DNA of 64,000 nt from Lysobacterales bacterium (lineage in GTDB: Bacteria > Pseudomonadota > Gammaproteobacteria > Xanthomonadales > SZUA-5): the NCBI GenBank assembly GCA_022844135.1, contig JALHMG010000004.1, forward strand, positions 62,001-126,000. The letters run 5' to 3'. Shown here in pieces: positions 1 to 64,000 of this stretch. Every line of letters starts with the position of its first letter. Position 1 is the first letter of the stretch. The translations under genes were made by a program, and so were the position numbers. The notes beneath the pieces are model-generated. The model had not been told where the DNA came from and ran no database searches. It was given only the letters and a program-made list of their open reading frames with translations.

Positions 1-143
1 TCACCGATCAGGGCAAAACCGATCGCGTGGTCAAGGCGTTGTCGTGGCGCATAGGTCTGTCGATCCTGCTAATCGTGCTGATCATGATTGGGATCTACAC
101 AGGCGTCATCACGCCCAACGACCAGTTGCGCATTTCGCGCTGA
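1..143 (+). CDS. DUF2909-type twin-transmembrane protein, C-terminal part
   Basis: Only the last 46 codons are inside the window; the frame is open from the edge to TGA at 141-143. They read as a short polar stretch (KTDRVVKALSWRIGLS) followed by one hydrophobic segment (SILLIVLIMIGIYTGVI) and a short polar tail. The pattern KALTWRIGLS followed by a membrane helix is what I recall for the C-terminal half of the small DUF2909 inner-membrane proteins, which often sit near cytochrome oxidase assembly genes in proteobacteria. The upstream neighbours are outside the window, so the family call rests on this tail alone. Function unknown. Confidence 0.55.
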   Translation, partial: TDQGKTDRVVKALSWRIGLSILLIVLIMIGIYTGVITPNDQLRISR

Positions 144-154
144 ATCCAGAAAGA

Positions 155-180
155 ACGAAGGCGGCCTGAGCCGCCTTCGT
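155..180. terminator. Hairpin terminator between convergent genes
   Basis: Perfect 11-bp stem (ACGAAGGCGGC at 155-165, GCCGCCTTCGT at 170-180) with the four-base loop CTGA. It lies 12 bases after the DUF2909 stop and 7 bases before the dksA stop, so it can serve both converging transcripts. There is no long U tract on either side. Confidence 0.7.
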
Positions 181-186
181 CGATCG

Positions 187-792
187 TCAGTCGCCCATCT
201 GTCGCTGCCGATGCTCCCAGCGCTCCTGTGCATCCAGGCATAGCGTGGCGATGGGGCGGGCCTCCAATCGTTCAATGCCGATTTCCTCGTCGGTCTCTTC
301 GCAGTAGCCGTAGCGACCGTCGTCGATGCGACGCAGCGCTTTGTCGATTTTGGCGATGAGCTTGCGATAGCGATCGCGAGTGCGTAGTTCCAGCGAGTTC
401 TCGGTTTCGCGCGTAGCACGCTCGGCTTCGTCGCCGACATCGCGCACTTCGTCGCGCAGGTTCTCGATGGTCTGCTGCGATTCGTCGATCAGCTCTTGAC
501 GCCAAATCAGCAGCTTGCGGCGGAAGTACTCAAGATGCTCATCGCTCATGTATTCCTCTTTCGAGGACGGGCGATAACCTTTGGGCAGATCCACGCGCGG
601 CGCATACCCATCCGGCAAAGGCAAATCCGCAGGACTGACGGACGAGGGGCCATCGGCTTTGGTTTTGGCTGGTGCCTTGGTTCTGGAATCCACTTTCGGT
701 GCGCTCTCAGCTCTTTTCGGCGCGACTTCGATTTTTTTTACGGGCGCGTCTTGCGGCGCGGCTTCAACTTTCGCTTTGGCTTTGGTGGCCAT
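187..792 (-). CDS. dksA: DksA-family RNA polymerase-binding regulator
   Basis: 201 aa, longer than the usual 150 because of about 70 extra N-terminal residues rich in Lys, Ala and Pro. The DksA core begins near SKEEYMSDEHLEYFRRKLL; the coiled-coil tip keeps the acidic D-x-x-D-x-A pattern (DVGDEA), which in Escherichia coli reaches into the RNA polymerase secondary channel with ppGpp. The zinc finger is degenerate: RYGYCEETDEEIGIERLEARP...LCLDAQE keeps only the first Cys of each CxxC pair (C-x2-T, C-x2-A), as I recall for Xanthomonas DksA. Start ATG is preceded by AGGAG. A good sigma70-type promoter lies 77 bp upstream. Role inferred: stringent-response transcription control. Confidence 0.9.
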   Translation of the reverse strand: MATKAKAKVEAAPQDAPVKKIEVAPKRAESAPKVDSRTKAPAKTKADGPSSVSPADLPLPDGYAPRVDLPKGYRPSSKEEYMSDEHLEYFRRKLLIWRQELIDESQQTIENLRDEVRDVGDEAERATRETENSLELRTRDRYRKLIAKIDKALRRIDDGRYGYCEETDEEIGIERLEARPIATLCLDAQERWEHRQRQMGD

Positions 793-868
793 CGGAATGC
801 AGCTCTCCTGGCAGAACGCGCGTCACCCTAAACCATAGAGACTCAGGGCCGCGCAAAATTAGCCCGCT

Positions 869-897
869 TGTATAACAGCGGGGCATGACAGGGGCAA
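869..897 (-). promoter_or_regulatory. Sigma70-type promoter for dksA
   Basis: On the minus strand TTGCCC (892-897) is followed after exactly 17 bases by TATACA (869-874). Transcription would begin roughly 65-70 bases before the dksA start codon. Confidence 0.55.
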
Positions 898-1006
898 GCA
901 TCATGGGGCATAGAGCACAGCAAATTTTGCCGCAGGTTGTACGCTATGCGCATTGCCGAGTGCAAAGAAGCGGCTCACCCAGCTCGACGGGCGCCGCAAC
1001 TCTGGT

Positions 1007-3304
<2,298 letters not shown>

Positions 3305-3425
3305 TCGTTTCCTGAACCGTTACGCGAGGATTGCGTTGTAAGGCGTTCAGTCTATTCGAAAAACTATCAACCGTGCGCGCAGTTGAGGGTTTTTTCGCAA
3401 CGGTCATACATGACTTCCGGCATGG

Positions 3426-3465
3426 TTACAAAAGTGGTATCAAATAGATATCTTTTGGACACCAC
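3426..3465 (+). promoter_or_regulatory. Promoter with overlapping 32-bp palindromic operator
   Basis: TTACAA (3426-3431), 17-base spacer, TATCTT (3449-3454) forms a plausible sigma70 promoter for the SPFH gene. A palindrome with 13 of 16 base pairs matching spans 3434-3465 (outer arms GTGGT and ACCAC, core AGATATCT at 3446-3453) and so covers the -10 element. Such placement is typical of a repressor site. The small ribbon-helix-helix protein encoded second in this operon is the obvious candidate to bind it; that is inference. Confidence 0.5.
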
Positions 3466-3483
3466 CCCAGCGAGCGCGACGCC

Positions 3484-4350
3484 ATGACCAAAGAAATCGC
3501 AAAAAGTACCTTGCCCGGTATTCCGATGCTGCTCTTGTTGCTGCTGGTTCTGCTGATCTGCTCTGTGGGGCTGATTGGCGGCGCCGCTAAGGCGTCTCCA
3601 GCAACGGTTGTGCTCTCCATCCTGGTGGGCATCGTCGCCTTCTTTTGCTTGTTCGGATTGTTCATGGTGCAACCCAATAACGGCGTCGTTTTGCAGTTGT
3701 TCGGTCGCTACATCGGCACAGTGCGTCAGGAGGGACTGCGCTGGGCCAACCCGTTTTACTCCAAGCGTCCGGTCAGCCTACGCGTGCGCAACTTCGAATC
3801 GAACAAACTCAAAGTCAACGAACTGGACGGCTCGCCCATCGAAATCGCATCAGTGGTCGTGTGGCAAGTCGTCGATTCGGCGGAAGCCTTGTTCCAGGTC
3901 GACGATTACGAGAACTTCGTGCATGTGCAATCGGAGGCCGCGTTGAGGCAGATGGCCACCTCTTATCCGTACGATCAGCATGAGGGCCAGATCGCGCTCC
4001 GCAGCCATAGCCAGGAAGTGTCGGAGAACTTGCAAAAGGAGATCCAGGAGCGCTTGTCGCAAGCGGGCGTCAAAGTCATCGAAGCGCGTATCAGTCACCT
4101 GGCTTACGCGCCCGAGATTGCCGGAGCGATGCTGCGCCGCCAGCAAGCCAACGCGGTGATCGCAGCGCGAACGCGCATCGTCGAAGGCGCCGTGAGCATG
4201 GTCGAAATGGCTCTCGATCAACTCGCCAGGCGCGGCGTCATTCAGTTGGATGAGGAGCGCAAAGCGGCCATGGTCAGCAATCTGCTGGTCGTGCTGTGCA
4301 GCGAAAGCGAAGCGCAGCCGGTGGTCAATGCCGGCTCGTTGTACGGGTGA
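3484..4350 (+). CDS. SPFH/Band 7 domain membrane protein
   Basis: 288 aa. Two N-terminal hydrophobic segments (about residues 12-34 and 41-64) are followed by an SPFH/Band 7 domain starting at [26 protein letters not shown] and running to about residue 210, then a helical C-terminus rich in Ala and Glu ([40 protein letters not shown] is the characteristic block, written here only as a span, residues about 202-241). Family members oligomerise at membranes and organise microdomains or proteases; the substrate is unknown. The next gene starts 3 bases downstream, indicating an operon. Start ATG follows the palindrome-covered promoter. Confidence 0.85.
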
Positions 4351-4353
4351 CTT

Positions 4354-4542
4354 GTGGCAGAGCGCAAGGCCTTCCCGCTGCGCATATCCAGCGATGTGCT
4401 GGACGCAACGCAGCGTTGGGCGGACGACGAACTTCGCAGCTTGAACGCGCAGATCGAGTATTTGCTGCGCGATGCGCTGCGCCGCACCGGAAGGCTGAAA
4501 TCTCACGAGCTGCAATCTGGCGCCGGCGAATCTAACCAATAG
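4354..4542 (+). CDS. Small ribbon-helix-helix (Arc-like) DNA-binding protein
   Basis: 62 aa with a GTG start 3 bases after the SPFH stop. The sequence AFPLRISSDVLDATQRWADDELRSLNAQIEYLLRDALRR has the beta strand (FPLRIS), helix A, turn and helix B (SLNAQIEYLLRDAL) of Arc/MetJ-type repressors. Such proteins bind DNA as dimers, usually at palindromes. It is translationally coupled to the SPFH protein and is the natural candidate to bind the palindrome at 3434-3465. It could also be an antitoxin-like protein, but no toxin gene is adjacent. Confidence 0.75.
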   Translation: MAERKAFPLRISSDVLDATQRWADDELRSLNAQIEYLLRDALRRTGRLKSHELQSGAGESNQ

Positions 4543-4556
4543 CCGTCGATCGACAG

Positions 4557-4590
4557 GGCCATTGAGCCAGGCTCAATGGCCTTTCGTTTT
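4557..4590. terminator. Bidirectional rho-independent terminator
   Basis: GGCCATTGAG (4557-4566) pairs perfectly with CTCAATGGCC (4572-4581) around a 5-base loop and is followed by TTTCGTTTT on the plus strand. It ends the SPFH operon, and the hairpin overlaps the stop codon of the convergent NnrU-like gene. Confidence 0.75.
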
Positions 4591-5328
4591 GCGCCAATGC
4601 CGCCAACGACGCCACGACGCGAATACGCCGCCCAGGGCAAAGGCGCCGACGAAAGGCGCTCCGTTTGCCGCCGCGAGCCATGGATGGATGAGAACCAGCA
4701 GCGCCACGGCGGCCAGCGCAATCGCTGCCTGTCGGCCAAGAACCATACGCGGCGCAGTGCCACGCAGCTGCGCAACGAAGGGCCAATACGAGGTTTGCCG
4801 ACAATAGTCGCGATAGGGCTCGCCCCACTTGCGGGCCAGCTTCCAGTCCTGCATCGCGGCGCCGGCAAACGCGAAGGCGCCGAAACCCAGAAAGAAGCTG
4901 CACGTTGCCCACGAAGTTGCCAAAGCCGCGTGCGCCAGCGAGAACAGTCCAAAGCCTACAAAGAACGGATGACGTGTGATGCACTCGACGCCGGATGGCG
5001 TGCGGATCGTAGTGCGAAACAAAGCCATCGGCGAGCGTGCGTAGTTCATCAGTCCCAGAACTGCCAACAGCCAGCCTGATGCGCTGACGATGGCGAGAAT
5101 TGGTCGCCACGGCAAAGGTATGGCCTCTCGCGGCCCCGCATCGCCGCTCAGCGCCAAGGTCGCTGCGACGATACCGAGCGCCACTGCTGCCACGGCGCTG
5201 AAGAGGGCGACAAAGCGCTCCTCGCCCAGGCGCTTCGCCAGCGCCGCGCGCATCGGCGGCAGGCCCAGGAACAAGTGCGCAGCGGCAAAAGCCGCCACCG
5301 CGGACGGCACCATCCAAACCGAATTCAT
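4573..5328 (-). CDS. NnrU/isoprenylcysteine-methyltransferase-like membrane protein
   Basis: 251 aa. I place the start at the ATG at 5328 because it overlaps the TetR stop as ATGA and has GGAGAAAGAG upstream; a longer frame to 5379 adds only sequence inside the TetR gene. At least six hydrophobic segments are visible. The block RTTIRTPSGVECITRHPFFVG (read as a span near residues 107-127) and GEPYRDYCRQTSYWPF near 190 resemble the NnrU and phospholipid/isoprenylcysteine methyltransferase membrane superfamily (RHP followed later by GxxYxxY). NnrU was named for a role in nitric oxide metabolism; here no denitrification gene is nearby, so the role is open. It is probably controlled by the coupled TetR protein. 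Confidence 0.65.
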   Translation of the reverse strand: MNSVWMVPSAVAAFAAAHLFLGLPPMRAALAKRLGEERFVALFSAVAAVALGIVAATLALSGDAGPREAIPLPWRPILAIVSASGWLLAVLGLMNYARSPMALFRTTIRTPSGVECITRHPFFVGFGLFSLAHAALATSWATCSFFLGFGAFAFAGAAMQDWKLARKWGEPYRDYCRQTSYWPFVAQLRGTAPRMVLGRQAAIALAAVALLVLIHPWLAAANGAPFVGAFALGGVFASWRRWRHWRKTKGH

Positions 5329-5945
5329 GAGCTCTTTCTCCGCGGCAGAAGCTTCTCGGCCGCATCCAGGGTTGCGCAAAAGGCGATCTCGATCAAACCA
5401 TCGACCAGCGGCGGCGGCGGCTCGTCGCTGCGAAGGTGCGGCAGCACCGCTGCCAGCGGCGCATCGACGAGCGCAAACTTGATCAGTCGCAGCGCGGCGG
5501 AATCGCTGCGATCCAACGCTGATCGCGTGAAGCGTCGCAGCCCGGTATCCATTTCCGATTTCAGCGCTTGCGCGCGTTGTGCCATGGTCTCGGGCCAGGC
5601 GCCCTGAAGAAAATCTTCCCGCCGGTGCAGCAACAGGATGCGCGCATGAATCGGTTCTGCGCGTACGAAAGCGGGAACCAACAATGCTGCGGACAGGCCC
5701 GCTTGGCGCGGCGCGCCGGCAAATAATCTGGCCGCAAATTGGGTCTGAAAGTTTGCGGCGGTGCGCAGCCAGACCTCGCCGAGCAACTGGTCGCGCGAGG
5801 CGAATCGGTGGTAGATCGAGCCGGTCGGCGCCGACAGTTCGCTGGCAATCGCCCCGATCGTGACCTGCGCAGGGCCTGAGCGCGCCGCCAGTCGGGCGGC
5901 CGCGTCGATCACATCATCGTTGCTGAATTTCGCATGGCGGGCCAT
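5325..5945 (-). CDS. TetR/AcrR-family transcriptional regulator
   Basis: 206 aa. The N-terminal helix-turn-helix is clear: VIDAAARLAARSGPAQVTIGAIASELSAPTGSIYHRF (span of residues about 12-48), with the GSIYHRF recognition helix typical of TetR repressors. The C-terminal part is all helical and specific to ligand binding, so the ligand cannot be told. The stop codon overlaps the start of the NnrU-like gene by four bases, so the two are made together. A palindrome just upstream of the start (5951-5966) is the likely operator for autorepression. Confidence 0.9.
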   Translation of the reverse strand: MARHAKFSNDDVIDAAARLAARSGPAQVTIGAIASELSAPTGSIYHRFASRDQLLGEVWLRTAANFQTQFAARLFAGAPRQAGLSAALLVPAFVRAEPIHARILLLHRREDFLQGAWPETMAQRAQALKSEMDTGLRRFTRSALDRSDSAALRLIKFALVDAPLAAVLPHLRSDEPPPPLVDGLIEIAFCATLDAAEKLLPRRKSS

Positions 5946-5950
5946 GCAAA

Positions 5951-5966
5951 TAGAATGCGCGTTCTA
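5951..5966. promoter_or_regulatory. Palindromic operator candidate for TetR regulator
   Basis: TAGAATGCGCGTTCTA: a 16-bp near-perfect palindrome (TAGAA at 5951-5955, TTCTA at 5962-5966, GCGC centre), 6 bases before the TetR start codon. Form and position fit an autoregulatory TetR site; the AGAAYGCGCRTTCT pattern is common for this family. Binding is inferred. Confidence 0.55.
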
Positions 5967-6039
5967 GAATGGCTTGTAAAGTGTTCTCGCTTTCGATGCG
6001 GGGCGCCGCGTTCGGATCGCGGACGGGTGCCCTCCGCAG

Positions 6040-6408
6040 TCAGCGACTCAAGGCCCAATAGGGCAGGTAGGCGGTAACTGCCAGAATGGCGAATACGGCT
6101 ATCGCAACCAGCGCCATGCGCAGCGGTTCGAGCTGGAACGCCTGCCACAGGCCAGGTACGCGCCCCTCGCGCTGCGCTTGCTGCCACTCGTTGCGTGCCC
6201 GCTGCTGGCGTTCATTCTGATAACTCGCCAACAACGTCCGAGCGCGTTCTAACGTCCCCTCGTCGCGAGTCCAGAATCCACCTGCCGAAATGCCCCAACG
6301 GTTAGGCTCGGTTTCGTAGAAGTCGATTTGGTTCGCTTCAAACAGGGCGCGGACCTCGTCGGCTTCATCCTCGGGAACGTGGCGCAGATTGAACAGCAGG
6401 TGGGGCAT
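6040..6408 (-). CDS. DUF6164-type small membrane protein
   Basis: 122 aa. An N-terminal soluble domain (MPHLLFNLRHVPEDEADEVRALFEANQIDFYETEP...WGISAGGFW, residues 1-46) looks like an ACT/ferredoxin-like fold that reads as the DUF6164 family; a charged helix follows (residues 50-85), then one or two hydrophobic segments near the C-terminus (LRMALVAIAVFAILAVTAYL). Its role is unknown. It is a single gene between the TetR gene and cyanophycinase, transcribed away from the latter. Confidence 0.6.
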   Translation of the reverse strand: MPHLLFNLRHVPEDEADEVRALFEANQIDFYETEPNRWGISAGGFWTRDEGTLERARTLLASYQNERQQRARNEWQQAQREGRVPGLWQAFQLEPLRMALVAIAVFAILAVTAYLPYWALSR

Positions 6409-6634
6409 GGGTGCGTTGGTCCTCGACGTTGCGGATTTTGCCGGGTGGTGTGCGTTACGTCAGGAATGCGATTATGCCGACCGCCGGGGCCTGGGCCCTC
6501 GCATCCCGAAACAATACGGTTGCGAGCGGTACTGCGTTTCGACGCTTTACGGTTGGACGAACGACCGAAGCCGCACGCATCGGCGGACGCCCCTATACTG
6601 CGCGCCCATTCGCTAGACGCTTTCGGAGCAACTT

Positions 6635-7447
6635 TTGCCCGCACATGCCACCACCGCACAGCCACGTGGGTTCTTGATCCCGATCGGCGGCGCCGAAGAC
6701 AAGATCGGAGATGCGACGATTCTGAAGCGCTTTGTGCGCCTTTGCGGCAAGCGGCCGTCGATCGCGATCATTCCCACTGCGTCCAAACGCGACGATGCGG
6801 GCCGCGTCTACCAGGAGCTGTTCGGCGGATTCGATGCCGCGAATACCCAGATCCTGCAATTCGCCCGGCGCGAAGATTGCGAGAACGACGTCGCCCTCAA
6901 GCTTCTGAGCGAGTGCGACGGGGTGTTCATCACCGGCGGCAATCAACTGCGCCTGTCGACGACCATCGGCGGAACGCCGGTAGCCAAGTTGCTGCGCCGG
7001 CGCAACGCAAACGGCATGCCGATCGCCGGCACCAGCGCGGGCGCGGCGATCATGCCGGCGCACATGATTGCTCACGGTGAGGAGGGTGCCACGCCGCGAG
7101 CAGGCATGGTGAGCCTCGCGCCTGGGCTGGGGTTGTCGAACAAGATCATGATCGATCAGCATTTTCGCCAGCGCGATCGCATAGGTCGACTGTTGACGGC
7201 GATTGCATTGAACCCATTCGCGTTGGCGCTTGGGATCGACGAAGACACGGCCGCATTCATCGGTCCAGACAATTTGTTGGAAGTTGTCGGCAACAGCACT
7301 GTGCTGGTGCTCGATCCATCCGAGGTGAAGCACTCGTCGCTCGCCGAGGCCGATCCCGGCGATCCAGTGAGCATCACCAATGTGCGTTTGCATATTCTCA
7401 CTGCTGGCATGCGTTTCGACATCGATCGGCGCGTGGTTGCGGAATGA
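6635..7447 (+). CDS. cphB: Cyanophycinase (peptidase S51)
   Basis: 270 aa, usual for the family. Cyanophycinase cuts the storage polymer cyanophycin (multi-L-arginyl-poly-L-aspartate) to beta-Asp-Arg dipeptides. Visible: IPIGGAEDK near the N-terminus, the FITGGNQLRL loop (98-106), and the nucleophile elbow AGTSAGAA with Ser134. The start is TTG, preceded by GGAG at a suitable distance; no ATG exists near. A TATACT -10-like box lies at about 6593-6598. The usual partner cphA (cyanophycin synthetase) is not beside it, although an arginine-succinylation-type operon lies 45 kb away. It may instead act on imported or environmental cyanophycin, but no signal peptide is visible. Confidence 0.9.
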   Translation: MPAHATTAQPRGFLIPIGGAEDKIGDATILKRFVRLCGKRPSIAIIPTASKRDDAGRVYQELFGGFDAANTQILQFARREDCENDVALKLLSECDGVFITGGNQLRLSTTIGGTPVAKLLRRRNANGMPIAGTSAGAAIMPAHMIAHGEEGATPRAGMVSLAPGLGLSNKIMIDQHFRQRDRIGRLLTAIALNPFALALGIDEDTAAFIGPDNLLEVVGNSTVLVLDPSEVKHSSLAEADPGDPVSITNVRLHILTAGMRFDIDRRVVAE

Positions 7448-7477
7448 GTGGCTGGTGAATGCCAACAACCGACAAAC

Positions 7478-10057
7478 CTACATCCGCTCGCGCGCGTACC
7501 GCTCGAAGTCCGCTGGCGGCATGGGCCTGGCGAAGAAGTAACCCTGGGCCACGCGAGCGCCGCGGCTGAGCAGAAAGTCGCGTTGCTCGGCGGTTTCCAC
7601 GCCCTCTGCCACCACCGATAAGTCGAGGGCGTCGGCCATCTGCAGAATGACCTCGCACAGGCGCGCGTCGGTGGTGTTGACGGGGACGCCCTGCATGAAG
7701 TTATGGCTGATCTTGATGCCGGCGATCGGCAGACGTCGCAGATAACCCAGCGCCGAGTAGCCTTCGCCGAAGTCGTCGATGCTGATCGCCACGCCCATCG
7801 CCTTGAGATTCGCCAGCGTGCGCTCGGTCGCTGGAGCATCTTCGATCAGCGCGCGCTCGGTCATTTCCAGTTCGAGCGCATGCGCAGGAAGGTCTGCGGT
7901 ACTCAATGCATCGCGCACGCTGCGCTCGAAGTGTTCGGCCAGGAACTGTCGGAAAGATACGTTTACGGCGACGTGATCCAGGTTCAGCCCGGCGCTCCAC
8001 CAGTCACGCAATTGACGACAGGCGGCCTGCAACACAAAGGCGCCGATGCGCACGATATCGCCACTGGTTTCAGCGATCGGGATGAAGGTGTCTGGCGACA
8101 GTTCGCCGAGCATGCGCGAACGCCAACGCAGCAAGGCTTCGGCGCCGACGACGTGACCGGTTTGCAAGTCGATCTTGGGCTGATAGTGCAGGTAGAACTC
8201 TTCGTTCTCGATGGCTCTGCGCAACTGCGTTTCGATCAACAGTCGCTCTTTAAGCTGCAGCGCCAGGGCTGGCGAGAACATCTGCCAGTTGTTGCGCCCA
8301 CGTCGTTTCGCCTCGTACATGGCAACGTCGGCATGATTGAGCAGCGCCTGAGCATTCAAGCCATCGTTCGGATAGCGCGCGATGCCGATCGACGGGGTGA
8401 TGACGAACTCCTCGCCGGCGTGCATGAACGCGGCCGAAAAGGCATCGCGAACCGCTTGGGCGAGCGTGCGTACCGCATCGTCGCTCGAGGAGTCAGGCAT
8501 GAGCACCAGAAACTCGTCGCCCCCGAAGCGCGCTACTGGCATACCGTTCGGAACGGCGGCCGCCAGTCGGCGCGCTGCGGCAACGAGCAAGCGATCCCCG
8601 CCGCTGTGGCCGATCAAATCGTTGACGACTTTGAATCGGTCCAGATCGATGTAGAGCAAAGCGGGACCGCTGCCGGCGTCTTTCGAGGACAGCTGCGCTG
8701 CCAATTGCGCCATGATCGTGTCGCGATTCAAAAGGCCGGTCAGCGAGTCGGTTTGCGCCTGACGGCGCAGCCGGTCTTCTTCGAGCTTTCGGGTCGTGGT
8801 CTCCTGAACCGTTCCGATCACCTGATAGGTTTCGTCGTCGCGGCGCAACGCATTGCCGAGCACGCGCGCCCACATCGTTCGTCCACTGCTGTGCTGCACG
8901 CGCACTTCGATATCGAGCGGCGCGCCGTGCTGCATCGTGCGCAAGACCGCAACACGCGTTCGTTCGCGATCGCTCTCGTTCATCATCGGCATCAAGCCAT
9001 CAGCGCCGATCGGCTGATCCAGATCGCGCCCGAGCAATCGATACAGCGCATCGGTCCAGTACAACGAGCGCTGCTTGACGTCGTAGCTCCAGCCGCCGAT
9101 GCGTGCCAGCGACTGCACCTTATCGAAAAGCTCGCTGGCGCGCTTGAGTTCAGTGACGTCGCCGAACAGCGAAATCAATTGAAACGGTTCGTCCTCGCCC
9201 GCGTGGAACTGCGGCACCACGCTCATTTGCACCCAACGCGTCACGCCACTTTCGCGGTGTACCAGGCCGATGATGGTCGAGAGCACGCTGCGTCGCTCGC
9301 GCAAGCAAATGGCGACAGGGTTTTGCGACCATTCGATCGCTTTGCCGTTGCTGTCGTACAGCTGCCAGGCCGCCAGCCGCGTATGTCCAAGTATCTGTGC
9401 CGGTGCGACATCGAGGATGCGCATTGCTGCGGCGTTGAGATGCCGCACACGGCCTTGAGCATCGTGTACCAACACGCCCTTGTCGACCGCTTCCAGGAGC
9501 GCGCCATAGCGCTCTTCGCTGGCCGCCAGTTCGGCCTCGGTCCGAATGCGATCGCGCAAGTCGCGGGCGATCGCTACCACCAGTTTGGCATCGTCTTCCA
9601 GGTAGGCTCGCGAATGCACTTCCACCGGCAAGGACGTTCCATCCCGGTGACGATTGGTGGTAACCGTCGAATGCGTGCGGCCGATCGCCAGTAGCTCCCA
9701 AACCTCCTGCAGCGCTTGCGCCGTGAGCTGAGGATTGAGATCGAACACCGTGAGTTGCTTGAGTTCATCGCGGCTGTATCCGAACAACGCCGCTGCCGCA
9801 GGATTGGCGTCCATGACGGCGCCGCTCGAATCGATCAGCGTGATCGCATCCGGTGCGGCGTCGAACACCCCGCCATATCGTGACGTCGCGGCGCGCATGA
9901 GCCGCAACAACTCGCCCACGCGCGCAACCAGGGCGGCGAAATCGTCGTCCGACAGCGGGCCTTGGCGAGCGCGTTCGCGCAATTGGCCAAGCCAGTTAAG
10001 CAGGTCCCGCCCGAGATCGTCGACTGCATGGCGCTTGGATACGCGCGATTTGCTCAT
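7478..10057 (-). CDS. PAS-GGDEF-EAL cyclic-di-GMP signalling protein
   Basis: 859 aa, no membrane segment. Three PAS-type sensor domains lie in the N-terminal half (roughly residues 60-170, 185-300 and 315-430), the first beginning YGGVFDAAPDAITLID. A diguanylate cyclase domain has an intact GGDEF motif (RFGGDEFLVLM, near 520) without an RxxD inhibitory site just before it. The EAL domain (from about 605) keeps EALLRW, NVSFRQF, ELEMTE, IDDFGEGYSAL and AEGVET, i.e. the metal and catalytic residues, so both activities may be intact; the usual KID is KIS here. Its start codon overlaps the stop of the aldehyde dehydrogenase gene by 4 bases, so the two are coupled. Confidence 0.93.
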   Translation of the reverse strand: MSKSRVSKRHAVDDLGRDLLNWLGQLRERARQGPLSDDDFAALVARVGELLRLMRAATSRYGGVFDAAPDAITLIDSSGAVMDANPAAAALFGYSRDELKQLTVFDLNPQLTAQALQEVWELLAIGRTHSTVTTNRHRDGTSLPVEVHSRAYLEDDAKLVVAIARDLRDRIRTEAELAASEERYGALLEAVDKGVLVHDAQGRVRHLNAAAMRILDVAPAQILGHTRLAAWQLYDSNGKAIEWSQNPVAICLRERRSVLSTIIGLVHRESGVTRWVQMSVVPQFHAGEDEPFQLISLFGDVTELKRASELFDKVQSLARIGGWSYDVKQRSLYWTDALYRLLGRDLDQPIGADGLMPMMNESDRERTRVAVLRTMQHGAPLDIEVRVQHSSGRTMWARVLGNALRRDDETYQVIGTVQETTTRKLEEDRLRRQAQTDSLTGLLNRDTIMAQLAAQLSSKDAGSGPALLYIDLDRFKVVNDLIGHSGGDRLLVAAARRLAAAVPNGMPVARFGGDEFLVLMPDSSSDDAVRTLAQAVRDAFSAAFMHAGEEFVITPSIGIARYPNDGLNAQALLNHADVAMYEAKRRGRNNWQMFSPALALQLKERLLIETQLRRAIENEEFYLHYQPKIDLQTGHVVGAEALLRWRSRMLGELSPDTFIPIAETSGDIVRIGAFVLQAACRQLRDWWSAGLNLDHVAVNVSFRQFLAEHFERSVRDALSTADLPAHALELEMTERALIEDAPATERTLANLKAMGVAISIDDFGEGYSALGYLRRLPIAGIKISHNFMQGVPVNTTDARLCEVILQMADALDLSVVAEGVETAEQRDFLLSRGARVAQGYFFARPMPPADFERYARERM

Positions 10058-11472
10058 GGCGATTCGGCCAGCATGGCCATCGACAGCGCCGGGCCCTCTT
10101 GGATCAGGATCGCCTTCTTGCGGAAGAAGCGATCTAAGCCCGCCGGTCCCATACGCGACCCGCCCAGGCCTGAGTGCTTGAACGATTGCTTCTCCGCGTC
10201 ATGAACCAGACTCGTCAATCCAGCGTCGTTGATACTCACTGCGCCGACGTCGATGCGAGAAGCGACGGCCAGAGCCAGATCGAGATCCGGGCCGATGACC
10301 GCAGCCGAGAGGCCGAACTCGCTGTCGTTGGCCAACGCCACGGCTTCGTCGACTGAGCGGTAGCGCATCACAGGAATGATCGGACCAAACGTTTCCTCGC
10401 GCATGATCGTCATCTGGTGCGTGACGTCGGTCAGCACAGTAGGTCGCAGCCAGCGCCCGCCTTCGTGCGTTTCGACCTGGCCCCCGGTGCGCACGCAAGC
10501 GCCGCGCGCGATCGCATCGGCCAGCTGCGCGGCGATAACCTCCGCCTGGCGATCGAAAATGATCGGCCCCAAATGACCCTGTCGAATATCCGGTGTGTTC
10601 AGCGCAAGCGCCTGTGCTTTGGCGACCAGCAGATCCACGAAAGCGTCGTGCTGGCTGTCGTGCACATACACGCGCTCGATCGACTGGCAGGCTTGGCCTG
10701 TGGCCTGCACGGAGGCGCGAAGCGCAGCATCAGTGGTGCGCTCCAGATCGCTGTCTGGCAGCACAATCAACGGATCCTTGCCGCCCAATTCCAGGAACAC
10801 TGGAACCAGTCGTTCCGCCGCCGCGCGCGCCACTTTGCGCCCCGTCGCAACGCTGCCGGTAAAGCACACAATGTCTGCCACATCGACAACTGCGGCGCCG
10901 GTGTTGCCATCGCCTGGCATCACGTCCAGCACCGCGGCGAGTGCGGGCACATCGCGAATGCTGGCGCGCAACGGTTCGACAAAGCGCGGCGTGACTTCGC
11001 TCGGCTTGATCAACACGGCCGAGCCTGCAAGTAACGCGGGTACAGCATCGATCAGCGACAGCAGCAGCGGAAAGTTCCAGGGACTGATAACACCGGTGAG
11101 CGCATAAGGCACACGTTCGCAGACATAACGAACGCTTGGCAGGGCGCGCGAGCGGCCGCTCTGGGGCTCCGGTGTGGTTCCCGATCGTGCCCAGCGCTCA
11201 ATACCGCCGATGGCCGCCTGGATCTCCAGCTCCTCGACTCGGTGGCGACCGGTGTCGGCGCACAGCGCAGCCAACAATGCTGCGTGCCGCTTGCGCAAGG
11301 CTTCAGCCCAGAGCAGCAGCAGCGCGGCGCGATCGCCCATCGCAAGGCCTGCGAACGCCGGTTGCGCCTGTCTCAGTTGGTTTGCGCGTTCCCGCACCAG
11401 CGTCGCGTCGGCGCCGGCAAAGGTTCCTTCAATGGCGCCAGTGCGCGGATTTCGGATCGGCAATGCGACCAT
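10054..11472 (-). CDS. NAD(P)-dependent aldehyde dehydrogenase
   Basis: 472 aa. Catalytic residues are in place: Asn133 in PWNF, Glu228 in FLELGGKD, and Cys262 in ATGQACQS; the NAD-binding FTGSVATGR motif is at 204-212. The sequence is nearest in style to the class that uses succinate semialdehyde or aromatic aldehydes, but the substrate cannot be decided. The C-terminal end overlaps the PAS-GGDEF-EAL gene by ATGA, which is unusual company and suggests that aldehyde oxidation and c-di-GMP signalling are co-expressed. The MITE-like element lies just upstream of its start. Confidence 0.9.
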   Translation of the reverse strand: MVALPIRNPRTGAIEGTFAGADATLVRERANQLRQAQPAFAGLAMGDRAALLLLWAEALRKRHAALLAALCADTGRHRVEELEIQAAIGGIERWARSGTTPEPQSGRSRALPSVRYVCERVPYALTGVISPWNFPLLLSLIDAVPALLAGSAVLIKPSEVTPRFVEPLRASIRDVPALAAVLDVMPGDGNTGAAVVDVADIVCFTGSVATGRKVARAAAERLVPVFLELGGKDPLIVLPDSDLERTTDAALRASVQATGQACQSIERVYVHDSQHDAFVDLLVAKAQALALNTPDIRQGHLGPIIFDRQAEVIAAQLADAIARGACVRTGGQVETHEGGRWLRPTVLTDVTHQMTIMREETFGPIIPVMRYRSVDEAVALANDSEFGLSAAVIGPDLDLALAVASRIDVGAVSINDAGLTSLVHDAEKQSFKHSGLGGSRMGPAGLDRFFRKKAILIQEGPALSMAMLAESP

Positions 11473-11520
11473 TCGCTGCTCCCGAACATCGACCCGAAGT
11501 CTATAACGAAGCGCCGATGA

Positions 11521-11757
11521 CTAGTGTGGTGTCCCAAAAATAACTGGAATTATGTCCGCGTCTTTCGACCCGAATGCTACGTTGCTCGTCGTCGCCATAG
11601 CGCTGCTATGACGCCCGGCCCGGCGGCGCAGCCGCTGGGCGTTCAAGTCGGCTCGCGGCATGCCGCGAAAGCAGCCGACTTTCACCCTTCTCGCGCCTTG
11701 CCTCGGGCCGAAATCCATCGGACATTTCTTCCAGTTATTTTTGGGACACCACATTAG
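11521..11757. mobile_element. MITE-like element with 29-bp terminal inverted repeats
   Basis: 237 bp bounded by inverted repeats of 29 bp (11521-11549 and 11729-11757) that differ at one position; each reads CTARTGTGGTGTCCCAAAAA and continues ATAACTGGAA. The interior has no gene; one frame happens to run from end to end on each strand. The outermost four bases (CTAG at left, TTAG at right, same strand) both fit the YTAR target pattern of IS5-family elements, though they are not identical. The right end covers the smpB stop codon. No transposase is in the window, so any movement would need help in trans. Confidence 0.7.
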
Positions 11758-12233
11758 CGATTGCGCTCGCGCAAGATACGCCCCTTGTCGCGCTGCCAAT
11801 CGCGATCCTTTTCCGTTTCGCGTTTGTCGTGCATCTTCTTGCCTTTGGCCAGACCCAGCTCGACCTTCACTCGATTGCCTTTCCAGTAAAGCTTGAGCGG
11901 AACGACCGTGTAGCCCTTGCGCTCGACCGCGCCGATCAAGCGGTTGAGTTCGGCGCGATGCAACAGCAGCTTGCGATTGCGCAGCTTGTCGGCAATGACG
12001 TGCGTCGAGGCCGAGATGAGGGGCGTGATTTGCGCGCCGAACAGGTACGCCTCGCCGTCTCTCAGCAGAGCGTAGCTCTCGCCGAATTGGATACGGCCAT
12101 CGCGCAGGCTTTTGACTTCCCAGCCGAGCAGTGCCACGCCGGCTTCCATGCGCTCGTCGATGTGATAGTCGAATCGCGCGCGTTTGTTCACGGCAATGTC
12201 GCCGCCTGCGCTATCTTTTTTGTTCTTGCTCAA
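11754..12233 (-). CDS. smpB: SsrA-binding protein SmpB
   Basis: 159 aa. SmpB binds tmRNA and brings it to stalled ribosomes for trans-translation. The RNA-binding beta-barrel is clear: [31 protein letters not shown] near the N-terminus, [30 protein letters not shown] in the middle, and the basic tail [30 protein letters not shown] that enters the decoding site. I choose the TTG at 12233 ([10 protein letters not shown]...), which gives the family's normal length and has GGAG nine bases upstream; a frame open to 12308 would run through ratA. The stop codon TAA lies inside the right repeat of the MITE-like element. No ssrA gene was seen. Confidence 0.95.
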
Positions 12234-12249
12234 AGCTGAAGGCTCCGCG

Positions 12250-12702
12250 TTGACTGCTCGATCCGCCCATGAAACCCGAATCTCGCGTAGCGTATTGGTT
12301 GGATTCACGCCCGTGCAAATGTTCGCGCTCGTGGCGGATGTGGAGTCCTATCCGCGCCGATTCAACTGGTGCGAATCGGCGCAAGTGGTCGACCGTCAGG
12401 ATAGCGAGGTCAGGGCGGCTTTGTCTGTTCGTGTGTTGGGCGTGGCGGTAAGCTTCGTCACGCGCAATACCGAGTCGCCGCCGCACACCATCGCCTTGCA
12501 GCTCGATCAAGGTCCATTTCGCGACTTGCAGGGTGCCTGGCAATTCAAGCCGATCGGCGTGGGCGGTTGTCGGGTGTCGTTGGATTTGCGCTTCGAGATG
12601 GCGCGCGGGTTGGTGGCAAGCGCCGCCGCCGCAGCGTTTGCGCATGTGGCCGATCGGATGGTCGACGATTTTGCCAAGGCGGCCAAAGATGCTTACCGTT
12701 GA
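12250..12702 (+). CDS. ratA: RatA family START-domain protein (coenzyme Q-binding type)
   Basis: 150 aa from a TTG at 12250 preceded by GAAGG. The family pattern [36 protein letters not shown] is clear at the N-terminus, followed by the START-like beta grip ([30 protein letters not shown]) and a C-terminal helix. Members were described as RatA, which affects 70S ribosome association in Escherichia coli, and as Coq10-like ubiquinone-binding proteins. It lies head to head with smpB with only 16 bases between the start codons, the conserved neighbourhood of this family. A longer frame to an upstream ATG (12184) would lie inside smpB and is less likely. Confidence 0.88.
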
Positions 12703-12940
12703 AGTAGTACTGGCCTGGCCGGATCGAGTCGAGAGCGTGTTATTGAGCTTGCCCGACGGAGCGACCCTTGGCGAGGCGCTGGTGGCGAGTCGCTTGCCAG
12801 TCGATCCCACGCAGGGTGCGGGAGTCTTTGGCGTGCGTGGGAGCCCAGACACGCTTCTGACGGATGGCGATCGCATCGAAATCTATCGGCCATTAAGTTT
12901 CGATCCGATGGAGTCCAGGCGCCGCCGCGCGCGGCGTTAA
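12689..12940 (+). CDS. rnfH: RnfH/RatB family ubiquitin-like protein
   Basis: 83 aa, starting inside the last codons of ratA (14-base overlap). [31 protein letters not shown] and the end GDRIEIYRPLSFDPMESRRRRARR carry the family hallmark (DGDRIEIYRPL-xxDPxExRRxRA). It has a beta-grasp fold; the function is unclear, and it is regularly found behind ratA in gammaproteobacteria. Confidence 0.92.
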   Translation: MLTVEVVLAWPDRVESVLLSLPDGATLGEALVASRLPVDPTQGAGVFGVRGSPDTLLTDGDRIEIYRPLSFDPMESRRRRARR

Positions 12941-13066
12941 GCTGAGTGCTGCAGCGAAAAGCGATCGTTCACACGAAGGCACGAAGGAAGCTGGCTCAAC
13001 CGCACGCTGCTAACTCGGTTTCTGCTTCTTGTAAGGCAACCTGGTGTGAACCCGCTTCTTCGGCAT

Positions 13067-13948
13067 TCACAGAGCTGAATTTCGACCCACGCTTGCAGGC
13101 TCTCGCCCTAACCACTCGGCGGCACGATTGCGACTGGGCAGGTTATCGCGCTGCAACAGCTCCCAATGGCCGAACGAAAATGGTGTCAGATGCAGAACAT
13201 CGCAGACATGACTGGTCAATCGCGCCAGCCAATCGGGGATCGGCAGCAGAGGGGCGGGTGAGGGCGATCGGCGCAACGCGCGGAGGTATTCGAGCAGCGA
13301 AAGCGAGTGCGGTCCGCCGAGTTCGACAATGCGCTCGTCGGCCGCCGCGTCGGTGCGCGGCGCGGTGGCCAGCGCGCATAAACACTCGCCCAACTCGCTG
13401 ACATCGAATGCCGCTATTCGGCCGCGAGCGGCGTTCGGCAAGGGATGCACCGGCCATTGAGCCACACGCTGCAGCCACTCGGCACCGAAGCCGCCATGAC
13501 CGTCGAGCAATGAAGGCCGCACCAGGTACCAGTCGGCGGGCGAATCCATCAGCGCGACTTCGCCGCGACGCTTGCTGGTCAAGAACCGGCTCCGTGCCGG
13601 TGCCTCCAGGCCGAGCGCAGACACATGAACCAGGCGTCGCTCTCGGCATGCTCTCGCGAGCGCGGCCACCGCGCGATGGTGAACCGCCTCGTACGTCTCG
13701 CGGCCTCGTTGGCGCAGAATTCCCACGCAGTTGATGACCGCGTCATGCTTTCGCACGATGTCGCGCCAGTGTTCTTCCGAATTCATGCGTTCCATGTGCA
13801 CTGCGATACGCGGTCGATCGCGAGCGATCGCTGGCAACTTGTGATCGATGCGCCTCGGGTGCCGGCTGCCAATGGTGACATCCAGGCCGCGCGCGAGCGC
13901 AGCCGCCACCGCATGTCGGCCGATGAATCCGGAGCCGCCCAGAATCAA
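13067..13948 (-). CDS. Atypical SDR / NAD(P)-binding epimerase-like protein
   Basis: 293 aa from TTG. The Rossmann fold starts ILGGSGFIGRHAVAAAL; the fragment NSEEHWRDIVRKHDAVINCVGILRQRG and later YLVRPSLLDGHGG resemble the NDUFA9-like atypical SDR proteins that sit beside DCC-family proteins. No YxxxK catalytic pair is clear, so it may bind NAD(P) without classic chemistry. Start choice is odd: the strong AAGGAG (13968-13973) lies 19 bases before the TTG but only 7 bases before an in-frame ATC (13958-13960) that would begin the standard ARILILGGSGFIGR. It is divergent from the DCC gene, 52 bases apart. Confidence 0.8.
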   Translation of the reverse strand: MILGGSGFIGRHAVAAALARGLDVTIGSRHPRRIDHKLPAIARDRPRIAVHMERMNSEEHWRDIVRKHDAVINCVGILRQRGRETYEAVHHRAVAALARACRERRLVHVSALGLEAPARSRFLTSKRRGEVALMDSPADWYLVRPSLLDGHGGFGAEWLQRVAQWPVHPLPNAARGRIAAFDVSELGECLCALATAPRTDAAADERIVELGGPHSLSLLEYLRALRRSPSPAPLLPIPDWLARLTSHVCDVLHLTPFSFGHWELLQRDNLPSRNRAAEWLGREPASVGRNSAL

Positions 13949-14000
13949 GATACGCGCGATGTTGCGACTCCTTCCACAAACGTTGGCTGATCATAAACGC

Positions 14001-14426
14001 ATGAGCGAAGCGCCATTAGTTGTCTACTACGATGCCAGTTGCCCCGTGTGCCGAGCCGAAATGGAAACGCTGGCTGCGGCCCGGCCGGATGCGTTGCAAC
14101 TGATCGATATCAGTGGCGGCATCTCAGTTCGTTTCAGCGACAGAGAATCGACAACGCCAGAGCTGATGGCGAGCCTGCATGTGCTCGACGGCAAGATTCT
14201 CCACATCGGCGTTCCCGCATTCTCGGCCGTGTATCGGCGCGTTGGCTTCGATGCGTTGGCGAACACTCTCGGTCGATTTGAGCGTCCGCTGACATGGGCC
14301 TATCGGTTGATCGCGCCTCGACGTTGGCTCCTGAGTGCAGTTGGAATTCATCATGTGCTGGAGTGGTGGCTGAGCCGCAAGCTCAAACGCATGAAACAGT
14401 GTTCAACCGGCGGTTGCGCGCGCTAA
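14001..14426 (+). CDS. DCC-family (DUF393) thiol-disulfide oxidoreductase-like protein
   Basis: 141 aa from ATG at 14001. The N-terminal LVVYYDASCPVCRAEMETL gives the family's YD-x2-CPxC motif, like thioredoxin-type folds; QLIDISG follows. A hydrophobic, Trp-rich C-terminal half (LGRFERPLTWAYRLIAPRRWLLSAVGIHHVLEWWL) suggests membrane contact, and the tail CSTGGC has two further Cys. DCC proteins are widespread, with unclear substrates. It is divergent from the SDR gene, a pairing often seen in this lineage, and probably shares its regulatory region. Confidence 0.85.
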   Translation: MSEAPLVVYYDASCPVCRAEMETLAAARPDALQLIDISGGISVRFSDRESTTPELMASLHVLDGKILHIGVPAFSAVYRRVGFDALANTLGRFERPLTWAYRLIAPRRWLLSAVGIHHVLEWWLSRKLKRMKQCSTGGCAR

Positions 14427-14451
14427 GTGCAACGCTTGTGCGCTTAGTAGT

Positions 14452-14493
14452 GAACCGCGAACCGACAACCAAGAACCAAGAACCAAGAACCCA
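14452..14493. repeat. Heptanucleotide array (GAACCAA)n, locus A
   Basis: Six degenerate 7-base units in tandem: GAACCGC, GAACCGA, CAACCAA, GAACCAA, GAACCAA, GAACCCA. They lie 25 bases after the DCC-family stop and 125 bases before serC. They are the same unit as in loci B-E (complement GGTTCTT). The rest of the 14427-14618 interval shows no gene. Confidence 0.85.
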
Positions 14494-14618
14494 AAGCTCT
14501 TGCCCAAATGCGACAGCGCGCGGGCAACCGGCTGTATTCGAATAAACACTCCTTTCAAGGCGGCTTTACCCCGCATATGCTGCGGCGCGTCAAGCTGGCG
14601 TCTTAGAGGAAGAGTGCG

Positions 14619-15701
14619 GTGAGTCGAGCGTTCAATTTCAGCGCCGGTCCAGGCGCGTTGCCGGAACCTGTTTTGCAGCAAGCCCAGAGCGAAATGCTGG
14701 AGTGGCAAGGCGCTCGCGCCTCGGTGATGGAGATTTCGCACCGCGACAAGCTTTTCGTGCAGTTGGCCGAGCGCGCCGAAGCCAGTTTGCGCGAGATCCT
14801 GTCGATTCCAGCCAACTACAAAGTGTTGTTCCTCCAGGGCGGCGCAACCACGCAGTTCGCATTGCTGCCGATGAACTTCGCGGCCGCCGACCAGCCCGCC
14901 GACTATGTGCTCACCGGGCACTGGGGCGAGAAAGCGCAGAAAGAAGCCAAATCGGTTTGCGTCTCCAGAATCGCGGCCAGCGCCGAAGCCAGCAACTACA
15001 CGACGGTTACGCCGGTCGACGAATGGGCTTTGAGCGACAATGCGGCGTACCTGCACGTCACACCGAACGAGACCATCCACGGCGTGGAGTTCTACGACTT
15101 GCCGGCAAGCAGTGCCCCGGTGATCGCCGACGTCTCCAGTACTCTGTTGTCGCGAACGTTGGATGTGTCGCGCTACGGCGTGCTGTACGCCGGCGCGCAG
15201 AAGAACATCGGCCCTTCCGGCATCACCGTATTGATCGTTCGCGATGATTTGCTCGAACGCAAGCCGCGCTCAGTTCCGCAGATCTTGAGTTACAAGGCGC
15301 ACGCTGAGAACGGCTCGATGTTGAACACGCCCCCGACCTTTGCCTGGTACATCTCGGCGCTGGTTTTCGATTGGGTCAAGGCCGAAGGCGGACTGGGCGC
15401 CATCGGCGCCCGTAACGAGCGCAAGGCACAAACGCTGTACCAATTGATCGACGGCTCCGGCGGTTTCTACACGAACCCGGTCGACAAGCGCTATCGGTCG
15501 TGGATGAATGTGCCGTTTGTGCTCAAGGACAGCAACCTCGATGCCGCATTCTTGAAAGGCGCCGAAGCGCAGGGCTTGCTTGGCCTCAAAGGTCATCGCG
15601 CCGTCGGCGGTATGCGCGCCAGCATTTACAACGCGGTGCCAGAGGCGGGCGTGCAGGCGCTCGCGGCGTATATGGCGGAATTCATGCGGGTCAATGGGTG
15701 A
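14619..15701 (+). CDS. serC: Phosphoserine aminotransferase
   Basis: 360 aa, the family length. It converts 3-phosphohydroxypyruvate and glutamate to phosphoserine, and also acts in pyridoxal-phosphate synthesis. Motifs: FSAGPGALPEPVL at the start, GGATTQFALLPMN (phosphate binding) at 74-86, and the PLP lysine Lys195 in YAGAQKNIGPSG. The start is GTG with GAGGAAGAG upstream. It leads the cluster serC-serA-pheA-hisC-aroA, so that serine synthesis steps 1 and 2 are next to each other, separated only by a heptad-repeat structure. Confidence 0.97.
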   Translation: MSRAFNFSAGPGALPEPVLQQAQSEMLEWQGARASVMEISHRDKLFVQLAERAEASLREILSIPANYKVLFLQGGATTQFALLPMNFAAADQPADYVLTGHWGEKAQKEAKSVCVSRIAASAEASNYTTVTPVDEWALSDNAAYLHVTPNETIHGVEFYDLPASSAPVIADVSSTLLSRTLDVSRYGVLYAGAQKNIGPSGITVLIVRDDLLERKPRSVPQILSYKAHAENGSMLNTPPTFAWYISALVFDWVKAEGGLGAIGARNERKAQTLYQLIDGSGGFYTNPVDKRYRSWMNVPFVLKDSNLDAAFLKGAEAQGLLGLKGHRAVGGMRASIYNAVPEAGVQALAAYMAEFMRVNG

Positions 15702-15708
15702 TGGAGAC

Positions 15709-15831
15709 GGTTCCTGGTTCTCGGTGGTTGGTTCTCGGTCGGGGCCGGGCACGAACACGCCCCGATCGAAGTCGACGACTCTGAGCACCAGCGAGCGCTT
15801 ACCAGAAACCAAGAATCGAGAACCAGGAACC
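15709..15831. repeat. Heptad-repeat inverted structure between serC and serA, locus B
   Basis: The interval between serC and serA starts with GGTTCCTGGTTCTCG (15709-15723) and ends with its exact complement CGAGAACCAGGAACC (15817-15831), 93 bases apart, so an RNA copy can fold into a long hairpin. More degenerate GGTTCTC-type units follow the left arm and AAACCAAGAAT units precede the right arm. The right arm ends 3 bases before the serA ATG, and its AGGAA is the only possible ribosome-binding sequence there. Confidence 0.8.
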
Positions 15832-15834
15832 ACG

Positions 15835-16998
15835 ATGTATTCGATCAAGACGTACAACAAAATTTCCGCCAGCGGCACCTCCCGTTTACCGGCCGAGCAC
15901 TACCAGATCGGCGACAAGGTCGACGCGCCCGATGCCATCCTGGTGCGCTCGGCGGACTTGCACAGTATCGCGATCAACCCCGAACTGAAGGCCGTAGCGC
16001 GGGCCGGAGCAGGTACGAACAACGTGCCGGTCGCCGAGCTCAGCAAGCGCGGCATCGTGGTGTTCAACGCGCCTGGCGCGAATGCCAATGCGGTGAAGGA
16101 GCTGGTGCTCGCCGGCATGCTGATGGCAGTCCGCAATTTGCGCGAGGCCACCGAGTTCGTGCGCAGTTTGGATGCCAGCGATCCGGAGCTTGAGCACAAA
16201 GTTGAGGACGGCAAGAAGCGTTTTGTCGGCAGCGAAGTTGTCGGCCGGACACTGGGCGTCGTCGGTTTGGGTGCCATCGGCGTGCGCGTCGCGAACGCCG
16301 CCAAAGGTATCGGCATGAACGTGATCGGCTTCGATCCCCACATGACGGTCGATGGAGCGTGGCAGCTGTCGAGCGATGTCGCTAAAGCGGGGTCGCTGGC
16401 CGAGATTCTTGCCGCGTCGGATTTCGTTTCGCTGCACTTGCCCCTCAATGCCGGTACCAAGGGCAGCATCAACTCGACCACGCTGGGGGGCGCCAAAGAG
16501 GGTCTGGTGCTGCTCAATTTCGCGCGCGAAGGCGTGGTCGATGAGGCGGCCGTGATTGCCGCACTGGACAGCGGTCGGCTATCGCATTACGTCACCGATT
16601 TTCCAACTTCACGCACCGTCGGCCACGCCAAAGTCGTGTCTTTTCCGCATCTGGGCGCATCGACCAATGAGGCAGAGGAGAACTGCGCGATCATGGTTGC
16701 CGATCAGCTTCGCGACTATCTGGAAAACGGCAACGTCAACAACTCGGTCAACTTTCCCAGCATGCGCCTGGCGCGCGCCGGCGCGCAGCGCCTGACTGTC
16801 GCAAACCGCAACGTTCCGAACATGATCGGCCAGCTCTCGCACGTGCTTGGCGAGGCCGGCGCCAACATCGCGCAGATGCTCAACGCCTCGCGCGGCGAGC
16901 TGGCGTACAACATCCTCGACCTCGACCAACCCATCGCGGCGGATGTGGTGGAGAAGGTGAAAAAGATCGAGGGCATTCTGGCGGTGCGGGTGATTTGA
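15835..16998 (+). CDS. serA: D-3-phosphoglycerate dehydrogenase, short ACT-domain type
   Basis: 387 aa. It oxidises 3-phosphoglycerate to 3-phosphohydroxypyruvate, the first step of serine synthesis. Visible: the AVARAGAGTNNVPV substrate loop, the NAD-binding GVVGLGAIGVRVANAAKGIGMNVIGFDP (about residues 140-167), and HLGASTNEAEENCA near 280, with a C-terminal ACT domain (NVPNMIGQLSHVLGEAGANIAQMLNA, about 322-347) for serine feedback. I take the ATG at 15835 because it gives the family's N-terminus (YSIKTYNKIS); the frame is open further upstream only through the stop-free repeats. Its ribosome-binding sequence AGGAA comes from the repeat arm. Confidence 0.95.
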   Translation: MYSIKTYNKISASGTSRLPAEHYQIGDKVDAPDAILVRSADLHSIAINPELKAVARAGAGTNNVPVAELSKRGIVVFNAPGANANAVKELVLAGMLMAVRNLREATEFVRSLDASDPELEHKVEDGKKRFVGSEVVGRTLGVVGLGAIGVRVANAAKGIGMNVIGFDPHMTVDGAWQLSSDVAKAGSLAEILAASDFVSLHLPLNAGTKGSINSTTLGGAKEGLVLLNFAREGVVDEAAVIAALDSGRLSHYVTDFPTSRTVGHAKVVSFPHLGASTNEAEENCAIMVADQLRDYLENGNVNNSVNFPSMRLARAGAQRLTVANRNVPNMIGQLSHVLGEAGANIAQMLNASRGELAYNILDLDQPIAADVVEKVKKIEGILAVRVI

Positions 16999-17034
16999 GT
17001 CAGCGTTCACCGACAAACCTGCGTGGAGAATAAT

Positions 17035-17457
17035 GTGACGATCGAGGGTCGCACCTGGCTGCTTCTCATGTCGACGTTGTCGGCCGTCGCCATTGGCGTG
17101 CTCGCATCCGGTATTCCGGGCGTCGCAACGAGTTACGGGATTTTGGCGGCAGTGCCGATGCTATTGCCATGGATTGTGGCTGTCGCTTCATCAGAGCCGT
17201 ACGCGACGTCGGGCGCATTGCGCTCGATTGCGGCCTCACTGCTGATAGGGATCATCGTTTATTGGAGATACAGCGCAGGCGCCGAATCGGCTGCACCCGA
17301 TTTGGTCGCCTCGTTGCCTTCGATTCACGGCGCCGTGGCATTCTGTTTTTTGTGCGCCTACATCGTGATTGAAAGGCACAATTCCAACCGTCAGATCAGA
17401 GGCGACCGCGCGCAAGACGGTCGATTGCAACAGATCAACCCGCTGCATCCTCAATGA
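17035..17457 (+). CDS. Hypothetical membrane protein
   Basis: 140 aa from a GTG at 17035 with GGAG seven bases upstream (an in-frame GTG at 17023 would add four residues). Four hydrophobic segments can be seen (about residues 8-28, 33-54, 64-78, 96-112), with a short basic tail. No recognised motif. It sits between serA and pheA, 36 and 90 bases from each, on the same strand, so is probably co-transcribed; it has no counterpart in the usual serC-pheA cluster that I know of. Confidence 0.6.
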   Translation: MTIEGRTWLLLMSTLSAVAIGVLASGIPGVATSYGILAAVPMLLPWIVAVASSEPYATSGALRSIAASLLIGIIVYWRYSAGAESAAPDLVASLPSIHGAVAFCFLCAYIVIERHNSNRQIRGDRAQDGRLQQINPLHPQ

Positions 17458-17547
17458 CTTTGAATTGTTGCATGATGACTGCGAATTCGATGTCTATCAG
17501 AACCCTGTTGGTTTGCGCTGTGTAGCCTGTCGATACCGAGAATTTCC

Positions 17548-18651
17548 TTGGCCAAAAGACCGAAATCAGACGTCCCACCGAACCTCGCCGACCTGCGCCA
17601 GCGCATCGACGGCATTGATCGGCAAATCCAGGAACTGATCGCCGAGCGTGCCGGTTACGCCAGACAGGTTGGGGTCGCCAAGGGCCCGCTCAAGGCCGCA
17701 ATCGACTATTACAAACCCGAGCGCGAGGCGCAGGTGTTGCGCGGTGTGGTCGATCGCAACCAAGGCCCGTTGTCGAACGAAGTGTTGTTGCGCGTGTTCC
17801 GCGAGATCATGTCGGCGTGTCTGGCGCAGCAAAATCCGCTCAAGATCGCGTACCTTGGCCCGGAGGGCACCTTCAGTCAGGCCGCGGTGCAAAAGCACTT
17901 CGGGCACTCGGTGATCGCCATTCCGATGGCGAGCATCGAAGAGGTGTTCGCCGAAGTCGAATCTCGCAACGCCGATTTCGGTGTGGTGCCGGTGGAGAAT
18001 TCCACCGAAGGCGCGGTGAACCACACTTTCGATATGTTCTACACCACGCCGCTGAAGATCTGCGGCGAGATAGAACTGCGTATCCATCAGAATTTGTTGT
18101 CGCGCGCGGCCGATCTGGCGCACGTCGAGCGCGTGTATTCGCACGCCCAATCGTTGGCGCAGTGCAAGAACTGGCTGCGCCAGCATTTGCCGAAAGCCGA
18201 GCGCATTCCTGTCAGCAGCAACGCCGAGGCTGCGCGTCGGGCGCGCAATGCCGACGACGCCGCGGCCATCGCCGGATTGGCGGCGGCGCACGTCTACGGA
18301 CTCAAGGTGCTGGCGCCGAATATCGAAGACCGCCCGGACAACACCACGCGTTTTTTCGTACTCGGCCCGGAGTTGTTCCCGCCCTCGGGTCACGACAAAA
18401 CCTCTTTGCTGCTCGCGGTCAAGGATCAGCCCGGCGCGCTTTACTCGCTGCTGACGCCGCTCGCCAGACACGGCATCAGCATGACCCGCATCGAGTCGCG
18501 GCCGGCGCGCGGCGCCAAGTGGGAGTACGTGTTTTTTATCGACGTCGAAGGGCATGTGGAGTCTGGCGCGCTGAAAGCTGCGCTGGACGACCTTGGACCA
18601 GTGGCCGCGCAGCTGAAAGTGCTGGGCGCTTATCCGGCAGCGATCGTATGA
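17548..18651 (+). CDS. pheA: Bifunctional chorismate mutase/prephenate dehydratase (P-protein)
   Basis: 367 aa. The N-terminal AroQ-type chorismate mutase (LADLRQRIDGIDRQIQELIAERAGYARQVG..., residues 9-95) makes prephenate; the dehydratase domain (KIAYLGPEGTFSQAAVQKHFG from about 102, with the NSTEGAVNHTFD active-site region) makes phenylpyruvate; a C-terminal ACT domain (LLLAVKDQPGALYSLL, with the ESRP feedback motif) senses phenylalanine. The start is TTG. It is followed closely by hisC, which can aminate the product, and aroA, so the cluster covers the chorismate-to-phenylalanine branch. Confidence 0.96.
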   Translation: MAKRPKSDVPPNLADLRQRIDGIDRQIQELIAERAGYARQVGVAKGPLKAAIDYYKPEREAQVLRGVVDRNQGPLSNEVLLRVFREIMSACLAQQNPLKIAYLGPEGTFSQAAVQKHFGHSVIAIPMASIEEVFAEVESRNADFGVVPVENSTEGAVNHTFDMFYTTPLKICGEIELRIHQNLLSRAADLAHVERVYSHAQSLAQCKNWLRQHLPKAERIPVSSNAEAARRARNADDAAAIAGLAAAHVYGLKVLAPNIEDRPDNTTRFFVLGPELFPPSGHDKTSLLLAVKDQPGALYSLLTPLARHGISMTRIESRPARGAKWEYVFFIDVEGHVESGALKAALDDLGPVAAQLKVLGAYPAAIV

Positions 18652-18697
18652 CTGCCTCGCGACAATGTCGGTACCAGGCCAACCCAATTCCGAACAC

Positions 18698-19822
18698 ATG
18701 AACATCGAACAACTCGCCGCTCCGGGCGTGCAGAAGCTCACCGCGTACGACCCTGGCTACGATCCGGAAACGATTCGGCAGATGCTGGGCTTGCCGCGCA
18801 TGGTCGAATTGGGATCGAACGAGAATGGCTACGGGCCGAGCGCGACCGTACGCGAGGCGCTGCAGGCGCGCGATTTTTCCGATCTGATTCGTTATCCCGA
18901 TGCAGGTGCGCGGCGCTTGAGAGCGGCGATTGCTCAACGTTGGAATGTCGACCCGGCTGCGATCACGCTCGGTAATGGCTCGCACGAGCTGCTGGTGCTG
19001 ATCGCTGAGACCTTCGTCGCGCCCGGCGATGAGGTGGTGTTCAGTCAACATGGCTTTGCCGTGTTCAAACTGGCCGCCATTGGCAGCGGTGGCGTACCGA
19101 TCGAAGTGCCGGCACTGCCGCGCAGCGGCGCGCAGCCATTGGGCGCCGACCCGATCGGGTTTGCGAACGCGTTGAGCCCACGCACCAAGCTTGTGTATCT
19201 CGCCAATCCGAATAACCCCACGGGCACGTGGTGGCGACGCGATGCGCTCGCCGAATTCCTGCAGCGCGTTCCGCATTCGGCCGTGGTCGTGATCGATGAG
19301 GCGTACCGCGAGTACGTCGATGAGAGCGAAGTCCCGGATGGCTTAACGCTCTCGGACATCCATCCGCATTTGATCGTCACTCGGACCTTTTCCAAAGCGC
19401 ACGGGTTAGCGTCGCTCCGCACTGGATATGCGATCAGTTCGCCGCGGCTGGCGGCTGTTCTGGAGCGCACGCGGCTGACGTTCAACGTCAATCTGTATGC
19501 GCAGGTCGCGGCCACGCTGGCGATGGCCGATACCGCCCATGTCGAGCGCGTGCGCGCGGCGAATGCCAGCGAGCGCGCCTGGTTGTCGGCGCAGTTGCGT
19601 GCGCTGGGGTTGTTTGTGTTCCCGTCGCAAGGCAATTTTGTGCTGGTCGATTTCGAGCGCCCGGCCAAACCGATCGAGGACGCGATGCTCAGGCGCGGTG
19701 TGATTTTGCGGCCGATGGGTGGTTATGGATTGCCCACCTGCTTGCGCATCACGGTGGGTTTGCGCGATGAAAACGAGACGCTGCTCGCGGCGCTGCGCAT
19801 CGTGCTCGCGGAACGCGCATGA
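18698..19822 (+). CDS. hisC: Histidinol-phosphate/aromatic aminotransferase
   Basis: 374 aa from ATG at 18698 (a possible ATG at 18665 adds 11 unlikely residues). Fold-type I PLP enzyme: SNENGYGPS (40-48), LANPNNPTGTW (168-178), DEAYREY (200-206) and the PLP lysine Lys233 in RTFSKAHGLASLRTGY. Located between pheA and aroA (overlapping aroA by ATGA), it is the HisC2-type copy that in pseudomonads and relatives is thought to transaminate phenylpyruvate or similar aromatic acids. No other his gene is near, which supports that role. Confidence 0.9.
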   Translation: MNIEQLAAPGVQKLTAYDPGYDPETIRQMLGLPRMVELGSNENGYGPSATVREALQARDFSDLIRYPDAGARRLRAAIAQRWNVDPAAITLGNGSHELLVLIAETFVAPGDEVVFSQHGFAVFKLAAIGSGGVPIEVPALPRSGAQPLGADPIGFANALSPRTKLVYLANPNNPTGTWWRRDALAEFLQRVPHSAVVVIDEAYREYVDESEVPDGLTLSDIHPHLIVTRTFSKAHGLASLRTGYAISSPRLAAVLERTRLTFNVNLYAQVAATLAMADTAHVERVRAANASERAWLSAQLRALGLFVFPSQGNFVLVDFERPAKPIEDAMLRRGVILRPMGGYGLPTCLRITVGLRDENETLLAALRIVLAERA

Positions 19823-21132
19823 GCGGCTCGGCGCTGACGTACACGGTGGCACCGAGCAGCCGCGCCAGCGGGCGGATTGCGGTGCCCGGCGACAAGTCGA
19901 TTTCGCATCGCGCTGTGATGCTGGGCGGAATTGCCAACGGCGTTACGCGCGTCGGTGGTTTCCTGCCCGGCGAAGACACGCTGGCCACCGCGCAAATCCT
20001 CCGCGAGCTTGGTGTCCGCATCGAACGCCTCGATGAAACGACTCTGGAGATTTACGGTGCGGGATTGCGCGGACTTCGTGGCGCCAGCAAACCGCTCGAC
20101 TGCGGCAACGCGGGAACGGCGATGCGCTTGCTCACCGGACTGCTGGCCGGCCAGGCGTTCGCCAGCAAGCTGATTGGCGATGCATCCCTGAGCAAGCGGC
20201 CGATGCGCCGCGTGATGGATCCACTGCGCTTGATGGGCGCCGATATTCGCGGTACCGAGCAGGGAACTGCGCCATTGGCGATAGCGCCGGTACCCGCGTT
20301 GAACGCCATTCGCTACACCTGCCCGGTCGCCAGCGCGCAGATCAAGTCGTGCGTTTTGCTTGCGGGCTTGTATGCGCATGGCGCGACGACGGTGGTGGAA
20401 CCCACTGCGACGCGCGATTACACCGAGAGCATGCTGCGTGCGTTGGGCGCCGATCTGGTTGTCGATGGACTGGCGGTCACGATTCGACCAGGAAACACCC
20501 TAAACGCGGTTCCAGTGAGCGTGCCCGGAGATTTCTCTTCTGCCGCCTTTTTCCTCGTCGCTGGTTTGCTGTCGCGCAGCGGCGAGCTGGTGATCGAAAA
20601 TGTTGGCTTGAATCCACGTCGCACCGGCCTTTTGCTCACACTTCGAGACATGGGCGGTGACATTGAGATTCTCGACGAGCGCCTGCAGGCTGGCGAGCGC
20701 GTCGGCGACTTGCGCGTTCGTCCCAGTGCCTTGCAGGCGATCGATGTGCCCATTGAGCGCGTTCCTGACATGATCGACGAGTTCCCGGCGTTCTGTATCG
20801 CGGCGGCCGCGGCGCGTGGCACCAGCACGGTGCGCGGCGCTCACGAGCTGCGTGTCAAAGAAAGCGATCGCATCGGCGCAATGGCGTCCGGCTTGCGGAC
20901 GCTCGGCATAGAGGTCGAGGAATTCGACGATGGCATGGCCATCACCGGCGGATCGACAGGCGGCGGCGAAATCGACAGCCGAGGCGACCATCGGATTGCG
21001 ATGAGCTTTGCGGTTGCATCGCTGCGTGCGACTGGGGCGATCCGAGTTCTTGATTGCGCGAATGTGGCGACAAGTTTTCCTGGGTTTGAAGGGTTAGCAT
21101 CTTCGGTAGGTTTGGATCTGGGCGTTACTTGA
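19819..21132 (+). CDS. aroA: 3-phosphoshikimate 1-carboxyvinyltransferase (EPSP synthase)
   Basis: 437 aa. It joins phosphoenolpyruvate to shikimate 3-phosphate, the sixth step of the shikimate pathway. Signature blocks: PGDKSISHRAVMLG near 24-37, the LDCGNAGTAMRLLTG loop near 93-107, and HELRVKESDRIGAMASGLRTLG near 341-362; the end GDHRIAMSFAVA then NVATSFPGF is standard. The start overlaps the hisC stop by four bases. cmk follows 76 bases later, the conserved order. Confidence 0.97.
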   Translation: MSGSALTYTVAPSSRASGRIAVPGDKSISHRAVMLGGIANGVTRVGGFLPGEDTLATAQILRELGVRIERLDETTLEIYGAGLRGLRGASKPLDCGNAGTAMRLLTGLLAGQAFASKLIGDASLSKRPMRRVMDPLRLMGADIRGTEQGTAPLAIAPVPALNAIRYTCPVASAQIKSCVLLAGLYAHGATTVVEPTATRDYTESMLRALGADLVVDGLAVTIRPGNTLNAVPVSVPGDFSSAAFFLVAGLLSRSGELVIENVGLNPRRTGLLLTLRDMGGDIEILDERLQAGERVGDLRVRPSALQAIDVPIERVPDMIDEFPAFCIAAAAARGTSTVRGAHELRVKESDRIGAMASGLRTLGIEVEEFDDGMAITGGSTGGGEIDSRGDHRIAMSFAVASLRATGAIRVLDCANVATSFPGFEGLASSVGLDLGVT

Positions 21133-21208
21133 CTATGGCTCTTGGTTCGGTTCACTCCCATATCTCAAACAGGCTGCCGTCGCCCTTTTCAGAAGTGCGG
21201 AGCGTCGT

Positions 21209-21883
21209 ATGAGCACCACCGCACCCGTGATTTGCATCGACGGTCCCTCCGGCTCTGGCAAAGGCACGATCAGCCGCGCAGTGGCCCGTGCGCTTGGCTG
21301 GCACTTTCTGGACTCGGGCGCGCTTTACCGAGCGGTCGGCGTGGCGGCGCTCAGCGGCGGCTATCCGCTCGATGACGAACCCAGTCTCGCCAAACTCGCC
21401 TTGCACGCAGATATTGAGTTCGAGGACCGGATCGATCGCGAGCCGCATGTGTGGCTGGGCGAGGACGATATCTCGGAGATGATCCGCACCGAAGATGCCG
21501 GGCAAGCGGCCAGCAAAGTGGCTGCGCTGCCCGCTGTTCGCGCGGCGCTGTTGCAAAAGCAGCGCAATTTCGCGCAGCCGCCGGGCCTGGTCGCCGACGG
21601 GCGCGATATGGGTACCGTGGTGTTCCCAGGCGCCGAACTTAAAGTATTTCTGACCGCCAGCGCGGAGGAACGTGCGCGCCGTCGTCATAAACAGTTGAGC
21701 GAAAAGGGGATCGAGGCTATTCTGCCGGCCCTTTTGCGCGAGATCGAAGAGCGCGACCTGCGTGACCGCACGCGAGCCGTCGCCCCACTCGTTCCTGCCA
21801 GCGACGCACGATTGATCGATTCGACGTCGCAGTCGATCGATGATGTGGTCGCTACTGTGCTCGATTGGGCCCGCGCGCTGTAA
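21209..21883 (+). CDS. cmk: Cytidylate kinase
   Basis: 224 aa. It phosphorylates CMP and dCMP. The P-loop is ICIDGPSGSGKGTISRAVA (10-28), followed by HFLDSGALYRAVG and the family's VADGRDMGTVVFPGAELKVFLTASAEERARRR (spanning about residues 130-161). The start ATG has GGAG upstream. cmk-rpsA-ihfB is a very stable gene order in gammaproteobacteria. Confidence 0.97.
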   Translation: MSTTAPVICIDGPSGSGKGTISRAVARALGWHFLDSGALYRAVGVAALSGGYPLDDEPSLAKLALHADIEFEDRIDREPHVWLGEDDISEMIRTEDAGQAASKVAALPAVRAALLQKQRNFAQPPGLVADGRDMGTVVFPGAELKVFLTASAEERARRRHKQLSEKGIEAILPALLREIEERDLRDRTRAVAPLVPASDARLIDSTSQSIDDVVATVLDWARAL

Positions 21884-21920
21884 GCGCCCGGGTCTCAATT
21901 CCCACGCCAAAGGGAACGGC

Positions 21921-22022
21921 CCGCGAGAACCTTCTCGCGGATATCAACTAAAAACCATGCGGAGCGATCCGCAACAGGTGGATCGCCGTATTTCGCGGCG
22001 TATCTGAATTCTTGGACTCAAC
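21921..22022 (+). promoter_or_regulatory. Structured rpsA leader, likely S1 autoregulation site
   Basis: The cmk-rpsA spacer forms three successive hairpins just before the rpsA ATG: CCGCGAGAA/TTCTCGCGG (21921-21940), GCGGA/TCCGC (21959-21972) and CGCCG/CGGCG (21984-22000), separated by A/U-rich stretches. No Shine-Dalgarno sequence precedes the ATG. This is the architecture known for the Escherichia coli rpsA translation-initiation region, where S1 represses its own synthesis. The match is structural and read by eye. Confidence 0.55.
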
Positions 22023-23687
22023 ATGACTGAAAGTTTTGCCGAACTGTTTGAACAGAGCGAGCGATTGAGCAAGCTCAAGCCGGGCGCCATCGTGACCGGT
22101 ACCGTTGTCGAGATCCGCACGGACGTGGTGATCATCAACGCCGGTTTGAAATCCGAGGGCGTCGTGCCCATCGAGCAATTCCGCAACGAAGCGGGCGAGA
22201 TCGATGTTGGCGTTGGCGATGAAGTGAAGGTGGCTCTCGATTCGCTCGAGAACGGTTTCGGCGAAACCGTGCTGTCCCGCGAGAAAGCCAAGCGCGCGAT
22301 GGTGTGGGACGAGCTGGAAGATGCGCTGTCGAAGGATCAGACGATCGTCGGTCGCATCAGTGGCAAGGTCAAGGGCGGTTTCACCGTCGACATCAAGGAT
22401 ATCCGCGCGTTCCTGCCGGGTTCGTTGGTCGACGTGCGTCCGGTTCGCGATCCGGTGTACCTCGAAGGCAAGGACCTCGAGTTCAAGATCATCAAGCTCG
22501 ATCGCAAGCGCAACAACGTCGTGGTTTCGCGCCGTGCCGTGGTCGAGAGCGAGTTCAGCGTCGAGCGCGAACAGCTGATGGAGAAGCTCAAGGAAGGCGC
22601 GGTGCTGAAGGGTGTGGTCAAAAACCTCACCGATTACGGCGCATTCGTCGACCTGGGCGGCATCGATGGCCTGCTGCACATCACGGATATGGCGTGGAAG
22701 CGCGTGCGTCACCCTTCCGAAGTGGTCAACGTTGGCGACGAGATCGATGTGCGCGTGCTGCGCTTCGATCGCGAGCGCAATCGCGTGTCGCTGGGCCTCA
22801 AGCAATTGGGCGACGATCCGTGGGTCAATATCTCGCGCCGTTACCCGCAGGGCACACGTCTCTTCGGCAAGGTCTCGAACGTCACCGAATACGGCGCGTT
22901 TGTCGAACTTGAGCCGGGCGTCGAAGGCCTGGTGCACGTCTCGGAGATGGATTGGACGAACAAGAACGTCAATCCGGCCAAGATCGTATCGATTGGCGAT
23001 GAGACCGAAGTTATGGTTCTCGACATCGATGAAGAGCGTCGCCGCATTTCGCTCGGCATGAAGCAGTGCACGAGCAATCCGTGGGAAGCGTTCGCTGGCA
23101 CCTTCAAGAAGAACGATCGCGTCATCGGCACCATCAAGTCGATCACCGATTTTGGCATCTTCGTGGGTCTGGAAGGCGGCATCGACGGTCTCGTCCACTT
23201 GTCCGACATCTCCTGGCAGGGCACGGGCGAAGATCTCGTTCGCAACTTCAAGAAGGGCGAGGAAATCAGCGCCGTGGTACTGGCTGTCGATCCGGAGCGC
23301 GAGCGCATTTCGCTTGGCATCAAGCAGATGGAGCAAGATCCGTTCGGCAGCTACATGGCGGCCCACCCGAAGGGCACCATCGTCCATGGTGTGGTGCGCG
23401 AAGTCGATGCGCGCGGCGTCACGGTCGATCTGGCCGACGGCATCGAGGGCTACTTGCGCGCCGCCGACATCGCCAAGGAACGCGTCGACGACGCCACCGC
23501 GCATTTCCGTGCGGGCGATAAGATCGAAGCCAAGTTCACGGGCCTCGATCGCCGCGGTCGCATTCTGCAACTGTCGATTCGCGCCAAGGAAGACGACGAG
23601 TTGGCCGAGGCGCTGGAGGAATACCAGAGCACGGCAGCCGGCGTGACCAAACTCGGCTCGTTGTTCAAAGAGCAGTTGAATCGTTAA
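22023..23687 (+). CDS. rpsA: 30S ribosomal protein S1
   Basis: 554 aa, the length of gammaproteobacterial S1 with six S1 (OB-fold) repeats. The third to sixth repeats are easily seen by their recurring [30 protein letters not shown] blocks (near residues 198, 283, 370, 455). It binds mRNA leaders at the 30S platform and is needed to start translation on structured or leader-poor mRNAs. The leader before it has three hairpins and lacks a Shine-Dalgarno sequence, as expected for autogenous control. Confidence 0.98.
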
Positions 23688-23697
23688 GCTTGTCCCT

Positions 23698-23731
23698 CGC
23701 GAGCGGCGCCCCACCAGGGCGTCGCTTCGCG
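23698..23731 (+). terminator. Imperfect GC-rich hairpin after rpsA
   Basis: CGCGAGCGGCGCCC pairs with GGGCGTCGCTTCGCG (one bulged base) around the loop CACCA, starting 11 bases after the rpsA stop. There is no U tract, so it may be an RNA-end stabiliser or weak terminator before ihfB. Confidence 0.45.
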
Positions 23732-23777
23732 GTAAGCTAGCCGCGCGCGAATCGCGCGAAGAATTCGGGAGCGCAAC

Positions 23778-24086
23778 ATGACCAAGTCGGAGTTGATTGT
23801 TGCGTTGTCGTCGCGCCAGGCGCATCTCGCTCAGCCGGATGTCGAACTCGCTGTCAAGTCGGTGATCGATCAGATGGCGGATGCGCTCGCAGGCGGCGAG
23901 CGTATCGAAGTACGCGGTTTCGGCAGTTTTTCCCTGCACTTTCGTCCGCCGCGAATGGGCCGCAACCCCAAGACGGGCGATGTCGTCTCTCTGGACGGCA
24001 AGTACGTACCGCATTTCAAACCGGGCAAAGAGCTGCGCGAACGTGTCAATGCCAGCGCCAAGTCCGGTGTGCCGATTCGAGATTGA
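23778..24086 (+). CDS. ihfB: Integration host factor subunit beta
   Basis: 102 aa. IHF-beta pairs with IHF-alpha to bend DNA sharply. [33 protein letters not shown] and the arm region [45 protein letters not shown] are characteristic, including the RNPKTG arm tip whose Pro intercalates into DNA. The start follows GGGAG. The alpha subunit gene is also in this window at the far end (63206). Confidence 0.96.
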
Positions 24087-24128
24087 TTCCAGTCAGTCAT
24101 CGCAACCTGTCATGAGGAGCCTCGGCTG

Positions 24129-24377
24129 ATGTGGCGGCTTGCATCCAAGGTCGTCGTACTCACGGCGCTGCTGATTGTGCTGATCTTCGCGGCGCTGAAT
24201 TCGACCATGGTCGAAATCAATGTCTTCGCCTACGCGGTTACCGTGCCGGTTGGCGTTGGCCTTGTTGCTTTTTTTGCCATGGGCAGTCTGGCGGGCGCGT
24301 TGGGCTTGTACCTCGCGGTCGTGATGCGCCTGAAACGCGAGCTTAAACTGGCGCAAAAGGCGAGAACGCAGACATGA
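24129..24377 (+). CDS. lapA: LapA-type (DUF1049) small inner-membrane protein
   Basis: 82 aa with two membrane segments (about 8-28 and 40-64) and a short basic cytoplasmic tail (MRLKRELKLAQKARTQT). The hallmark FAALNSTMVEINVFAYAVTVPVGVGLVAFFAMGSLAGAL fits LapA, made with LapB in the lipopolysaccharide assembly control module. It lies 42 bases after ihfB, the conserved order ihfB-lapA-lapB. Confidence 0.9.
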   Translation: MWRLASKVVVLTALLIVLIFAALNSTMVEINVFAYAVTVPVGVGLVAFFAMGSLAGALGLYLAVVMRLKRELKLAQKARTQT

Positions 24378-24384
24378 GCACGCA

Positions 24385-24498
24385 CCGGTTCTCGGTTGTT
24401 GGTTCTTGGTTGCCACTACAGCGGTTGTTGGTTAGCTGTTGGTTGTTGGGTAGGCGCTGGGCCGCGAAACCGAGAACCAGGAACCAAGAACCAAGAAC
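24385..24498. repeat. Heptad-repeat inverted structure between lapA and lapB, locus C
   Basis: The left arm (24385-24411) is CGGTTCTCGGTTGTTGG followed by TTCTTGGTT-type units; the right arm (24466-24498) is the complementary series AACCGAGAACCAGG, AACCAAG, AACCAAG, AACCG. A further GGTTGTT-rich stretch lies between. Like locus B, both arms of the family are present and face each other. It ends 24 bases before the lapB ATG. Confidence 0.8.
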
Positions 24499-24522
24499 CG
24501 CCTTTGCGTTTTCCAAAGCCTG

Positions 24523-25686
24523 ATGCTCGAACTCTTCTGGTTGCTCCTTCCGCTCGCGGCCTTTTCTGGGTACCTCATTGGCCGTCGCGGGAGCGAGCGC
24601 AGCAGCGGCGCCAAGTTCTCGCAACTGTCGCAAACCTATTTCAGCGGCCTCAATTACCTGCTCAATGAGCAGCCCGACAAGGCGCTCGAAGTGTTCTTGA
24701 AGATCGCCGAGATGGACAGCGATACCTTCGAGACGCAGCTCGCGCTGGGCAACTTGTTCCGTCGACGTGGCGAAACGGATCGTGCGATCCGTCTGCATCA
24801 AGATCTCTATTCCCGCCCCAAGCTATCGGCCGAGCAGCGCTCGATTGCGCTCCAGGAACTGGGCGAGGACTACATGCGCGCTGGATTGCTGGATCGCGCC
24901 GAAGCGCTTTACACCGATCTCTTAAGCATCGGCTCGCAGGCGCCCGTGGCGCTTAAGCATCTCATCGCGATCTATCAGCAGGAGCGCGATTGGACGCGTG
25001 CGATCGAGATGGCCACGAAACTGGATCAGTTGAAGGGCGGTGGCAATGCCTTGATTGCGCAGTTCCACTGTGAGTTGGCGGAAAGTGCGCGCACGCAAGG
25101 CGCTACCGACGATGCCCGGCGTTCGGCCATGCAAGCCTTGCGGATCGACCCCAAGTGCGTTCGCGCTCGCATTCTACTGGGGCGCATCGAGCGCAAGAGC
25201 GAGCGCATGGACCTTGCGATTGAGCATTTCGAAGCCGCGGCCGAGACCGATCCTGACTTCTTGCCCGAAGTGTTGCCGGAACTTCTCGATGCCTTTGAGG
25301 CCCAAAGCGCCTGTCATCAAGCCAGCGAATTCCTGGATCGTATGTTGGTTCGCGATCGTGGCGTCAGCGCGATGCTTGCGCGAAGCGCCATGATCGAGCG
25401 TATGCAGTCGCGCAACGAGGCGATAACTTTCCTCGCCGACCGACTGCATCAGCGTCCCAGCGTACGTGGTGTGTTGAAAATAATCGATCTCTCCTTTGCA
25501 GGAGAGCAGGGCAATCGCGCAGAAGCCGTTGGTCTGGTGCGTGAGCTGCTGCATCGCCTGCTCGACCGAAAACCCGGATATCGCTGCAATCGCTGCGGCT
25601 TTTCGCCGCGTGCGTTGCATTGGCAATGCCCGAGCTGCAAAAGCTGGGGCAGCATCAAGCCAGTGCCAGGCATGGCGGGGGAGTAG
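24523..25686 (+). CDS. lapB: Lipopolysaccharide assembly protein LapB (TPR/rubredoxin-type)
   Basis: 387 aa. One N-terminal membrane anchor (MLELFWLLLPLAAFSGYLIGRR), then a string of TPR helices (about residues 45-330: LNEQPDKALEVFLKIAEMDSDTFETQLALGNLFRRRGETDRAI), and a C-terminal rubredoxin-like metal knuckle with two CxxC pairs (YRCNRCGF ... WQCPSCKSWG). In Escherichia coli LapB (YciM) guides FtsH to degrade LpxC and so limits lipid A synthesis. Start at ATG 24523 gives the standard N-terminus. Confidence 0.95.
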   Translation: MLELFWLLLPLAAFSGYLIGRRGSERSSGAKFSQLSQTYFSGLNYLLNEQPDKALEVFLKIAEMDSDTFETQLALGNLFRRRGETDRAIRLHQDLYSRPKLSAEQRSIALQELGEDYMRAGLLDRAEALYTDLLSIGSQAPVALKHLIAIYQQERDWTRAIEMATKLDQLKGGGNALIAQFHCELAESARTQGATDDARRSAMQALRIDPKCVRARILLGRIERKSERMDLAIEHFEAAAETDPDFLPEVLPELLDAFEAQSACHQASEFLDRMLVRDRGVSAMLARSAMIERMQSRNEAITFLADRLHQRPSVRGVLKIIDLSFAGEQGNRAEAVGLVRELLHRLLDRKPGYRCNRCGFSPRALHWQCPSCKSWGSIKPVPGMAGE

Positions 25687-25693
25687 CCTTCCT

Positions 25694-25777
25694 GGTTCTT
25701 GGTTCTTGGTTCTTGGTTCTTGGTTCTTGGTTCTTGGTTTTTGGTTTTTGGTTTTTGGTTTTTGGTTTTTGGTTATT
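25694..25777. repeat. Heptanucleotide array (GGTTCTT)6(GGTTTTT)5GGTTATT, locus D
   Basis: Twelve uninterrupted 7-base units: six perfect GGTTCTT (25694-25735), five perfect GGTTTTT (25736-25770) and one GGTTATT (25771-25777), starting 8 bases after the lapB stop. The block of identical variants side by side shows unit duplication by slippage or unequal exchange. Only the G-rich arm is present. The remaining 277 bases to the next gene (25778-26054) hold no gene that I can recognise. Confidence 0.95.
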
Positions 25778-26054
25778 TGGTTTTGGCTTCGAAGCTTGCG
25801 AATTTGCGGTGCCGTTGCGCAACGGTGCTAAGCGAGGTCTGAAAAGCCGCAAGGCAATTGCCCAGTGCGAAAGCCCCGGGGTAACCACCGAATCAACATG
25901 GGAGTGTGGCCGATTTCGAGATCTCGCGACCTGGGCTCCCAATCTCACGGCTTTCGCCCCAGGCGCGGCTTCCGTTCCGCAGCGGATTACTACCGCGACA
26001 TGCAACAGAAAGCCAACCATTCTCGACCTGCAACCGAACAACAACCGACTACAA

Positions 26055-27062
26055 ATGGCGGCATTCCTGACATTCGCTTTATGCGCCGTTTCAAGTGTCA
26101 TCCTGACGCGGTTGGCGATTGCCTACGCGAATCTGTCTTCGATGCACGATCATCCCGGCGCGCGGCGGATGCACTCAGCACCGATTGCGCGTGGTGCGGG
26201 GATCGGCTTCGTTGCGACGATGGTCGCGCTTTTGGGTGGATTCGGTTGGGTACTCGGCGATTCGCCGCACGGGCGCTGGGCCGTGTCTTTGTGTATCGGC
26301 CTGGCGCTGGTCGCCACCATCAGCTGGATCGACGACCGGCGCGGACTGCCGGTGTTGCCCAGACTGCTTGCACACCTGGTTGCGGCAAGTTTGATCGTCG
26401 TTAATTCATCGGTGCCGATGGTTCTGTGGCCGTTGGCGATCCTGGCCATCGTTGCCAGCATCAACTTCTGGAATTTCATCGACGGGATCAATGGCATGGC
26501 GGCGTTGCAGTTTGTGCTGCTGTCCTTCGCCGTGCTGGTGTTCGCCCTTGGGCAGAGCAGTTATCTGGCCGCTTTGTTCGCCGCCGGTTTCGCCGGGGCT
26601 GTCGCCGGATTTCTGCCCAGCAATTTCCCACAAGCGAGAGGTTTCATGGGCGATGTTGGCAGTGCCAGTCTGGGTTTGCTTGCGCCATCCTTGTCTTTGT
26701 TGCCGGCCGCAGATGGAATTCATCCCGCGACGATCGTCGCGTTGTCCTCCGCTGTGTTGATCGATACCGGCCTCACCCTCACCTGGCGCATGGCCCGGCG
26801 GCGCAGGCGCTTTTGGTACACTGCGCACCGCGAACATTTGTATCAATGGATCACGCGTGCCGGCATGACGCATACCCAAACCACCTTGATCTATAGCATC
26901 TGGACGCTGGGCCCGGCGGCGTTCGCTGCCTGGCAAATCCAGACCGAGCCGGATCGAGCCTGGGTGTGGCTGATCGGCCTGTTCGCGGTTGGCGCTACGG
27001 TCTGGTCGGCGACCCGACCGCGGGTTCTGGCGCAGGTACGTAACCGCAGGGCGAATCGATGA
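26055..27062 (+). CDS. WecA/WbpL-family undecaprenyl-phosphate sugar-phosphate transferase
   Basis: 335 aa, polytopic (about ten hydrophobic segments). The MraY/WecA superfamily motifs are present: DHPGARRMHSAP near residue 31 (D-x-P-x-x-R-x-x-H), ISWIDDRRGLPVLPRLLAH (the DDxxGL metal-binding Asp pair) and NFWNFIDGINGMAA (NxxNxxDGxxG). Such enzymes put the first sugar-1-phosphate on undecaprenyl phosphate, starting O-antigen or other glycan synthesis. I start at ATG 26055; the frame is open upstream only through the stop-free repeat array. The next gene overlaps by ATGA and makes the modified sugar. Confidence 0.88.
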   Translation: MAAFLTFALCAVSSVILTRLAIAYANLSSMHDHPGARRMHSAPIARGAGIGFVATMVALLGGFGWVLGDSPHGRWAVSLCIGLALVATISWIDDRRGLPVLPRLLAHLVAASLIVVNSSVPMVLWPLAILAIVASINFWNFIDGINGMAALQFVLLSFAVLVFALGQSSYLAALFAAGFAGAVAGFLPSNFPQARGFMGDVGSASLGLLAPSLSLLPAADGIHPATIVALSSAVLIDTGLTLTWRMARRRRRFWYTAHREHLYQWITRAGMTHTQTTLIYSIWTLGPAAFAAWQIQTEPDRAWVWLIGLFAVGATVWSATRPRVLAQVRNRRANR

Positions 27063-28951
27063 GTCGCGCCTTGCGCGCCTTTGTGGCGTTGATCCACCCG
27101 CGAGCGGCGGTTGTTGCGCACGATCTGGCAATGATTTTCCTGGCTTGGTGGATTGCCAAGTCGGTGCGCCTGAGCTTCGAGCCGGACACTGAGCTCACCA
27201 CCATTGCGCTCAACGAAGTGCTGATGGTGCTGGCGATCCAGGGCGGCATCTTTTGGTCGACTGGCTTGTACAAGGGCTTGTGGCGCTTCGCCAGCTTGCC
27301 GGACCTTTGGAACATCGTGCGCGGCGCGATGCTGGGCGCGCTGTCGATCGCGCTCGCGCTGTTTTTGTACGACCGGCTGGCCAACGTGCCACGCAGTGTG
27401 CTGGTCATTTATCCGGCGCTGCTGACGGCCTTATTGGGCATCCCGCGCCTCGCCTATCGATTCTGGAAGGATTCGCGCCTGGACTTTTATGAGCGCACCA
27501 CGCGCCATCGTGTGCTTGTGCTTGGCGCCGAACGCGCAGGTGAAATGCTGGTGCGCGATCTGCGCGCTGAAGGTCATTATCTGCCCGTGGGCTTTCTCGA
27601 CGACAACCGCATGCTGCGTGGCGCGCGGGTGCATGGCATCCCGGTGCTCGGCACCATCGACGAGCTCAAAGATATAGCGCGCGAAGCCGCCTGCGATATG
27701 TTGCTGATCGCCATGCCCAATGCCACCAGCGCAGAAATGCGTCGCGTGGTTGAGATGTGTGAGGAAACCAGTTTGCCGTTTCGGACCGTGCCGCGCCTGC
27801 AAGATGTGGTTGCCGGGCGCTCTGCGTTCAATGAACTCAAGGAGGTTGCCATCGAGGACTTGCTCGGCCGCGAGCCGGTGCAACTCGATTGGACGGCGAT
27901 CCGCCAGGCGCTGTCCGGAAAGCGCGTTCTGGTCAGCGGCGGCGGCGGTTCGGTCGGCGCCGAGTTGTGCCGTCAGGTTGCGCGTCTTGGCGCCTCGGCG
28001 CTGGGTATTCTGGAGCAGAGCGAATACAACCTCTATCAGATCGAGCGACAACTCAAGCGCGAGTTTCCCGATCTCGAGTTGTTCCCTGCGCTTGGCGATG
28101 TCTGCGATCCTGCGACCTGCCGTTATGTGCTCGATCAAGTTCGCCCAAACGTAGCGTTCCACGCGGCTGCCTACAAACACGTGCCGTTGCTGCAGGCCCA
28201 AGTGCGCGAGGCCTTCCGGAACAACGTGCTCGGTACGCGAGCGCTGGCGCTCGCGGCTGACGAATGCGGCGTCGAAACCTTTGTGTTGATTTCGTCGGAC
28301 AAGGCCGTGAATCCGGCCAACGTGATGGGCGCAACCAAGCGAATGGCCGAGATCTTCTGCCAGAACCTTGCCAAGCGCTCGCGCACACGCTTCATGACGG
28401 TGCGCTTTGGCAACGTGCTCGATTCGGCCGGCAGTGTCGTGCCATTGTTTCGCGAGCAGATTCGACAGGGCGGTCCGGTGACGGTCACGCATCCGGAGAT
28501 TTCGCGCTACTTCATGACCATTCCGGAAGCCTGCCAGTTGATTTTGCAGGCGGCCACGTTAGGGCAGGGTGGCGAGATTTTCGCGCTCGACATGGGCGAG
28601 CCGATCCAAATCCGCTATCTGGCCGAACAGATGATTCGTCTCGCCGGAAAACTCCCAGGCCAAGATATCCAGATCGTCTACACCGGATTGCGCGAGGGCG
28701 AGAAGCTGTTCGAGGAATTGTTCCACGAACACGAGAGTTACCAGCAGACGCGGCATCAGAAGATCTTCCTGGCGCAGCATCGTGCCGTGAATTTCGATGA
28801 ACTGAGCCAGGCGCTGCTGCAAGGCGAAGCGGCATGCAAGCGCTACGGGAGCGAAGAGCTGCGCGACATCATCGCGCGCTTCGTTCCCGAGTTCGCGTCG
28901 CGCGGCGTGGGCGACGAGGACAGCAATGTCGTGGCGCTGCGGCGGGCCTGA
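27059..28951 (+). CDS. WbpM/CapD-family nucleotide-sugar 4,6-dehydratase
   Basis: 630 aa. Four N-terminal membrane helices (within residues 1-130), a first Rossmann domain (VLVLGAERAGEMLVRDL...GFLDDNRMLRGARVHG, about 155-200) and a second SDR-type catalytic domain (LVSGGGGSVGAELCRQVARLG near 296; SSDKAVNPANVMGATKRMAE near 417, with Met in place of the SDR Tyr, as in WbpM). Such proteins turn UDP-GlcNAc to a 4-keto-6-deoxy sugar for O-antigen or N-glycan-like surface glycans. Coupled to the WecA-like gene by a 4-base overlap. Confidence 0.93.
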   Translation: MSRALRAFVALIHPRAAVVAHDLAMIFLAWWIAKSVRLSFEPDTELTTIALNEVLMVLAIQGGIFWSTGLYKGLWRFASLPDLWNIVRGAMLGALSIALALFLYDRLANVPRSVLVIYPALLTALLGIPRLAYRFWKDSRLDFYERTTRHRVLVLGAERAGEMLVRDLRAEGHYLPVGFLDDNRMLRGARVHGIPVLGTIDELKDIAREAACDMLLIAMPNATSAEMRRVVEMCEETSLPFRTVPRLQDVVAGRSAFNELKEVAIEDLLGREPVQLDWTAIRQALSGKRVLVSGGGGSVGAELCRQVARLGASALGILEQSEYNLYQIERQLKREFPDLELFPALGDVCDPATCRYVLDQVRPNVAFHAAAYKHVPLLQAQVREAFRNNVLGTRALALAADECGVETFVLISSDKAVNPANVMGATKRMAEIFCQNLAKRSRTRFMTVRFGNVLDSAGSVVPLFREQIRQGGPVTVTHPEISRYFMTIPEACQLILQAATLGQGGEIFALDMGEPIQIRYLAEQMIRLAGKLPGQDIQIVYTGLREGEKLFEELFHEHESYQQTRHQKIFLAQHRAVNFDELSQALLQGEAACKRYGSEELRDIIARFVPEFASRGVGDEDSNVVALRRA

Positions 28952-28960
28952 AGCCGCGAA

Positions 28961-29815
28961 TCAGCGCATCGCCGCGTCGATCAGCCTTGACGCCATCGCG
29001 GGCGGCTCTTTGAGGTACAGGCTGAGCTGATCGATCCGGTAGTCGCAAACGCGTCTGTCGTCGTCGATGGGCGTGTCGCGGTTGTCGAATCTCCCGCGTG
29101 ACAAATAGTCGATGACCGCCTCACCGTGGCGTTGTTCGAGTTGCTCACGCAGTTCGCTGTAGCGGCGCTGCGCGTCTTCGAAACTCGGTTGCTGGCTGGG
29201 CTCAGGGCGTTCGTTGGACATGCCGGCCATGCGCGACCTCATCAATGCGATGAAGGCGGTCTCGAATTGCGCCTGGTTGCCAAGGCTCAATCCCGAACCA
29301 ACAGCAGCGAGACCCGCCGGTTCGATCTGGCTCTCGGCGACCGCAGCGCAAAGACCTATGTCGCGCTCGCGGAGCTCGCGCAAAGTGGCCACTTCCAACG
29401 TCGCCCATTGCACTCGCGTCGCCGCATCGGCCCAACCCAGCTCACGATTTCCCAACCTCGCCATCGACGGCCGCGCCATTGCGATGGCGGTGGCTACATC
29501 CACTCCCTTCGCGACTCGTCCGGCGATCTCGCTACGAATGGCCTCGGCTTCCGGTGCCGTCGTCGTCGCGAGTTCGACCATGATTGGATGCGCCGTCAGA
29601 TTCAGCGCTGCGTCGACTTGCGGATCGAGCTTGCGCTGCAGCCACTCGGTTCGCAATACGCCCACGCTGACGAGCATCGACATGACGAAAAACGCTACGA
29701 ACTGCCAATACAGTTCGCCATCCTCGGCGTCGCGCCCCCGCGACAATAGGCCAACGCCCAGCGCAGCGATCAAGCCGCAGGCCGGATAAATCAGCAAACC
29801 CACGAGTTCGATCAT
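28961..29815 (-). CDS. Hypothetical protein with two N-terminal membrane segments
   Basis: 284 aa from ATG 29815, which overlaps the upstream gene's stop as ATGA (a frame to 29974 lies in that gene). MIELVGLLIYPACGLIAALGVGLLSRG and YWQFVAFFVMSMLVSVGVL are membrane segments; the rest (60-284) is soluble, Ala/Glu/Arg-rich and helical, with RPEPSQQPSFEDAQRRYSELREQLEQRHGEAVIDYLSRG near 190-230 likely to be coiled. No motif that I recognise. Last gene of the YIP1/MacAB-like operon. Confidence 0.7.
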   Translation of the reverse strand: MIELVGLLIYPACGLIAALGVGLLSRGRDAEDGELYWQFVAFFVMSMLVSVGVLRTEWLQRKLDPQVDAALNLTAHPIMVELATTTAPEAEAIRSEIAGRVAKGVDVATAIAMARPSMARLGNRELGWADAATRVQWATLEVATLRELRERDIGLCAAVAESQIEPAGLAAVGSGLSLGNQAQFETAFIALMRSRMAGMSNERPEPSQQPSFEDAQRRYSELREQLEQRHGEAVIDYLSRGRFDNRDTPIDDDRRVCDYRIDQLSLYLKEPPAMASRLIDAAMR

Positions 29816-30771
29816 GTCCGCGCTCCGAACAAACCCACCGTGTAGCCGGCAGCGCGCAAGCGGCGCGTGGTTTTGACGCTCAAGTAAATCCACAAGCCGA
29901 TATTCAGCAACGGCACGGTGGAGAAGAACATGAAGACCAGCTTGCGAGCCGAGGAGTAGCCAAAGCCGGTGCATAACTTTACGACGCCGCTCAATGCATA
30001 CATCAGAATCGCAATCGAGATTGCGAGTGCGGCAAGCGCCGGCACTTCCGGATTGTTGACGATTCCGCGCGCCAGAAACGTCAGCAAGATGCTGATCGCC
30101 AAGGTGCGCTGACCACGTGCGGCGCTGGCGAGCATCTCGTGGTCGTCTGTCGGCTCGGCCTTGCGCTGGCGCGATTTCGAAGTCGTCGCGGGCGTTCGGC
30201 GTGACGCGATCGGTACGGTCGGCGGTTTCGCTGCCGGTTCAGGCGGCGCGATTTCGGGTTCTTCTGCTGGCGCCGGCGATGGCTCGACCATCGGCTGGAG
30301 TGTCAATTCAGTACCAACGCGGACGCGTGTTTCCGCCAGGCGCCTGAAATACATCAGGCGCTCGAGGAATTGCTCATCCGAGACCTCGACCATCACCACG
30401 AGGTTGCGCTGCTGGGCAGGGTCGGGCGCCGGCAAGATCGCGCACGTCATGATGAGCCGCGTTGGCGCGAGTATCGATTTGGCGGTTCGATAGAGCTGCG
30501 TCTGGCCGCTCCAGCCGGTACCGTTAGCGCTTTGTGTTTCGCCGTCGGCGGCCAGCTCAGGATGCTTTTTCTTCGCCAGCGCCAGCACCGACACGGCGAG
30601 CTTGTCGAGCGGCAGACCCTTCGGGCTCGGCTTCACGAACGCCGTCACCAAAGCACCGGTGCTGCGTTCGATGGCTGTGATTGCGGCGTCGCCGACCTTC
30701 ACCTCGAAGGTCGGCGGCAATCGCAGCGACACATCCTCTGCGAGTTGGTGGGTGTGATCGAAAGCGTTCAT
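29812..30771 (-). CDS. Hypothetical protein: soluble N-terminal domain, Pro-rich linker, membrane C-terminus
   Basis: 319 aa. Residues 1-150 form a mixed alpha/beta domain (SLRLPPTFEVKVGDAAITAIERSTGALVTAFVKP), a little like the DcrB/PsbP-type folds, but this is only an impression. Residues about 163-215 are Pro/Ala/Lys-rich linker, and 220-310 hold three hydrophobic segments (ISILLTFLARGIV, LAISIAILMYALSGVVKL, FMFFSTVPLLNIGLWIYL). No signal peptide, so the N-terminal domain is probably cytoplasmic. It starts 39 bases after the ABC permease gene and is coupled to the next gene. Confidence 0.7.
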   Translation of the reverse strand: MNAFDHTHQLAEDVSLRLPPTFEVKVGDAAITAIERSTGALVTAFVKPSPKGLPLDKLAVSVLALAKKKHPELAADGETQSANGTGWSGQTQLYRTAKSILAPTRLIMTCAILPAPDPAQQRNLVVMVEVSDEQFLERLMYFRRLAETRVRVGTELTLQPMVEPSPAPAEEPEIAPPEPAAKPPTVPIASRRTPATTSKSRQRKAEPTDDHEMLASAARGQRTLAISILLTFLARGIVNNPEVPALAALAISIAILMYALSGVVKLCTGFGYSSARKLVFMFFSTVPLLNIGLWIYLSVKTTRRLRAAGYTVGLFGART

Positions 30772-30810
30772 CGAGATCGAGCGCGGAGTGATTCCGCGCT
30801 TGATAGCACA

Positions 30811-32028
30811 TCACTCGTAGCGCAAGGCTTCAATGGGATCGAGACCGGCCGCTTTGGACGCAGGCATGATGCCGAACACCACGCCTACCAGGGCCGAGAA
30901 GCCCGCCGCACCCAGAATCACCCAGATCGGTACCGCCGCCGGCGGAAAGCCAGGAATCAGCGAGGCGATCAACGCGCCAGCGCCCCAGCCGATGGCGATG
31001 CCGATCAGTCCGCCGAGCAACGCCAGCAGCGCTGCCTCCAGCAGGAACTGCACCAGTATGTCGCGGCGCGTCGCTCCCAGCGCCTTGAGCACGCCAATTT
31101 CGCGCGTGCGTTCGGTCACCGACACCAGCATGATGTTCATGATGCCGATGCCGCCGACGAGCAAAGAAATGCCGACCACCCCACCGACCACAGCCGTGGT
31201 TGTGCGGGTGATTTCTTCGAACTGCTTGACGACGCTGTCGGCGGCTTGAATCCTGAAGGTGTCGTCGTCGGCAGTGCCGGCGCGCGCGGTCTGGATCGCG
31301 CGTTTGGCGCGATCGCGAACCGCGTCGACCTGATCGACGTCATCGATGGTGAAACTCACCTGCATGAAGGGGCGCAGCTGATTGCCGTTGATCGCTCGGC
31401 CGACATCGAATGGGATGACCACATAGTTGTCGAGCGAAAAGCCGAGCAGATCGCCTTGCTTCTCCATCACGCCGATGATGCGAAACCACTCGCTGCCGAT
31501 CCGGATGTATTCGCCCAAGGGATCGTCCGGCAAATTCAGCTCTTCGACGAGTTCGTTGCCGATCACCGCGACGCGGCGTCGGCCCTGATCGTCGGCGCTG
31601 GCGATGAAACGCCCTTTGACCGGAAAGCGTCCATACACAGGCGCGTAGTCGGCGGTGCTGGCGCGTACTTCAGAAGTGACGGTCCGATCGCGATAGCTGA
31701 TGTTGGGCGTCTGCACTATCATGACCGGTGCGACAGCGGCGACTCCGGGCACGCGATAGCGCAGGGTTTCCAGATCCTCGAACGTGATCCGGTTGATCTT
31801 GCCGAAAAGGATGTTTTCGTTGGTATTTACCGCCTCCAATGTGAGCGTGCTGCCGCCCAGCCCGGCGAGCTGCTGTTTGATCGATTCGGAAAATCCTTGC
31901 ACCAGCGACACCACCGCAATCACCGAGGCGGTGCCGATAACGATGCCGAGTGTCGTCAACACGCTGCGCAAACGATTGGCGAGCAGACTGACGAGAGCGG
32001 CGCGGAAAGCTTCGAGTAGCGCTTGCAT
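30811..32028 (-). CDS. MacB/FtsX-type ABC transporter permease
   Basis: 405 aa. Layout is that of MacB-like mechanotransmission permeases: one N-terminal membrane helix (about 20-45: RLRSVLTTLGIVIGTASVIAVVSLVQGF), a large periplasmic MacB_PCD domain (46-275) and three C-terminal helices (about 280-390, with the ERTREIGVLKALGATRRDIL loop characteristic of the family). Start ATG shares one base with the ATPase stop. With the ATPase and the adaptor it should form a tripartite exporter; the outer-membrane TolC partner is not in the operon. Confidence 0.93.
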   Translation of the reverse strand: MQALLEAFRAALVSLLANRLRSVLTTLGIVIGTASVIAVVSLVQGFSESIKQQLAGLGGSTLTLEAVNTNENILFGKINRITFEDLETLRYRVPGVAAVAPVMIVQTPNISYRDRTVTSEVRASTADYAPVYGRFPVKGRFIASADDQGRRRVAVIGNELVEELNLPDDPLGEYIRIGSEWFRIIGVMEKQGDLLGFSLDNYVVIPFDVGRAINGNQLRPFMQVSFTIDDVDQVDAVRDRAKRAIQTARAGTADDDTFRIQAADSVVKQFEEITRTTTAVVGGVVGISLLVGGIGIMNIMLVSVTERTREIGVLKALGATRRDILVQFLLEAALLALLGGLIGIAIGWGAGALIASLIPGFPPAAVPIWVILGAAGFSALVGVVFGIMPASKAAGLDPIEALRYE

Positions 32029-32726
32029 CAGGCGTGCTCCGTCACACGGTCTGCGTTTGAGCGATCTTCGACGATGCGCCCATCGCTCATGCGCACAGTG
32101 CGTCGGCAGTGCGCGGCGATATCCGGTTCGTGAGTGACGACGATGACGGTTTGTCCTTGCCCGTGCAGCGCGTCGAACAGCGCCATGATTTCCGCGGATG
32201 TTCTGGTGTCGAGATTGCCGGTGGGTTCGTCCGCAAGCAGGATCGACGGCTCACCGACCAGGGCTCGCGCCACCGCGACGCGCTGGCGTTGGCCGCCCGA
32301 CAGCTGGTTCGGTCGATGCGACAGCCTGTTTCCCAAGCCGACCCGATCCAGCGATTCGCGAGCACGCTTCAGGCGCTCGCCGCGCGGCGTACCCCGATAG
32401 ACCAACGGTTGCGCAACATTGTCGAGCACGCTCATGCGGGGCAGCAGATGAAAGCTCTGGAAGACAAAGCCGATCTCGCGGTTGCGCACGCGCGCAAGCT
32501 CGGTGTCGTCGAGCGTGGCGGTATCGCGCCCATTCAGCAGGTAGCTGCCGCTGGTGGGCGTATCCAGGCACCCAAGCAAGTTCATCAGCGTAGATTTGCC
32601 GGAGCCGGAGGCGCCGATCAGCGCCACGTACTCATTGCGCTTGATATCGACATCGACGCCATCGAGCGCCCGCACTTCCTGATCGCCCATAACGTAGCGC
32701 TTGGTGATTCCGCGCATCGCGATCAC
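32028..32726 (-). CDS. MacB/LolD-type ABC transporter ATP-binding protein
   Basis: 232 aa. All ATPase motifs are intact: Walker [11 protein letters not shown] (38-47), Q-loop [13 protein letters not shown], signature [15 protein letters not shown], Walker [13 protein letters not shown] and the H-loop VTHEPDIA. The C-terminus is short, as in the LolD/MacB group. Overlaps the adaptor gene by four bases and the permease by one. Confidence 0.95.
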
Positions 32727-33937
32727 GGCGCGTCCTCGTTCGCATCCTCTTCGCTGCCGGCTTCGTCGTTCTTCTGCTCCTTGCTCTCGGACTTCTGCTG
32801 CTCGACCGGCTGACCTGCGCTCAGCTGACGCAGCGCCCGCATTGGACCCGCGACGATTTCGTCTCCTGCAGCCAGCCCCTTGGTTATCGCCTGCCAGCGA
32901 TCGTCGGCAGCGCCGACGTCGATGTCGATCTTGCTGACTTTGCCGTCGACGACTTTCCAGATGTGGTGCACCGTTTTGCGCGGCTCCGGCTCGCTGGTGA
33001 CCACCGACTCCACCGGGACCGCGAGCACCTTGGTGCCATCGCCCAGGAACACGTCAGCACGCGCGCTCATGCCCGAGCGCAGTTGCAAACCTTCCCGCGC
33101 CTCGAGCGAGGCGATCACTTCGAACGCTCGCCCCTGTTGATCGACCAGCGGCACCAGCGCGATGCGCTCGACGCGTCCCTTGATGGCGTCCGTCGGGTGC
33201 GCTGCGGGGTAGACATCGACGTTCTGGCCGATCGCGATGCGCGCGATATCGCCCTCATCGACCTTGAGCCGTGCCTCGATGGCGCTGGTGTCGGCGATGG
33301 TCATGAGTTGCGCGCCGGCCAATGCGTTGGTCGACGGGATAGCCGTCTCGCCCACCTTGATCGGCAGACTGACGACGGTGCCCGCGATGGGCGATGTGAT
33401 CTCGGTTTTGTCGAGCAATTCGCGCGCATCGTTGAGTACTGCGTCGGCGCGCCTGAGCGCTTCCTCGCTGCTCTTCAATTCGATGCGCGCCAACTTGAGT
33501 TGATTGCGCTCCTCGTCGAAGCGGGCTTGATCCACGGTGCGCATGTTCGCCAGTTTCTGATAGCGATCGAACTGTTGCTGGCGAAGTTCCAGTGCCACGC
33601 GTTGGCGCTCGATGGCGATCACCTGCTGGCGGCGCGACGCTTCCTCGCGCTCGATGGCATTACGATAGGTTTCCGGGTCCAGGCGCAACAGCACCTGTCC
33701 GCGCTCGACGCGATCGCCCTCGGCCACCAGGATCTCGGTGACCTGCGCCAGGACCTCGCTGGTCAGCTTGACTTCGGTTCGAAAGGCGAGCGTACCTGAA
33801 GCCAGAATGCTTGGCCGGATGTCCTGCAATGCCACTGTGTGGATGTCTACACCGAGCGCTTTGCCTTCGCGCTTGGCCAGGAAGGGCAGGGCGAGGATTA
33901 TCGCGATGCCCGCCGCAATCAGCAGTTTCTTTTTCAT
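32723..33937 (-). CDS. MacA/HlyD-type periplasmic adaptor protein
   Basis: 404 aa. One N-terminal membrane anchor ([20 protein letters not shown]), a barrel/lipoyl half ([57 protein letters not shown]), an alpha-hairpin (about residues 95-165, [33 protein letters not shown]), the second lipoyl half ([20 protein letters not shown]) and a beta-barrel end. The last 40 residues are charged ([24 protein letters not shown]), which is unusual for MacA. It links the inner-membrane ABC permease to an outer-membrane channel. Confidence 0.92.
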
Positions 33938-33949
33938 GAGGATCGTCGC

Positions 33950-34627
33950 TTAGGTCAACGCAACGATAAGCCACACGCCGTAGATCACCACCGACGGAAT
34001 GATCGCTACGGCGATTGCCTCGCCCCAGCGCGAGCCGGTCATCACTTTCCAGCCCAGAGCGGTCAGTCCGATGCTCCAGATCGAGAGTAAGTCGAAGCCT
34101 TTAGCGAAGCCGCTGAGCGCGTGATCGCGCGGCAGTTGCACGAACAAAGGATCGATGTACGTGAGCATCAGAGATTCCTGCGCCGTTTGCGGCGCCATGG
34201 TGAGCGCACCGACGAAACCCACCAGCATGCCCAGAACGGCAGGAAAGCCGCCCCAGGCGCCGAGCGCCCAGCCATGCATGAATCCCAGATTGCGTCCCAG
34301 AACCTTGCCGGCCAGCAGGTAGTAAACCCCCATGATCAGCAGCAGGACTGGGATCATCACCGCCGCACCGGCGGCGCTGATGTAGCCGATGGTTTTGGCG
34401 CCGGGCATCGTGGACTTCGTTTGCTCCAATTGTGCCGCCGTCATCTCGTCACCCATCTGCGCCATCATCTGGCCGTTCAGCCATTCGGGGTCGACGCGAT
34501 TGTAGTAGGTCAAGAACAACGCCGCAGAGACCAGCGCCAGAATCAGCATCGGCAACCACGGGCTCGGTTTTTCCTTTTGCTGCGTGAAGACCTTGGCAGG
34601 TTCCAGGAAGATGTCGATCAGGTTCAT
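33950..34627 (-). CDS. YIP1-family membrane protein
   Basis: 225 aa from ATG 34627, which has GGAG five bases upstream; a longer frame adds 12 residues without a ribosome-binding site. MNLIDIFLEPAKVFTQQKEKPSPWLPMLILALVSAALFL is the standard bacterial YIP1 N-terminus (a short amphipathic part, then a first helix). Four more hydrophobic segments follow. Bacterial YIP1 proteins have no known biochemical role. It is the first gene of a six-gene operon with the MacAB-like exporter, 12 bases ahead of the adaptor gene. Confidence 0.85.
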   Translation of the reverse strand: MNLIDIFLEPAKVFTQQKEKPSPWLPMLILALVSAALFLTYYNRVDPEWLNGQMMAQMGDEMTAAQLEQTKSTMPGAKTIGYISAAGAAVMIPVLLLIMGVYYLLAGKVLGRNLGFMHGWALGAWGGFPAVLGMLVGFVGALTMAPQTAQESLMLTYIDPLFVQLPRDHALSGFAKGFDLLSIWSIGLTALGWKVMTGSRWGEAIAVAIIPSVVIYGVWLIVALT

Positions 34628-34893
34628 AAACGCTCCGATAGTGGGCTGGTTCGCAGACTGCAAGCTTCAAGGTGTTGACGATAAGTGACGTAGGTCATGC
34701 TTACCGCCTGGTTGCGACGAGAACCGTTTGTATTCCGATGTAGTCCGGGATTCTTGCGACAGAATCGATCCGATTGCGACGGCGTACTGCGCCCGCGGTC
34801 CGCACCGCGCAATAAAAGTTCCAACTGCCGATCGCAGTATTGGGCAAGCCCTGTGATTGAATGCGGTCTCCACATCTGGACTCTGGGGGGCGT

Positions 34894-36885
34894 ATGTTGC
34901 GCAAGGTTTTGGTTTGTGCGGTGCTCGCAGCGCTCTCTGCATCGGGCAATGCTGAAGTGCTTGTCGACACCGGCTTTCGACCCACCCCGCACGGTTTCGG
35001 ATTCGCCAACTGGGGCGGCGACGAACATCCGAATGCAGAGCTGAAGCCGGACGATGCGGCCTATTTGTTCGGCGAGCAGGCATGCGCGCGAATCGAGAAC
35101 GATTCGTGCGTGCCCACACCCGGCGCGCGAATGTGGCTGGAAGCCATGAACAAGAGCAAAGAAGGCGGGCACTGCGAGGGAATGGCGGTGCTGAGCGCCG
35201 CCTTCTTCATTGAAGCGGAAAGCCTCAGCGACTACGGTGGCGATGCGACTCAGGCGCTCAAGCCTGATGACGAAATCCTGATGCGCACCATTTCGGCGTA
35301 CTACAGCACGCAGATGGTCGATCCAGTGCAAACGGTCACCAATGTCACCAAGCAATACTCGCTGCAGCAAATCGTTGATGGGTTGGTGACGGCGTTGAAG
35401 TCCGGAGAGGACTATCCCACGCTCGGTATTTACGACAAGGGCGGCGGCCATGCGGTGACGCCCTACAAGATCGAGCGCACCGGCAACGCCGTGTATCGGG
35501 TCTACATCTACGACAACAACTATCCCGGCCAAGAGAAGTTCATCGACATCGACGCCGGAAACGATCAATGGGTCTACAACGGCGCCGCACTCAATCCCAG
35601 CGAGCCGGCCGATGCGTGGTCTGGCGGCGCCGGCGCCATGGATTTCACCTTGCTGTCGACGCGCTTCGAGCCGCTGAAGTGTCCGTTCTGCGGCCCGAAG
35701 GATCGGGCCGCGGCTGCCGCCGAAAGCCGCAAGCCCAAGCCGACAGCACCCGCGCGTCAGCCAGCTGCACCGGCCACCACCTACACCGTGGTGACGCCCA
35801 CGTCGTGTAGTCAAGTCCAGGCTGTCGGCAAAAGCAACAAGAAGCAGGTTTCGTCGAACAAGAACGAAATTTCGGGCGCAACCATGAAACCCATGCGCGG
35901 CACGCGCGGTTGCGTGGTCAGCCTGCCTCGAGATCAAGAATACGATGTGCGAGTCAATCCCGCCGCAGGCGCGTCGGGCACTACATCGCTGGCAGTGTTC
36001 GGTGGGACCAAAGTATTCCAGGTCGACAACATTGCCGTTCGTCCCGGCAAAGTCGAAGCAGTGAGTTTCAGCCAGGACGAGTTCAACTTCCACGCCGGGA
36101 GCGATCAGCGCCCGGTGATTCGATTCGCCGACGACAATCTGGGCGAAGACGACAGTTACTACGAAATCAGCGACTTCGAAATCGGCGCCGGTCATGAATT
36201 CAGCGCTGAGGAAGACAGTAAGGGCCGTATCGCGTTCAGCGACGACGACCCGGAACTCGACGACTACGACATCGATGCCGAGTTAGTTGGCGACGACGAG
36301 ACCGAGACCTTCGACTTCGACGACGTCGGCGCGGGCGACAACGGCGAAATCGTTTTCGACGACGACGGCGAGGGCCTCGACATGGACGTCGACAGCGATG
36401 CCGACGGTTTGATCGATGGGGAAGATGGCGACGACGATAACGACGGCCAGGGCGACGCGACCGATCTCGACGACGATGGCGATGGCGTCGGCGATGCCAG
36501 CGACGAGGATTTCGTTGACGAGGGCGGCGAGTCTGGCGCATCGGACGGCGATGTCGATGAGGGCGAAGCGGACAGCGAAGCCAACTTGGATGACGCCGGC
36601 GATGATGGTTTGAGAGGCAGCGCCGGAGACAGCGACGACGCGACGGGCGACGAAGAATCTACTGAGGACGAGGACTCCGCCGAGGGCGATGGCGAAACGG
36701 GTCTGGATGACGAGCCGGCGGACGACAGCGCAGCGTTCGAAGGCGAGGGTGACGAAGGCGAGGCGATGGAAGACGAAGCCGCCGAAGAAGAAGCTTTCGA
36801 AGAAGAAGCTGTCGAAGACGAAGCTGTCGAAGACGAAGATGCCGCTGCCGAGGACGAGTTCGTCGACGGAGACGAAGATGAATGA
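34894..36885 (+). CDS. Secreted protein with putative Cys-His-Asn site and acidic calcium-binding-type tail
   Basis: 663 aa from ATG 34894 (GGGGGG upstream). Residues 1-20 are a signal peptide (MLRKVLVCAVLAALSASGNA). Residues 21-250 hold GGHCEGMAVLSAAFF (Cys94), GGGHAVTPYKIE (His186) and IYDNNYPG (Asp207/Asn208): order and spacing of a papain- or transglutaminase-like Cys-His-Asn/Asp site. A CPFCG motif (about 265-269) and a Pro/Ala linker follow, then a beta-rich part (about 310-400). The last 260 residues are very acidic, with thrombospondin type 3-like DSDADGLIDGEDGDDDNDGQGD calcium-binding pattern (read as a span) and EEEAF/EDEAV repeats. I do not recognise a named family. Likely secreted and calcium-dependent. 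Confidence 0.8.
   Translation: MLRKVLVCAVLAALSASGNAEVLVDTGFRPTPHGFGFANWGGDEHPNAELKPDDAAYLFGEQACARIENDSCVPTPGARMWLEAMNKSKEGGHCEGMAVLSAAFFIEAESLSDYGGDATQALKPDDEILMRTISAYYSTQMVDPVQTVTNVTKQYSLQQIVDGLVTALKSGEDYPTLGIYDKGGGHAVTPYKIERTGNAVYRVYIYDNNYPGQEKFIDIDAGNDQWVYNGAALNPSEPADAWSGGAGAMDFTLLSTRFEPLKCPFCGPKDRAAAAAESRKPKPTAPARQPAAPATTYTVVTPTSCSQVQAVGKSNKKQVSSNKNEISGATMKPMRGTRGCVVSLPRDQEYDVRVNPAAGASGTTSLAVFGGTKVFQVDNIAVRPGKVEAVSFSQDEFNFHAGSDQRPVIRFADDNLGEDDSYYEISDFEIGAGHEFSAEEDSKGRIAFSDDDPELDDYDIDAELVGDDETETFDFDDVGAGDNGEIVFDDDGEGLDMDVDSDADGLIDGEDGDDDNDGQGDATDLDDDGDGVGDASDEDFVDEGGESGASDGDVDEGEADSEANLDDAGDDGLRGSAGDSDDATGDEESTEDEDSAEGDGETGLDDEPADDSAAFEGEGDEGEAMEDEAAEEEAFEEEAVEDEAVEDEDAAAEDEFVDGDEDE
36784..36843 (+). 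repeat. Four 15-base coding repeats in the acidic tail
   Basis: Four tandem units (GAAGAAGAAGCTTTC, GAAGAAGAAGCTGTC, GAAGACGAAGCTGTC, GAAGACGAAGATGCC) encode EEEAF, EEEAV, EDEAV, EDEDA. Being in frame, changes in unit number would alter only tail length. Confidence 0.8.
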
Positions 36886-36894
36886 GGGGGCTCA

Positions 36895-36916
36895 GTGGTC
36901 TGTTTCGGCAGACCAC
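36895..36916. terminator. Hairpin after the secreted-protein gene
   Basis: GTGGTCTG (36895-36902) and CAGACCAC (36909-36916) form a perfect 8-bp stem with loop TTTCGG, 9 bases after the stop codon. No U tract follows. Confidence 0.5.
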
Positions 36917-36963
36917 CCAGCCAGACGAAATCTCAGTCAACTTGATGCAAAGTCACGTCAGGA

Positions 36964-37755
36964 ATGAGTGACGACATCGAAACCGCCGCGCTGCGCCGCA
37001 CCCGCCTGCTGCGCGTCGCGGCTCACATTCGCGAACAGAACTGGACCGCGATCGGCATCGATTTCCTGATCGTGGTGCTCGGCGTGTTCGTCGGAATCCA
37101 AGTGGCGAACTGGAACGAGGCGCGGGTCGAGCGCGAGCTGGTGCGCGGACACTTGACCGAGATCGCCGAGGACCTTCGCGCGCACCTCGGTTTGGGCGAC
37201 GCGCTGCTGGGCTCGGCACAGCTGCGCATCGCCGCGGTCGACTACATCTACCGCGAAGCTTTTGGCCGGACATTGCCAGCCACACTGCAGCTCGGTACCG
37301 GCGCAGGGACGGTACCGCCGGTGCAGCCCTTTCCGGTTGACCAGCTGGATAACCTGATGGGGTCGATCAACCTCGTGCGCATTTCCGTGGGTTCGCGAAA
37401 CGGCTATGAGTCGCTGATCAGCGCCGGTCGGCTTGGGCTGCTGCGCAATCGTGCGTTGGCGCGGCGCTTGCAGGCGTACTACAGTCAATACGACGACCTG
37501 ATGGACACGCAAACCGCAGTGATCCGCGCATTCCGCAACGACGGCGCGCGCGATCAAAACCCGCTGGGTGTGTCGGTATTCGACCAGCGCCCCGCTGCGG
37601 AAGTGATCTCGCTGGCGCGCGATAACCCCGGCTTCGCGGCCTACCTGCGCACGCAGCGCGAATGGGCCATCTTGCAGTGGAATCTGCTCTCGGAACTCGG
37701 ACGGGATACCACGGTGCTGCTCGCCGACATTGAGACCGAGCTGGCGAAGCCCTGA
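36964..37755 (+). CDS. DUF6090-like membrane protein
   Basis: 263 aa. A basic N-terminus with one membrane segment (NWTAIGIDFLIVVLGVFVGIQVANWNEARVERE, about 30-55) followed by a long soluble helical part. The phrase LLIVVLGVFIGIQVANWNEAR-type is the hallmark of a family (DUF6090) that I associate with anchored proteins of unknown role in Bacteroidota and Lysobacterales. No other motif. Stands alone between the secreted protein and the toxin-antitoxin pair; the 261 bases after it contain no gene, only a direct repeat of GTGACAGCA shortly before the antitoxin. Confidence 0.65.
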   Translation: MSDDIETAALRRTRLLRVAAHIREQNWTAIGIDFLIVVLGVFVGIQVANWNEARVERELVRGHLTEIAEDLRAHLGLGDALLGSAQLRIAAVDYIYREAFGRTLPATLQLGTGAGTVPPVQPFPVDQLDNLMGSINLVRISVGSRNGYESLISAGRLGLLRNRALARRLQAYYSQYDDLMDTQTAVIRAFRNDGARDQNPLGVSVFDQRPAAEVISLARDNPGFAAYLRTQREWAILQWNLLSELGRDTTVLLADIETELAKP

Positions 37756-38016
37756 GCTATCGAATCAGCCGCGAGTCCGCGCTCGAGATTCAAGTCGCCA
37801 ACCAAGGCAAATCGGCCCCGATGGTGCCGCCCCCTTCGCGCTGGCGGCGCCTGTCGCCTTCGATGGGAAAGTGAGTGCCACATTCGGCTTACCCGGTAAG
37901 CCAGGCGCGTGCCAAGGACGTCGTTACATTGAAAGCTCCGACCAGTGACAGCAGTAGTGACAGCAATGCTTTCAGTGCTAATCTCACTGTGCTTTTCGAT
38001 AGAGGAAACCCACGCC

Positions 38017-38280
38017 ATGGCGGTATTAACGATTAGAAACGTCCCGGATGCGGTGCGTGACCGCTTGCGTTTGCGTGCCGCTATCGCCGGCACCAGCATG
38101 GAAGAGCAAGTGCGGTTGGTGCTGCTCCAGGCTAGCCTTGAGCCCTTGACTGCACCGAATAAACTCGCACTGCCGACGTGGGTCGCAGGGCTTTATGGCC
38201 AGCAAAAACCGAAGAACGTGGTTGAGGATTTGCTCAGTGAGCGCCGCGCGGCGGAGCGCTTGGAAAACGTCAAGTCATGA
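38017..38280 (+). CDS. FitA/VapB-type ribbon-helix-helix antitoxin
   Basis: 87 aa from ATG 38017, preceded by GAGGAAA. MAVLTIRNVPDAVRDRLRLRAAIAGTSMEEQVRLVLLQA is the FitA/Arc ribbon-helix-helix; the C-terminal part (KNVVEDLLSERRAAER) would wrap the toxin. It overlaps the PIN gene by ATGA and would autorepress the operon. The repeated GTGACAGCA at about 37944-37966 could be its operator. Confidence 0.9.
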   Translation: MAVLTIRNVPDAVRDRLRLRAAIAGTSMEEQVRLVLLQASLEPLTAPNKLALPTWVAGLYGQQKPKNVVEDLLSERRAAERLENVKS

Positions 38281-38675
38281 TTGCACTGGATGCCTCGGCA
38301 TTGCTGGCGTATCTGTTTTCCGAGCCGGGCTTTGATGTGGTTGCTTCGCATATTGATGCCTGCTGCATCTCCAGCGTTAATCTGGCTGAAGTGATCCAAC
38401 GCTTTGCCCGCGATGGACACAGTCCGGATTTGGTGCAACAGCAGATTGTCGCTGCCGGCATCGAAATTGTGCCCTTTTTTGCTGATGATGCCGTGCTGAC
38501 CGCTGGCCTCATCACACACACGCTGGCCTATGGATTGTCGCTGGGCGACCGCGCTTGCCTGGCCCTGGCATTGCGGCGCGGGATCCCTGCCATGACTGCC
38601 GATCAAACCTGGTCGAAGCTCAATGTGCCTATTGCTATCCAGCAAATTCGCGGTGCGACGGCGCGCAGTGAGTGA
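38277..38675 (+). CDS. VapC/FitB-type PIN-domain ribonuclease toxin
   Basis: 132 aa. The PIN acidic residues are in place: Asp5 (IALDASALL), Glu38 (NLAEVIQRF), Asp91 (SLGDRACLALAL) and Asp near 108 (AMTADQTW). Family members cut specific RNAs, often tRNA, and are neutralised by the cognate antitoxin encoded just before. Complete and apparently active. Such modules are often horizontally gained; the flanking genes give no sign of a larger island. Confidence 0.92.
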   Translation: MIALDASALLAYLFSEPGFDVVASHIDACCISSVNLAEVIQRFARDGHSPDLVQQQIVAAGIEIVPFFADDAVLTAGLITHTLAYGLSLGDRACLALALRRGIPAMTADQTWSKLNVPIAIQQIRGATARSE

Positions 38676-38689
38676 CCGCCGCCATCGTG

Positions 38690-39364
38690 CTAGACCAAAC
38701 GCGCATCGCGCCGATGCAGCCATGGTCGCAAGATCAGCGCGAGAAACACGCCATTGACGAATCCGAACACATGGGCCCACCAGGCGATGGCGCCGGTGCG
38801 GCTGCCGAAGGTTTCGAGCACCTGAAATACCAGCCAAATACCAATCAAGTGGATCGCCGGTACGCGAACAAGTTGAAAATACAATCCCAGCGGCAGCACG
38901 ATACCCAAGTGCGAACGCGGGAATAGCAACACGTAGGCGCCGATCAGGGCCGACACAGCGCCGCTGGAACCGATGATGGGCGCCTGGGTCAGCGGGGCCA
39001 TGAGCGCGGTGAACAAGTTTGCGCAGGCGCCGGCAAGCAGATACAGCGATAACAACCGCCAGGATCCGAGTGTGCGTTCGACGGCAGCGCCGAACAGACC
39101 AAGGAACAAGATGTTGCCGAAAAGATGGGTCCAATCGGCGTGCACGAACAATGCGCTGAAAAGCCGCAGGCCAGAACCGCTCAGCAAGGCTCCCAGATTT
39201 AGCTGCAATTCTGCAGGCACCGTGCCCCAGCTCTGCAACAACGCATAGCGCTCGGCCGGTGGCGCCAGGGCTTGCCAAACAGCGACGCATAAACACGCCA
39301 TCACCAACAGCGGCGTTACAAGCCGCAATGGCTTGCGTCGCTTCTCGTCGATGCGAACGAACAT
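38690..39364 (-). CDS. Rhomboid-family intramembrane serine protease
   Basis: 224 aa with six membrane helices. Catalytic dyad Ser134 in IIGSSGAVSALIG and His198 in WWAHVFGFVNG; the GNILFLGLFGAAVERTLG helix 2 (with Asn84) is also typical. It cleaves membrane proteins inside the bilayer; the substrate is unknown. Ends 15 bases from the end of the toxin gene, tail to tail. Confidence 0.93.
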   Translation of the reverse strand: MFVRIDEKRRKPLRLVTPLLVMACLCVAVWQALAPPAERYALLQSWGTVPAELQLNLGALLSGSGLRLFSALFVHADWTHLFGNILFLGLFGAAVERTLGSWRLLSLYLLAGACANLFTALMAPLTQAPIIGSSGAVSALIGAYVLLFPRSHLGIVLPLGLYFQLVRVPAIHLIGIWLVFQVLETFGSRTGAIAWWAHVFGFVNGVFLALILRPWLHRRDARLV

Positions 39365-39386
39365 GTGGGCGCCTGGTCTGGCGCTG

Positions 39387-40268
39387 TCAGAACGTTTGTC
39401 GCGGCAACAGGAACTTCTGGCCGCGGAATTCCATCACAGCGCCTTCGTCGCTGATATCGAGGAGCGCAATGTCCGGACCGGGCGATGTACCGTCGAGGCT
39501 ATATCGTTTGCCGTTCAAGACCACGAATCGCTCTTCCCGCACCGGCGAAAACACGTGCATCGACAAGTCGAGCTTGGGCAAGTCTTTGCGAATCGCATAG
39601 GGCAGTTGATAGACCAGCAGCAGTTGTTCCTTCGGTGCTTCAGTGCTTGGCATTTCCACCGATGTCTCGGCAGTTGCAGCGACCGAAACGGTTTGCGAAG
39701 CGGTTTGCGCATCGACCGCTGGAACGGTCTGCATCGGGTCTTCTGCCAAGGGAGCCGACTCAGGTTGCGCTGCAATCGACGCTGCGGGCGCGGCCTGCAC
39801 TGGCGCTGCCGGCGTCGGGACAGGCGTTTGCGGCGCCGTTTGCACGGTTTGGGGGCTGGGTGTTTGCGGGGGCGTGTAGAGATCGGCGCGTTGCGGCACG
39901 GCGAGACTTGCCGATCCACCCCCACTGGACATGCCGGCGCCACCAACAGCAGCTGGCGTAAGCTCAGGCCTCGGATCGGTGGCGGGAATCTGACTGGCGA
40001 TGGGCGCCTGAGGTGCGTCCACAGGAACCGTCGCAAGCAGCTGTTCGGGGGCCGAATCGGGCGCTGCAGCAACGACTTCGCCCACGCGAGGCGTCGTCAA
40101 CGACAACCAGGTGGCGCCCCCGGCAGCGAGAATTGCCACGGTGATGGTGGGCACGATCCAAGCCGGGCGCTCGCGCTGCACCGTGACATAAGGCGTGTGC
40201 AATCGCGGCGGCGTGCCGCGATTGCGTTCTGCCTCGGACTTTTTTAATGCGTCCAAAATCAACGACAT
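39387..40268 (-). CDS. gspB: General secretion pathway protein GspB
   Basis: 293 aa. MSLILDALKKSEAERNRG at the N-terminus and the C-terminal T2SSB domain (LPYAIRKDLPKLDLSMHVFSP...RFVVLNGKRYSLDG...EGAVMEFRGQKFLLP) are diagnostic of GspB. One membrane helix (PAWIVPTITVAILAAGGATWLSL) and a long Pro/Ala/Thr periplasmic linker separate them. With GspA it helps the type II secretion secretin get through the peptidoglycan. Three bases after gspA; the remaining gsp genes are not in the window. Confidence 0.92.
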   Translation of the reverse strand: MSLILDALKKSEAERNRGTPPRLHTPYVTVQRERPAWIVPTITVAILAAGGATWLSLTTPRVGEVVAAAPDSAPEQLLATVPVDAPQAPIASQIPATDPRPELTPAAVGGAGMSSGGGSASLAVPQRADLYTPPQTPSPQTVQTAPQTPVPTPAAPVQAAPAASIAAQPESAPLAEDPMQTVPAVDAQTASQTVSVAATAETSVEMPSTEAPKEQLLLVYQLPYAIRKDLPKLDLSMHVFSPVREERFVVLNGKRYSLDGTSPGPDIALLDISDEGAVMEFRGQKFLLPRQTF

Positions 40269-40271
40269 GCC

Positions 40272-41873
40272 TCAACCTCGCTTCGATTCAAGACGCACCA
40301 GCCGTGGCCCCTCTGGCGCATACGCTGCAAGAGCCATTTGCGTTTCCGGGCCGGCGATACCATCGGCTACCAGTCCCAGGCGCAATTGTAGACGCCGCAG
40401 GCGCCGTTCAAGTTCCGCATCGAATGTTCCGTCTACGCTTGGATCGCCTGGCAGGCCCTGCTGCGCTTCAGCTAACGCCAACTGCGATCGAAGCCATTGT
40501 ACGCCAGGACCGCTGTCGCCTTGCAGCATCGTGCCTGGCAGAAAACTCGGCGCACGCCATAAGGCGCGATAGTCGCCCAGCCAGTGCAGTTCGATCAAGG
40601 CTCGCGGTACATCAATGCTGGTTCCCGCCAGTTCAATTCGCGCACTACCCTCATCGATGCCAAGGAGCAATGCCGATACGAACTGGTCGCCGGCCCGCAG
40701 CCTGAGCACGACTGGGCGCTGCAAGGCGGCAAGGCGATTGAGCGGCCCTTGTGCGCGCAGGCAATTGAGCCCAGAGGCAACCAGTCCGCTGCAATCCTGC
40801 AGCGCCCGGGCTGCGGTTGCGTCGACTGTCCAATTCCAGAGACCCGCGAAGCGCTGCCACGTTTGGTTTTCGTATTCCGGCGCCTTCGCCAGCAAACTCT
40901 CGAAAAGCGCATCCATCGGCGGTTCGACAGCCGGAGGCACAGCGGCGATCGCTTCGGCGGCTGGTTCCGGCGCGCGCGGCCAGGACAGCGCAAACACCAC
41001 GGCTACGGCGGCCGCGGTTGCGGCAAGAGTGTAATGCCATGTGCGCCGACGGCGCCGGCCGCCAAGCAAAGCCTCGTCTGCGGCCTCCTCCACCAGACGC
41101 TCGCTGACGCTGTCGAGCGAACGCGCATAGCCTGCCACCAGGGCGCGGTCGGCAATGACGTTGATCACCCGCGGTACGCCTGAGGAGCGCCGGTGCAGGG
41201 CGCGTAGCGCCAGTCGCGTAAAGGGCACGCGTTCCGATCCGGCCACGTGGAGCCGATGGCGCACGTAGACTTCTGTTTCGTTGGCTTCGAGCGGCGTGAG
41301 GTGATAGCGAGCGGTGATGCGTTGCGCGAGTTGGCGCAGTTCCGGCCTGTCCAGCAGCGTGCGCAGCTCAGGTTGTCCGAGCAGGATGATCTGCAACAGC
41401 TTTTGCGTCGGTGTCTCAAGATTGGTGAGCAGACGTACTTGTTCGAGCGACTGCACCGACAGATTCTGCGCCTCATCGACAATGACCACGACGCGCTCGC
41501 CATTTGCGTGCGCTTCGAGCAAGAACGCGTTGAGCACATCGGTGAGCGCTTTAATGCTCCCTCGCGCCTGCGCAAACTCAAGATGCAGTTCCTGGCAAAT
41601 TGTCTCCAGAAGCTCAACCGGCGAGAGCAGTGGATTGAGTACCAACGCGATGCGCGTTTTTTCGGGTAACTGATCGAGCAGCAATCGACACAGCGTGGTT
41701 TTGCCCGTGCCGACTTCGCCGGTGAGCTGCACGAAGCCGCCCGACCCGCCCTGGCCGACGCCATACAGCAGATGCGCAAGACCATCGCGATGGCGTTCGC
41801 TCAAGAACACGAATCGCGGATCGGGCGTAATTGAAAATGGCGGCTCTGACAGCCCGTAAAAGTCTAGATACAT
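40272..41873 (-). CDS. gspA: GspA/ExeA-type AAA+ ATPase with peptidoglycan-binding domain
   Basis: 533 aa. MYLDFYGLSEPPFSITPDPRFVFLSERH is the ExeA-type N-terminus, Walker A is GEVGTGKTTL (50-59) and Walker B VVIVDEAQNLS. A single membrane helix follows near residue 280 (WHYTLAATAAAVAVVFAL), then a periplasmic C39-like region and a C-terminal peptidoglycan-binding domain (LPGDPSVDGTFDAELERRLRRLQLRLGLVADGIAGPETQMALA). In Aeromonas ExeA with ExeB puts the secretin into the outer membrane. Operon with gspB. Confidence 0.93.
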   Translation of the reverse strand: MYLDFYGLSEPPFSITPDPRFVFLSERHRDGLAHLLYGVGQGGSGGFVQLTGEVGTGKTTLCRLLLDQLPEKTRIALVLNPLLSPVELLETICQELHLEFAQARGSIKALTDVLNAFLLEAHANGERVVVIVDEAQNLSVQSLEQVRLLTNLETPTQKLLQIILLGQPELRTLLDRPELRQLAQRITARYHLTPLEANETEVYVRHRLHVAGSERVPFTRLALRALHRRSSGVPRVINVIADRALVAGYARSLDSVSERLVEEAADEALLGGRRRRRTWHYTLAATAAAVAVVFALSWPRAPEPAAEAIAAVPPAVEPPMDALFESLLAKAPEYENQTWQRFAGLWNWTVDATAARALQDCSGLVASGLNCLRAQGPLNRLAALQRPVVLRLRAGDQFVSALLLGIDEGSARIELAGTSIDVPRALIELHWLGDYRALWRAPSFLPGTMLQGDSGPGVQWLRSQLALAEAQQGLPGDPSVDGTFDAELERRLRRLQLRLGLVADGIAGPETQMALAAYAPEGPRLVRLESKRG

Positions 41874-41940
41874 TGACGTAGTCTAACTTAACGCTAGTGT
41901 TGACCCCGGCTGGCGCGGTCGGTTCCCCAGCAAAAAACCA

Positions 41941-42035
41941 GAACCAAGAACCAAGACCAAGAACCAAGAACCAAGAACCAAGAACCAAGAACCAAGAACC
42001 AAGAACCAAGAACCAAGAACCAAGAACCAAGAACC
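41941..42035. repeat. Heptanucleotide array (GAACCAA)n, locus E
   Basis: Twelve perfect GAACCAA units, one 6-base unit (GACCAA at 41955-41960) and a final partial GAACC. It starts 68 bases before the gspA start on the other strand and ends 4 bases before the ATG of the VWA gene. Only the C-rich arm is present. The array is the sole upstream sequence in which ribosomes could bind for the next gene. Confidence 0.95.
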
Positions 42036-42039
42036 GTCA

Positions 42040-43245
42040 ATGCTGATTCGCTTCCTCCTCACGCTGCGCGCTTTCGGTCTGAAGATCGGCCTCGGCGAGT
42101 TCCTGGCATTGCTCCAGGCTCTCAAGGTGGGCCTCGCACAGTTGTCGATCAGCGACTTCTATGTGTTGGCGCGCACTGTGCTGATCAAGGACGAAACGCT
42201 TTACGATCGCTACGATCGAGCTTTCAGCGCGTTCTTCGACGGGATCGCTAATCACGCGCCGGAATGGCTGAAGGACGTTCCTCCCGATTGGCTGCGCCAG
42301 GTGTTTGAGCGTGAATTGAGCGACGAGGAAAAAGCCCAGCTCAAAGCCTTCGGTTCCCTGCAAGCGTTGATGGATGCGCTGCGCGAGCGCCTTGCCGAAC
42401 AAACCGAGCGCCATCAGGGCGGCAATCGTTGGATTGGCACCGGCGGCACCTCGCCGTTTGGTCATGGCGGCTATCACCCGGAAGGCGTGCGCATCGGCGG
42501 GCGCTCACAGCAGCGCCGCGCCGCGAAGGTGTGGGAGCAACGCGCCTATCGTAATCTCGACGATGATGTCGAGTTGGGTCGCCGCAATTTTCAGGTGGCG
42601 CTGCGGCGCCTGCGTAAGTTCGCACGCGAAGGCGCGGCCGACGAGCTGGATCTGGACGACACGATCCGCTCGACTGCGCGCAATGCCGGATGGCTCGATC
42701 TGAAACTGCGACCGGAACGACATAACGCGCTGAAACTGTTGTTGTTTATCGACATCGGCGGCTCGATGGACGATCACATCCGCGTCTGCGAAGAGCTGTT
42801 CTCGGCGGCCAAGGCCGAGTTCAAGCACCTGGAGCATTTCTATTTCCACAATTGCGTGTACGAGCGCGTTTGGAAGGACAATCGACGGCGCCACAACGAA
42901 AGTACGCCGACGCTTGAATTGATGCGCAAATACAGCCAGGACTACCGAGTGATCCTGGTCGGCGACGCGAGCATGAGTCCGCTGGAGGTGCTTGAGCCGG
43001 GTGGTTCCATTGAGCATTGGAATGAGGAATCCGGGCAAGCGTGGTTGATGCGTCTGGTGCGCACCTGGCCTCGACTCGCCTGGCTCAATCCCGCTGAGCG
43101 CCAGCATTGGGGCTACACACCGACCATAACGCACATCCGGCGCATCGTTGGCGATCGCATGTTTCCACTCACTGTGAGCGGCATCGGCGAGGCCATCGAT
43201 GCGCTGAAACGTCCATTGGCGGCGCCTGCGGAAATCGACGGATGA
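42040..43245 (+). CDS. VWA (CoxE-like) domain protein
   Basis: 401 aa. The N-terminal half (MLIRFLLTLRAFGLKIGLGEFLALLQAL) matches the CoxE-like VWA proteins that team up with MoxR ATPases. The metal site of the VWA domain reads LLLFIDIGGSMDDHI, where DIGGS replaces the canonical DxSxS, so the first Ser is lost and metal binding is doubtful. No moxR gene adjoins. The ATG comes 4 bases after the heptad array and overlaps nothing upstream; the downstream membrane-protein gene is coupled by ATGA. Role unknown. Confidence 0.85.
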   Translation: MLIRFLLTLRAFGLKIGLGEFLALLQALKVGLAQLSISDFYVLARTVLIKDETLYDRYDRAFSAFFDGIANHAPEWLKDVPPDWLRQVFERELSDEEKAQLKAFGSLQALMDALRERLAEQTERHQGGNRWIGTGGTSPFGHGGYHPEGVRIGGRSQQRRAAKVWEQRAYRNLDDDVELGRRNFQVALRRLRKFAREGAADELDLDDTIRSTARNAGWLDLKLRPERHNALKLLLFIDIGGSMDDHIRVCEELFSAAKAEFKHLEHFYFHNCVYERVWKDNRRRHNESTPTLELMRKYSQDYRVILVGDASMSPLEVLEPGGSIEHWNEESGQAWLMRLVRTWPRLAWLNPAERQHWGYTPTITHIRRIVGDRMFPLTVSGIGEAIDALKRPLAAPAEIDG

Positions 43246-43904
43246 CACCGCGTTCGGTGCGAATCCTGTTGGCGCTGGCGCTCAACGGCGCTTATCTCGC
43301 TGCCTTGCTCTATCAGCAGGTGTCTGCCGCAACCGTGCTGCTGCTGTTCTGGGTCGAAAATGCTCTCGGCATCGGCGCGCATGTGGCGTTGTCGGAAGCG
43401 CACTGGTTTCGGACCAGGGATCGCAGCCACTACAGTGAGGCGCGAGTCAACGGCAAGCCTAAGAAAATGCGGCACGCGCACCAATTCCTGATCGCTGCCG
43501 GCGCATTTCTTTTCGCCCATGGGATCTTTGTGTTGGCATTGGCAACGCTGCCGTTCGATCAGTTCGGTAATGATCCGGCGTGGAAGGCCAACTGGTCGGA
43601 TGTGGGCTACGGCAGCTTGCTGCTGATCGGCTTCGCAATTCTTGGATGGTTGCATGATCGGCGCTCGATCGCCAACGTCTCTGAGATCGAGCTCCACGCC
43701 AGCTATCACTTCGGACGGACGATCGGACTGCAGGTCATCATCATTTTCGGAATGATTATGCTGTCTTACTTCGGGCCCTTTGGGATGGTGCTGACCGTGG
43801 TTGCGGTCAAAACTATGGTGGATGTTGCGGTGGCCGGCGCAAGGCGGCCAGAGCGCGTGCCGATGCGGCGCAAACCGCCGCCGTCAAAGGCCCGGCGCCG
43901 ATAG
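43242..43904 (+). CDS. DUF6498-type polytopic membrane protein
   Basis: 220 aa from ATG 43242, which overlaps the VWA stop as ATGA. Five to six hydrophobic segments; RILLALALNGAYLAALLYQQVSAATVLLLFWVENALGIGAHVAL is the family's N-terminal block with the WxEN motif. Ends with a basic tail. Unknown function. The end overlaps the convergent M15 peptidase gene by 21 bases. Confidence 0.75.
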   Translation: MTPRSVRILLALALNGAYLAALLYQQVSAATVLLLFWVENALGIGAHVALSEAHWFRTRDRSHYSEARVNGKPKKMRHAHQFLIAAGAFLFAHGIFVLALATLPFDQFGNDPAWKANWSDVGYGSLLLIGFAILGWLHDRRSIANVSEIELHASYHFGRTIGLQVIIIFGMIMLSYFGPFGMVLTVVAVKTMVDVAVAGARRPERVPMRRKPPPSKARRR

Positions 43905-44561
43905 TGGCGCCCGTCTCGATGCTGCCTTTCGCCGCTTTTGCCTCGTTGGACGGAATCGCCAATGCCAAGGTTCGTACACATAACCTTGTAAATTGCCGCG
44001 CGGATAGCTCATGCGCCAGCCGAAATGGTGTGCCTCGCGCGCAAGCCAGGCAAATGCCGGAGTTGTTTCGAATGCCTCGGTGAGCGGCTCGGCGCCGGGA
44101 ACGGCGAAGTCGACGCATTCGCCGCTGTGGTGTTCGCTGAAGCCGGGTGGCGCATTCACCGCAAAAATGTCGGCCAGCGTCTGACCGGCGCGCAGCTTGC
44201 GCGCGACGATGCCTTGTTGGGCACGCACGCTGCGATAACTCGAAATCACTTCCAGCTCGATTCCTGCGCCGAGCGCCGCTTTGCGCAGGCCAGCGAGTGC
44301 CTGTGCCGCTTGCGGCGTCAGCCAATGCACGCGCGCGAATCGATCGCGCCCGATCGGCACCAGCAGCACTGGCTCAAGCTCACGGCGCAAGCCGCGGCGT
44401 CGGCATATCTCCAGTCCGTCAACATTCGAAGTTCGCTGCTGGCTGTCGCGGCGCGCAAATCGCCGCGCCCAGGCGCCTTTAGAAGTGCGAATCGGTTTCG
44501 GACACTCGATGCTCGGCAGCCGCAGTTGCCCGCGCCATGCGCGGAGAATTGCCGATGTCAC
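43884..44561 (-). CDS. M15-family D,D-carboxypeptidase-like (VanY/LdcB type) protein
   Basis: 225 aa from a GTG that overlaps the upstream stop (GTGA). Zinc-site motifs are in place: SYRSVRAQ, SEHHSGECVDF (His and Asp ligands) and EPWHWRF (His ligand), as in VanY, LdcB and Ddl carboxypeptidases of peptidoglycan. No signal peptide is visible in the first 50 residues, which is odd for an enzyme of the cell wall; a start further in does not help. Third gene of an operon with a transglutaminase-like and a propeller-like secreted protein. Confidence 0.85.
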   Translation of the reverse strand: MTSAILRAWRGQLRLPSIECPKPIRTSKGAWARRFARRDSQQRTSNVDGLEICRRRGLRRELEPVLLVPIGRDRFARVHWLTPQAAQALAGLRKAALGAGIELEVISSYRSVRAQQGIVARKLRAGQTLADIFAVNAPPGFSEHHSGECVDFAVPGAEPLTEAFETTPAFAWLAREAHHFGWRMSYPRGNLQGYVYEPWHWRFRPTRQKRRKAASRRAPLSAPGL

Positions 44562-45457
44562 GGCAGCGGCCGATAGCGGAAGCGCAGCAGCGGCGAGGGC
44601 GTTTTCTCGCTGCCGACGATCACTTGAGTGCAGGTCTCGTCGAACGCCATCGCCTCAGCCTGAGGTAGAAAGGTTATCTGCGAACGACTTGGCTCGGCGT
44701 CCGTCAATGCCTCTTCCCAGGACTGGTCGCTGCGCCGCACAAAGCGATAAATCGAATCGTAGGTCAAAACCAGCAGCGACGTGCGGGCACAATCGAGCTG
44801 CATTTCAGTGGTCTGCGAGCGATAGCGGCTCAGCGCACCGTCGCGCCGAATTTCTGCGGGCGTCGGCTGCGGAATTCCCGGCAGCGGCGCCACCTTTGTC
44901 GCCGTGGTTTTGCCGATGCCATCGAGCGGCACCCGGTACAAAACCGAAGGTACGGTGCGCTTGGTCAGCAGCAGAATCTGGCCTTCGACCGCGTCCACGG
45001 AAACCGCTTCCACATCGTGCGGCTCGTCCGGGAAACGCACGGCAAGGTTGCGCTCGTGGTCCACCGCAGCTGGGGGCTGGCGCGGATCGGGCTCCTTTAG
45101 CATCCACAAATCCAGATATTCGCGTCGCCCGTCGTTATTGCCCGTGTCGGCGATCAGCAGCCATGCGTGGCCGCGCCAGCGAAAGCTGGCCAGCGCTTCC
45201 CAGTCGACATTAGCGACATCGACCTGCACTTCGCCGTGTACCCGGCCGCGACCGTCGATGAGCAATAGTTTGGAGCCATTGCCACCATCGTTGATGGCCC
45301 AGTAGCGATCGGCCATGCGCTGGGACGCCGCGAGGCCCGATAGTTCGCTGAGGCGCGTATCCGTCACAATGCCGGCGATATTGACGCGGCCCACTGGGCG
45401 CGGCGGTTTCGCCGCATTCGCCGTCAGCGCCAACGCGATTGCAAGAGCGTAAATCAC
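44558..45457 (-). CDS. Secreted propeller-like hypothetical protein
   Basis: 299 aa from a GTG overlapping the transglutaminase-like gene's stop (GTGA). Signal peptide VIYALAIALALTANA. The mature part is beta-rich with repeated blocks (SELSGLAASQRMADRYWAINDGGNGSKLLLIDGRGRVHGEV; DVEAVSVDAVEGQILLLTKR; AEAMAFDETCTQVIVGSEK), which look like blades of a beta-propeller, similar to SdiA-regulated/phytase-like esterase folds. No catalytic residue can be named. Coupled to both neighbours. Confidence 0.65.
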   Translation of the reverse strand: MIYALAIALALTANAAKPPRPVGRVNIAGIVTDTRLSELSGLAASQRMADRYWAINDGGNGSKLLLIDGRGRVHGEVQVDVANVDWEALASFRWRGHAWLLIADTGNNDGRREYLDLWMLKEPDPRQPPAAVDHERNLAVRFPDEPHDVEAVSVDAVEGQILLLTKRTVPSVLYRVPLDGIGKTTATKVAPLPGIPQPTPAEIRRDGALSRYRSQTTEMQLDCARTSLLVLTYDSIYRFVRRSDQSWEEALTDAEPSRSQITFLPQAEAMAFDETCTQVIVGSEKTPSPLLRFRYRPLP

Positions 45458-46884
45458 GGCGCCTGGAGTGCCTCGATTTTGAGGCTCCCCAGCAAGGCGA
45501 CGCCTGCAAAGTAGCGTACCGGATCGCCATCGCCCACGGCCAACGCCAAATGCCCGCTGTCGAAGCCGCTCAGCGCGGCATCGAAACCGACCCAACGCCC
45601 GTCGATGAAGGCTTCAGTCCAAGCATGCGGCACGAACACATTCTCGCGATCGCCAAAACTCGGCACATAGGCAAGACCGGTCGCAACGCGCGCCGGAATG
45701 CCCAGTGCGCGTGCGATGCCGGTCAACAACAAGGCATGTTCGGTGCAATCGCCCTGGCGCGAAGTGGCGACCTCAAGGGCCGAGGCATAACCGACCGACA
45801 GCGTCTTGCCGAAAATGTACTCGCGAACGAAGGCCTCAGCGCTGGCCATCATTTCGGCCGGCTTGGTTGCCTTGCCCGCCGCACGTTTGGCGAGATCCTG
45901 CAAGATGACGCTATCGGATTGCACCCATGCCGAGGGCAGGGTGTAGATCGGATCGACTTCGCCTTTGCCGCGAGCCATTGGATCGACGACGATATCGATG
46001 CGTCCGCCGTCGCCGTCGCTGGCGATGCGCTGATGGTTGGTCTGCGCCGGTTGCAGATCTGTGCCGTCGATGCGCAGCGAGTAGCGCAATGGCTGAGACA
46101 GATCGGCCTTCGATAGCGCGCGCGGCGCATCCAGCACCAGTCTGTCCAGGAAATCGAGCGACTGATTGGGCGCTGTGGCGCAGGCTTCATCGCACGCGAG
46201 CAGCTCGATCTTCATGCCGAGCAAATCCATGCGGATGCGCTGCGCGTCGAAATCGTCGTTCACGAAGGCGTTCACCTGCATCGGGCCGCTGGCAAAACGG
46301 ACCACTTGTTCGATCTCCATCAGTTGCTGTTCGCTCTGCATCAGTTCGACGCGGCGACGGCCCTTGAAGCTGGTTTCCAGCGGCACCGTTTCCAACTGGC
46401 TGGGCACGAAGGCATCGATGGCCAACAGCGACTCCCCGTTCTTCAGCGCAGTACTCAGCGCAGCACGTTGCGCCTCGAAGAACTTCGCGAACGGCGGCAA
46501 CTTGAGCGTTTGCACGCGCGCGGAACCTGCGCCATCGATGGCAACCTTGAACGTGCCGTCGGTCTGGCGCGTGCCTTTGTAGCTCAACGTCTGCCCGGCA
46601 GTCTTGATCTCGGCGCGAAAACTCAGAGGTTCGCCCGCATCGCTTTCGGTTGTTTCCTCAAGCGACCACATCGACACGCTAACGCCGTCGCGCTGGATTT
46701 CCAGCGACATGATCTCCGCGGTGCGAACCTCGCCGCCTGCCATCGCTTCGCGTTCGGTCACGGCATGGCCGACTTTGCGACCATCGAACAACACCGCGCG
46801 CCAGGTGCGGTCGACCTCGGCCAGCGCCTGAGTCGCCGCGAACAGCGCGAACAGGCACGCGATTGTTGCCAGCCGATACATCAT
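45454..46884 (-). CDS. Secreted transglutaminase-like protein
   Basis: 476 aa. Signal peptide MMYRLATIACLFALFAATQALA, a long N-terminal beta domain (24-330), then a transglutaminase-like core with the catalytic triad Cys380 (RQGDCTEHALLL), His420 (VPHAWTEAF) and Asp435 (WVGFDAAL). In bacteria such proteins usually act as peptidases or transpeptidases rather than true transglutaminases. First of a three-gene operon in which each pair overlaps by four bases, so the three products are made together in equal amounts. Confidence 0.88.
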   Translation of the reverse strand: MMYRLATIACLFALFAATQALAEVDRTWRAVLFDGRKVGHAVTEREAMAGGEVRTAEIMSLEIQRDGVSVSMWSLEETTESDAGEPLSFRAEIKTAGQTLSYKGTRQTDGTFKVAIDGAGSARVQTLKLPPFAKFFEAQRAALSTALKNGESLLAIDAFVPSQLETVPLETSFKGRRRVELMQSEQQLMEIEQVVRFASGPMQVNAFVNDDFDAQRIRMDLLGMKIELLACDEACATAPNQSLDFLDRLVLDAPRALSKADLSQPLRYSLRIDGTDLQPAQTNHQRIASDGDGGRIDIVVDPMARGKGEVDPIYTLPSAWVQSDSVILQDLAKRAAGKATKPAEMMASAEAFVREYIFGKTLSVGYASALEVATSRQGDCTEHALLLTGIARALGIPARVATGLAYVPSFGDRENVFVPHAWTEAFIDGRWVGFDAALSGFDSGHLALAVGDGDPVRYFAGVALLGSLKIEALQAP

Positions 46885-46975
46885 GCGTACAACTCACAGG
46901 GATTAAGAACACCCGCTATTCTGGCAAAGCCATCTGGCGCGACTTGTAAAAATTACGTCATCTCAAGGGCAATTT

Positions 46976-48154
46976 ATGATCGGCACCGCCTTAACGTCTT
47001 CAGCTTTCAAGCTCATGTTGTTGGGCTCAGGCGAGCTTGGCAAAGAAGTGGCGATCGAGGCACAGCGGCTGGGATTGGAGGTGATCGCAGTCGATCGCTA
47101 CGCAAACGCGCCCGCCATGCAGGTGGCGCACCGCGCGCATGTGATCAACATGCTCGATGGTGCCGCGCTGCGTGCCCTGATCGAAGCTGAACGCCCAGAT
47201 GTTGTCGTGCCCGAGCTCGAAGCCATCCACACCCCAACGCTGGAGGAGATGGAGATCGACGGTCTCGTGGTTGTTCCGACCGCGCGCGCCGCACGATTGA
47301 CCATGGATCGCGAGGGCATTCGCCGACTTGCCTCGGAAACGCTGGGACTGCCGACCTCGCCGTATCGCTTCTGCGATGACGAGCCCAGTTATCGCGATGC
47401 CATCGAGACGCTCGGTCTGCCGTGCGTCGTCAAGCCGCTGATGAGTTCGAGCGGCAAGGGCCAGAGCATTGTGCGCACGCCCCTCGATATCGACGCCGCC
47501 TGGCAATACGCGCAGGCGGGCGGACGCGCCGGTGCAGGGCGAGTGATCGTCGAGGGCTTCGTGCCTTTCGATTTCGAAATTACCTTGCTCACGGTGCGCC
47601 ACCAAGGCGGCACGACGTTCTGCGAGCCGATTGGCCACTATCAGGAAGATGGCGACTATCGGGAGTCGTGGCAACCACAGCCGATGGCGCCCGCGGCGCT
47701 CAGGAAAGCGCAAGCCATCGCGCAAAAGATCACCGACGCGCTCGGCGGGCGCGGGCTTTTCGGTGTCGAGCTGTTTGTACGCGGCGATGAGGTGTTGTTC
47801 TCCGAAGTATCGCCCCGCCCGCACGACACTGGACTGGTCACGCTGATCTCGCAAGACGTTTCCGAGTTCGCCTTGCACCTGCGAGCGATTCTGGGACTGC
47901 CGATTCCAGTGGTGCGCAGCCGCACACCGGCAGCGTCGGTGGCGATTCTTGCCGAAGGCCACGGCGAAGCGCCGCGCTACTACGGCATCGATTCGGCGCT
48001 TGCCGAACCCGATACCGACATTCGCCTCTTCGGCAAACCCACCGTCGCCGGGCGCCGCCGCGTCGGCGTAGCGCTGGCACGCGCCGAAACCCTGTTCGCT
48101 GCGCGCGAAAAAGCAAGGCGCGCGGCAGCTGCGGTGCGGATTGAGCTCAGTTGA
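46976..48154 (+). CDS. purT: Formate-dependent phosphoribosylglycinamide formyltransferase
   Basis: 392 aa, an ATP-grasp enzyme that makes N-formyl-GAR from GAR, formate and ATP, an alternative to PurN in purine synthesis. [40 protein letters not shown] is the diagnostic N-terminus; the ATP-grasp part has [14 protein letters not shown] near 150 and [27 protein letters not shown] near 255. The start follows AAGGGC. Complete. Confidence 0.97.
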
Positions 48155-48203
48155 CGCTCTTCGTGTCGAAATCAATGCTCACGATGCGCCGAGAACTGAA
48201 GGG

Positions 48204-48294
48204 GCGCGATTCGTCGCGCGCCAGTGGCGGTCCGAGACAGGCCGGATCGACGAGAGTTGATCGCCGGCCAATTCGGGCGCGATGAATCGCGCCC
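48204..48294. repeat. Pair of REP-like palindromes
   Basis: Two GC-rich palindromes of the same family: GCGCGA-TTCG-TCGCGC (48204-48219, within GGGGCGCGATTCGTCGCGC) and GGGCGCGA-TGAA-TCGCGCCC (48275-48294). They lie 55 bases apart in the 187-base space between the convergent purT and TonB-receptor genes and could fold together or singly. REP doublets of this kind often serve RAYT transposases, but none is in this window. Confidence 0.6.
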
Positions 48295-48341
48295 CTACCG
48301 GTCCAAGACTTGCCCGCTGTGCCGCGCTATCACCATTGAGC

Positions 48342-51101
48342 TTAGAAGAACTTGTACTCCAATCCCAAGTAATACGAACGCCCGCGCGGATCGGTGTAGG
48401 TGGGGTCGTATCCGGCGATGAAGAAATACGCCTGGTTGGAGAACGGCGGTTCCTCATTCAGCACGTTGAGCATGCCGCCGCGCAAACGGAGGTTGTTGTT
48501 GATGTCCCATGCGCCGGTCAGATCCCACAGCGAATAGGCATCGACGTCGCGCTCTGGGAGGCGCTCGTCGGTAAACGGATCGTAGGTGGTGTTCTGATCT
48601 TCGTAGCCGGAGAGGTAGCTGTTCGCCAGCGTCAGACCGACCGGGCCGTAGTCCCAGTTGAACGCAATGCGATGGCGCCAGCGTTGGATGACCTGATCGT
48701 TCAAGAAGCGCCCCAAGTTGCTGCGATACGGCTCCAAGGGTCCGAACTGACGTTCGTACTCGAGCACGTAAGTGCCGCTGATATCGATGCTGAATTCGCC
48801 CCACTCAGTTTCCTCGGTGGCGATGCGCGAGGTTAGATCCAAACCGGAGGTCTTGAGCTTGCCCTGGTTTTCTTTCTGCAAAATGATGTTGGTGATGAAG
48901 CCATCGCTATCGCGCTCGATGTAGGTGCCGTTATAGCGCTGCGGGTTCTCGATGATGATCTGCTCGCCGAGCGTGGAAATCACGTCGCGCTTTTGCAAGA
49001 AGAAGTATTCGAGGCCGATGTTGAATTGGCGGCTCGGCTCGTAGACGAAGCCCACCGAAAACTGGCGCGAACGCTCGGGATCCAGATCCGGATTGCTGCG
49101 GCGCTCTACCGGCCATTGGTCGGTACAAAGATCGATGCTGCCCTCGGCTGCGGCGCATTGCGGATCGGTGATCAGACTTGAGGTTACGCCAAAAATCGTC
49201 GGGCGATTGAGATCGTTGAGCGACGGCGCGCGAAAGCCGGTGCCGGCCGAGCCACGGATGATCAGGGTCTCGGAAGGTTGCCAGCGGACACCAAACTTCG
49301 GATTAAACGTGTTGCCGACGTCCTGGTAATCGTCGAAGCGCAGCGCACCCTGCAGCTCCACTGTTTCGGTCACCGGCGCGTTCAACTCGGCATAGGCCGA
49401 GACGATGGTGCGCCCATCGCGCGTAGCCTGAATGTCGGACGGGCCGCCGACGGGAATAGTGCTGTCGCGATCGCCGGCGATGTTGTTGCTGAGCAGCAAG
49501 GCCGAGGGGGTGAACTCTTGCGTCTCGCGGCGCACTTCGCCGCCGAGCGCGAGGCCCAGATCGCCATACTCCATTTCCATGATCGAGCGCGATGCGTTGA
49601 AGTCCCAGAACTCGCTGGTGCCATCCGACACGCGCGCTTCGTCGTCGATTGTGATGCTGTCGATCAGCGCCTGGCCGGTGGCGCTGGACGGGCCGAAAGG
49701 ATTGATCGTGCCATTGCGGATGCCGGCATCGAAACGATCGAACAACACATAACCATCGACATAGCGATCCACTGCATCGTTTTGCGCACGTCCAATGGCG
49801 GTACCGTAGTACCAGTCGCCAAGGTTGCCCTCGGCACCAACCAACAGGCGTGTGCCTTCGCTGGTTACTTCGCTGGTGCGGTTGCCGGCTTGCTCCATGC
49901 GCAGGCGAATACCGCTGAACGTGGTCGGCAGATTAGGGCGGTTGAGCGCGCTGCGATAGGGTTCCGGGAGCAACGTCACCGGCAGATTACGGATGCGCTG
50001 CGGGTTCGGGCTCAAGCGATAGATGGACTCAGCGCGCGCGAACGAGGCTTCGGCAAACACCGTGTGATCGTCGCCCACCTTGAACGTAGCGCGGCCCATA
50101 AAGCCCAGGCGATCGGACTCGGGATAGATTTCGGTGTCGCGCATGTAGTCGTAGCTGCACGCCAACGGACCGCCCGGACCTTGCGCGGCGAACACAGTGG
50201 CGGGGGGATTGCAGCCCGGGTTGCTCGGGTTGATGCGCGTGCGCGTCGTGCCAGCCGGCAGAATGCCGGCGGCGATCAACGCATTGCGCTGCGCTGAGCT
50301 GATGTCGATGTTGGCGGGGAAGGTATTGCTCGACATCAGCGCCGGCAGCAGCGTCGCCAGTGGGCGTTCCTGGATGAACTCGCGTTGGCTGGAGCGCAGT
50401 GCGCCGAGTCGCTGCACATCGACGACACCGAAAACGTTGTAGCGATCTTCCTCTAAGTTACCGAAGCCGCCGCTGATCGTGGCGGTGTGCTTCTCAGCGC
50501 CGCCCTCGTCGGTATCGGCCGTCGATACGCTCAAGTCGAGGCCTTCATAATCGGTGCGGGTGATGAAATTGATCACGCCGCCGATGGCGTCTGAGCCATA
50601 CACCGCAGAGGCGCCATCCTTCAGTACCTCGACCCGTTCGATCGCGCCGGCAGGAATATTGTTGAGGTCCACACCTGCCTCATCGCCAGGGGAGGCGAAG
50701 TTCGCCAGGCGGCGACCATTGAGCAGGATCAGCGTGCTCGATACGCCAATGCCGCGCAGGTTTGCGCCATTGAAGCCGCGTTGGCCGCTGGTGCTGTCGG
50801 TGATGCTGGCGCCATCGCTGAGCGGCGCGGTGTTCGCTGTCAGCGTCTTGATCATTTCCGCCGCCGTCGTGACGCCGCGTGTGCGAATCTCCTCGCGCGT
50901 GATCACCTCCACCGGCAGCGCGGTTTCCGCGTCGATGCGTTTGATACGCGAGCCGGTGACGAATACCGTATCGAGCTTGGCTTTGTCTTCGTCCTCCGCG
51001 CCATCCTGCGCCAACGCCGGAACAGCGAGCGCCTGCAGCAGCGCGACAGTCAGAGCGGATTGGGTGAACGTGCGGCGGCTGCGCGTGGCGAGCTGATTCA
51101 T
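48342..51101 (-). CDS. TonB-dependent receptor
   Basis: 919 aa from ATG 51101 (GGAA upstream; a longer frame to 51263 runs through the untranslated region). Signal peptide RTFTQSALTVALLQALAVPALAQ, a TonB box-like DTVFVTGSRIKR, the plug domain (PVEVITREEIRTRGVTTAAEMIKTL; GVSSTLILLNGRRLANF; AIERVEVLKDGASAVYGSDAIGGVINFITR) and a 22-strand barrel ending in the aromatic GLEYKFF. It imports a bulky nutrient, but none can be named from sequence; members of this subgroup (with the plug text GxSSTLILLNGRRL) are numerous in the order. No neighbouring periplasmic or inner-membrane transporter. Confidence 0.94.
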   Translation of the reverse strand: MNQLATRSRRTFTQSALTVALLQALAVPALAQDGAEDEDKAKLDTVFVTGSRIKRIDAETALPVEVITREEIRTRGVTTAAEMIKTLTANTAPLSDGASITDSTSGQRGFNGANLRGIGVSSTLILLNGRRLANFASPGDEAGVDLNNIPAGAIERVEVLKDGASAVYGSDAIGGVINFITRTDYEGLDLSVSTADTDEGGAEKHTATISGGFGNLEEDRYNVFGVVDVQRLGALRSSQREFIQERPLATLLPALMSSNTFPANIDISSAQRNALIAAGILPAGTTRTRINPSNPGCNPPATVFAAQGPGGPLACSYDYMRDTEIYPESDRLGFMGRATFKVGDDHTVFAEASFARAESIYRLSPNPQRIRNLPVTLLPEPYRSALNRPNLPTTFSGIRLRMEQAGNRTSEVTSEGTRLLVGAEGNLGDWYYGTAIGRAQNDAVDRYVDGYVLFDRFDAGIRNGTINPFGPSSATGQALIDSITIDDEARVSDGTSEFWDFNASRSIMEMEYGDLGLALGGEVRRETQEFTPSALLLSNNIAGDRDSTIPVGGPSDIQATRDGRTIVSAYAELNAPVTETVELQGALRFDDYQDVGNTFNPKFGVRWQPSETLIIRGSAGTGFRAPSLNDLNRPTIFGVTSSLITDPQCAAAEGSIDLCTDQWPVERRSNPDLDPERSRQFSVGFVYEPSRQFNIGLEYFFLQKRDVISTLGEQIIIENPQRYNGTYIERDSDGFITNIILQKENQGKLKTSGLDLTSRIATEETEWGEFSIDISGTYVLEYERQFGPLEPYRSNLGRFLNDQVIQRWRHRIAFNWDYGPVGLTLANSYLSGYEDQNTTYDPFTDERLPERDVDAYSLWDLTGAWDINNNLRLRGGMLNVLNEEPPFSNQAYFFIAGYDPTYTDPRGRSYYLGLEYKFF

Positions 51102-51237
51102 GCGGGGAGTTCCGGGTGCGGTGGAAGGGGCGCGATGGCCGCGCTGGCGCGCACTGTAGACCCGTCCATGAACCGTGCCATCGCGGATGGTCCGTGCAGT
51201 CGCCGCAGGAAAAGAGCGGGTCGCTTTTCCTAAAAGA

Positions 51238-51333
51238 GGCTTCAGTCGCGAGTCCGACGACATCGTCGCTGGTGGCTACCCAAACGCCTGTGGCTTCGTC
51301 CCATTCGGCGTGTATTTGGAGTGGCACTTTCAT
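51238..51333 (-). pseudogene. 5' remnant of a DUF1902 antitoxin-like gene
   Basis: A strong GGAGG is followed by ATG (51333) and 32 good codons: MKVPLQIHAEWDEATGVWV then ATSDDVVGLATEA. This is the N-terminus of DUF1902/HicB-like antitoxins. The family continues with a helix that is missing here; the frame runs on into unrelated sequence and out of frame into the receptor gene. The 455-base space 51102-51556 holds this remnant and otherwise only untranslated regulatory DNA, as far as I can see. Confidence 0.7.
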
Positions 51334-51556
51334 CGAGATCCTCCGGCGGCCTGATCGATAGCGTAACGCACAGCCATTTACGTCCCGAACCTTTCCGTCT
51401 CTTCGGTTCGACGGGTTATGCGTACGCTCTTGAGCCGGCAATGCAAGACACCGCGCCATGCCAATTTAAGAGAAAGCGACATCCCCGCGCTCAAACGATG
51501 GCCCGTCGGCGCACACGCTGCGATGATTCGCGCAATCGATCGAATCGCGAGCACGC

Positions 51557-52681
51557 ATGCATATCGAGCAACATCCGCTGACCGCACCAATGCCGGGCAC
51601 GGCGCGGTCGCTGACCAGTCTGCACTACGGGCCAGGTTCGGTCGCGCGCAAGGCGTACATCCAGTGTGCGTTGCATGCCGATGAGCCCCCGGGGCTGCTC
51701 GTCGGTTATTACCTGCGCAACAAGCTTGCGGAGCTCGAAGCGCAGGGCAGGGTGGTCGAACGCATTGTCCTGGTGCCGATGGCCAATCCGATCGGTCTGC
51801 ATCAGCGCGTTTTGGGGCGCGGATTGGGGCGCTTCGAGTTGGCGAGCGGCGAGAACTTCAATCGCAACTATGCCGACTTGAGCGAGTCGGCCTTCGAACG
51901 TCTGGAACCCGTGCTCAAAGAGCGCGCGCCGACCTTGGCGGAGGCGCGCCATGCTTTGCGTGAAGCGGCACTCGCGCTTGCGTGCGACAACGAGCTCGAC
52001 AGTCTGCGTGCAACGCTGCTGCGCCTTGCCGTCGATGCGGATCTCGTGCTCGATCTGCACTGCGATAACGAAGCGGTCATGCACCTCTACACCACAAACT
52101 GGAGCTGGCCGACTTTTGCGCCGCTGGCTGGTTTGCTGGGCGCGCGTGCGGCGCTGCTGTCGGATGATTCCGGCGGTGGGCCGTTCGATGAGAGCTGCTC
52201 GATGCTGCTGGAAAAACTCAGCCAGTTGATCGCCACCCGCACTCCTTTCCGCTTCGATGATGAACACGCCTGCGAAGCTACGACAGTGGAATTGCGCGGC
52301 GAGATCGACGTCGCGCACGAGTTTGCTCAAGCCGACGCCGACGCCATCGTCGACTTTCTTATCTACCGCAAATTCATTGCGGGCGAGCCGGTCGCCATTC
52401 CGACGCCGTGTGCGGGCACGCCTTTAGAAGGCTCGATGCCGGTGCCAGCGCCGGTCGGTGGCGTGCTGATCCATCGCGCGCAGCTCGGCGTCACGGTGCG
52501 CAAAGGCGAATTGATCGCCGAGATCCTCGATCCTGCGCAAGGCACGCTGACGCCAGTGTTGAGTCCGGTCGACGGCTTGTTGTTTGCGCGCGAAAGCGGC
52601 CGCGTGGTTCCGGCCGGTTTGCGCGTGGCGAAGGTTGCTGGCACCGAGTCGCTGCGGCGCGGGCCGTTGTTGTCGGCGTGA
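51557..52681 (+). CDS. AstE/AspA-family (M14-type) deacylase
   Basis: 374 aa. Succinylglutamate desuccinylase/aspartoacylase family: zinc ligands His40 and Glu43 in CALHADEPPG and His168 in LVLDLHCDNE; the C-terminal part (APVGGVLIHRAQLGVTVRKGELIAEILDP) is a lipoyl-like beta domain common in longer members. Authentic AstE is shorter (about 320 aa), so the substrate may differ, such as another N-acyl amino acid. It leads an operon in which the next three genes overlap: a GlxA-type regulator and two arginine succinyltransferase-like proteins, which supports an N-succinyl amino acid substrate. Confidence 0.85.
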   Translation: MHIEQHPLTAPMPGTARSLTSLHYGPGSVARKAYIQCALHADEPPGLLVGYYLRNKLAELEAQGRVVERIVLVPMANPIGLHQRVLGRGLGRFELASGENFNRNYADLSESAFERLEPVLKERAPTLAEARHALREAALALACDNELDSLRATLLRLAVDADLVLDLHCDNEAVMHLYTTNWSWPTFAPLAGLLGARAALLSDDSGGGPFDESCSMLLEKLSQLIATRTPFRFDDEHACEATTVELRGEIDVAHEFAQADADAIVDFLIYRKFIAGEPVAIPTPCAGTPLEGSMPVPAPVGGVLIHRAQLGVTVRKGELIAEILDPAQGTLTPVLSPVDGLLFARESGRVVPAGLRVAKVAGTESLRRGPLLSA

Positions 52682-53685
52682 GCGAATTCCTGCGCTTTGG
52701 GTTCCTGCTGCTGCCGCGTTTTTCGCTGCATTCCTTAAGCGCTGCGCTTGAAGCCCTGCGTGTGGCCAACGTAGCGTTGGGCGCTCGCGCGCTGGATTAC
52801 GTGTTGCTTTCTGCGGATGGCGATCCGGTGGTTTCGATGAGCGGCGAGCCGCTCGCCGTGAGCGGTCGCCTCGGCGCGGACATGCAGGCGCTGCATGGGT
52901 TGATGGTGGTCGCCGGTGCACTACCAACCGCCAGCGATACCGTCTGGATTCATGGGCCGCTCAAGACCGCCGCGACCACGCAGGAACGCCTGCGCGGCAT
53001 TCTCGGCGGGCTGGGTTGCGGTGCGGTGTGGCTCGCGGAGGCAGGCTTCATGGACGGCTATCGCTGCGCGGTCCCAGGGCTGCATGCGAGTAGCCTTAGT
53101 GCGCGGCTGCCGCATGCCATCGTTTCGACGCAGTTGTACGAGATCGATCGTGGGCGCCTGAGCGCTGTTGAGGGCGCGGCGACGCTCGATTTGATGCTCG
53201 CCTGGCTGGCGCAGCGCTATGGCGATCGCGTGCAGGCCGCGTTGATCGAGCATTTCGCCATCGAACGCATTCGCGCACCGCAGGATCGCCGCGCGGTGCC
53301 GCCGCGTGTCGCGGGTTCGGCCAAACTCGCAGAAGCGGTGGCCCTGATGCAAGCGAACCTTGGCGAGCCGCTCTCAACCGAGGACATCGCCGGCCTCGTC
53401 GGCGTGTCGCGGCGCCAGCTTGAGCGGCTGTTCAAGCAGCACCTCGATACCTTGCCATCGCGCTGGTATCTGGAGCAGCGGCTGGAGCGTGCGCGGCGGC
53501 TGTTGAAAGAGACCTCGCAGTCGATCCTGCAAGTGGGCCTGAGCGCCGGATTTACCAGCGGCGCGCATTTTTCCAACGCCTACAAACAATACTTCGGCCA
53601 CACGCCGCGCGATGAGCGCAGCGCGCGGGCCATTGCCTGGCGCGACGGTAGCCGCGCCCCGTCTGGAGACACGGTTGATGGATGA
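52678..53685 (+). CDS. GlxA-family AraC-type transcriptional regulator
   Basis: 335 aa from a GTG overlapping the AstE-like stop (GTGA). An N-terminal DJ-1/PfpI-like domain (EFLRFGFLLLPRFSLHSLSAALEALRVAN...DYVLLSADGDPV) and a C-terminal AraC DNA-binding domain with two helix-turn-helix motifs (LSTEDIAGLVGVSRRQLERLFKQHL; ILQVGLSAGFTSGAHFSNAYKQYFGHTPRDERS). In pseudomonads the same architecture (ArgR) activates the arginine succinyltransferase genes, so it is likely the local regulator, perhaps sensing arginine. Confidence 0.92.
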   Translation: MSEFLRFGFLLLPRFSLHSLSAALEALRVANVALGARALDYVLLSADGDPVVSMSGEPLAVSGRLGADMQALHGLMVVAGALPTASDTVWIHGPLKTAATTQERLRGILGGLGCGAVWLAEAGFMDGYRCAVPGLHASSLSARLPHAIVSTQLYEIDRGRLSAVEGAATLDLMLAWLAQRYGDRVQAALIEHFAIERIRAPQDRRAVPPRVAGSAKLAEAVALMQANLGEPLSTEDIAGLVGVSRRQLERLFKQHLDTLPSRWYLEQRLERARRLLKETSQSILQVGLSAGFTSGAHFSNAYKQYFGHTPRDERSARAIAWRDGSRAPSGDTVDG

Positions 53686-54724
53686 CTCATCACGATTCTT
53701 GCTGCGCCCTTGCGCCGAAAACGATCTGCCGGCGCTCGAACACTTTGCGGCTGCGAGTCCGGTTGGGATTACCACGTTACCTTACGACCGGGCGTTCCTG
53801 ACCGATCGATTGCAGCGATCGATTCATGCTTTTGCCACCGACGATTGCAGCGGCGAAGAGATTTACCTGTTCGCGCTGGAAGACTTGAGCCGCGGACAAG
53901 TGGTCGGCATCAGCGGCATCGCCGCACGCGCCGGGTTCTCGGATCGCTTCTATAGCTTTCGCAACGAGTACGTGGTGCACAGCAGCAAGCCGCTCGGCGT
54001 GAGCACGCGCATCCACACGCTGCACTTGTGCCACGACCTCACCGACGTCAGCTTGTTCATCAGCTTTCACATCGATCCCGAATACGCGGCCACGCTCGCA
54101 CCGCAACTGCTGTCGCGTGCGCGCCTGCTGTTCATCGCGCAGCATGCGGAGCGCTTTTCCGACCGCATCGCCGCCGAGAGCGCGGGCCTGGCAGACGACG
54201 CCGGACGTTGCCCGTTCTGGGACGCGGTCGGGCGGCGTTTCTTCGGCATGGACTACCCCACCGTCGAGCGCCTGACCGGTGGCCGCAGCAAAGCCTTCAT
54301 TGCGGACATGATGCCGCCCTCGCCGATCTATGTACCGATTCTTCCCGAGGAGGCGCAGTGGGCCATCGGCCAGCTGCACCCGATCGCCGAGCTGCCGTTT
54401 TCGATACTGATGGACGAGGGTTTCGATGCCGATACCTATGTCGATATTTTCGATGCCGGACCCACTGCGCAGGAGCGATTGGCGATGCTGAAAACGCCAT
54501 CGCGCTCCCGTCTTTGTCGGGTGACAGCGGGCGCCAGCGCTACCGATCCTCTGCACCTCGTCATTACCACTGGGCGCACAACGGCCCGTGCGATGCTGCT
54601 GCCGGCGCGCATTAGCGGCGCCGCCATCGGCCTGGATCTGCGCGCGATCCAAACGCTGAATCTGGAAGAGGGCGCAACCGTGCGTGCTGCGCCTTTCGAT
54701 GTCGCCGTGGAGCGCACCATATGA
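53678..54724 (+). CDS. astA: Arginine/ornithine N-succinyltransferase (AstA/AruF-like)
   Basis: 348 aa, full family length. Succinyl-CoA plus arginine gives N2-succinylarginine, the first step of the AST pathway. FLLRPCAENDLPALEHFAAASPVGITTLP is the conserved N-terminus (GNAT-like), IRGFSTRI-like GVSTRIHTLHLCHDLTDVSLFISFHIDPEY in the middle, and CPFWDAVGRRFFGMDYPTVERL and PILPEEAQWAIGQLHPIAELPFSILMDEGFDADTYVDIFDAGPT in the C-terminal half. The start ATG overlaps the regulator gene by 8 bases and has GGAG upstream. The next gene encodes a shorter paralogue, as aruF-aruG in Pseudomonas. Confidence 0.9.
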   Translation: MDDSSRFLLRPCAENDLPALEHFAAASPVGITTLPYDRAFLTDRLQRSIHAFATDDCSGEEIYLFALEDLSRGQVVGISGIAARAGFSDRFYSFRNEYVVHSSKPLGVSTRIHTLHLCHDLTDVSLFISFHIDPEYAATLAPQLLSRARLLFIAQHAERFSDRIAAESAGLADDAGRCPFWDAVGRRFFGMDYPTVERLTGGRSKAFIADMMPPSPIYVPILPEEAQWAIGQLHPIAELPFSILMDEGFDADTYVDIFDAGPTAQERLAMLKTPSRSRLCRVTAGASATDPLHLVITTGRTTARAMLLPARISGAAIGLDLRAIQTLNLEEGATVRAAPFDVAVERTI

Positions 54725-55473
54725 GCTACGAATTTCGCCTTGCGTCCACCTCGGACCTGACCAGCCTGGCGGGCCTGATCGACGCCGCTGAGATCGAAGG
54801 CGCCTCCTTCATCGACGATCCAGATGATTTTGTGCTGCTGGCCTTCGCGCTCGGCGACTCGATGCCCAAGGGCGCGGTGCGCTGTCGGCGCAACATCGGC
54901 AGCCACGAGCCGCGCTACTGGTATCACGTCGGCACGCGCGTCCATGCAGCGCCCGATCTTGCAATGTTCCGCCGCGAGCGCACCTTGCTGCTGGGCAATG
55001 ACTTGACTGGCACCATGGAAATCGCGGCGCTGGCGACGAGCGAGACCGACGTCGCTCGACGTCGGTTGCTGCAACACGAATTGATCGGTGCGGCAATCGA
55101 GCGCTTGCGGGCTCCAACCCATCGAATCGACTCAGCACGCATCATCGCTCCGCTGCCAGGATTGCGGCACGATGGCGTTTCGCCTTTCTGGGAAGGACTG
55201 GGGCGCGCCTTCTTCCCCGGCGATCCAGAGCAAGCGCGACGCCGCTTCGGGGAACGTTGGGTCACCCACGTCGCAGCTTTGCTGCCCAAGCACCCACTGG
55301 TGGTATCGATCTTGCCAGAGTCGGCACAGGCCGCGATCGGTCAAGTGCCCGACGCAGCCGCAGGCTACCGCGATGCCTTGCTCGCGCACGGGTTCGTCGT
55401 TGGACAGCACGTCTCGGTCGATGATGGCGGAGCGGTGCTGGAGCTGCATGCGAGCGCGGCGCCGCTTCGCTGA
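54721..55473 (+). CDS. Short AstA/AruG-like paralogue
   Basis: 250 aa, overlapping astA by ATGA. It aligns by eye with the neighbour in the C-terminal half (SPFWEGLGRAFFPGDPEQARRRFG against CPFWDAVGRRFFGMDYPTVERLTG; VVSILPESAQAAIGQVPDAAAGYRDALLAHGF against VPILPEEAQWAIGQLHPIAELPFSILMDEGF) but lacks about 90 residues of the family, chiefly from the middle and the end. It is probably the second subunit of a heteromeric enzyme, or has become a regulatory or scaffold partner. Confidence 0.75.
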   Translation: MSYEFRLASTSDLTSLAGLIDAAEIEGASFIDDPDDFVLLAFALGDSMPKGAVRCRRNIGSHEPRYWYHVGTRVHAAPDLAMFRRERTLLLGNDLTGTMEIAALATSETDVARRRLLQHELIGAAIERLRAPTHRIDSARIIAPLPGLRHDGVSPFWEGLGRAFFPGDPEQARRRFGERWVTHVAALLPKHPLVVSILPESAQAAIGQVPDAAAGYRDALLAHGFVVGQHVSVDDGGAVLELHASAAPLR

Positions 55474-55508
55474 TTTAAACTACCTGCGTGCGGCCACAGA
55501 GCAGAAGC

Positions 55509-55934
55509 ATGCTGAAGGGAGACAGCCTGACGCCCCGACTCAAGCGGCCGCCCCTTGCATCCGAGAACCCGGGCTCGAAATTCTCAATCGCAGCTCACCT
55601 GAAAGGCGATACGCCGCTGTGGTTCGCCTTTGGCATTACCTTTGCACTTGGCTGTTTTCTTGCGAACCTTGTCGCGATTGCGGTAGTGATCGGATTAGCC
55701 CGCATATTTCATGAGGGAACGCGGGAGATCGCGAAGGGCTTTGCGCCGGAATCGAGGCGCGAGGAGGAGGAATGGTTGTTCCATTGGGACGACGAGCAAC
55801 GAAGAGTCCGGCGCAAAGAACGAGCGAGGGCCGTGTTAGCGAGGAAATGGCAGCGAACACTCTGTCAGTACGACCAACTTGATGACTTCCACGCTGTAAC
55901 AACGAAATCAAGCCATTTCATCGCGACCTCATGA
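55509..55934 (+). CDS. Hypothetical single-span membrane protein
   Basis: 141 aa from ATG 55509 (AGAAG upstream). One membrane segment (LWFAFGITFALGCFLANLVAIAVVIGLARIF, about 47-77) and a charged cytoplasmic part (RREEEEWLFHWDDEQRRVRRKERARAVLARKWQRTL). No family recognised. It starts 36 bases after the AstA paralogue and is coupled by ATGA to the next gene. Confidence 0.65.
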   Translation: MLKGDSLTPRLKRPPLASENPGSKFSIAAHLKGDTPLWFAFGITFALGCFLANLVAIAVVIGLARIFHEGTREIAKGFAPESRREEEEWLFHWDDEQRRVRRKERARAVLARKWQRTLCQYDQLDDFHAVTTKSSHFIATS

Positions 55935-56173
55935 AATATGCGGGGTTAGTGCGTGTCACCGGTTCGTCGCCAGAGTCCATGGCGCTGGTCGCATTGCTGC
56001 CATATGCAGTCTATGTGAGCTTCTCGTCCTGGTGCGTTTGGAAGTGTCGCGGCAACTCGGACTCGCCCGCGCTGCGCTGGACGGCGCAGCTCGTTGGCGT
56101 TGGCGCCGCGATCACCGTGGCCTGCGCTGCGATCGCCCTGATCGTGGCCGGAGCATGGCATGTTCTCTCCTGA
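55931..56173 (+). CDS. Small two-span membrane protein
   Basis: 80 aa, overlapping the gene before by four bases and the next gene by 14. Two hydrophobic segments (ALVALLPYAVYVSFSSW and LVGVGAAITVACAAIALIVAGAW). Probably made with the phosphatase that follows; nothing more can be said. Confidence 0.6.
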   Translation: MKYAGLVRVTGSSPESMALVALLPYAVYVSFSSWCVWKCRGNSDSPALRWTAQLVGVGAAITVACAAIALIVAGAWHVLS

Positions 56174-56675
56174 CGTCTACTGGGCGCCGACGACGCCGCC
56201 GAAGCGATTGGCATTTGGTCCTCGACCGCGCGGCGGCGACTGGTTGGCCGACGAAATCGCTGGCTATCGCTCCTTGGGTTTTTCGAATGTCGTTTCGCTT
56301 TTGGAGCGGCAGGAAATCGTTGAACTTGCACTCACCGATGCGCCAGCGCTATGCGCTCAAGCGGGCTTGAAATTCCACAACTTTCCGATCGTCGATCGTA
56401 GTGTGCCGGCATCCATGGCATCGGCACGAACGTTCGTCGATGCGCTGGCCGAATGCTTCTTGCGCGGCGAGGGGATCTATGTGCACTGCCGCGCTGGAAT
56501 TGGCCGCAGCGCGACGATCTCGGCGGCGCTGATGCTGCGTCTGGGCAACAAGAATCCCGATGACATATTTGAGCGCTTGGGCACTGCGCGTGGCTTCCCC
56601 GTTCCGGACACCGAGGCGCAGACCTTGTGGCTTTACGAGTTCGCATCGACGCTCACGACGAGCATCGATGCTTAG
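56160..56675 (+). CDS. Dual-specificity/tyrosine phosphatase-like protein
   Basis: 171 aa. The cysteine phosphatase loop is YVHCRAGIGRSA: Cys110 and Arg116 of HCx5R; FPIVDRSVP gives the general acid Asp79. PRPRGGDWLADEIAGYRSLGFSNVVSLLER at the N-terminus is typical of the small prokaryotic dual-specificity group. Likely cytoplasmic. It begins inside the preceding small membrane-protein gene, so the three form one operon after the AST-like genes. Confidence 0.92.
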   Translation: MFSPDVYWAPTTPPKRLAFGPRPRGGDWLADEIAGYRSLGFSNVVSLLERQEIVELALTDAPALCAQAGLKFHNFPIVDRSVPASMASARTFVDALAECFLRGEGIYVHCRAGIGRSATISAALMLRLGNKNPDDIFERLGTARGFPVPDTEAQTLWLYEFASTLTTSIDA

Positions 56676-56690
56676 CTCAAGTGTTGCGCA

Positions 56691-57788
56691 CTACCGCGAC
56701 CGACCCTTGAACATCGGCCGACTTGTGCCGGTGAACGGCATACGCACGCGACCGATGGTGTTGATGCGCTCTTCGGCCATGCGGTCGGACGCTTTCCAGG
56801 TCGCGATGCCGTCGCGCCTGGCGATTTTGAAGATCGTGCCGACGTTGTAGTAGATAGTGCGAAGCATGCGCATCGCGCGCTCGCGGTCGTAGCCATCGAG
56901 TTCGATCGACACATTCATCAGGCCGCCAGCGTTCACCGCGTAGTCCGGTGCGTACAGAATTCCGCGACGTTCCAGTTGATCGCCGCAATCGTCGGTGGCG
57001 AGCTGATTGTTTGCGGCGCCGCAGACCACTTTGAATTTGAAGCGCGGCATGGTTTTTTCGTTCACGGTGCCGCCCAACGCGCACGGCGAGTACACGTCCG
57101 CATCCACATCGTAAATCTCATCGAGCGCCACCGCTTCGCAGCCCAGCTCATCGACGCAGCGCTGCACCGCGGAGCGGTTGATGTCGGTCACGAACACCTT
57201 CGCCTTTTCGGCGCGCAAGAGTTTGCACAGCTCATAGCCGACATGGCCCACGCCTTGCACGGCGTAGGAGTAGTTGCCCACCTCTTCACTGCCAAAGCGC
57301 ACGTTGAGACTGGCCATGATGCCTTGCAGCGTGCCGGCCGCGGTGAACGGCGAGGGATCGCCAGAGCCGCCATGCACCTGATGCACGCCGGTGACGAAGT
57401 CGGTTTCCTGCATCACGTATTCCATGTCGTTGACGTCTATGCCAACGTCTTCGGCCGTGATGTAGCGACCGCCCAAGGAATTAACGAAACGACCGAACGC
57501 TCGGAACAAGCCTTCGGATTTATCGCGCGAGGGATCGCCGATGATCACACCCTTGCCGCCGCCCAGATTCAAACCCGCGACCGCCGCCTTGAACGTCATG
57601 CCGCGCGACAGCCGCAGCACATCGTTGAGCGCTTCCTGCTCGTTTTTGTAAGGCCACATGCGCAATCCGCCGAGCGCCGGGCCGAGCGTGGTGTTATGCA
57701 CCGCGATGATGGCTTTGAGGCCCACATCTTTGTTGTGGCAAAACACGACTTGCTCGTGGCCCATTTGACCGACGACATCGAACACCAT
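56691..57788 (-). CDS. Leucine/valine (Glu/Leu/Phe/Val family) dehydrogenase
   Basis: 365 aa. NAD-dependent oxidative deamination of branched-chain or aromatic amino acids. Motifs: LGPALGGLRMWPYKN, AVAGLNLGGGKGVIIGDP (catalytic Lys in GGGKG), ITAEDVGIDVNDMEYV, VQGVGHVGYELCKLL (Rossmann), and the family's PCALGGTVNEKTMPRFKFKVVCGAANNQL. Which substrate is favoured cannot be decided. It could feed amino nitrogen together with the AST-like operon next door, on the opposite strand, but that is only proximity. Confidence 0.93.
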   Translation of the reverse strand: MVFDVVGQMGHEQVVFCHNKDVGLKAIIAVHNTTLGPALGGLRMWPYKNEQEALNDVLRLSRGMTFKAAVAGLNLGGGKGVIIGDPSRDKSEGLFRAFGRFVNSLGGRYITAEDVGIDVNDMEYVMQETDFVTGVHQVHGGSGDPSPFTAAGTLQGIMASLNVRFGSEEVGNYSYAVQGVGHVGYELCKLLRAEKAKVFVTDINRSAVQRCVDELGCEAVALDEIYDVDADVYSPCALGGTVNEKTMPRFKFKVVCGAANNQLATDDCGDQLERRGILYAPDYAVNAGGLMNVSIELDGYDRERAMRMLRTIYYNVGTIFKIARRDGIATWKASDRMAEERINTIGRVRMPFTGTSRPMFKGRSR

Positions 57789-58095
57789 GAGTGACCTCGC
57801 TTATGAAATCGTATGCAGTGAAAGCGGCGCGGACTATACGCGCGACATTGTGCGATGCCTGAATGAAGCGACAAGACGGGGGCGTATGTGGTCAGGCGGC
57901 GTCCGGGGCTGTCGATGCTTCGTTACGTGCCACGCAACTATTCAAGTGGCATCGTTTATCGATCAACAGAAGCAGGGGAGTTCAAGCGGTGATCGCTACC
58001 GGCGAAAAGTTCCGCCACCGCCCCCGCCTCGTCGCCCAACGCAAGTCGCCCCAACATTCTGGCTCGATCAATAACTCCAACTGACTGCTTGCGTT
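57789..58095. other. Intergenic region without recognised gene
   Basis: 307 bases between the divergent-looking leucine dehydrogenase start (57788) and the PhoD stop (58096). It must hold the promoter of the former. I see no repeat, RNA gene or convincing reading frame. Confidence 0.4.
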
Positions 58096-59637
58096 TCAGC
58101 TCACCGGTCCGGCTTTCCCGTCCTCCACAACAAAACGCGCCAAGGTCGAGAACGACGGCTCGCGCACGCGAACATCGGACACGGCCTGCAACCTGGCCTC
58201 GACCCGATCGCGACCGATGTCGAGCAGCGTGTAGCCGCGAATGTCGCTGCGCATCAGCTGGATGTGTGGATTGTCGGCGCGGCGTTCGTCGTAATACGTT
58301 TGCGGGCGCGCATCGGCTGAGATCGAGGTGGCGACAAACTCGCTGGCGATGGGCGGCGAGTCGAAGCGCTCTGGATCGCCTGGAACCGCAGCGACGACGT
58401 TCGCGTGCAAGTCGCCGCCGACGATGACGGGATTTCGCAAAGCCGTTTTGCGGAGCGCGTCGAGCACTCGTTGGCGCGACTGCGGATAACCATCCCATCC
58501 GTCGGTCCACAGCCCGCGCGCTGCGCCTGGCGATTCATCGAGTGGCGCGAATAACGTTTGTTGCGCGATGAGATTCCACTGCGCGCGGCTGCTCGAAAAA
58601 GCTTCGTCCAGCCACGCCTCTTGCGTTGCGCCAAGCAGAGTGTGCGCAAGCGCGGTCTCGTCGCAGCGATCGAGCACTTGCGATGCAACGCGATTGGCGC
58701 GCGGGCACGGTTGCGGCGTGCGGTACTGGCGATCGTCGAGCAGATAAATCCGCAGCAGCGAGCCGATATCGAAGTGCGTGTAAATGCGCATTTCATCGCG
58801 CTGCGGGAACATGCGCCGTGGCAGCGGCATGTGCTCGAAGAACGCCTGATAGGCAGCGATGCGGCGTTTGAAGAACTGTGGATCCAGATTCTCCGACACA
58901 TCGCCCGCGTAGTCGTTGTCGACTTCGTGATCGTCCCAGGCGAATGCGAACGGCACTGCTGCATGCGTTGCCTGCAGATCCGCATCGAGCTTGTACTGTG
59001 CGTGCCGGGTCCGATATTGCGCCAGCGTCATCGACTCAGGACCGAAGTGCCGGCGAATCGGATCGGCGCCCCACTGGCTCTCGTAGATGTAATCGCCCAG
59101 GAACAACACCAGCTGCGGATCGTCGCGTTGCATTTGCCGATACGCAGAGAAGTAGCCGTGTTCGAAGTTCTGGCAACTGCCGAAAGCGATGCGATACGCA
59201 TCGATGTTGTCGGGCAGCGTCGCGAAGCGTCCAACACGACTCGTCGCATCGCCGCTCTGAAATCGATAGAAGTAGCTGCGCCCCGGCGCAAGGCCATCGA
59301 TATCGAGGTGCACACTGTGCGCGACCTCGGGATAGGCTTCGGCATTGACCGTGTGTACGATCGATCGGAAGTTTTCGTCGCTCGCAACTTCGCAGACAAA
59401 GGCGACGCGTTCGTCGCTCATGCCGCCATCGCCGCGCAACGGTGCAGGTGCGAATCGCGTCCATAACGAGATGCCGTTGCGCGTGGGATAGCCGCTGGCG
59501 ACGCCGAGCGAGAACGGGTCGAGCACAAAACGCGTTCGCGATTGCGCTCGCGCCCGGGCGCCCGAGAGCAAACCGACACCAGCAATCACGGCCCCCAGTC
59601 GCTGCAGCGCGACTCTGCGTGGAACATTGTTAATCAT
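58096..59637 (-). CDS. PhoD-family alkaline phosphatase/phosphodiesterase
   Basis: 513 aa. Tat-like signal at the N-terminus (PRRVALQRLGAVIAGVGLLSGARARA). PhoD-type core: DPFSLGVASGYPTRNGISLWTRFAP, RIAFGSCQNFEHGYFSAYRQM, LVLFLGDYIYES, FAWDDHEVDNDYAG, IVGGDLHANVVAAV; these give the calcium/iron ligands (Cys, Asp, Asp-His, His). It releases phosphate from esters outside the cytoplasm. Upstream the repeated TGTCA-type sequence is not a convincing Pho box. Confidence 0.93.
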   Translation of the reverse strand: MINNVPRRVALQRLGAVIAGVGLLSGARARAQSRTRFVLDPFSLGVASGYPTRNGISLWTRFAPAPLRGDGGMSDERVAFVCEVASDENFRSIVHTVNAEAYPEVAHSVHLDIDGLAPGRSYFYRFQSGDATSRVGRFATLPDNIDAYRIAFGSCQNFEHGYFSAYRQMQRDDPQLVLFLGDYIYESQWGADPIRRHFGPESMTLAQYRTRHAQYKLDADLQATHAAVPFAFAWDDHEVDNDYAGDVSENLDPQFFKRRIAAYQAFFEHMPLPRRMFPQRDEMRIYTHFDIGSLLRIYLLDDRQYRTPQPCPRANRVASQVLDRCDETALAHTLLGATQEAWLDEAFSSSRAQWNLIAQQTLFAPLDESPGAARGLWTDGWDGYPQSRQRVLDALRKTALRNPVIVGGDLHANVVAAVPGDPERFDSPPIASEFVATSISADARPQTYYDERRADNPHIQLMRSDIRGYTLLDIGRDRVEARLQAVSDVRVREPSFSTLARFVVEDGKAGPVS

Positions 59638-59832
59638 TGATAATCCGCTCCCGGCACTGCGATGACAGAGAGTTTGACATCTTTTTTGCGACGCTTTGAT
59701 GTCAGCGTCCCAAATACCGATTTCATATAAAACAACATCCTACAAGACATTGTTAAAGTGTATTCGCATCTCACGTCGGTCGACGCGCCCGAAACAAGTC
59801 AGAGAACTTTCGCGATTTCGCAACCCGTTCGT

Positions 59833-59956
59833 GGCATCCTACGCTGTGTGTCGACGGGGGAATGATGGCCCCCTTTGATGCCTCCGCTAATTTGTTGTGC
59901 ACTCCCCAGCGGATGACCTTCGCAGCCGCGGCGCTCACCACGCCGCGGCTTTTTTT
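59833..59956 (+). ncRNA. Candidate structured small RNA with its own terminator
   Basis: In a 407-base gene-free region (59638-60044) three closed structures follow each other: GGCATC (59833-59838) with GATGCC (59877-59882), enclosing GGGGG/CCCCC (59856-59860, 59869-59873); TCCGCT (59883-59888) with AGCGGA (59908-59913); and a perfect 10-bp terminator stem AGCCGCGGCG/CGCCGCGGCT (59924-59933, 59941-59950) followed by six T. No coding frame ends here, so the terminator must belong to an untranslated RNA. The 5' end and promoter are not defined. I do not recognise a known RNA family. Confidence 0.45.
59924..59956 (+). terminator. Strong rho-independent terminator of the candidate RNA
   Basis: Ten-base-pair perfect GC-rich stem with a 7-base loop (CTCACCA) and a U tract of seven. 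The T7 also belongs to a 20-bp palindrome (C-T7-GCGC-A7-G, 59949-59968). Confidence 0.8.
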
Positions 59957-59970
59957 GCGCAAAAAAAGAT

Positions 59971-60000
59971 TTGTCCGAACAACTTCACAGAGCGTAGACT
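59971..60000 (+). promoter_or_regulatory. Promoter for the FANGFE-tailed protein
   Basis: TTGTCC (59971-59976), 18 bases, TAGACT (59995-60000), placed just after the terminator and 44 bases before the start codon. This indicates that the secreted-protein gene is independent of the candidate RNA. Confidence 0.5.
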
Positions 60001-60044
60001 CCGCGCCCGTCGCGGCCGGCCGGTCGCTTTGGGGAGGTTCAGCC

Positions 60045-60584
60045 ATGTTGCGTGCCAGTTGCTTGTTGTTTTTGGCCCCGTCGATACTCTTTGCGGCGCC
60101 CGTGGATCGCTGCTCTCAAATCACTGCTTACGAGTCTTCGCCAACCTTCTCGGGCAATACCGTCGCATCGTTCGGCAACCAATACGATCTCAATTCGTGT
60201 GCCGGCCAACCGGGGGTGTCGCTGCTTCCGGCTGCTGGTCAGGCCACAGACCAGGTCGTCAAGATTCAGGTCGAGGCGGCCTGTACTGCGACCGTGACGG
60301 TAGTTGGCAGTTCTTCGGGCGCCAATCAGTCCGATCCCGTTGTCTACGCCGCGTCGACGTGCCCAATCGCCGATCCCGGCGTGACGAACTTCCTCGATAA
60401 CTCGTGTCTTGCGGCGGCTGACGCGACCGGCGCGTTGGGTACCGAGACGATCACATTTGCGGCACAACCTGGCATCGACTACTTCCTGTACTTCGACGGA
60501 TTCCTGGCTGCGCAGGGCCCGTACGATGTGACCATCAGCGGATGTACGTTGTCCGAGCGTTTGTTTGCGAACGGCTTCGAATAG
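60045..60584 (+). CDS. Small secreted protein with C-terminal FANGFE tail
   Basis: 179 aa from ATG 60045 with GGGGAGG at the right distance. Signal peptide MLRASCLLFLAPSILFA. The mature protein is a beta-rich domain of about 150 residues with repeated Cys (DRCSQ, LNSCAGQ, AACTATV, STCPIA, NSCLAA, ISGCTL), probably disulphide-bonded. It ends LSERLFANGFE, the (I/L)FxxGFE tail that I have often seen at the very end of secreted proteins in this order. The role of the tail is not known to me; it might be a sorting or secretion signal, perhaps for the GspAB-assisted type II route. Confidence 0.8.
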   Translation: MLRASCLLFLAPSILFAAPVDRCSQITAYESSPTFSGNTVASFGNQYDLNSCAGQPGVSLLPAAGQATDQVVKIQVEAACTATVTVVGSSSGANQSDPVVYAASTCPIADPGVTNFLDNSCLAAADATGALGTETITFAAQPGIDYFLYFDGFLAAQGPYDVTISGCTLSERLFANGFE

Positions 60585-60707
60585 CGCAGTGCTTGAACAA
60601 GCCTGCCATCGCGAGTGCAAGCGCATTCTCGGCGGCTATCACATCATTGTTTAGCGGGATTGTGGTGCGAAAAGGCACAGCTGCCCCAACGGTGCAACGC
60701 AAACCAG

Positions 60708-60726
60708 CCCAGGGCAACGCCCTGGG
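60708..60726. terminator. Hairpin between secreted-protein gene and pheT
   Basis: CCCAGGGC/GCCCTGGG with loop AAC (60708-60726), 123 bases after the gene and 121 before pheT. No U tract. Possible RNA end or leader structure of pheT. Confidence 0.4.
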
Positions 60727-60847
60727 TCGCGACGTTCAGCAATGCCGGCATGGGCAAGGGTTGAACACCAGGCACGCGAACGTCATCGAGCGCCCGCACG
60801 GCGACAACCTGCTAGTCTCGCGGCCCCGTTTTTGACGCCGCTCTAAC

Positions 60848-63202
60848 ATGAAATTTTCGGAGAACTGGCTGCGCGAATTGGTCGAGGTGGCGGCCACGCG
60901 TGCGGAGCTGACGCATCGGTTGACGATGTGTGGACTTGAGGTCGAGTCGACGACGCCGCTGGAACCAGCGCTGGATGGCGTGGTGATTGCGCGCATCGTC
61001 AGCGCTGAGCAGCATCCGAATGCTGATCGCTTGCGGGTGTGCCAGGTCGATATCGGCACAGCCCAGACGCTGCAAATCGTTTGCGGCGCGCCGAATGCGC
61101 GCGCGGGATTGATCGCGCCGTTGGCAACGGTGGGCGCCACGCTGCCCGGCGGACTCACTATTAAGGCCGCGCAACTGCGCGGCGTGGATTCATTCGGCAT
61201 GCTGTGCTCGGCCAAAGAGCTGGCCATCGATGCTGATGCCAGCGGCTTGATGGAGCTGCCGAGCGATGCGCCGGTGGGTGCGGCGCTGGGTCAGTGGCTG
61301 GGATTACCCGATGCGATTATCGAGCTTGGCCTGACGCCGAATCGCAGCGACTGCCTGGGACTGTTCGGTCTGGCCCGCGAAGTGGCAGCCGAGTTCGGAA
61401 CGCAGGCGCGTTTGCCTGATGTCAAACCTGCGCCAGTGACGCTCAGCGCACAGTTGCCTGTCGCGATCGATCGCGGCTCAGGTTGTCCTCGTTACCTGGG
61501 TCGCATCATCGAAGGGCTGGACGCCAAAGCGGCCACGCCGGTCTGGATGCGCGAGCGGCTGCGGCGAGCGGGTCTGCGCTCGATTTCGGCGCTGGTCGAT
61601 GTCACCAATTACGTCATGCTTGAAACCGGCCAGCCGCTGCATGCCTTCGATGCCGATGCGGTGCGCGGTGCGGTGCGCGTACGTCGCGCCGCACCCGGCG
61701 AAACCTTGGAGCTGCTGGACGAGCGCAAGGTGGTGCTCGACCCCGAGTTCCTGCTGATCGCCGATGATGCGGGTGCGTTGGCGCTGGCGGGTGTCATGGG
61801 TGGGCATAGCTCGCGTGTTACCGATACGACCACGCGCGTATTTCTCGAAAGCGCCCATTTTGCGCCGGGCGCAATCAGCGGCCGTGCGCGGCGATTGGGC
61901 ATGCACACCGACGCATCGCATCGTTTTGAGCGCGGCGTCGATCCGGCGCTGCCGGAACTGGCGATAGAGCGCGCGACTGCTCTGCTGCTCGCGATTGCCG
62001 GCGGCGCCGCCGGACCGATCTCGCGCGCAGAGCACGACGACGAGTTGCCGGTGCGCAAGCCGGTGGCGCTGCGCCGCGCACGCATCGAGAAAGTTCTTGG
62101 CATCGCTGTTCCCGATGCCAGCGTCGAGCGCATCCTGGGTACGCTCGGTATGCAGGTTGCGAACACATCCGAGGGTTGGCACGTGACGCCGCCGAGTGCG
62201 CGCTTCGACATCTCCATCGAGGAAGACCTGATCGAGGAAGTTGCGCGCATCCACGGTTACGATGAAATTCCGATTGCCGCGCCGCGCGGCGAATTGCCGG
62301 TCAATCCGGCGGATGAGTCGCGCTTGCCGTTGGTCCGTTTGCGTGAGCGCCTGGTGGCGCGTGGATATCATGAGGCGCTGACTTTCGCTTTCTTGAGCGC
62401 CGCCAGTTTGGATGCCTGGGGCATTGCGACGCCGCGCATCACGCTGGCCAATCCGCTGTCTGCGGACCTGGCAGTGATGCGTACCTCGTTGTTGCCTACG
62501 CTGGTGGCAGCGCTGAAGTACAACCAGGATCGCCAGCAATCGCGCGTGCGGCTGTTCGAGTTGGGACGCGTGTATCACGATGTCGCCGGGGCGCCTGTGG
62601 AAGAGGAGCGCATTGGTTTTGCGCTCGCCGGTGCAGCTGCACCGGAGCAGTGGGCGAACGCAACGCGACCGGTGGACTTCTTTGATCTCAAGGCCGACAT
62701 AGAAGCGCTGGCCAGCGTTCGCTGCGAGCCGGGCGGCCCGGATTTTTTGCATCCAGGGCAGTGCGCGCGTGTGTTCATCGGTCAGTGTGAGATTGGTTTC
62801 ATCGGTGCTTTGCATCCCAGGCTGGCCCAGGCGCTTGACGTCGGCACCATCGTCGTTGGCGAGTTGAGCACCGCTGCGGTGGTCGCGCGCGAGCGTCCAC
62901 GCAGCCGCGAAATGTCGAAATTCCCGTCGGTCCGGCGCGATTTGGCGCTGATCGTCCAGGACGAGGTTTCGTTCGATAGTATCGCCAGTGCAGCACGCGG
63001 CGCGGCCGGCTCAAAACTGGTCGACCTCAAGCTGATGAGCGTGTACCGCGGTGCCGGCGTGGAATTGGGCAGCAAAAGTGTCGCTATCGGCTTGATTTTC
63101 CAGGACGAATCGCGCACTCTTAGCGAGGGTGAAGTGGAAGCCGCGATGGCAACTGTCATCGAAGCTACGGCAGCGACGTGTGGGGCTACAGTGCGGAGTT
63201 AG
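60848..63202 (+). CDS. pheT: Phenylalanine-tRNA ligase subunit beta
   Basis: 784 aa. Domains in order: N-terminal MKFSENWLRELVEVAATRAELTHRLTMCGLEVES, the EMAP/OB-fold tRNA-binding domain (AEQHPNADRLRVCQVDIG...IVCGAPNARAG, about 43-150), B3/B4 editing domain (about 210-380, with YVMLETGQPLHAFD), B5 domain (about 400-470), the catalytic-like core and the C-terminal FDX-anticodon-binding domain (SKFPSVRRDLALIVQDEVSFDSI). Complete. The alpha subunit gene pheS, normally just before it, is not here; the preceding 263 bases hold no gene. Confidence 0.97.
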   Translation: MKFSENWLRELVEVAATRAELTHRLTMCGLEVESTTPLEPALDGVVIARIVSAEQHPNADRLRVCQVDIGTAQTLQIVCGAPNARAGLIAPLATVGATLPGGLTIKAAQLRGVDSFGMLCSAKELAIDADASGLMELPSDAPVGAALGQWLGLPDAIIELGLTPNRSDCLGLFGLAREVAAEFGTQARLPDVKPAPVTLSAQLPVAIDRGSGCPRYLGRIIEGLDAKAATPVWMRERLRRAGLRSISALVDVTNYVMLETGQPLHAFDADAVRGAVRVRRAAPGETLELLDERKVVLDPEFLLIADDAGALALAGVMGGHSSRVTDTTTRVFLESAHFAPGAISGRARRLGMHTDASHRFERGVDPALPELAIERATALLLAIAGGAAGPISRAEHDDELPVRKPVALRRARIEKVLGIAVPDASVERILGTLGMQVANTSEGWHVTPPSARFDISIEEDLIEEVARIHGYDEIPIAAPRGELPVNPADESRLPLVRLRERLVARGYHEALTFAFLSAASLDAWGIATPRITLANPLSADLAVMRTSLLPTLVAALKYNQDRQQSRVRLFELGRVYHDVAGAPVEEERIGFALAGAAAPEQWANATRPVDFFDLKADIEALASVRCEPGGPDFLHPGQCARVFIGQCEIGFIGALHPRLAQALDVGTIVVGELSTAAVVARERPRSREMSKFPSVRRDLALIVQDEVSFDSIASAARGAAGSKLVDLKLMSVYRGAGVELGSKSVAIGLIFQDESRTLSEGEVEAAMATVIEATAATCGATVRS

Positions 63203-63205
63203 GGG

Positions 63206-63508
63206 ATGGCGCTGACCAAGGCCGAGATGGCACAACGCTTGTTCGAGGACGTGGGACTCAATAAGCGTGAGGCCAAGGAGTTCGTCGACATTTTTTTCGA
63301 CGTCATCCGCGACGCGCTGCAACAGGGGGAGAACGTCAAGCTTTCCGGTTTTGGCAATTTCGATCTGCGCCAGAAAAATCAGCGCCCAGGTCGTAATCCC
63401 AAGACAGGTGAGGAAATTCCGATCTCGGCACGCCGGGTCGTGACGTTCAGGGCAGGGCAGAAGTTGAAGGCCAGAGTCGAGGCATATGCTGGATCCGGGC
63501 AGCAATAG
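63206..63508 (+). CDS. ihfA: Integration host factor subunit alpha
   Basis: 100 aa, three bases after phe[89 protein letters not shown] is the standard IHF-alpha; the RNPKTG arm tip is present. GGAG lies seven bases upstream of the start, inside the pheT end. The partner ihfB is at 23778. Confidence 0.97.
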
Positions 63509-63848
63509 CGAGCTTCCGCCGATTCCGGCCAAGCGCTACTTCACCATTGGTGAGGTTAGCGACTTGTGCGGCGTCAAGCCGCACGTCTTGCGCTATTGGG
63601 AGCAGGAGTTCCCCAGCCTCAAGCCCGTCAAGCGCCGCGGCAACCGTCGTTATTACCAACGCCACGACGTGCTGATGATTCGGCAGATCAGAAGCCTGCT
63701 GTACGAACAGGGCTTCACCATCGGCGGCGCCCGCCAGCGGCTCGACGTCGAGCCGAACAAACCCGAACTTCCCAAGGTGCCCAGCGAGATCGTGCGCCAG
63801 ATGCGCCTCGATCTCGAAGCGGTGCTAGAGATTTTGCGTCCTGCGTGA
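63486..63848 (+). CDS. MerR-family transcriptional regulator
   Basis: 120 aa, overlapping ihfA by 23 bases. The winged-helix domain is clear: [69 protein letters not shown] (residues about 18-86). The short C-terminal helix lacks metal-binding Cys. This small regulator is commonly encoded after ihfA in proteobacteria; its targets are unknown. Confidence 0.92.
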
Positions 63849-63930
63849 TCGGAACCGTGCTTCGCGTCCGGTGCGCCGATTCAGATACCGTCGATTCGTT
63901 GGCAGCGTCGCTCAGCGATGTCGGAGAACC

Positions 63931-64000
63931 GTGCGCTATCCGTCCGGTGACGATTTCAACCTCACTCTCTCCCACGCCACTTCCTTGCGCGAACAAGTCG
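63931..64000 (+). CDS. Possible start of a gene cut by the window edge
   Basis: A GTG at 63931 with GGAG five bases upstream opens a frame reading RYPSGDDFNLTLSHATSLREQ to the edge. Another frame that starts as GTGA at the merR stop is also open. Too short to decide; neither resembles a family with certainty. Confidence 0.25.
   Translation, partial: MRYPSGDDFNLTLSHATSLREQV

Follow-up and report, generated by a model that had tools for sequence, protein, structure and literature searches.

CphZ, which hydrolyses the cyanophycin dipeptide beta-Asp-Arg, is a recent discovery, and we take AotO of Pseudomonas aeruginosa to be its counterpart. The Pseudomonas aot-argR operon together with the aruCFGDBE cluster is one of the systems closest to a CphZ-ArgR-AST locus. 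According to PMC10963909, the ArgR regulon is marked by a tandem ARG box with the consensus TGTCGCN6GNAA and a 5 bp separation. A cyanophycin utilization locus described by Ben Hania et al., as cited in PMC10206079, groups cyanophycinase, dipeptide hydrolase, and transporter genes for scavenging. A literature search that covered part of the open-licence papers turned up none in which an arginine succinyltransferase and cyanophycin share a locus, which is not proof of absence.

The locus described here lies in a window of 64,000 nucleotides from a Lysobacterales bacterium, and we consider it likely to be an arginine-responsive operon for cyanophycin-dipeptide utilisation, in which AST1 and AST2 would acylate the freed arginine or ornithine and from which astC, astD, and astB would have been lost. 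Its features are the following (positions in the window):

6635 to 7447, plus strand: intracellular-type cyanophycinase (CphB), the proposed functional partner (TIGR02069, 258.6 bits, cut-off 126.6)
48342 to 51101, minus strand: TonB-dependent receptor, divergent from the operon, with Met55 of the longest ORF as the likely start (PF00593/PF07715)
51198 to 51234, plus strand: putative operator resembling a tandem ARG box, its two half-sites spaced by 21 bp, on the upstream side of the TonB receptor gene (14/16 consensus letters)
51466 to 51481, minus strand: one ARG half-site ahead of cphZ, itself perfect but with a poor partner (3/8; motif scan)
51557 to 52681, plus strand: gene of a CphZ-like beta-Asp-Arg (cyanophycin dipeptide) hydrolase, 374 aa (phmmer, AlphaFold2 model)
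52678 to 53685, plus strand: gene of an AraC/XylS (GlxA-type) regulator, ArgR/GbdR-like (HTH_18; ARG boxes upstream)
53678 to 54724, plus strand: AST1 gene, AruF-type arginine/ornithine succinyltransferase subunit (TIGR03243; 1yle; tree)
54721 to 55473, plus strand: AST2 gene, degenerate AstA-family subunit, 250 aa (PF04958; tree; model against 1yle)

The ORF boundaries show that all four plus-strand operon genes are translationally coupled. The regulator gene starts with GTG within a GTGA overlap with the cphZ stop, the AST1 gene starts with ATG in an 8-bp overlap with the regulator gene (a start further upstream, at 53612, is less probable), and the AST2 gene shares an ATGA overlap with the AST1 gene. 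The four overlapping genes that the first-pass annotation had listed in this order are thus real, and chance is excluded because all four recur in other genomes, with their order unchanged and their proteins about 50-75% identical. Beyond 51557-55473, the partners of the operon are the divergent TonB receptor and the shared promoter region with its ARG boxes; scans for sigma-70 promoters and terminators gave no signal exceeding shuffled sequence.

The first gene had been read as a long AstE, and this reading had to be abandoned. The protein does belong to the AstE/aspartoacylase superfamily (PF24827 AstE_AspA_cat, 44.6 bits, cut-off 25), but it has no NCBIfam match, does not reach the AstE cut-off of TIGR03242, and its nearest solved relatives in a phmmer search are the CphZ structures of Acinetobacter baylyi (8ein, E 2.5e-67; 8eip, E 1.6e-66), which it matches over the full length at about 38% identity. 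Its AlphaFold2 model (pLDDT 93.6) superposes on 8eip with a Z of 47.6 and an rmsd of 2.0 Å over 364 residues, whereas the AstE structures reach only Z 17.8-18.2, so that sequence, fold (47.6 versus 18.2), and synteny together speak against an AstE identity. The metal motif HxxE...H and the catalytic Glu are present, H40, E43, H168, and E245 being invariant in 31 sequences; we take the first three to be the metal ligands, and E245 aligns with the Glu mutated in 8eip. The protein is therefore regarded as a close relative of CphZ, predicted by homology to split beta-Asp-Arg into aspartate and arginine. In the nearest relative, L035, cphZ has the same PurT gene as its neighbour, but the receptor, the regulator, AST1, and AST2 are all missing there, and AST1 and AST2 are accordingly dispensable for CphZ function.

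AST1 and AST2 both match the AstA family (PF04958), with 341 and 111 bits, respectively. AST1 exceeds the subfamily cut-off of TIGR03243 (355.2 bits against 284.35) but reaches neither of the equivalog cut-offs TIGR03244 and TIGR03245, scoring 362 against the 458.8 required for AOST-alpha. Its closest structure is 1yle (E 2.1e-89), and it keeps 37 of the 40 positions that are invariant among the compared AOST/AstA proteins, while AST2 keeps 26; L011-L013 served solely as AOST references, and the AruF of L013, frame-shifted in its record, was left out of the invariant-column set. AST2 scores 111.7 bits with TIGR03243, under the cut-off (the full-length AST2 of L009 scores 146.9), and falls with five others into one monophyletic branch with a support of 100/100. 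Throughout this family of six the N-terminal segment is absent, His229 is lost in five (the AST1 of L058 also lacks it), and the C-terminus is trimmed in three, but AST2 still has conserved blocks, among them the HVG and GND stretches, and its model matches 1yle with a Z of 21.3. AST2, described earlier as a short AstA paralogue, is not a plain truncation but a member of a distinct degenerate subunit family that is conserved in Lysobacterales and Betaproteobacteria. All six AST1 and all six AST2 reading frames are open, with 54-75% identity among the AST1 proteins. An AstA-like match in G007 was rejected as an AOST, being an ordinary GNAT acetyltransferase for which Acetyltransf_3 scores far better.

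The regulator carries an AraC-type HTH_18 domain (Pfam), and its best NCBIfam match is GbdR (NF052371, 250 bits, below the cut-off of 480). A choline-type GbdR identity was discarded, because this score is about half of the cut-off and the ARG boxes point to the ArgR type. The tandem pair of the window has 14 of the 16 scored letters, without the consensus G, and appeared in a whole-sequence scan, after which the receptor start was placed at 51101 and the region set to 51102-51556; the best pair in the initially defined region 51264-51556 scored 11. Such tandem pairs occur 12 times in 787,847 bases, and nine of them, that of the window included, lie upstream of these TonB receptors. With the bounds of the other loci likewise redrawn before counting, seven of the nine receptor-upstream regions, including that of the window, carry tandem 21-bp ARG boxes; L053 and L066 have the receptor and CphZ and no tandem operator at 14/16 (best score in L066, 13). 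An arginine regulator probably controls the operon.

The cyanophycinase in the window, which the first-pass annotation had named as a source of arginine, proved to be the key connection. It lies 44 kb from the operon, and the second S51 gene of the genome is on a separate contig (L030); it encodes a secreted-type cyanophycinase of 534 aa, whose Pfam score alone (23.5 bits) is just below the cut-off of 23.9, and its orthologues adjoin the operon in L037 and L038. The genome also encodes a cyanophycin synthetase, CphA (1161 bits, cut-off 850), and no YfcC homologue was found in the window. TonB receptor orthologues adjoin CphZ in L037, L038, and L039 (72-78%) and in L046, L053, L058, L066, and L078 (44-48%), and in L039, L046, L058, and L078 S51 proteins with signal-like N-termini are encoded between the receptor gene and ABC genes of the Aot type. 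Cyanophycinase, dipeptide hydrolase, and transporter share a single locus in L037, L038, L039, L046, L058, L066, and L078, although in L066 only the receptor, S51, and CphZ are seen; L008 and L009 are the same contigs as L037 and L038, respectively, and each was counted once. A 597-aa frame downstream of AST2 in L009 was dismissed as antisense to the S51 gene on the opposite strand. At one extreme of the locus series stands the complete arrangement Aot-CphZ-ArgR-AstC-AruF-AruG-AstD-AstB, as in L049, and at the other, in Betaproteobacteria and Lysobacterales, TonB receptor-cyanophycinase-Aot-CphZ-ArgR-AST1-AST2.

That this is not a usual ast or aru cluster, with astB, astC, and astD missing, had been noted before, and the genome-wide searches largely agree. 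The whole genome has no AstB (succinylarginine dihydrolase) and no AstE match (TIGR03242), its best AstD match, at 245 bits, is far short of the cut-off (579), and AstC is absent from the window, the E. coli AstC query having been run against the window and some of the loci. The AstE cut-off is strict, since an AstE-like match in G207 also misses it (277 bits versus 306). With AstB and AstE absent and AstD below its cut-off, succinylarginine has no known route open to it. The pair without AstB occurs in six genomes, the window genome and five others (AstB in 0/5), the absence of AstB being less weighty in G002 (=L037), which is 77% complete, and G003 (=L038), which is 7% contaminated.

Several other explanations have to be weighed against an arginine-responsive utilisation operon. 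A closed cycle, in which AST1/AST2 make N-succinyl amino acids and the deacylase hydrolyses them, was suggested at first and is now highly improbable: the superfamily membership of the deacylase would suit it, but the cycle loses its desuccinylase, since the protein matches CphZ over its whole length far better than AstE, and CphZ stands without any AST-family match in 38 of 44 contig loci, some of them on short contigs (in one further CphZ locus, L079, the match spans 52 residues only). It is also improbable, to a lesser degree, that the AST part is an eroding, functionless remnant of a complete CphZ-ArgR-ast cluster with AST2 on its way out. The loci of L039, L058, and L078, which lack astC, astD, and astB, the trimmed C-termini of AST2, and the loss of the entire AST part from L035 all fit erosion, but the open frames, the AST1 identity, the retained AST2 blocks, and the adjacency of the pair in both Lysobacterales and Betaproteobacteria oppose it, and the keeping of both subunits in six genomes is not expected of decay. 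The operon should not be read as a broken cluster for arginine degradation.

A route through ornithine is somewhat less unlikely than erosion, though still doubtful. Arginase would supply ornithine, AST1/AST2 would convert it to succinylornithine, and a generalist aminotransferase, an aldehyde dehydrogenase, and an amidohydrolase would finish the pathway, bypassing AstB. The genome does have a true arginase (TIGR01229, 289.6 bits, cut-off 227.6), the Pseudomonas AOST, as the name of 1yle indicates, accepts ornithine, and aminotransferases and AstD-like aldehyde dehydrogenases occur, all under curated cut-offs. However, AstE is absent, AstD stays below its cut-off, and relatives without AST also have arginase-family proteins, so that arginase is not linked to the pair; a search for ornithine aminotransferase returned no genome above cut-off and was uninformative.

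In the utilisation operon that we favour, the TonB receptor, judging from its neighbours, would import cyanophycin fragments or beta-Asp-Arg, CphZ would release aspartate and arginine, and the ArgR-like regulator would sense arginine and act on the tandem ARG boxes of the receptor-cphZ intergenic region. AST1/AST2 would form a heteromer, with AST1 catalytic and AST2 structural or regulatory, that would N-acylate the freed arginine or ornithine; the acceptor may also be other than free arginine, e.g., beta-Asp-Arg itself. The pair would descend from a complete CphZ-ArgR-AST cluster through loss of astC, astD, and astB, and the acyl product must therefore be handled in another way. We tentatively suggest, with slightly less than even confidence, that AST1/AST2 is a new heteromeric N-acyltransferase for cyanophycin-derived arginine, with one active and one degenerate subunit, whose acyl-arginine or acyl-ornithine feeds an undescribed route, is exported, or acts as a signal in genomes without AstB. 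A conserved succinyltransferase pair without product-consuming enzymes marks a clean gap, behind which would lie a new route for arginine or else a new function of N-acyl arginine. CphZ is here placed in Lysobacterales and Betaproteobacteria loci with ARG boxes, TonB receptors, and secreted-type cyanophycinases, and non-cyanobacterial cyanophycin scavenging may therefore exceed what the annotation 'succinylglutamate desuccinylase' indicates.

Compared with CphZ of A. baylyi, the window's protein shares the full-length sequence and fold, the HxxE...H motif, the catalytic Glu, and the linkage to an Aot-type transporter, an ArgR-type regulator, and cyanophycin genes, but its gene is coupled to those of AST1/AST2, and a TonB receptor takes the place of the ABC transporter in the window. 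As in the Ben Hania locus (cited in PMC10206079), cyanophycinase, dipeptide hydrolase, and transporter are grouped in the seven loci named above, the cyanophycinases of the window genome itself lying 44 kb away and on another contig. Here CphZ replaces IadA/IaaA, a TonB receptor, an ArgR-type regulator, and the AST pair are added, and the genome also encodes cyanophycin synthetase. As in AruF-AruG (1yle), two AstA-family subunits are adjacent and AST1 has nearly all invariant positions, but AST2 is without an N-terminal segment and, in most cases, without His229, and none of the six genomes has an AstB partner. The Pseudomonas aot-argR/aruCFGDBE system likewise has CphZ/AotO beside an AraC-type ArgR, ARG boxes (PMC10963909), and an AruF-type subunit. 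The window differs in that its genome lacks astB, astE, and an astD at cut-off, its second subunit is degenerate, and its AruF/AruG homologues form one operon with CphZ and ArgR.

The first gene of the operon is CphZ-like, as judged from its sequence and its predicted structure, and not the AstE-like deacylase proposed in the first-pass annotation. Its top phmmer matches, over residues 7-366, are 8ein (E 2.5e-67) and 8eip (1.6e-66), with the next at 1e-16; by title, both entries are the cyanophycin dipeptide hydrolase CphZ from Acinetobacter baylyi, and that of 8eip adds beta-Asp-Arg. The AlphaFold2 model (alignment of 31 sequences, pLDDT 93.6) matched 8eip with Z 47.6 and 2.0 A over 364 residues, whereas AstE structures scored only Z 17.8-18.2. 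H40, E43, H168 and E245 are invariant across the 31 sequences, and E245 aligns with the Glu mutated in 8eip. In the primary CphZ paper (PNAS 2023), AotO of P. aeruginosa is reportedly also a CphZ. CphZ-like genes of 37-41% identity occur in Desulfobacterales/Deltaproteobacteria, SAR324 and other MAGs (L059-L065, L070), and none of the cluster's genes was recognised beside them. The features of the window are as follows, the flanking genes being from a Pfam search.

6635-7447, cyanophycinase (258.6 bits, cut-off 126.6)
Left of the operon, divergent, TonB receptor gene
51198-51234, tandem ARG-box-like pair
51466-51481, single perfect ARG half-site facing cphZ
51557-55473, + strand, four-gene operon, every junction overlapping (GTGA between genes 1 and 2, 8 bp between 2 and 3, ATGA between 3 and 4); Pfam families in gene order AstE_AspA_cat, AraC-type HTH, AstA (341 bits), AstA (111 bits)
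55488-55934, right of the operon, small ORF without Pfam match
Right of the operon, dual-specificity phosphatase-like gene
56691-57788, right of the operon, ELFV-type dehydrogenase (396 bits to tryptophan dehydrogenase ScyB, below the cut-off of 600)

The last two operon genes encode an AruF-type succinyltransferase subunit (AST1) and a degenerate AstA-family subunit (AST2). In a maximum likelihood tree of 21 rows, AST1 forms a single group (99/96) adjoining AruF from L049, the complete cluster. AST2 also forms a single group (100/100), on a long stem whose exact attachment is uncertain because several branches are long; the best pairwise identities of AST2 are mostly with AruG of L049 (28-34%). 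Eight AOST/AstA reference rows share 40 invariant positions, of which the window AST1 retains 37 (34-38 across six AST1) and the window AST2 26 (AST2 range 23-26). Each of the six AST2 is missing some 20-35 residues near its N-terminus, a segment that carries a conserved TTLP-type stretch in other AstA-family rows, and the position of E. coli AstA His229, which databases list as the active site, holds another residue in five of six AST2 and one of six AST1 (L058). The AST2 model (pLDDT 79.9) keeps the AOST fold, with Z 21.3 against 1yle and 12.9 for the next match. AST2 has 250 aa in the window, 256 aa in L037 and 265 aa in L078, but reaches 319-333 aa in L039, L058 and L038; the earlier remark that the second transferase lacks about 90 residues therefore partly reflects C-terminal trimming of some members, which is not the defining trait.

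The lack of astB and astD noted for the cluster extends, for astD at the curated cut-off, to the genome (5.34 Mb, 75 contigs, 99.8% complete): no AstB match was found anywhere in it, with the search control positive in E. coli and Caulobacter, and the top AstD match, at 245 bits, fell well short of its cut-off (579). AstE had no match there and none at the cut-off in nine genomes searched; this cut-off is strict, because an AstE-like match in genome G207 narrowly misses it at 277 bits. Among the 12 genomes sampled behind chosen loci, out of 45 loci, AstB was present in three (those of L049, L046 and L053) and in none of the five with AST1/AST2 (0/6 with the window genome added); it was also missing in the four genomes (L035, L036, L074, L077) whose CphZ locus has no AST pair. 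Among 200 genomes from the order, four gave AstA-family matches; these reduce to the window genome, G002 and G003, since the G007 match is an ordinary GNAT protein and was not counted.

The 45 loci came from a CphZ scan of genome contigs (L079 matching over 52 residues only); genes were called by tblastn with those of the window and its relatives, and E. coli AstA-E were searched over 19 loci plus the window. The arrangements, with S51 denoting cyanophycinase-like proteins, were:

L049: CphZ-regulator-AstC-AruF-AruG-AstD-AstB, complete cluster
L046: TonB receptor-S51-CphZ-regulator-AstC, then contig end
L039 (Dokdonella MAG), L058 (Ideonella benzenivorans), L078 (Rubrivivax sp. A210): receptor-S51-[ABC genes]-CphZ-[ABC ATPase]-regulator-AST1-AST2
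L037, L038: receptor-CphZ-regulator-AST1-AST2, then S51 (opposite strand in L038) and YfcC-type antiporter
Window: receptor-CphZ-regulator-AST1-AST2
L035, nearest relative, 3534-6021 (window 46976-52681): PurT (91%) and CphZ (81%) side by side

AstC, AstD and AstB are all missing at L039, L058 and L078. In L039 and L058 the ABC genes fall into families of the lysine/arginine/ornithine/histidine type; extra frames either side of CphZ in L049, and frames around it in L046, resemble ABC genes of other loci by position only. A Novosphingobium megaplasmid (L011, 7010-11561) carries a different AOST arrangement, with astB between two AstA-family genes, followed by an astD-like gene.

ARG-box-like sites are conserved upstream of the receptors. 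The Pseudomonas ARG box is described as TGTCGCN6GNAA in tandem, 5 bp apart (PMC10963909), and therefore has a 21-bp period. We scanned 787,847 bases, made up of the window plus 44 loci, scoring 16 letters per tandem pair against this consensus. Twelve pairs reached 14 letters, against none in a block-shuffled copy; nine lie upstream of TonB receptors (window, L037, L038, L039 and L046, with two each in L058 and L078) and three elsewhere. With the A positions dropped, exact GTCGC repeats of 21-bp period occur in seven of nine receptor-upstream regions (5,793 bases; the window's bounds were redrawn once its site was known), where other periods from 10-33 gave 0 or 1; the whole set holds 26 at period 21.

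The window genome also encodes cyanophycin synthetase (1161 bits, cut-off 850) and, on contig C8 (L030, 7854-9458), a second S51 protein of 534 aa, which scores 23.5 bits alone, slightly under Pfam's 23.9, and has 44-46% identity to the operon-adjacent S51 protein of L037 (also L008). Judged by eye, N-termini are hydrophobic and signal-like in the S51 proteins of L030, L008, L009 (also L038), L039, L058, L078 and L046. The L030 gene lies next to a tRNA synthetase gene of class II (D/K/N-type). The YfcC-type (DcuC family) antiporter, a candidate carrier of arginine, aspartate or dipeptide, adjoins the secreted-type S51 in L008 (10819-12267) and L009 (11223-12674), and immediately follows CphZ in L074 (11152-12612).

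In the most likely scheme, the receptor would import cyanophycin pieces, CphZ would hydrolyse them, the regulator would sense arginine, and an AST1-AST2 heteromer would N-acylate arginine or ornithine. A true arginase (TIGR01229, 289.6 bits over the cut-off of 227.6) is encoded in the genome, which makes ornithine a possible acceptor, but arginase-family proteins were found in all nine family genomes searched, AST-less ones included. A real rival is that the AST part of the operon is decaying, which is favoured by L035, where cphZ is retained and receptor, regulator, AST1 and AST2 are all missing; that arrangement is a natural loss (or pre-gain) state in a sister lineage.

In the portions of the literature consulted, no paper combines CphZ, ArgR-type control and AstB-less succinyltransferases. 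TonB receptors have been noted close to cyanophycinase genes in marine Citromicrobium (PMC3400609), and PMC10206079 describes cyanophycin utilization loci with IadA and identifies proteins labelled succinylglutamate desuccinylase/aspartoacylase family as beta-Asp-Arg/Lys-specific dipeptidases.
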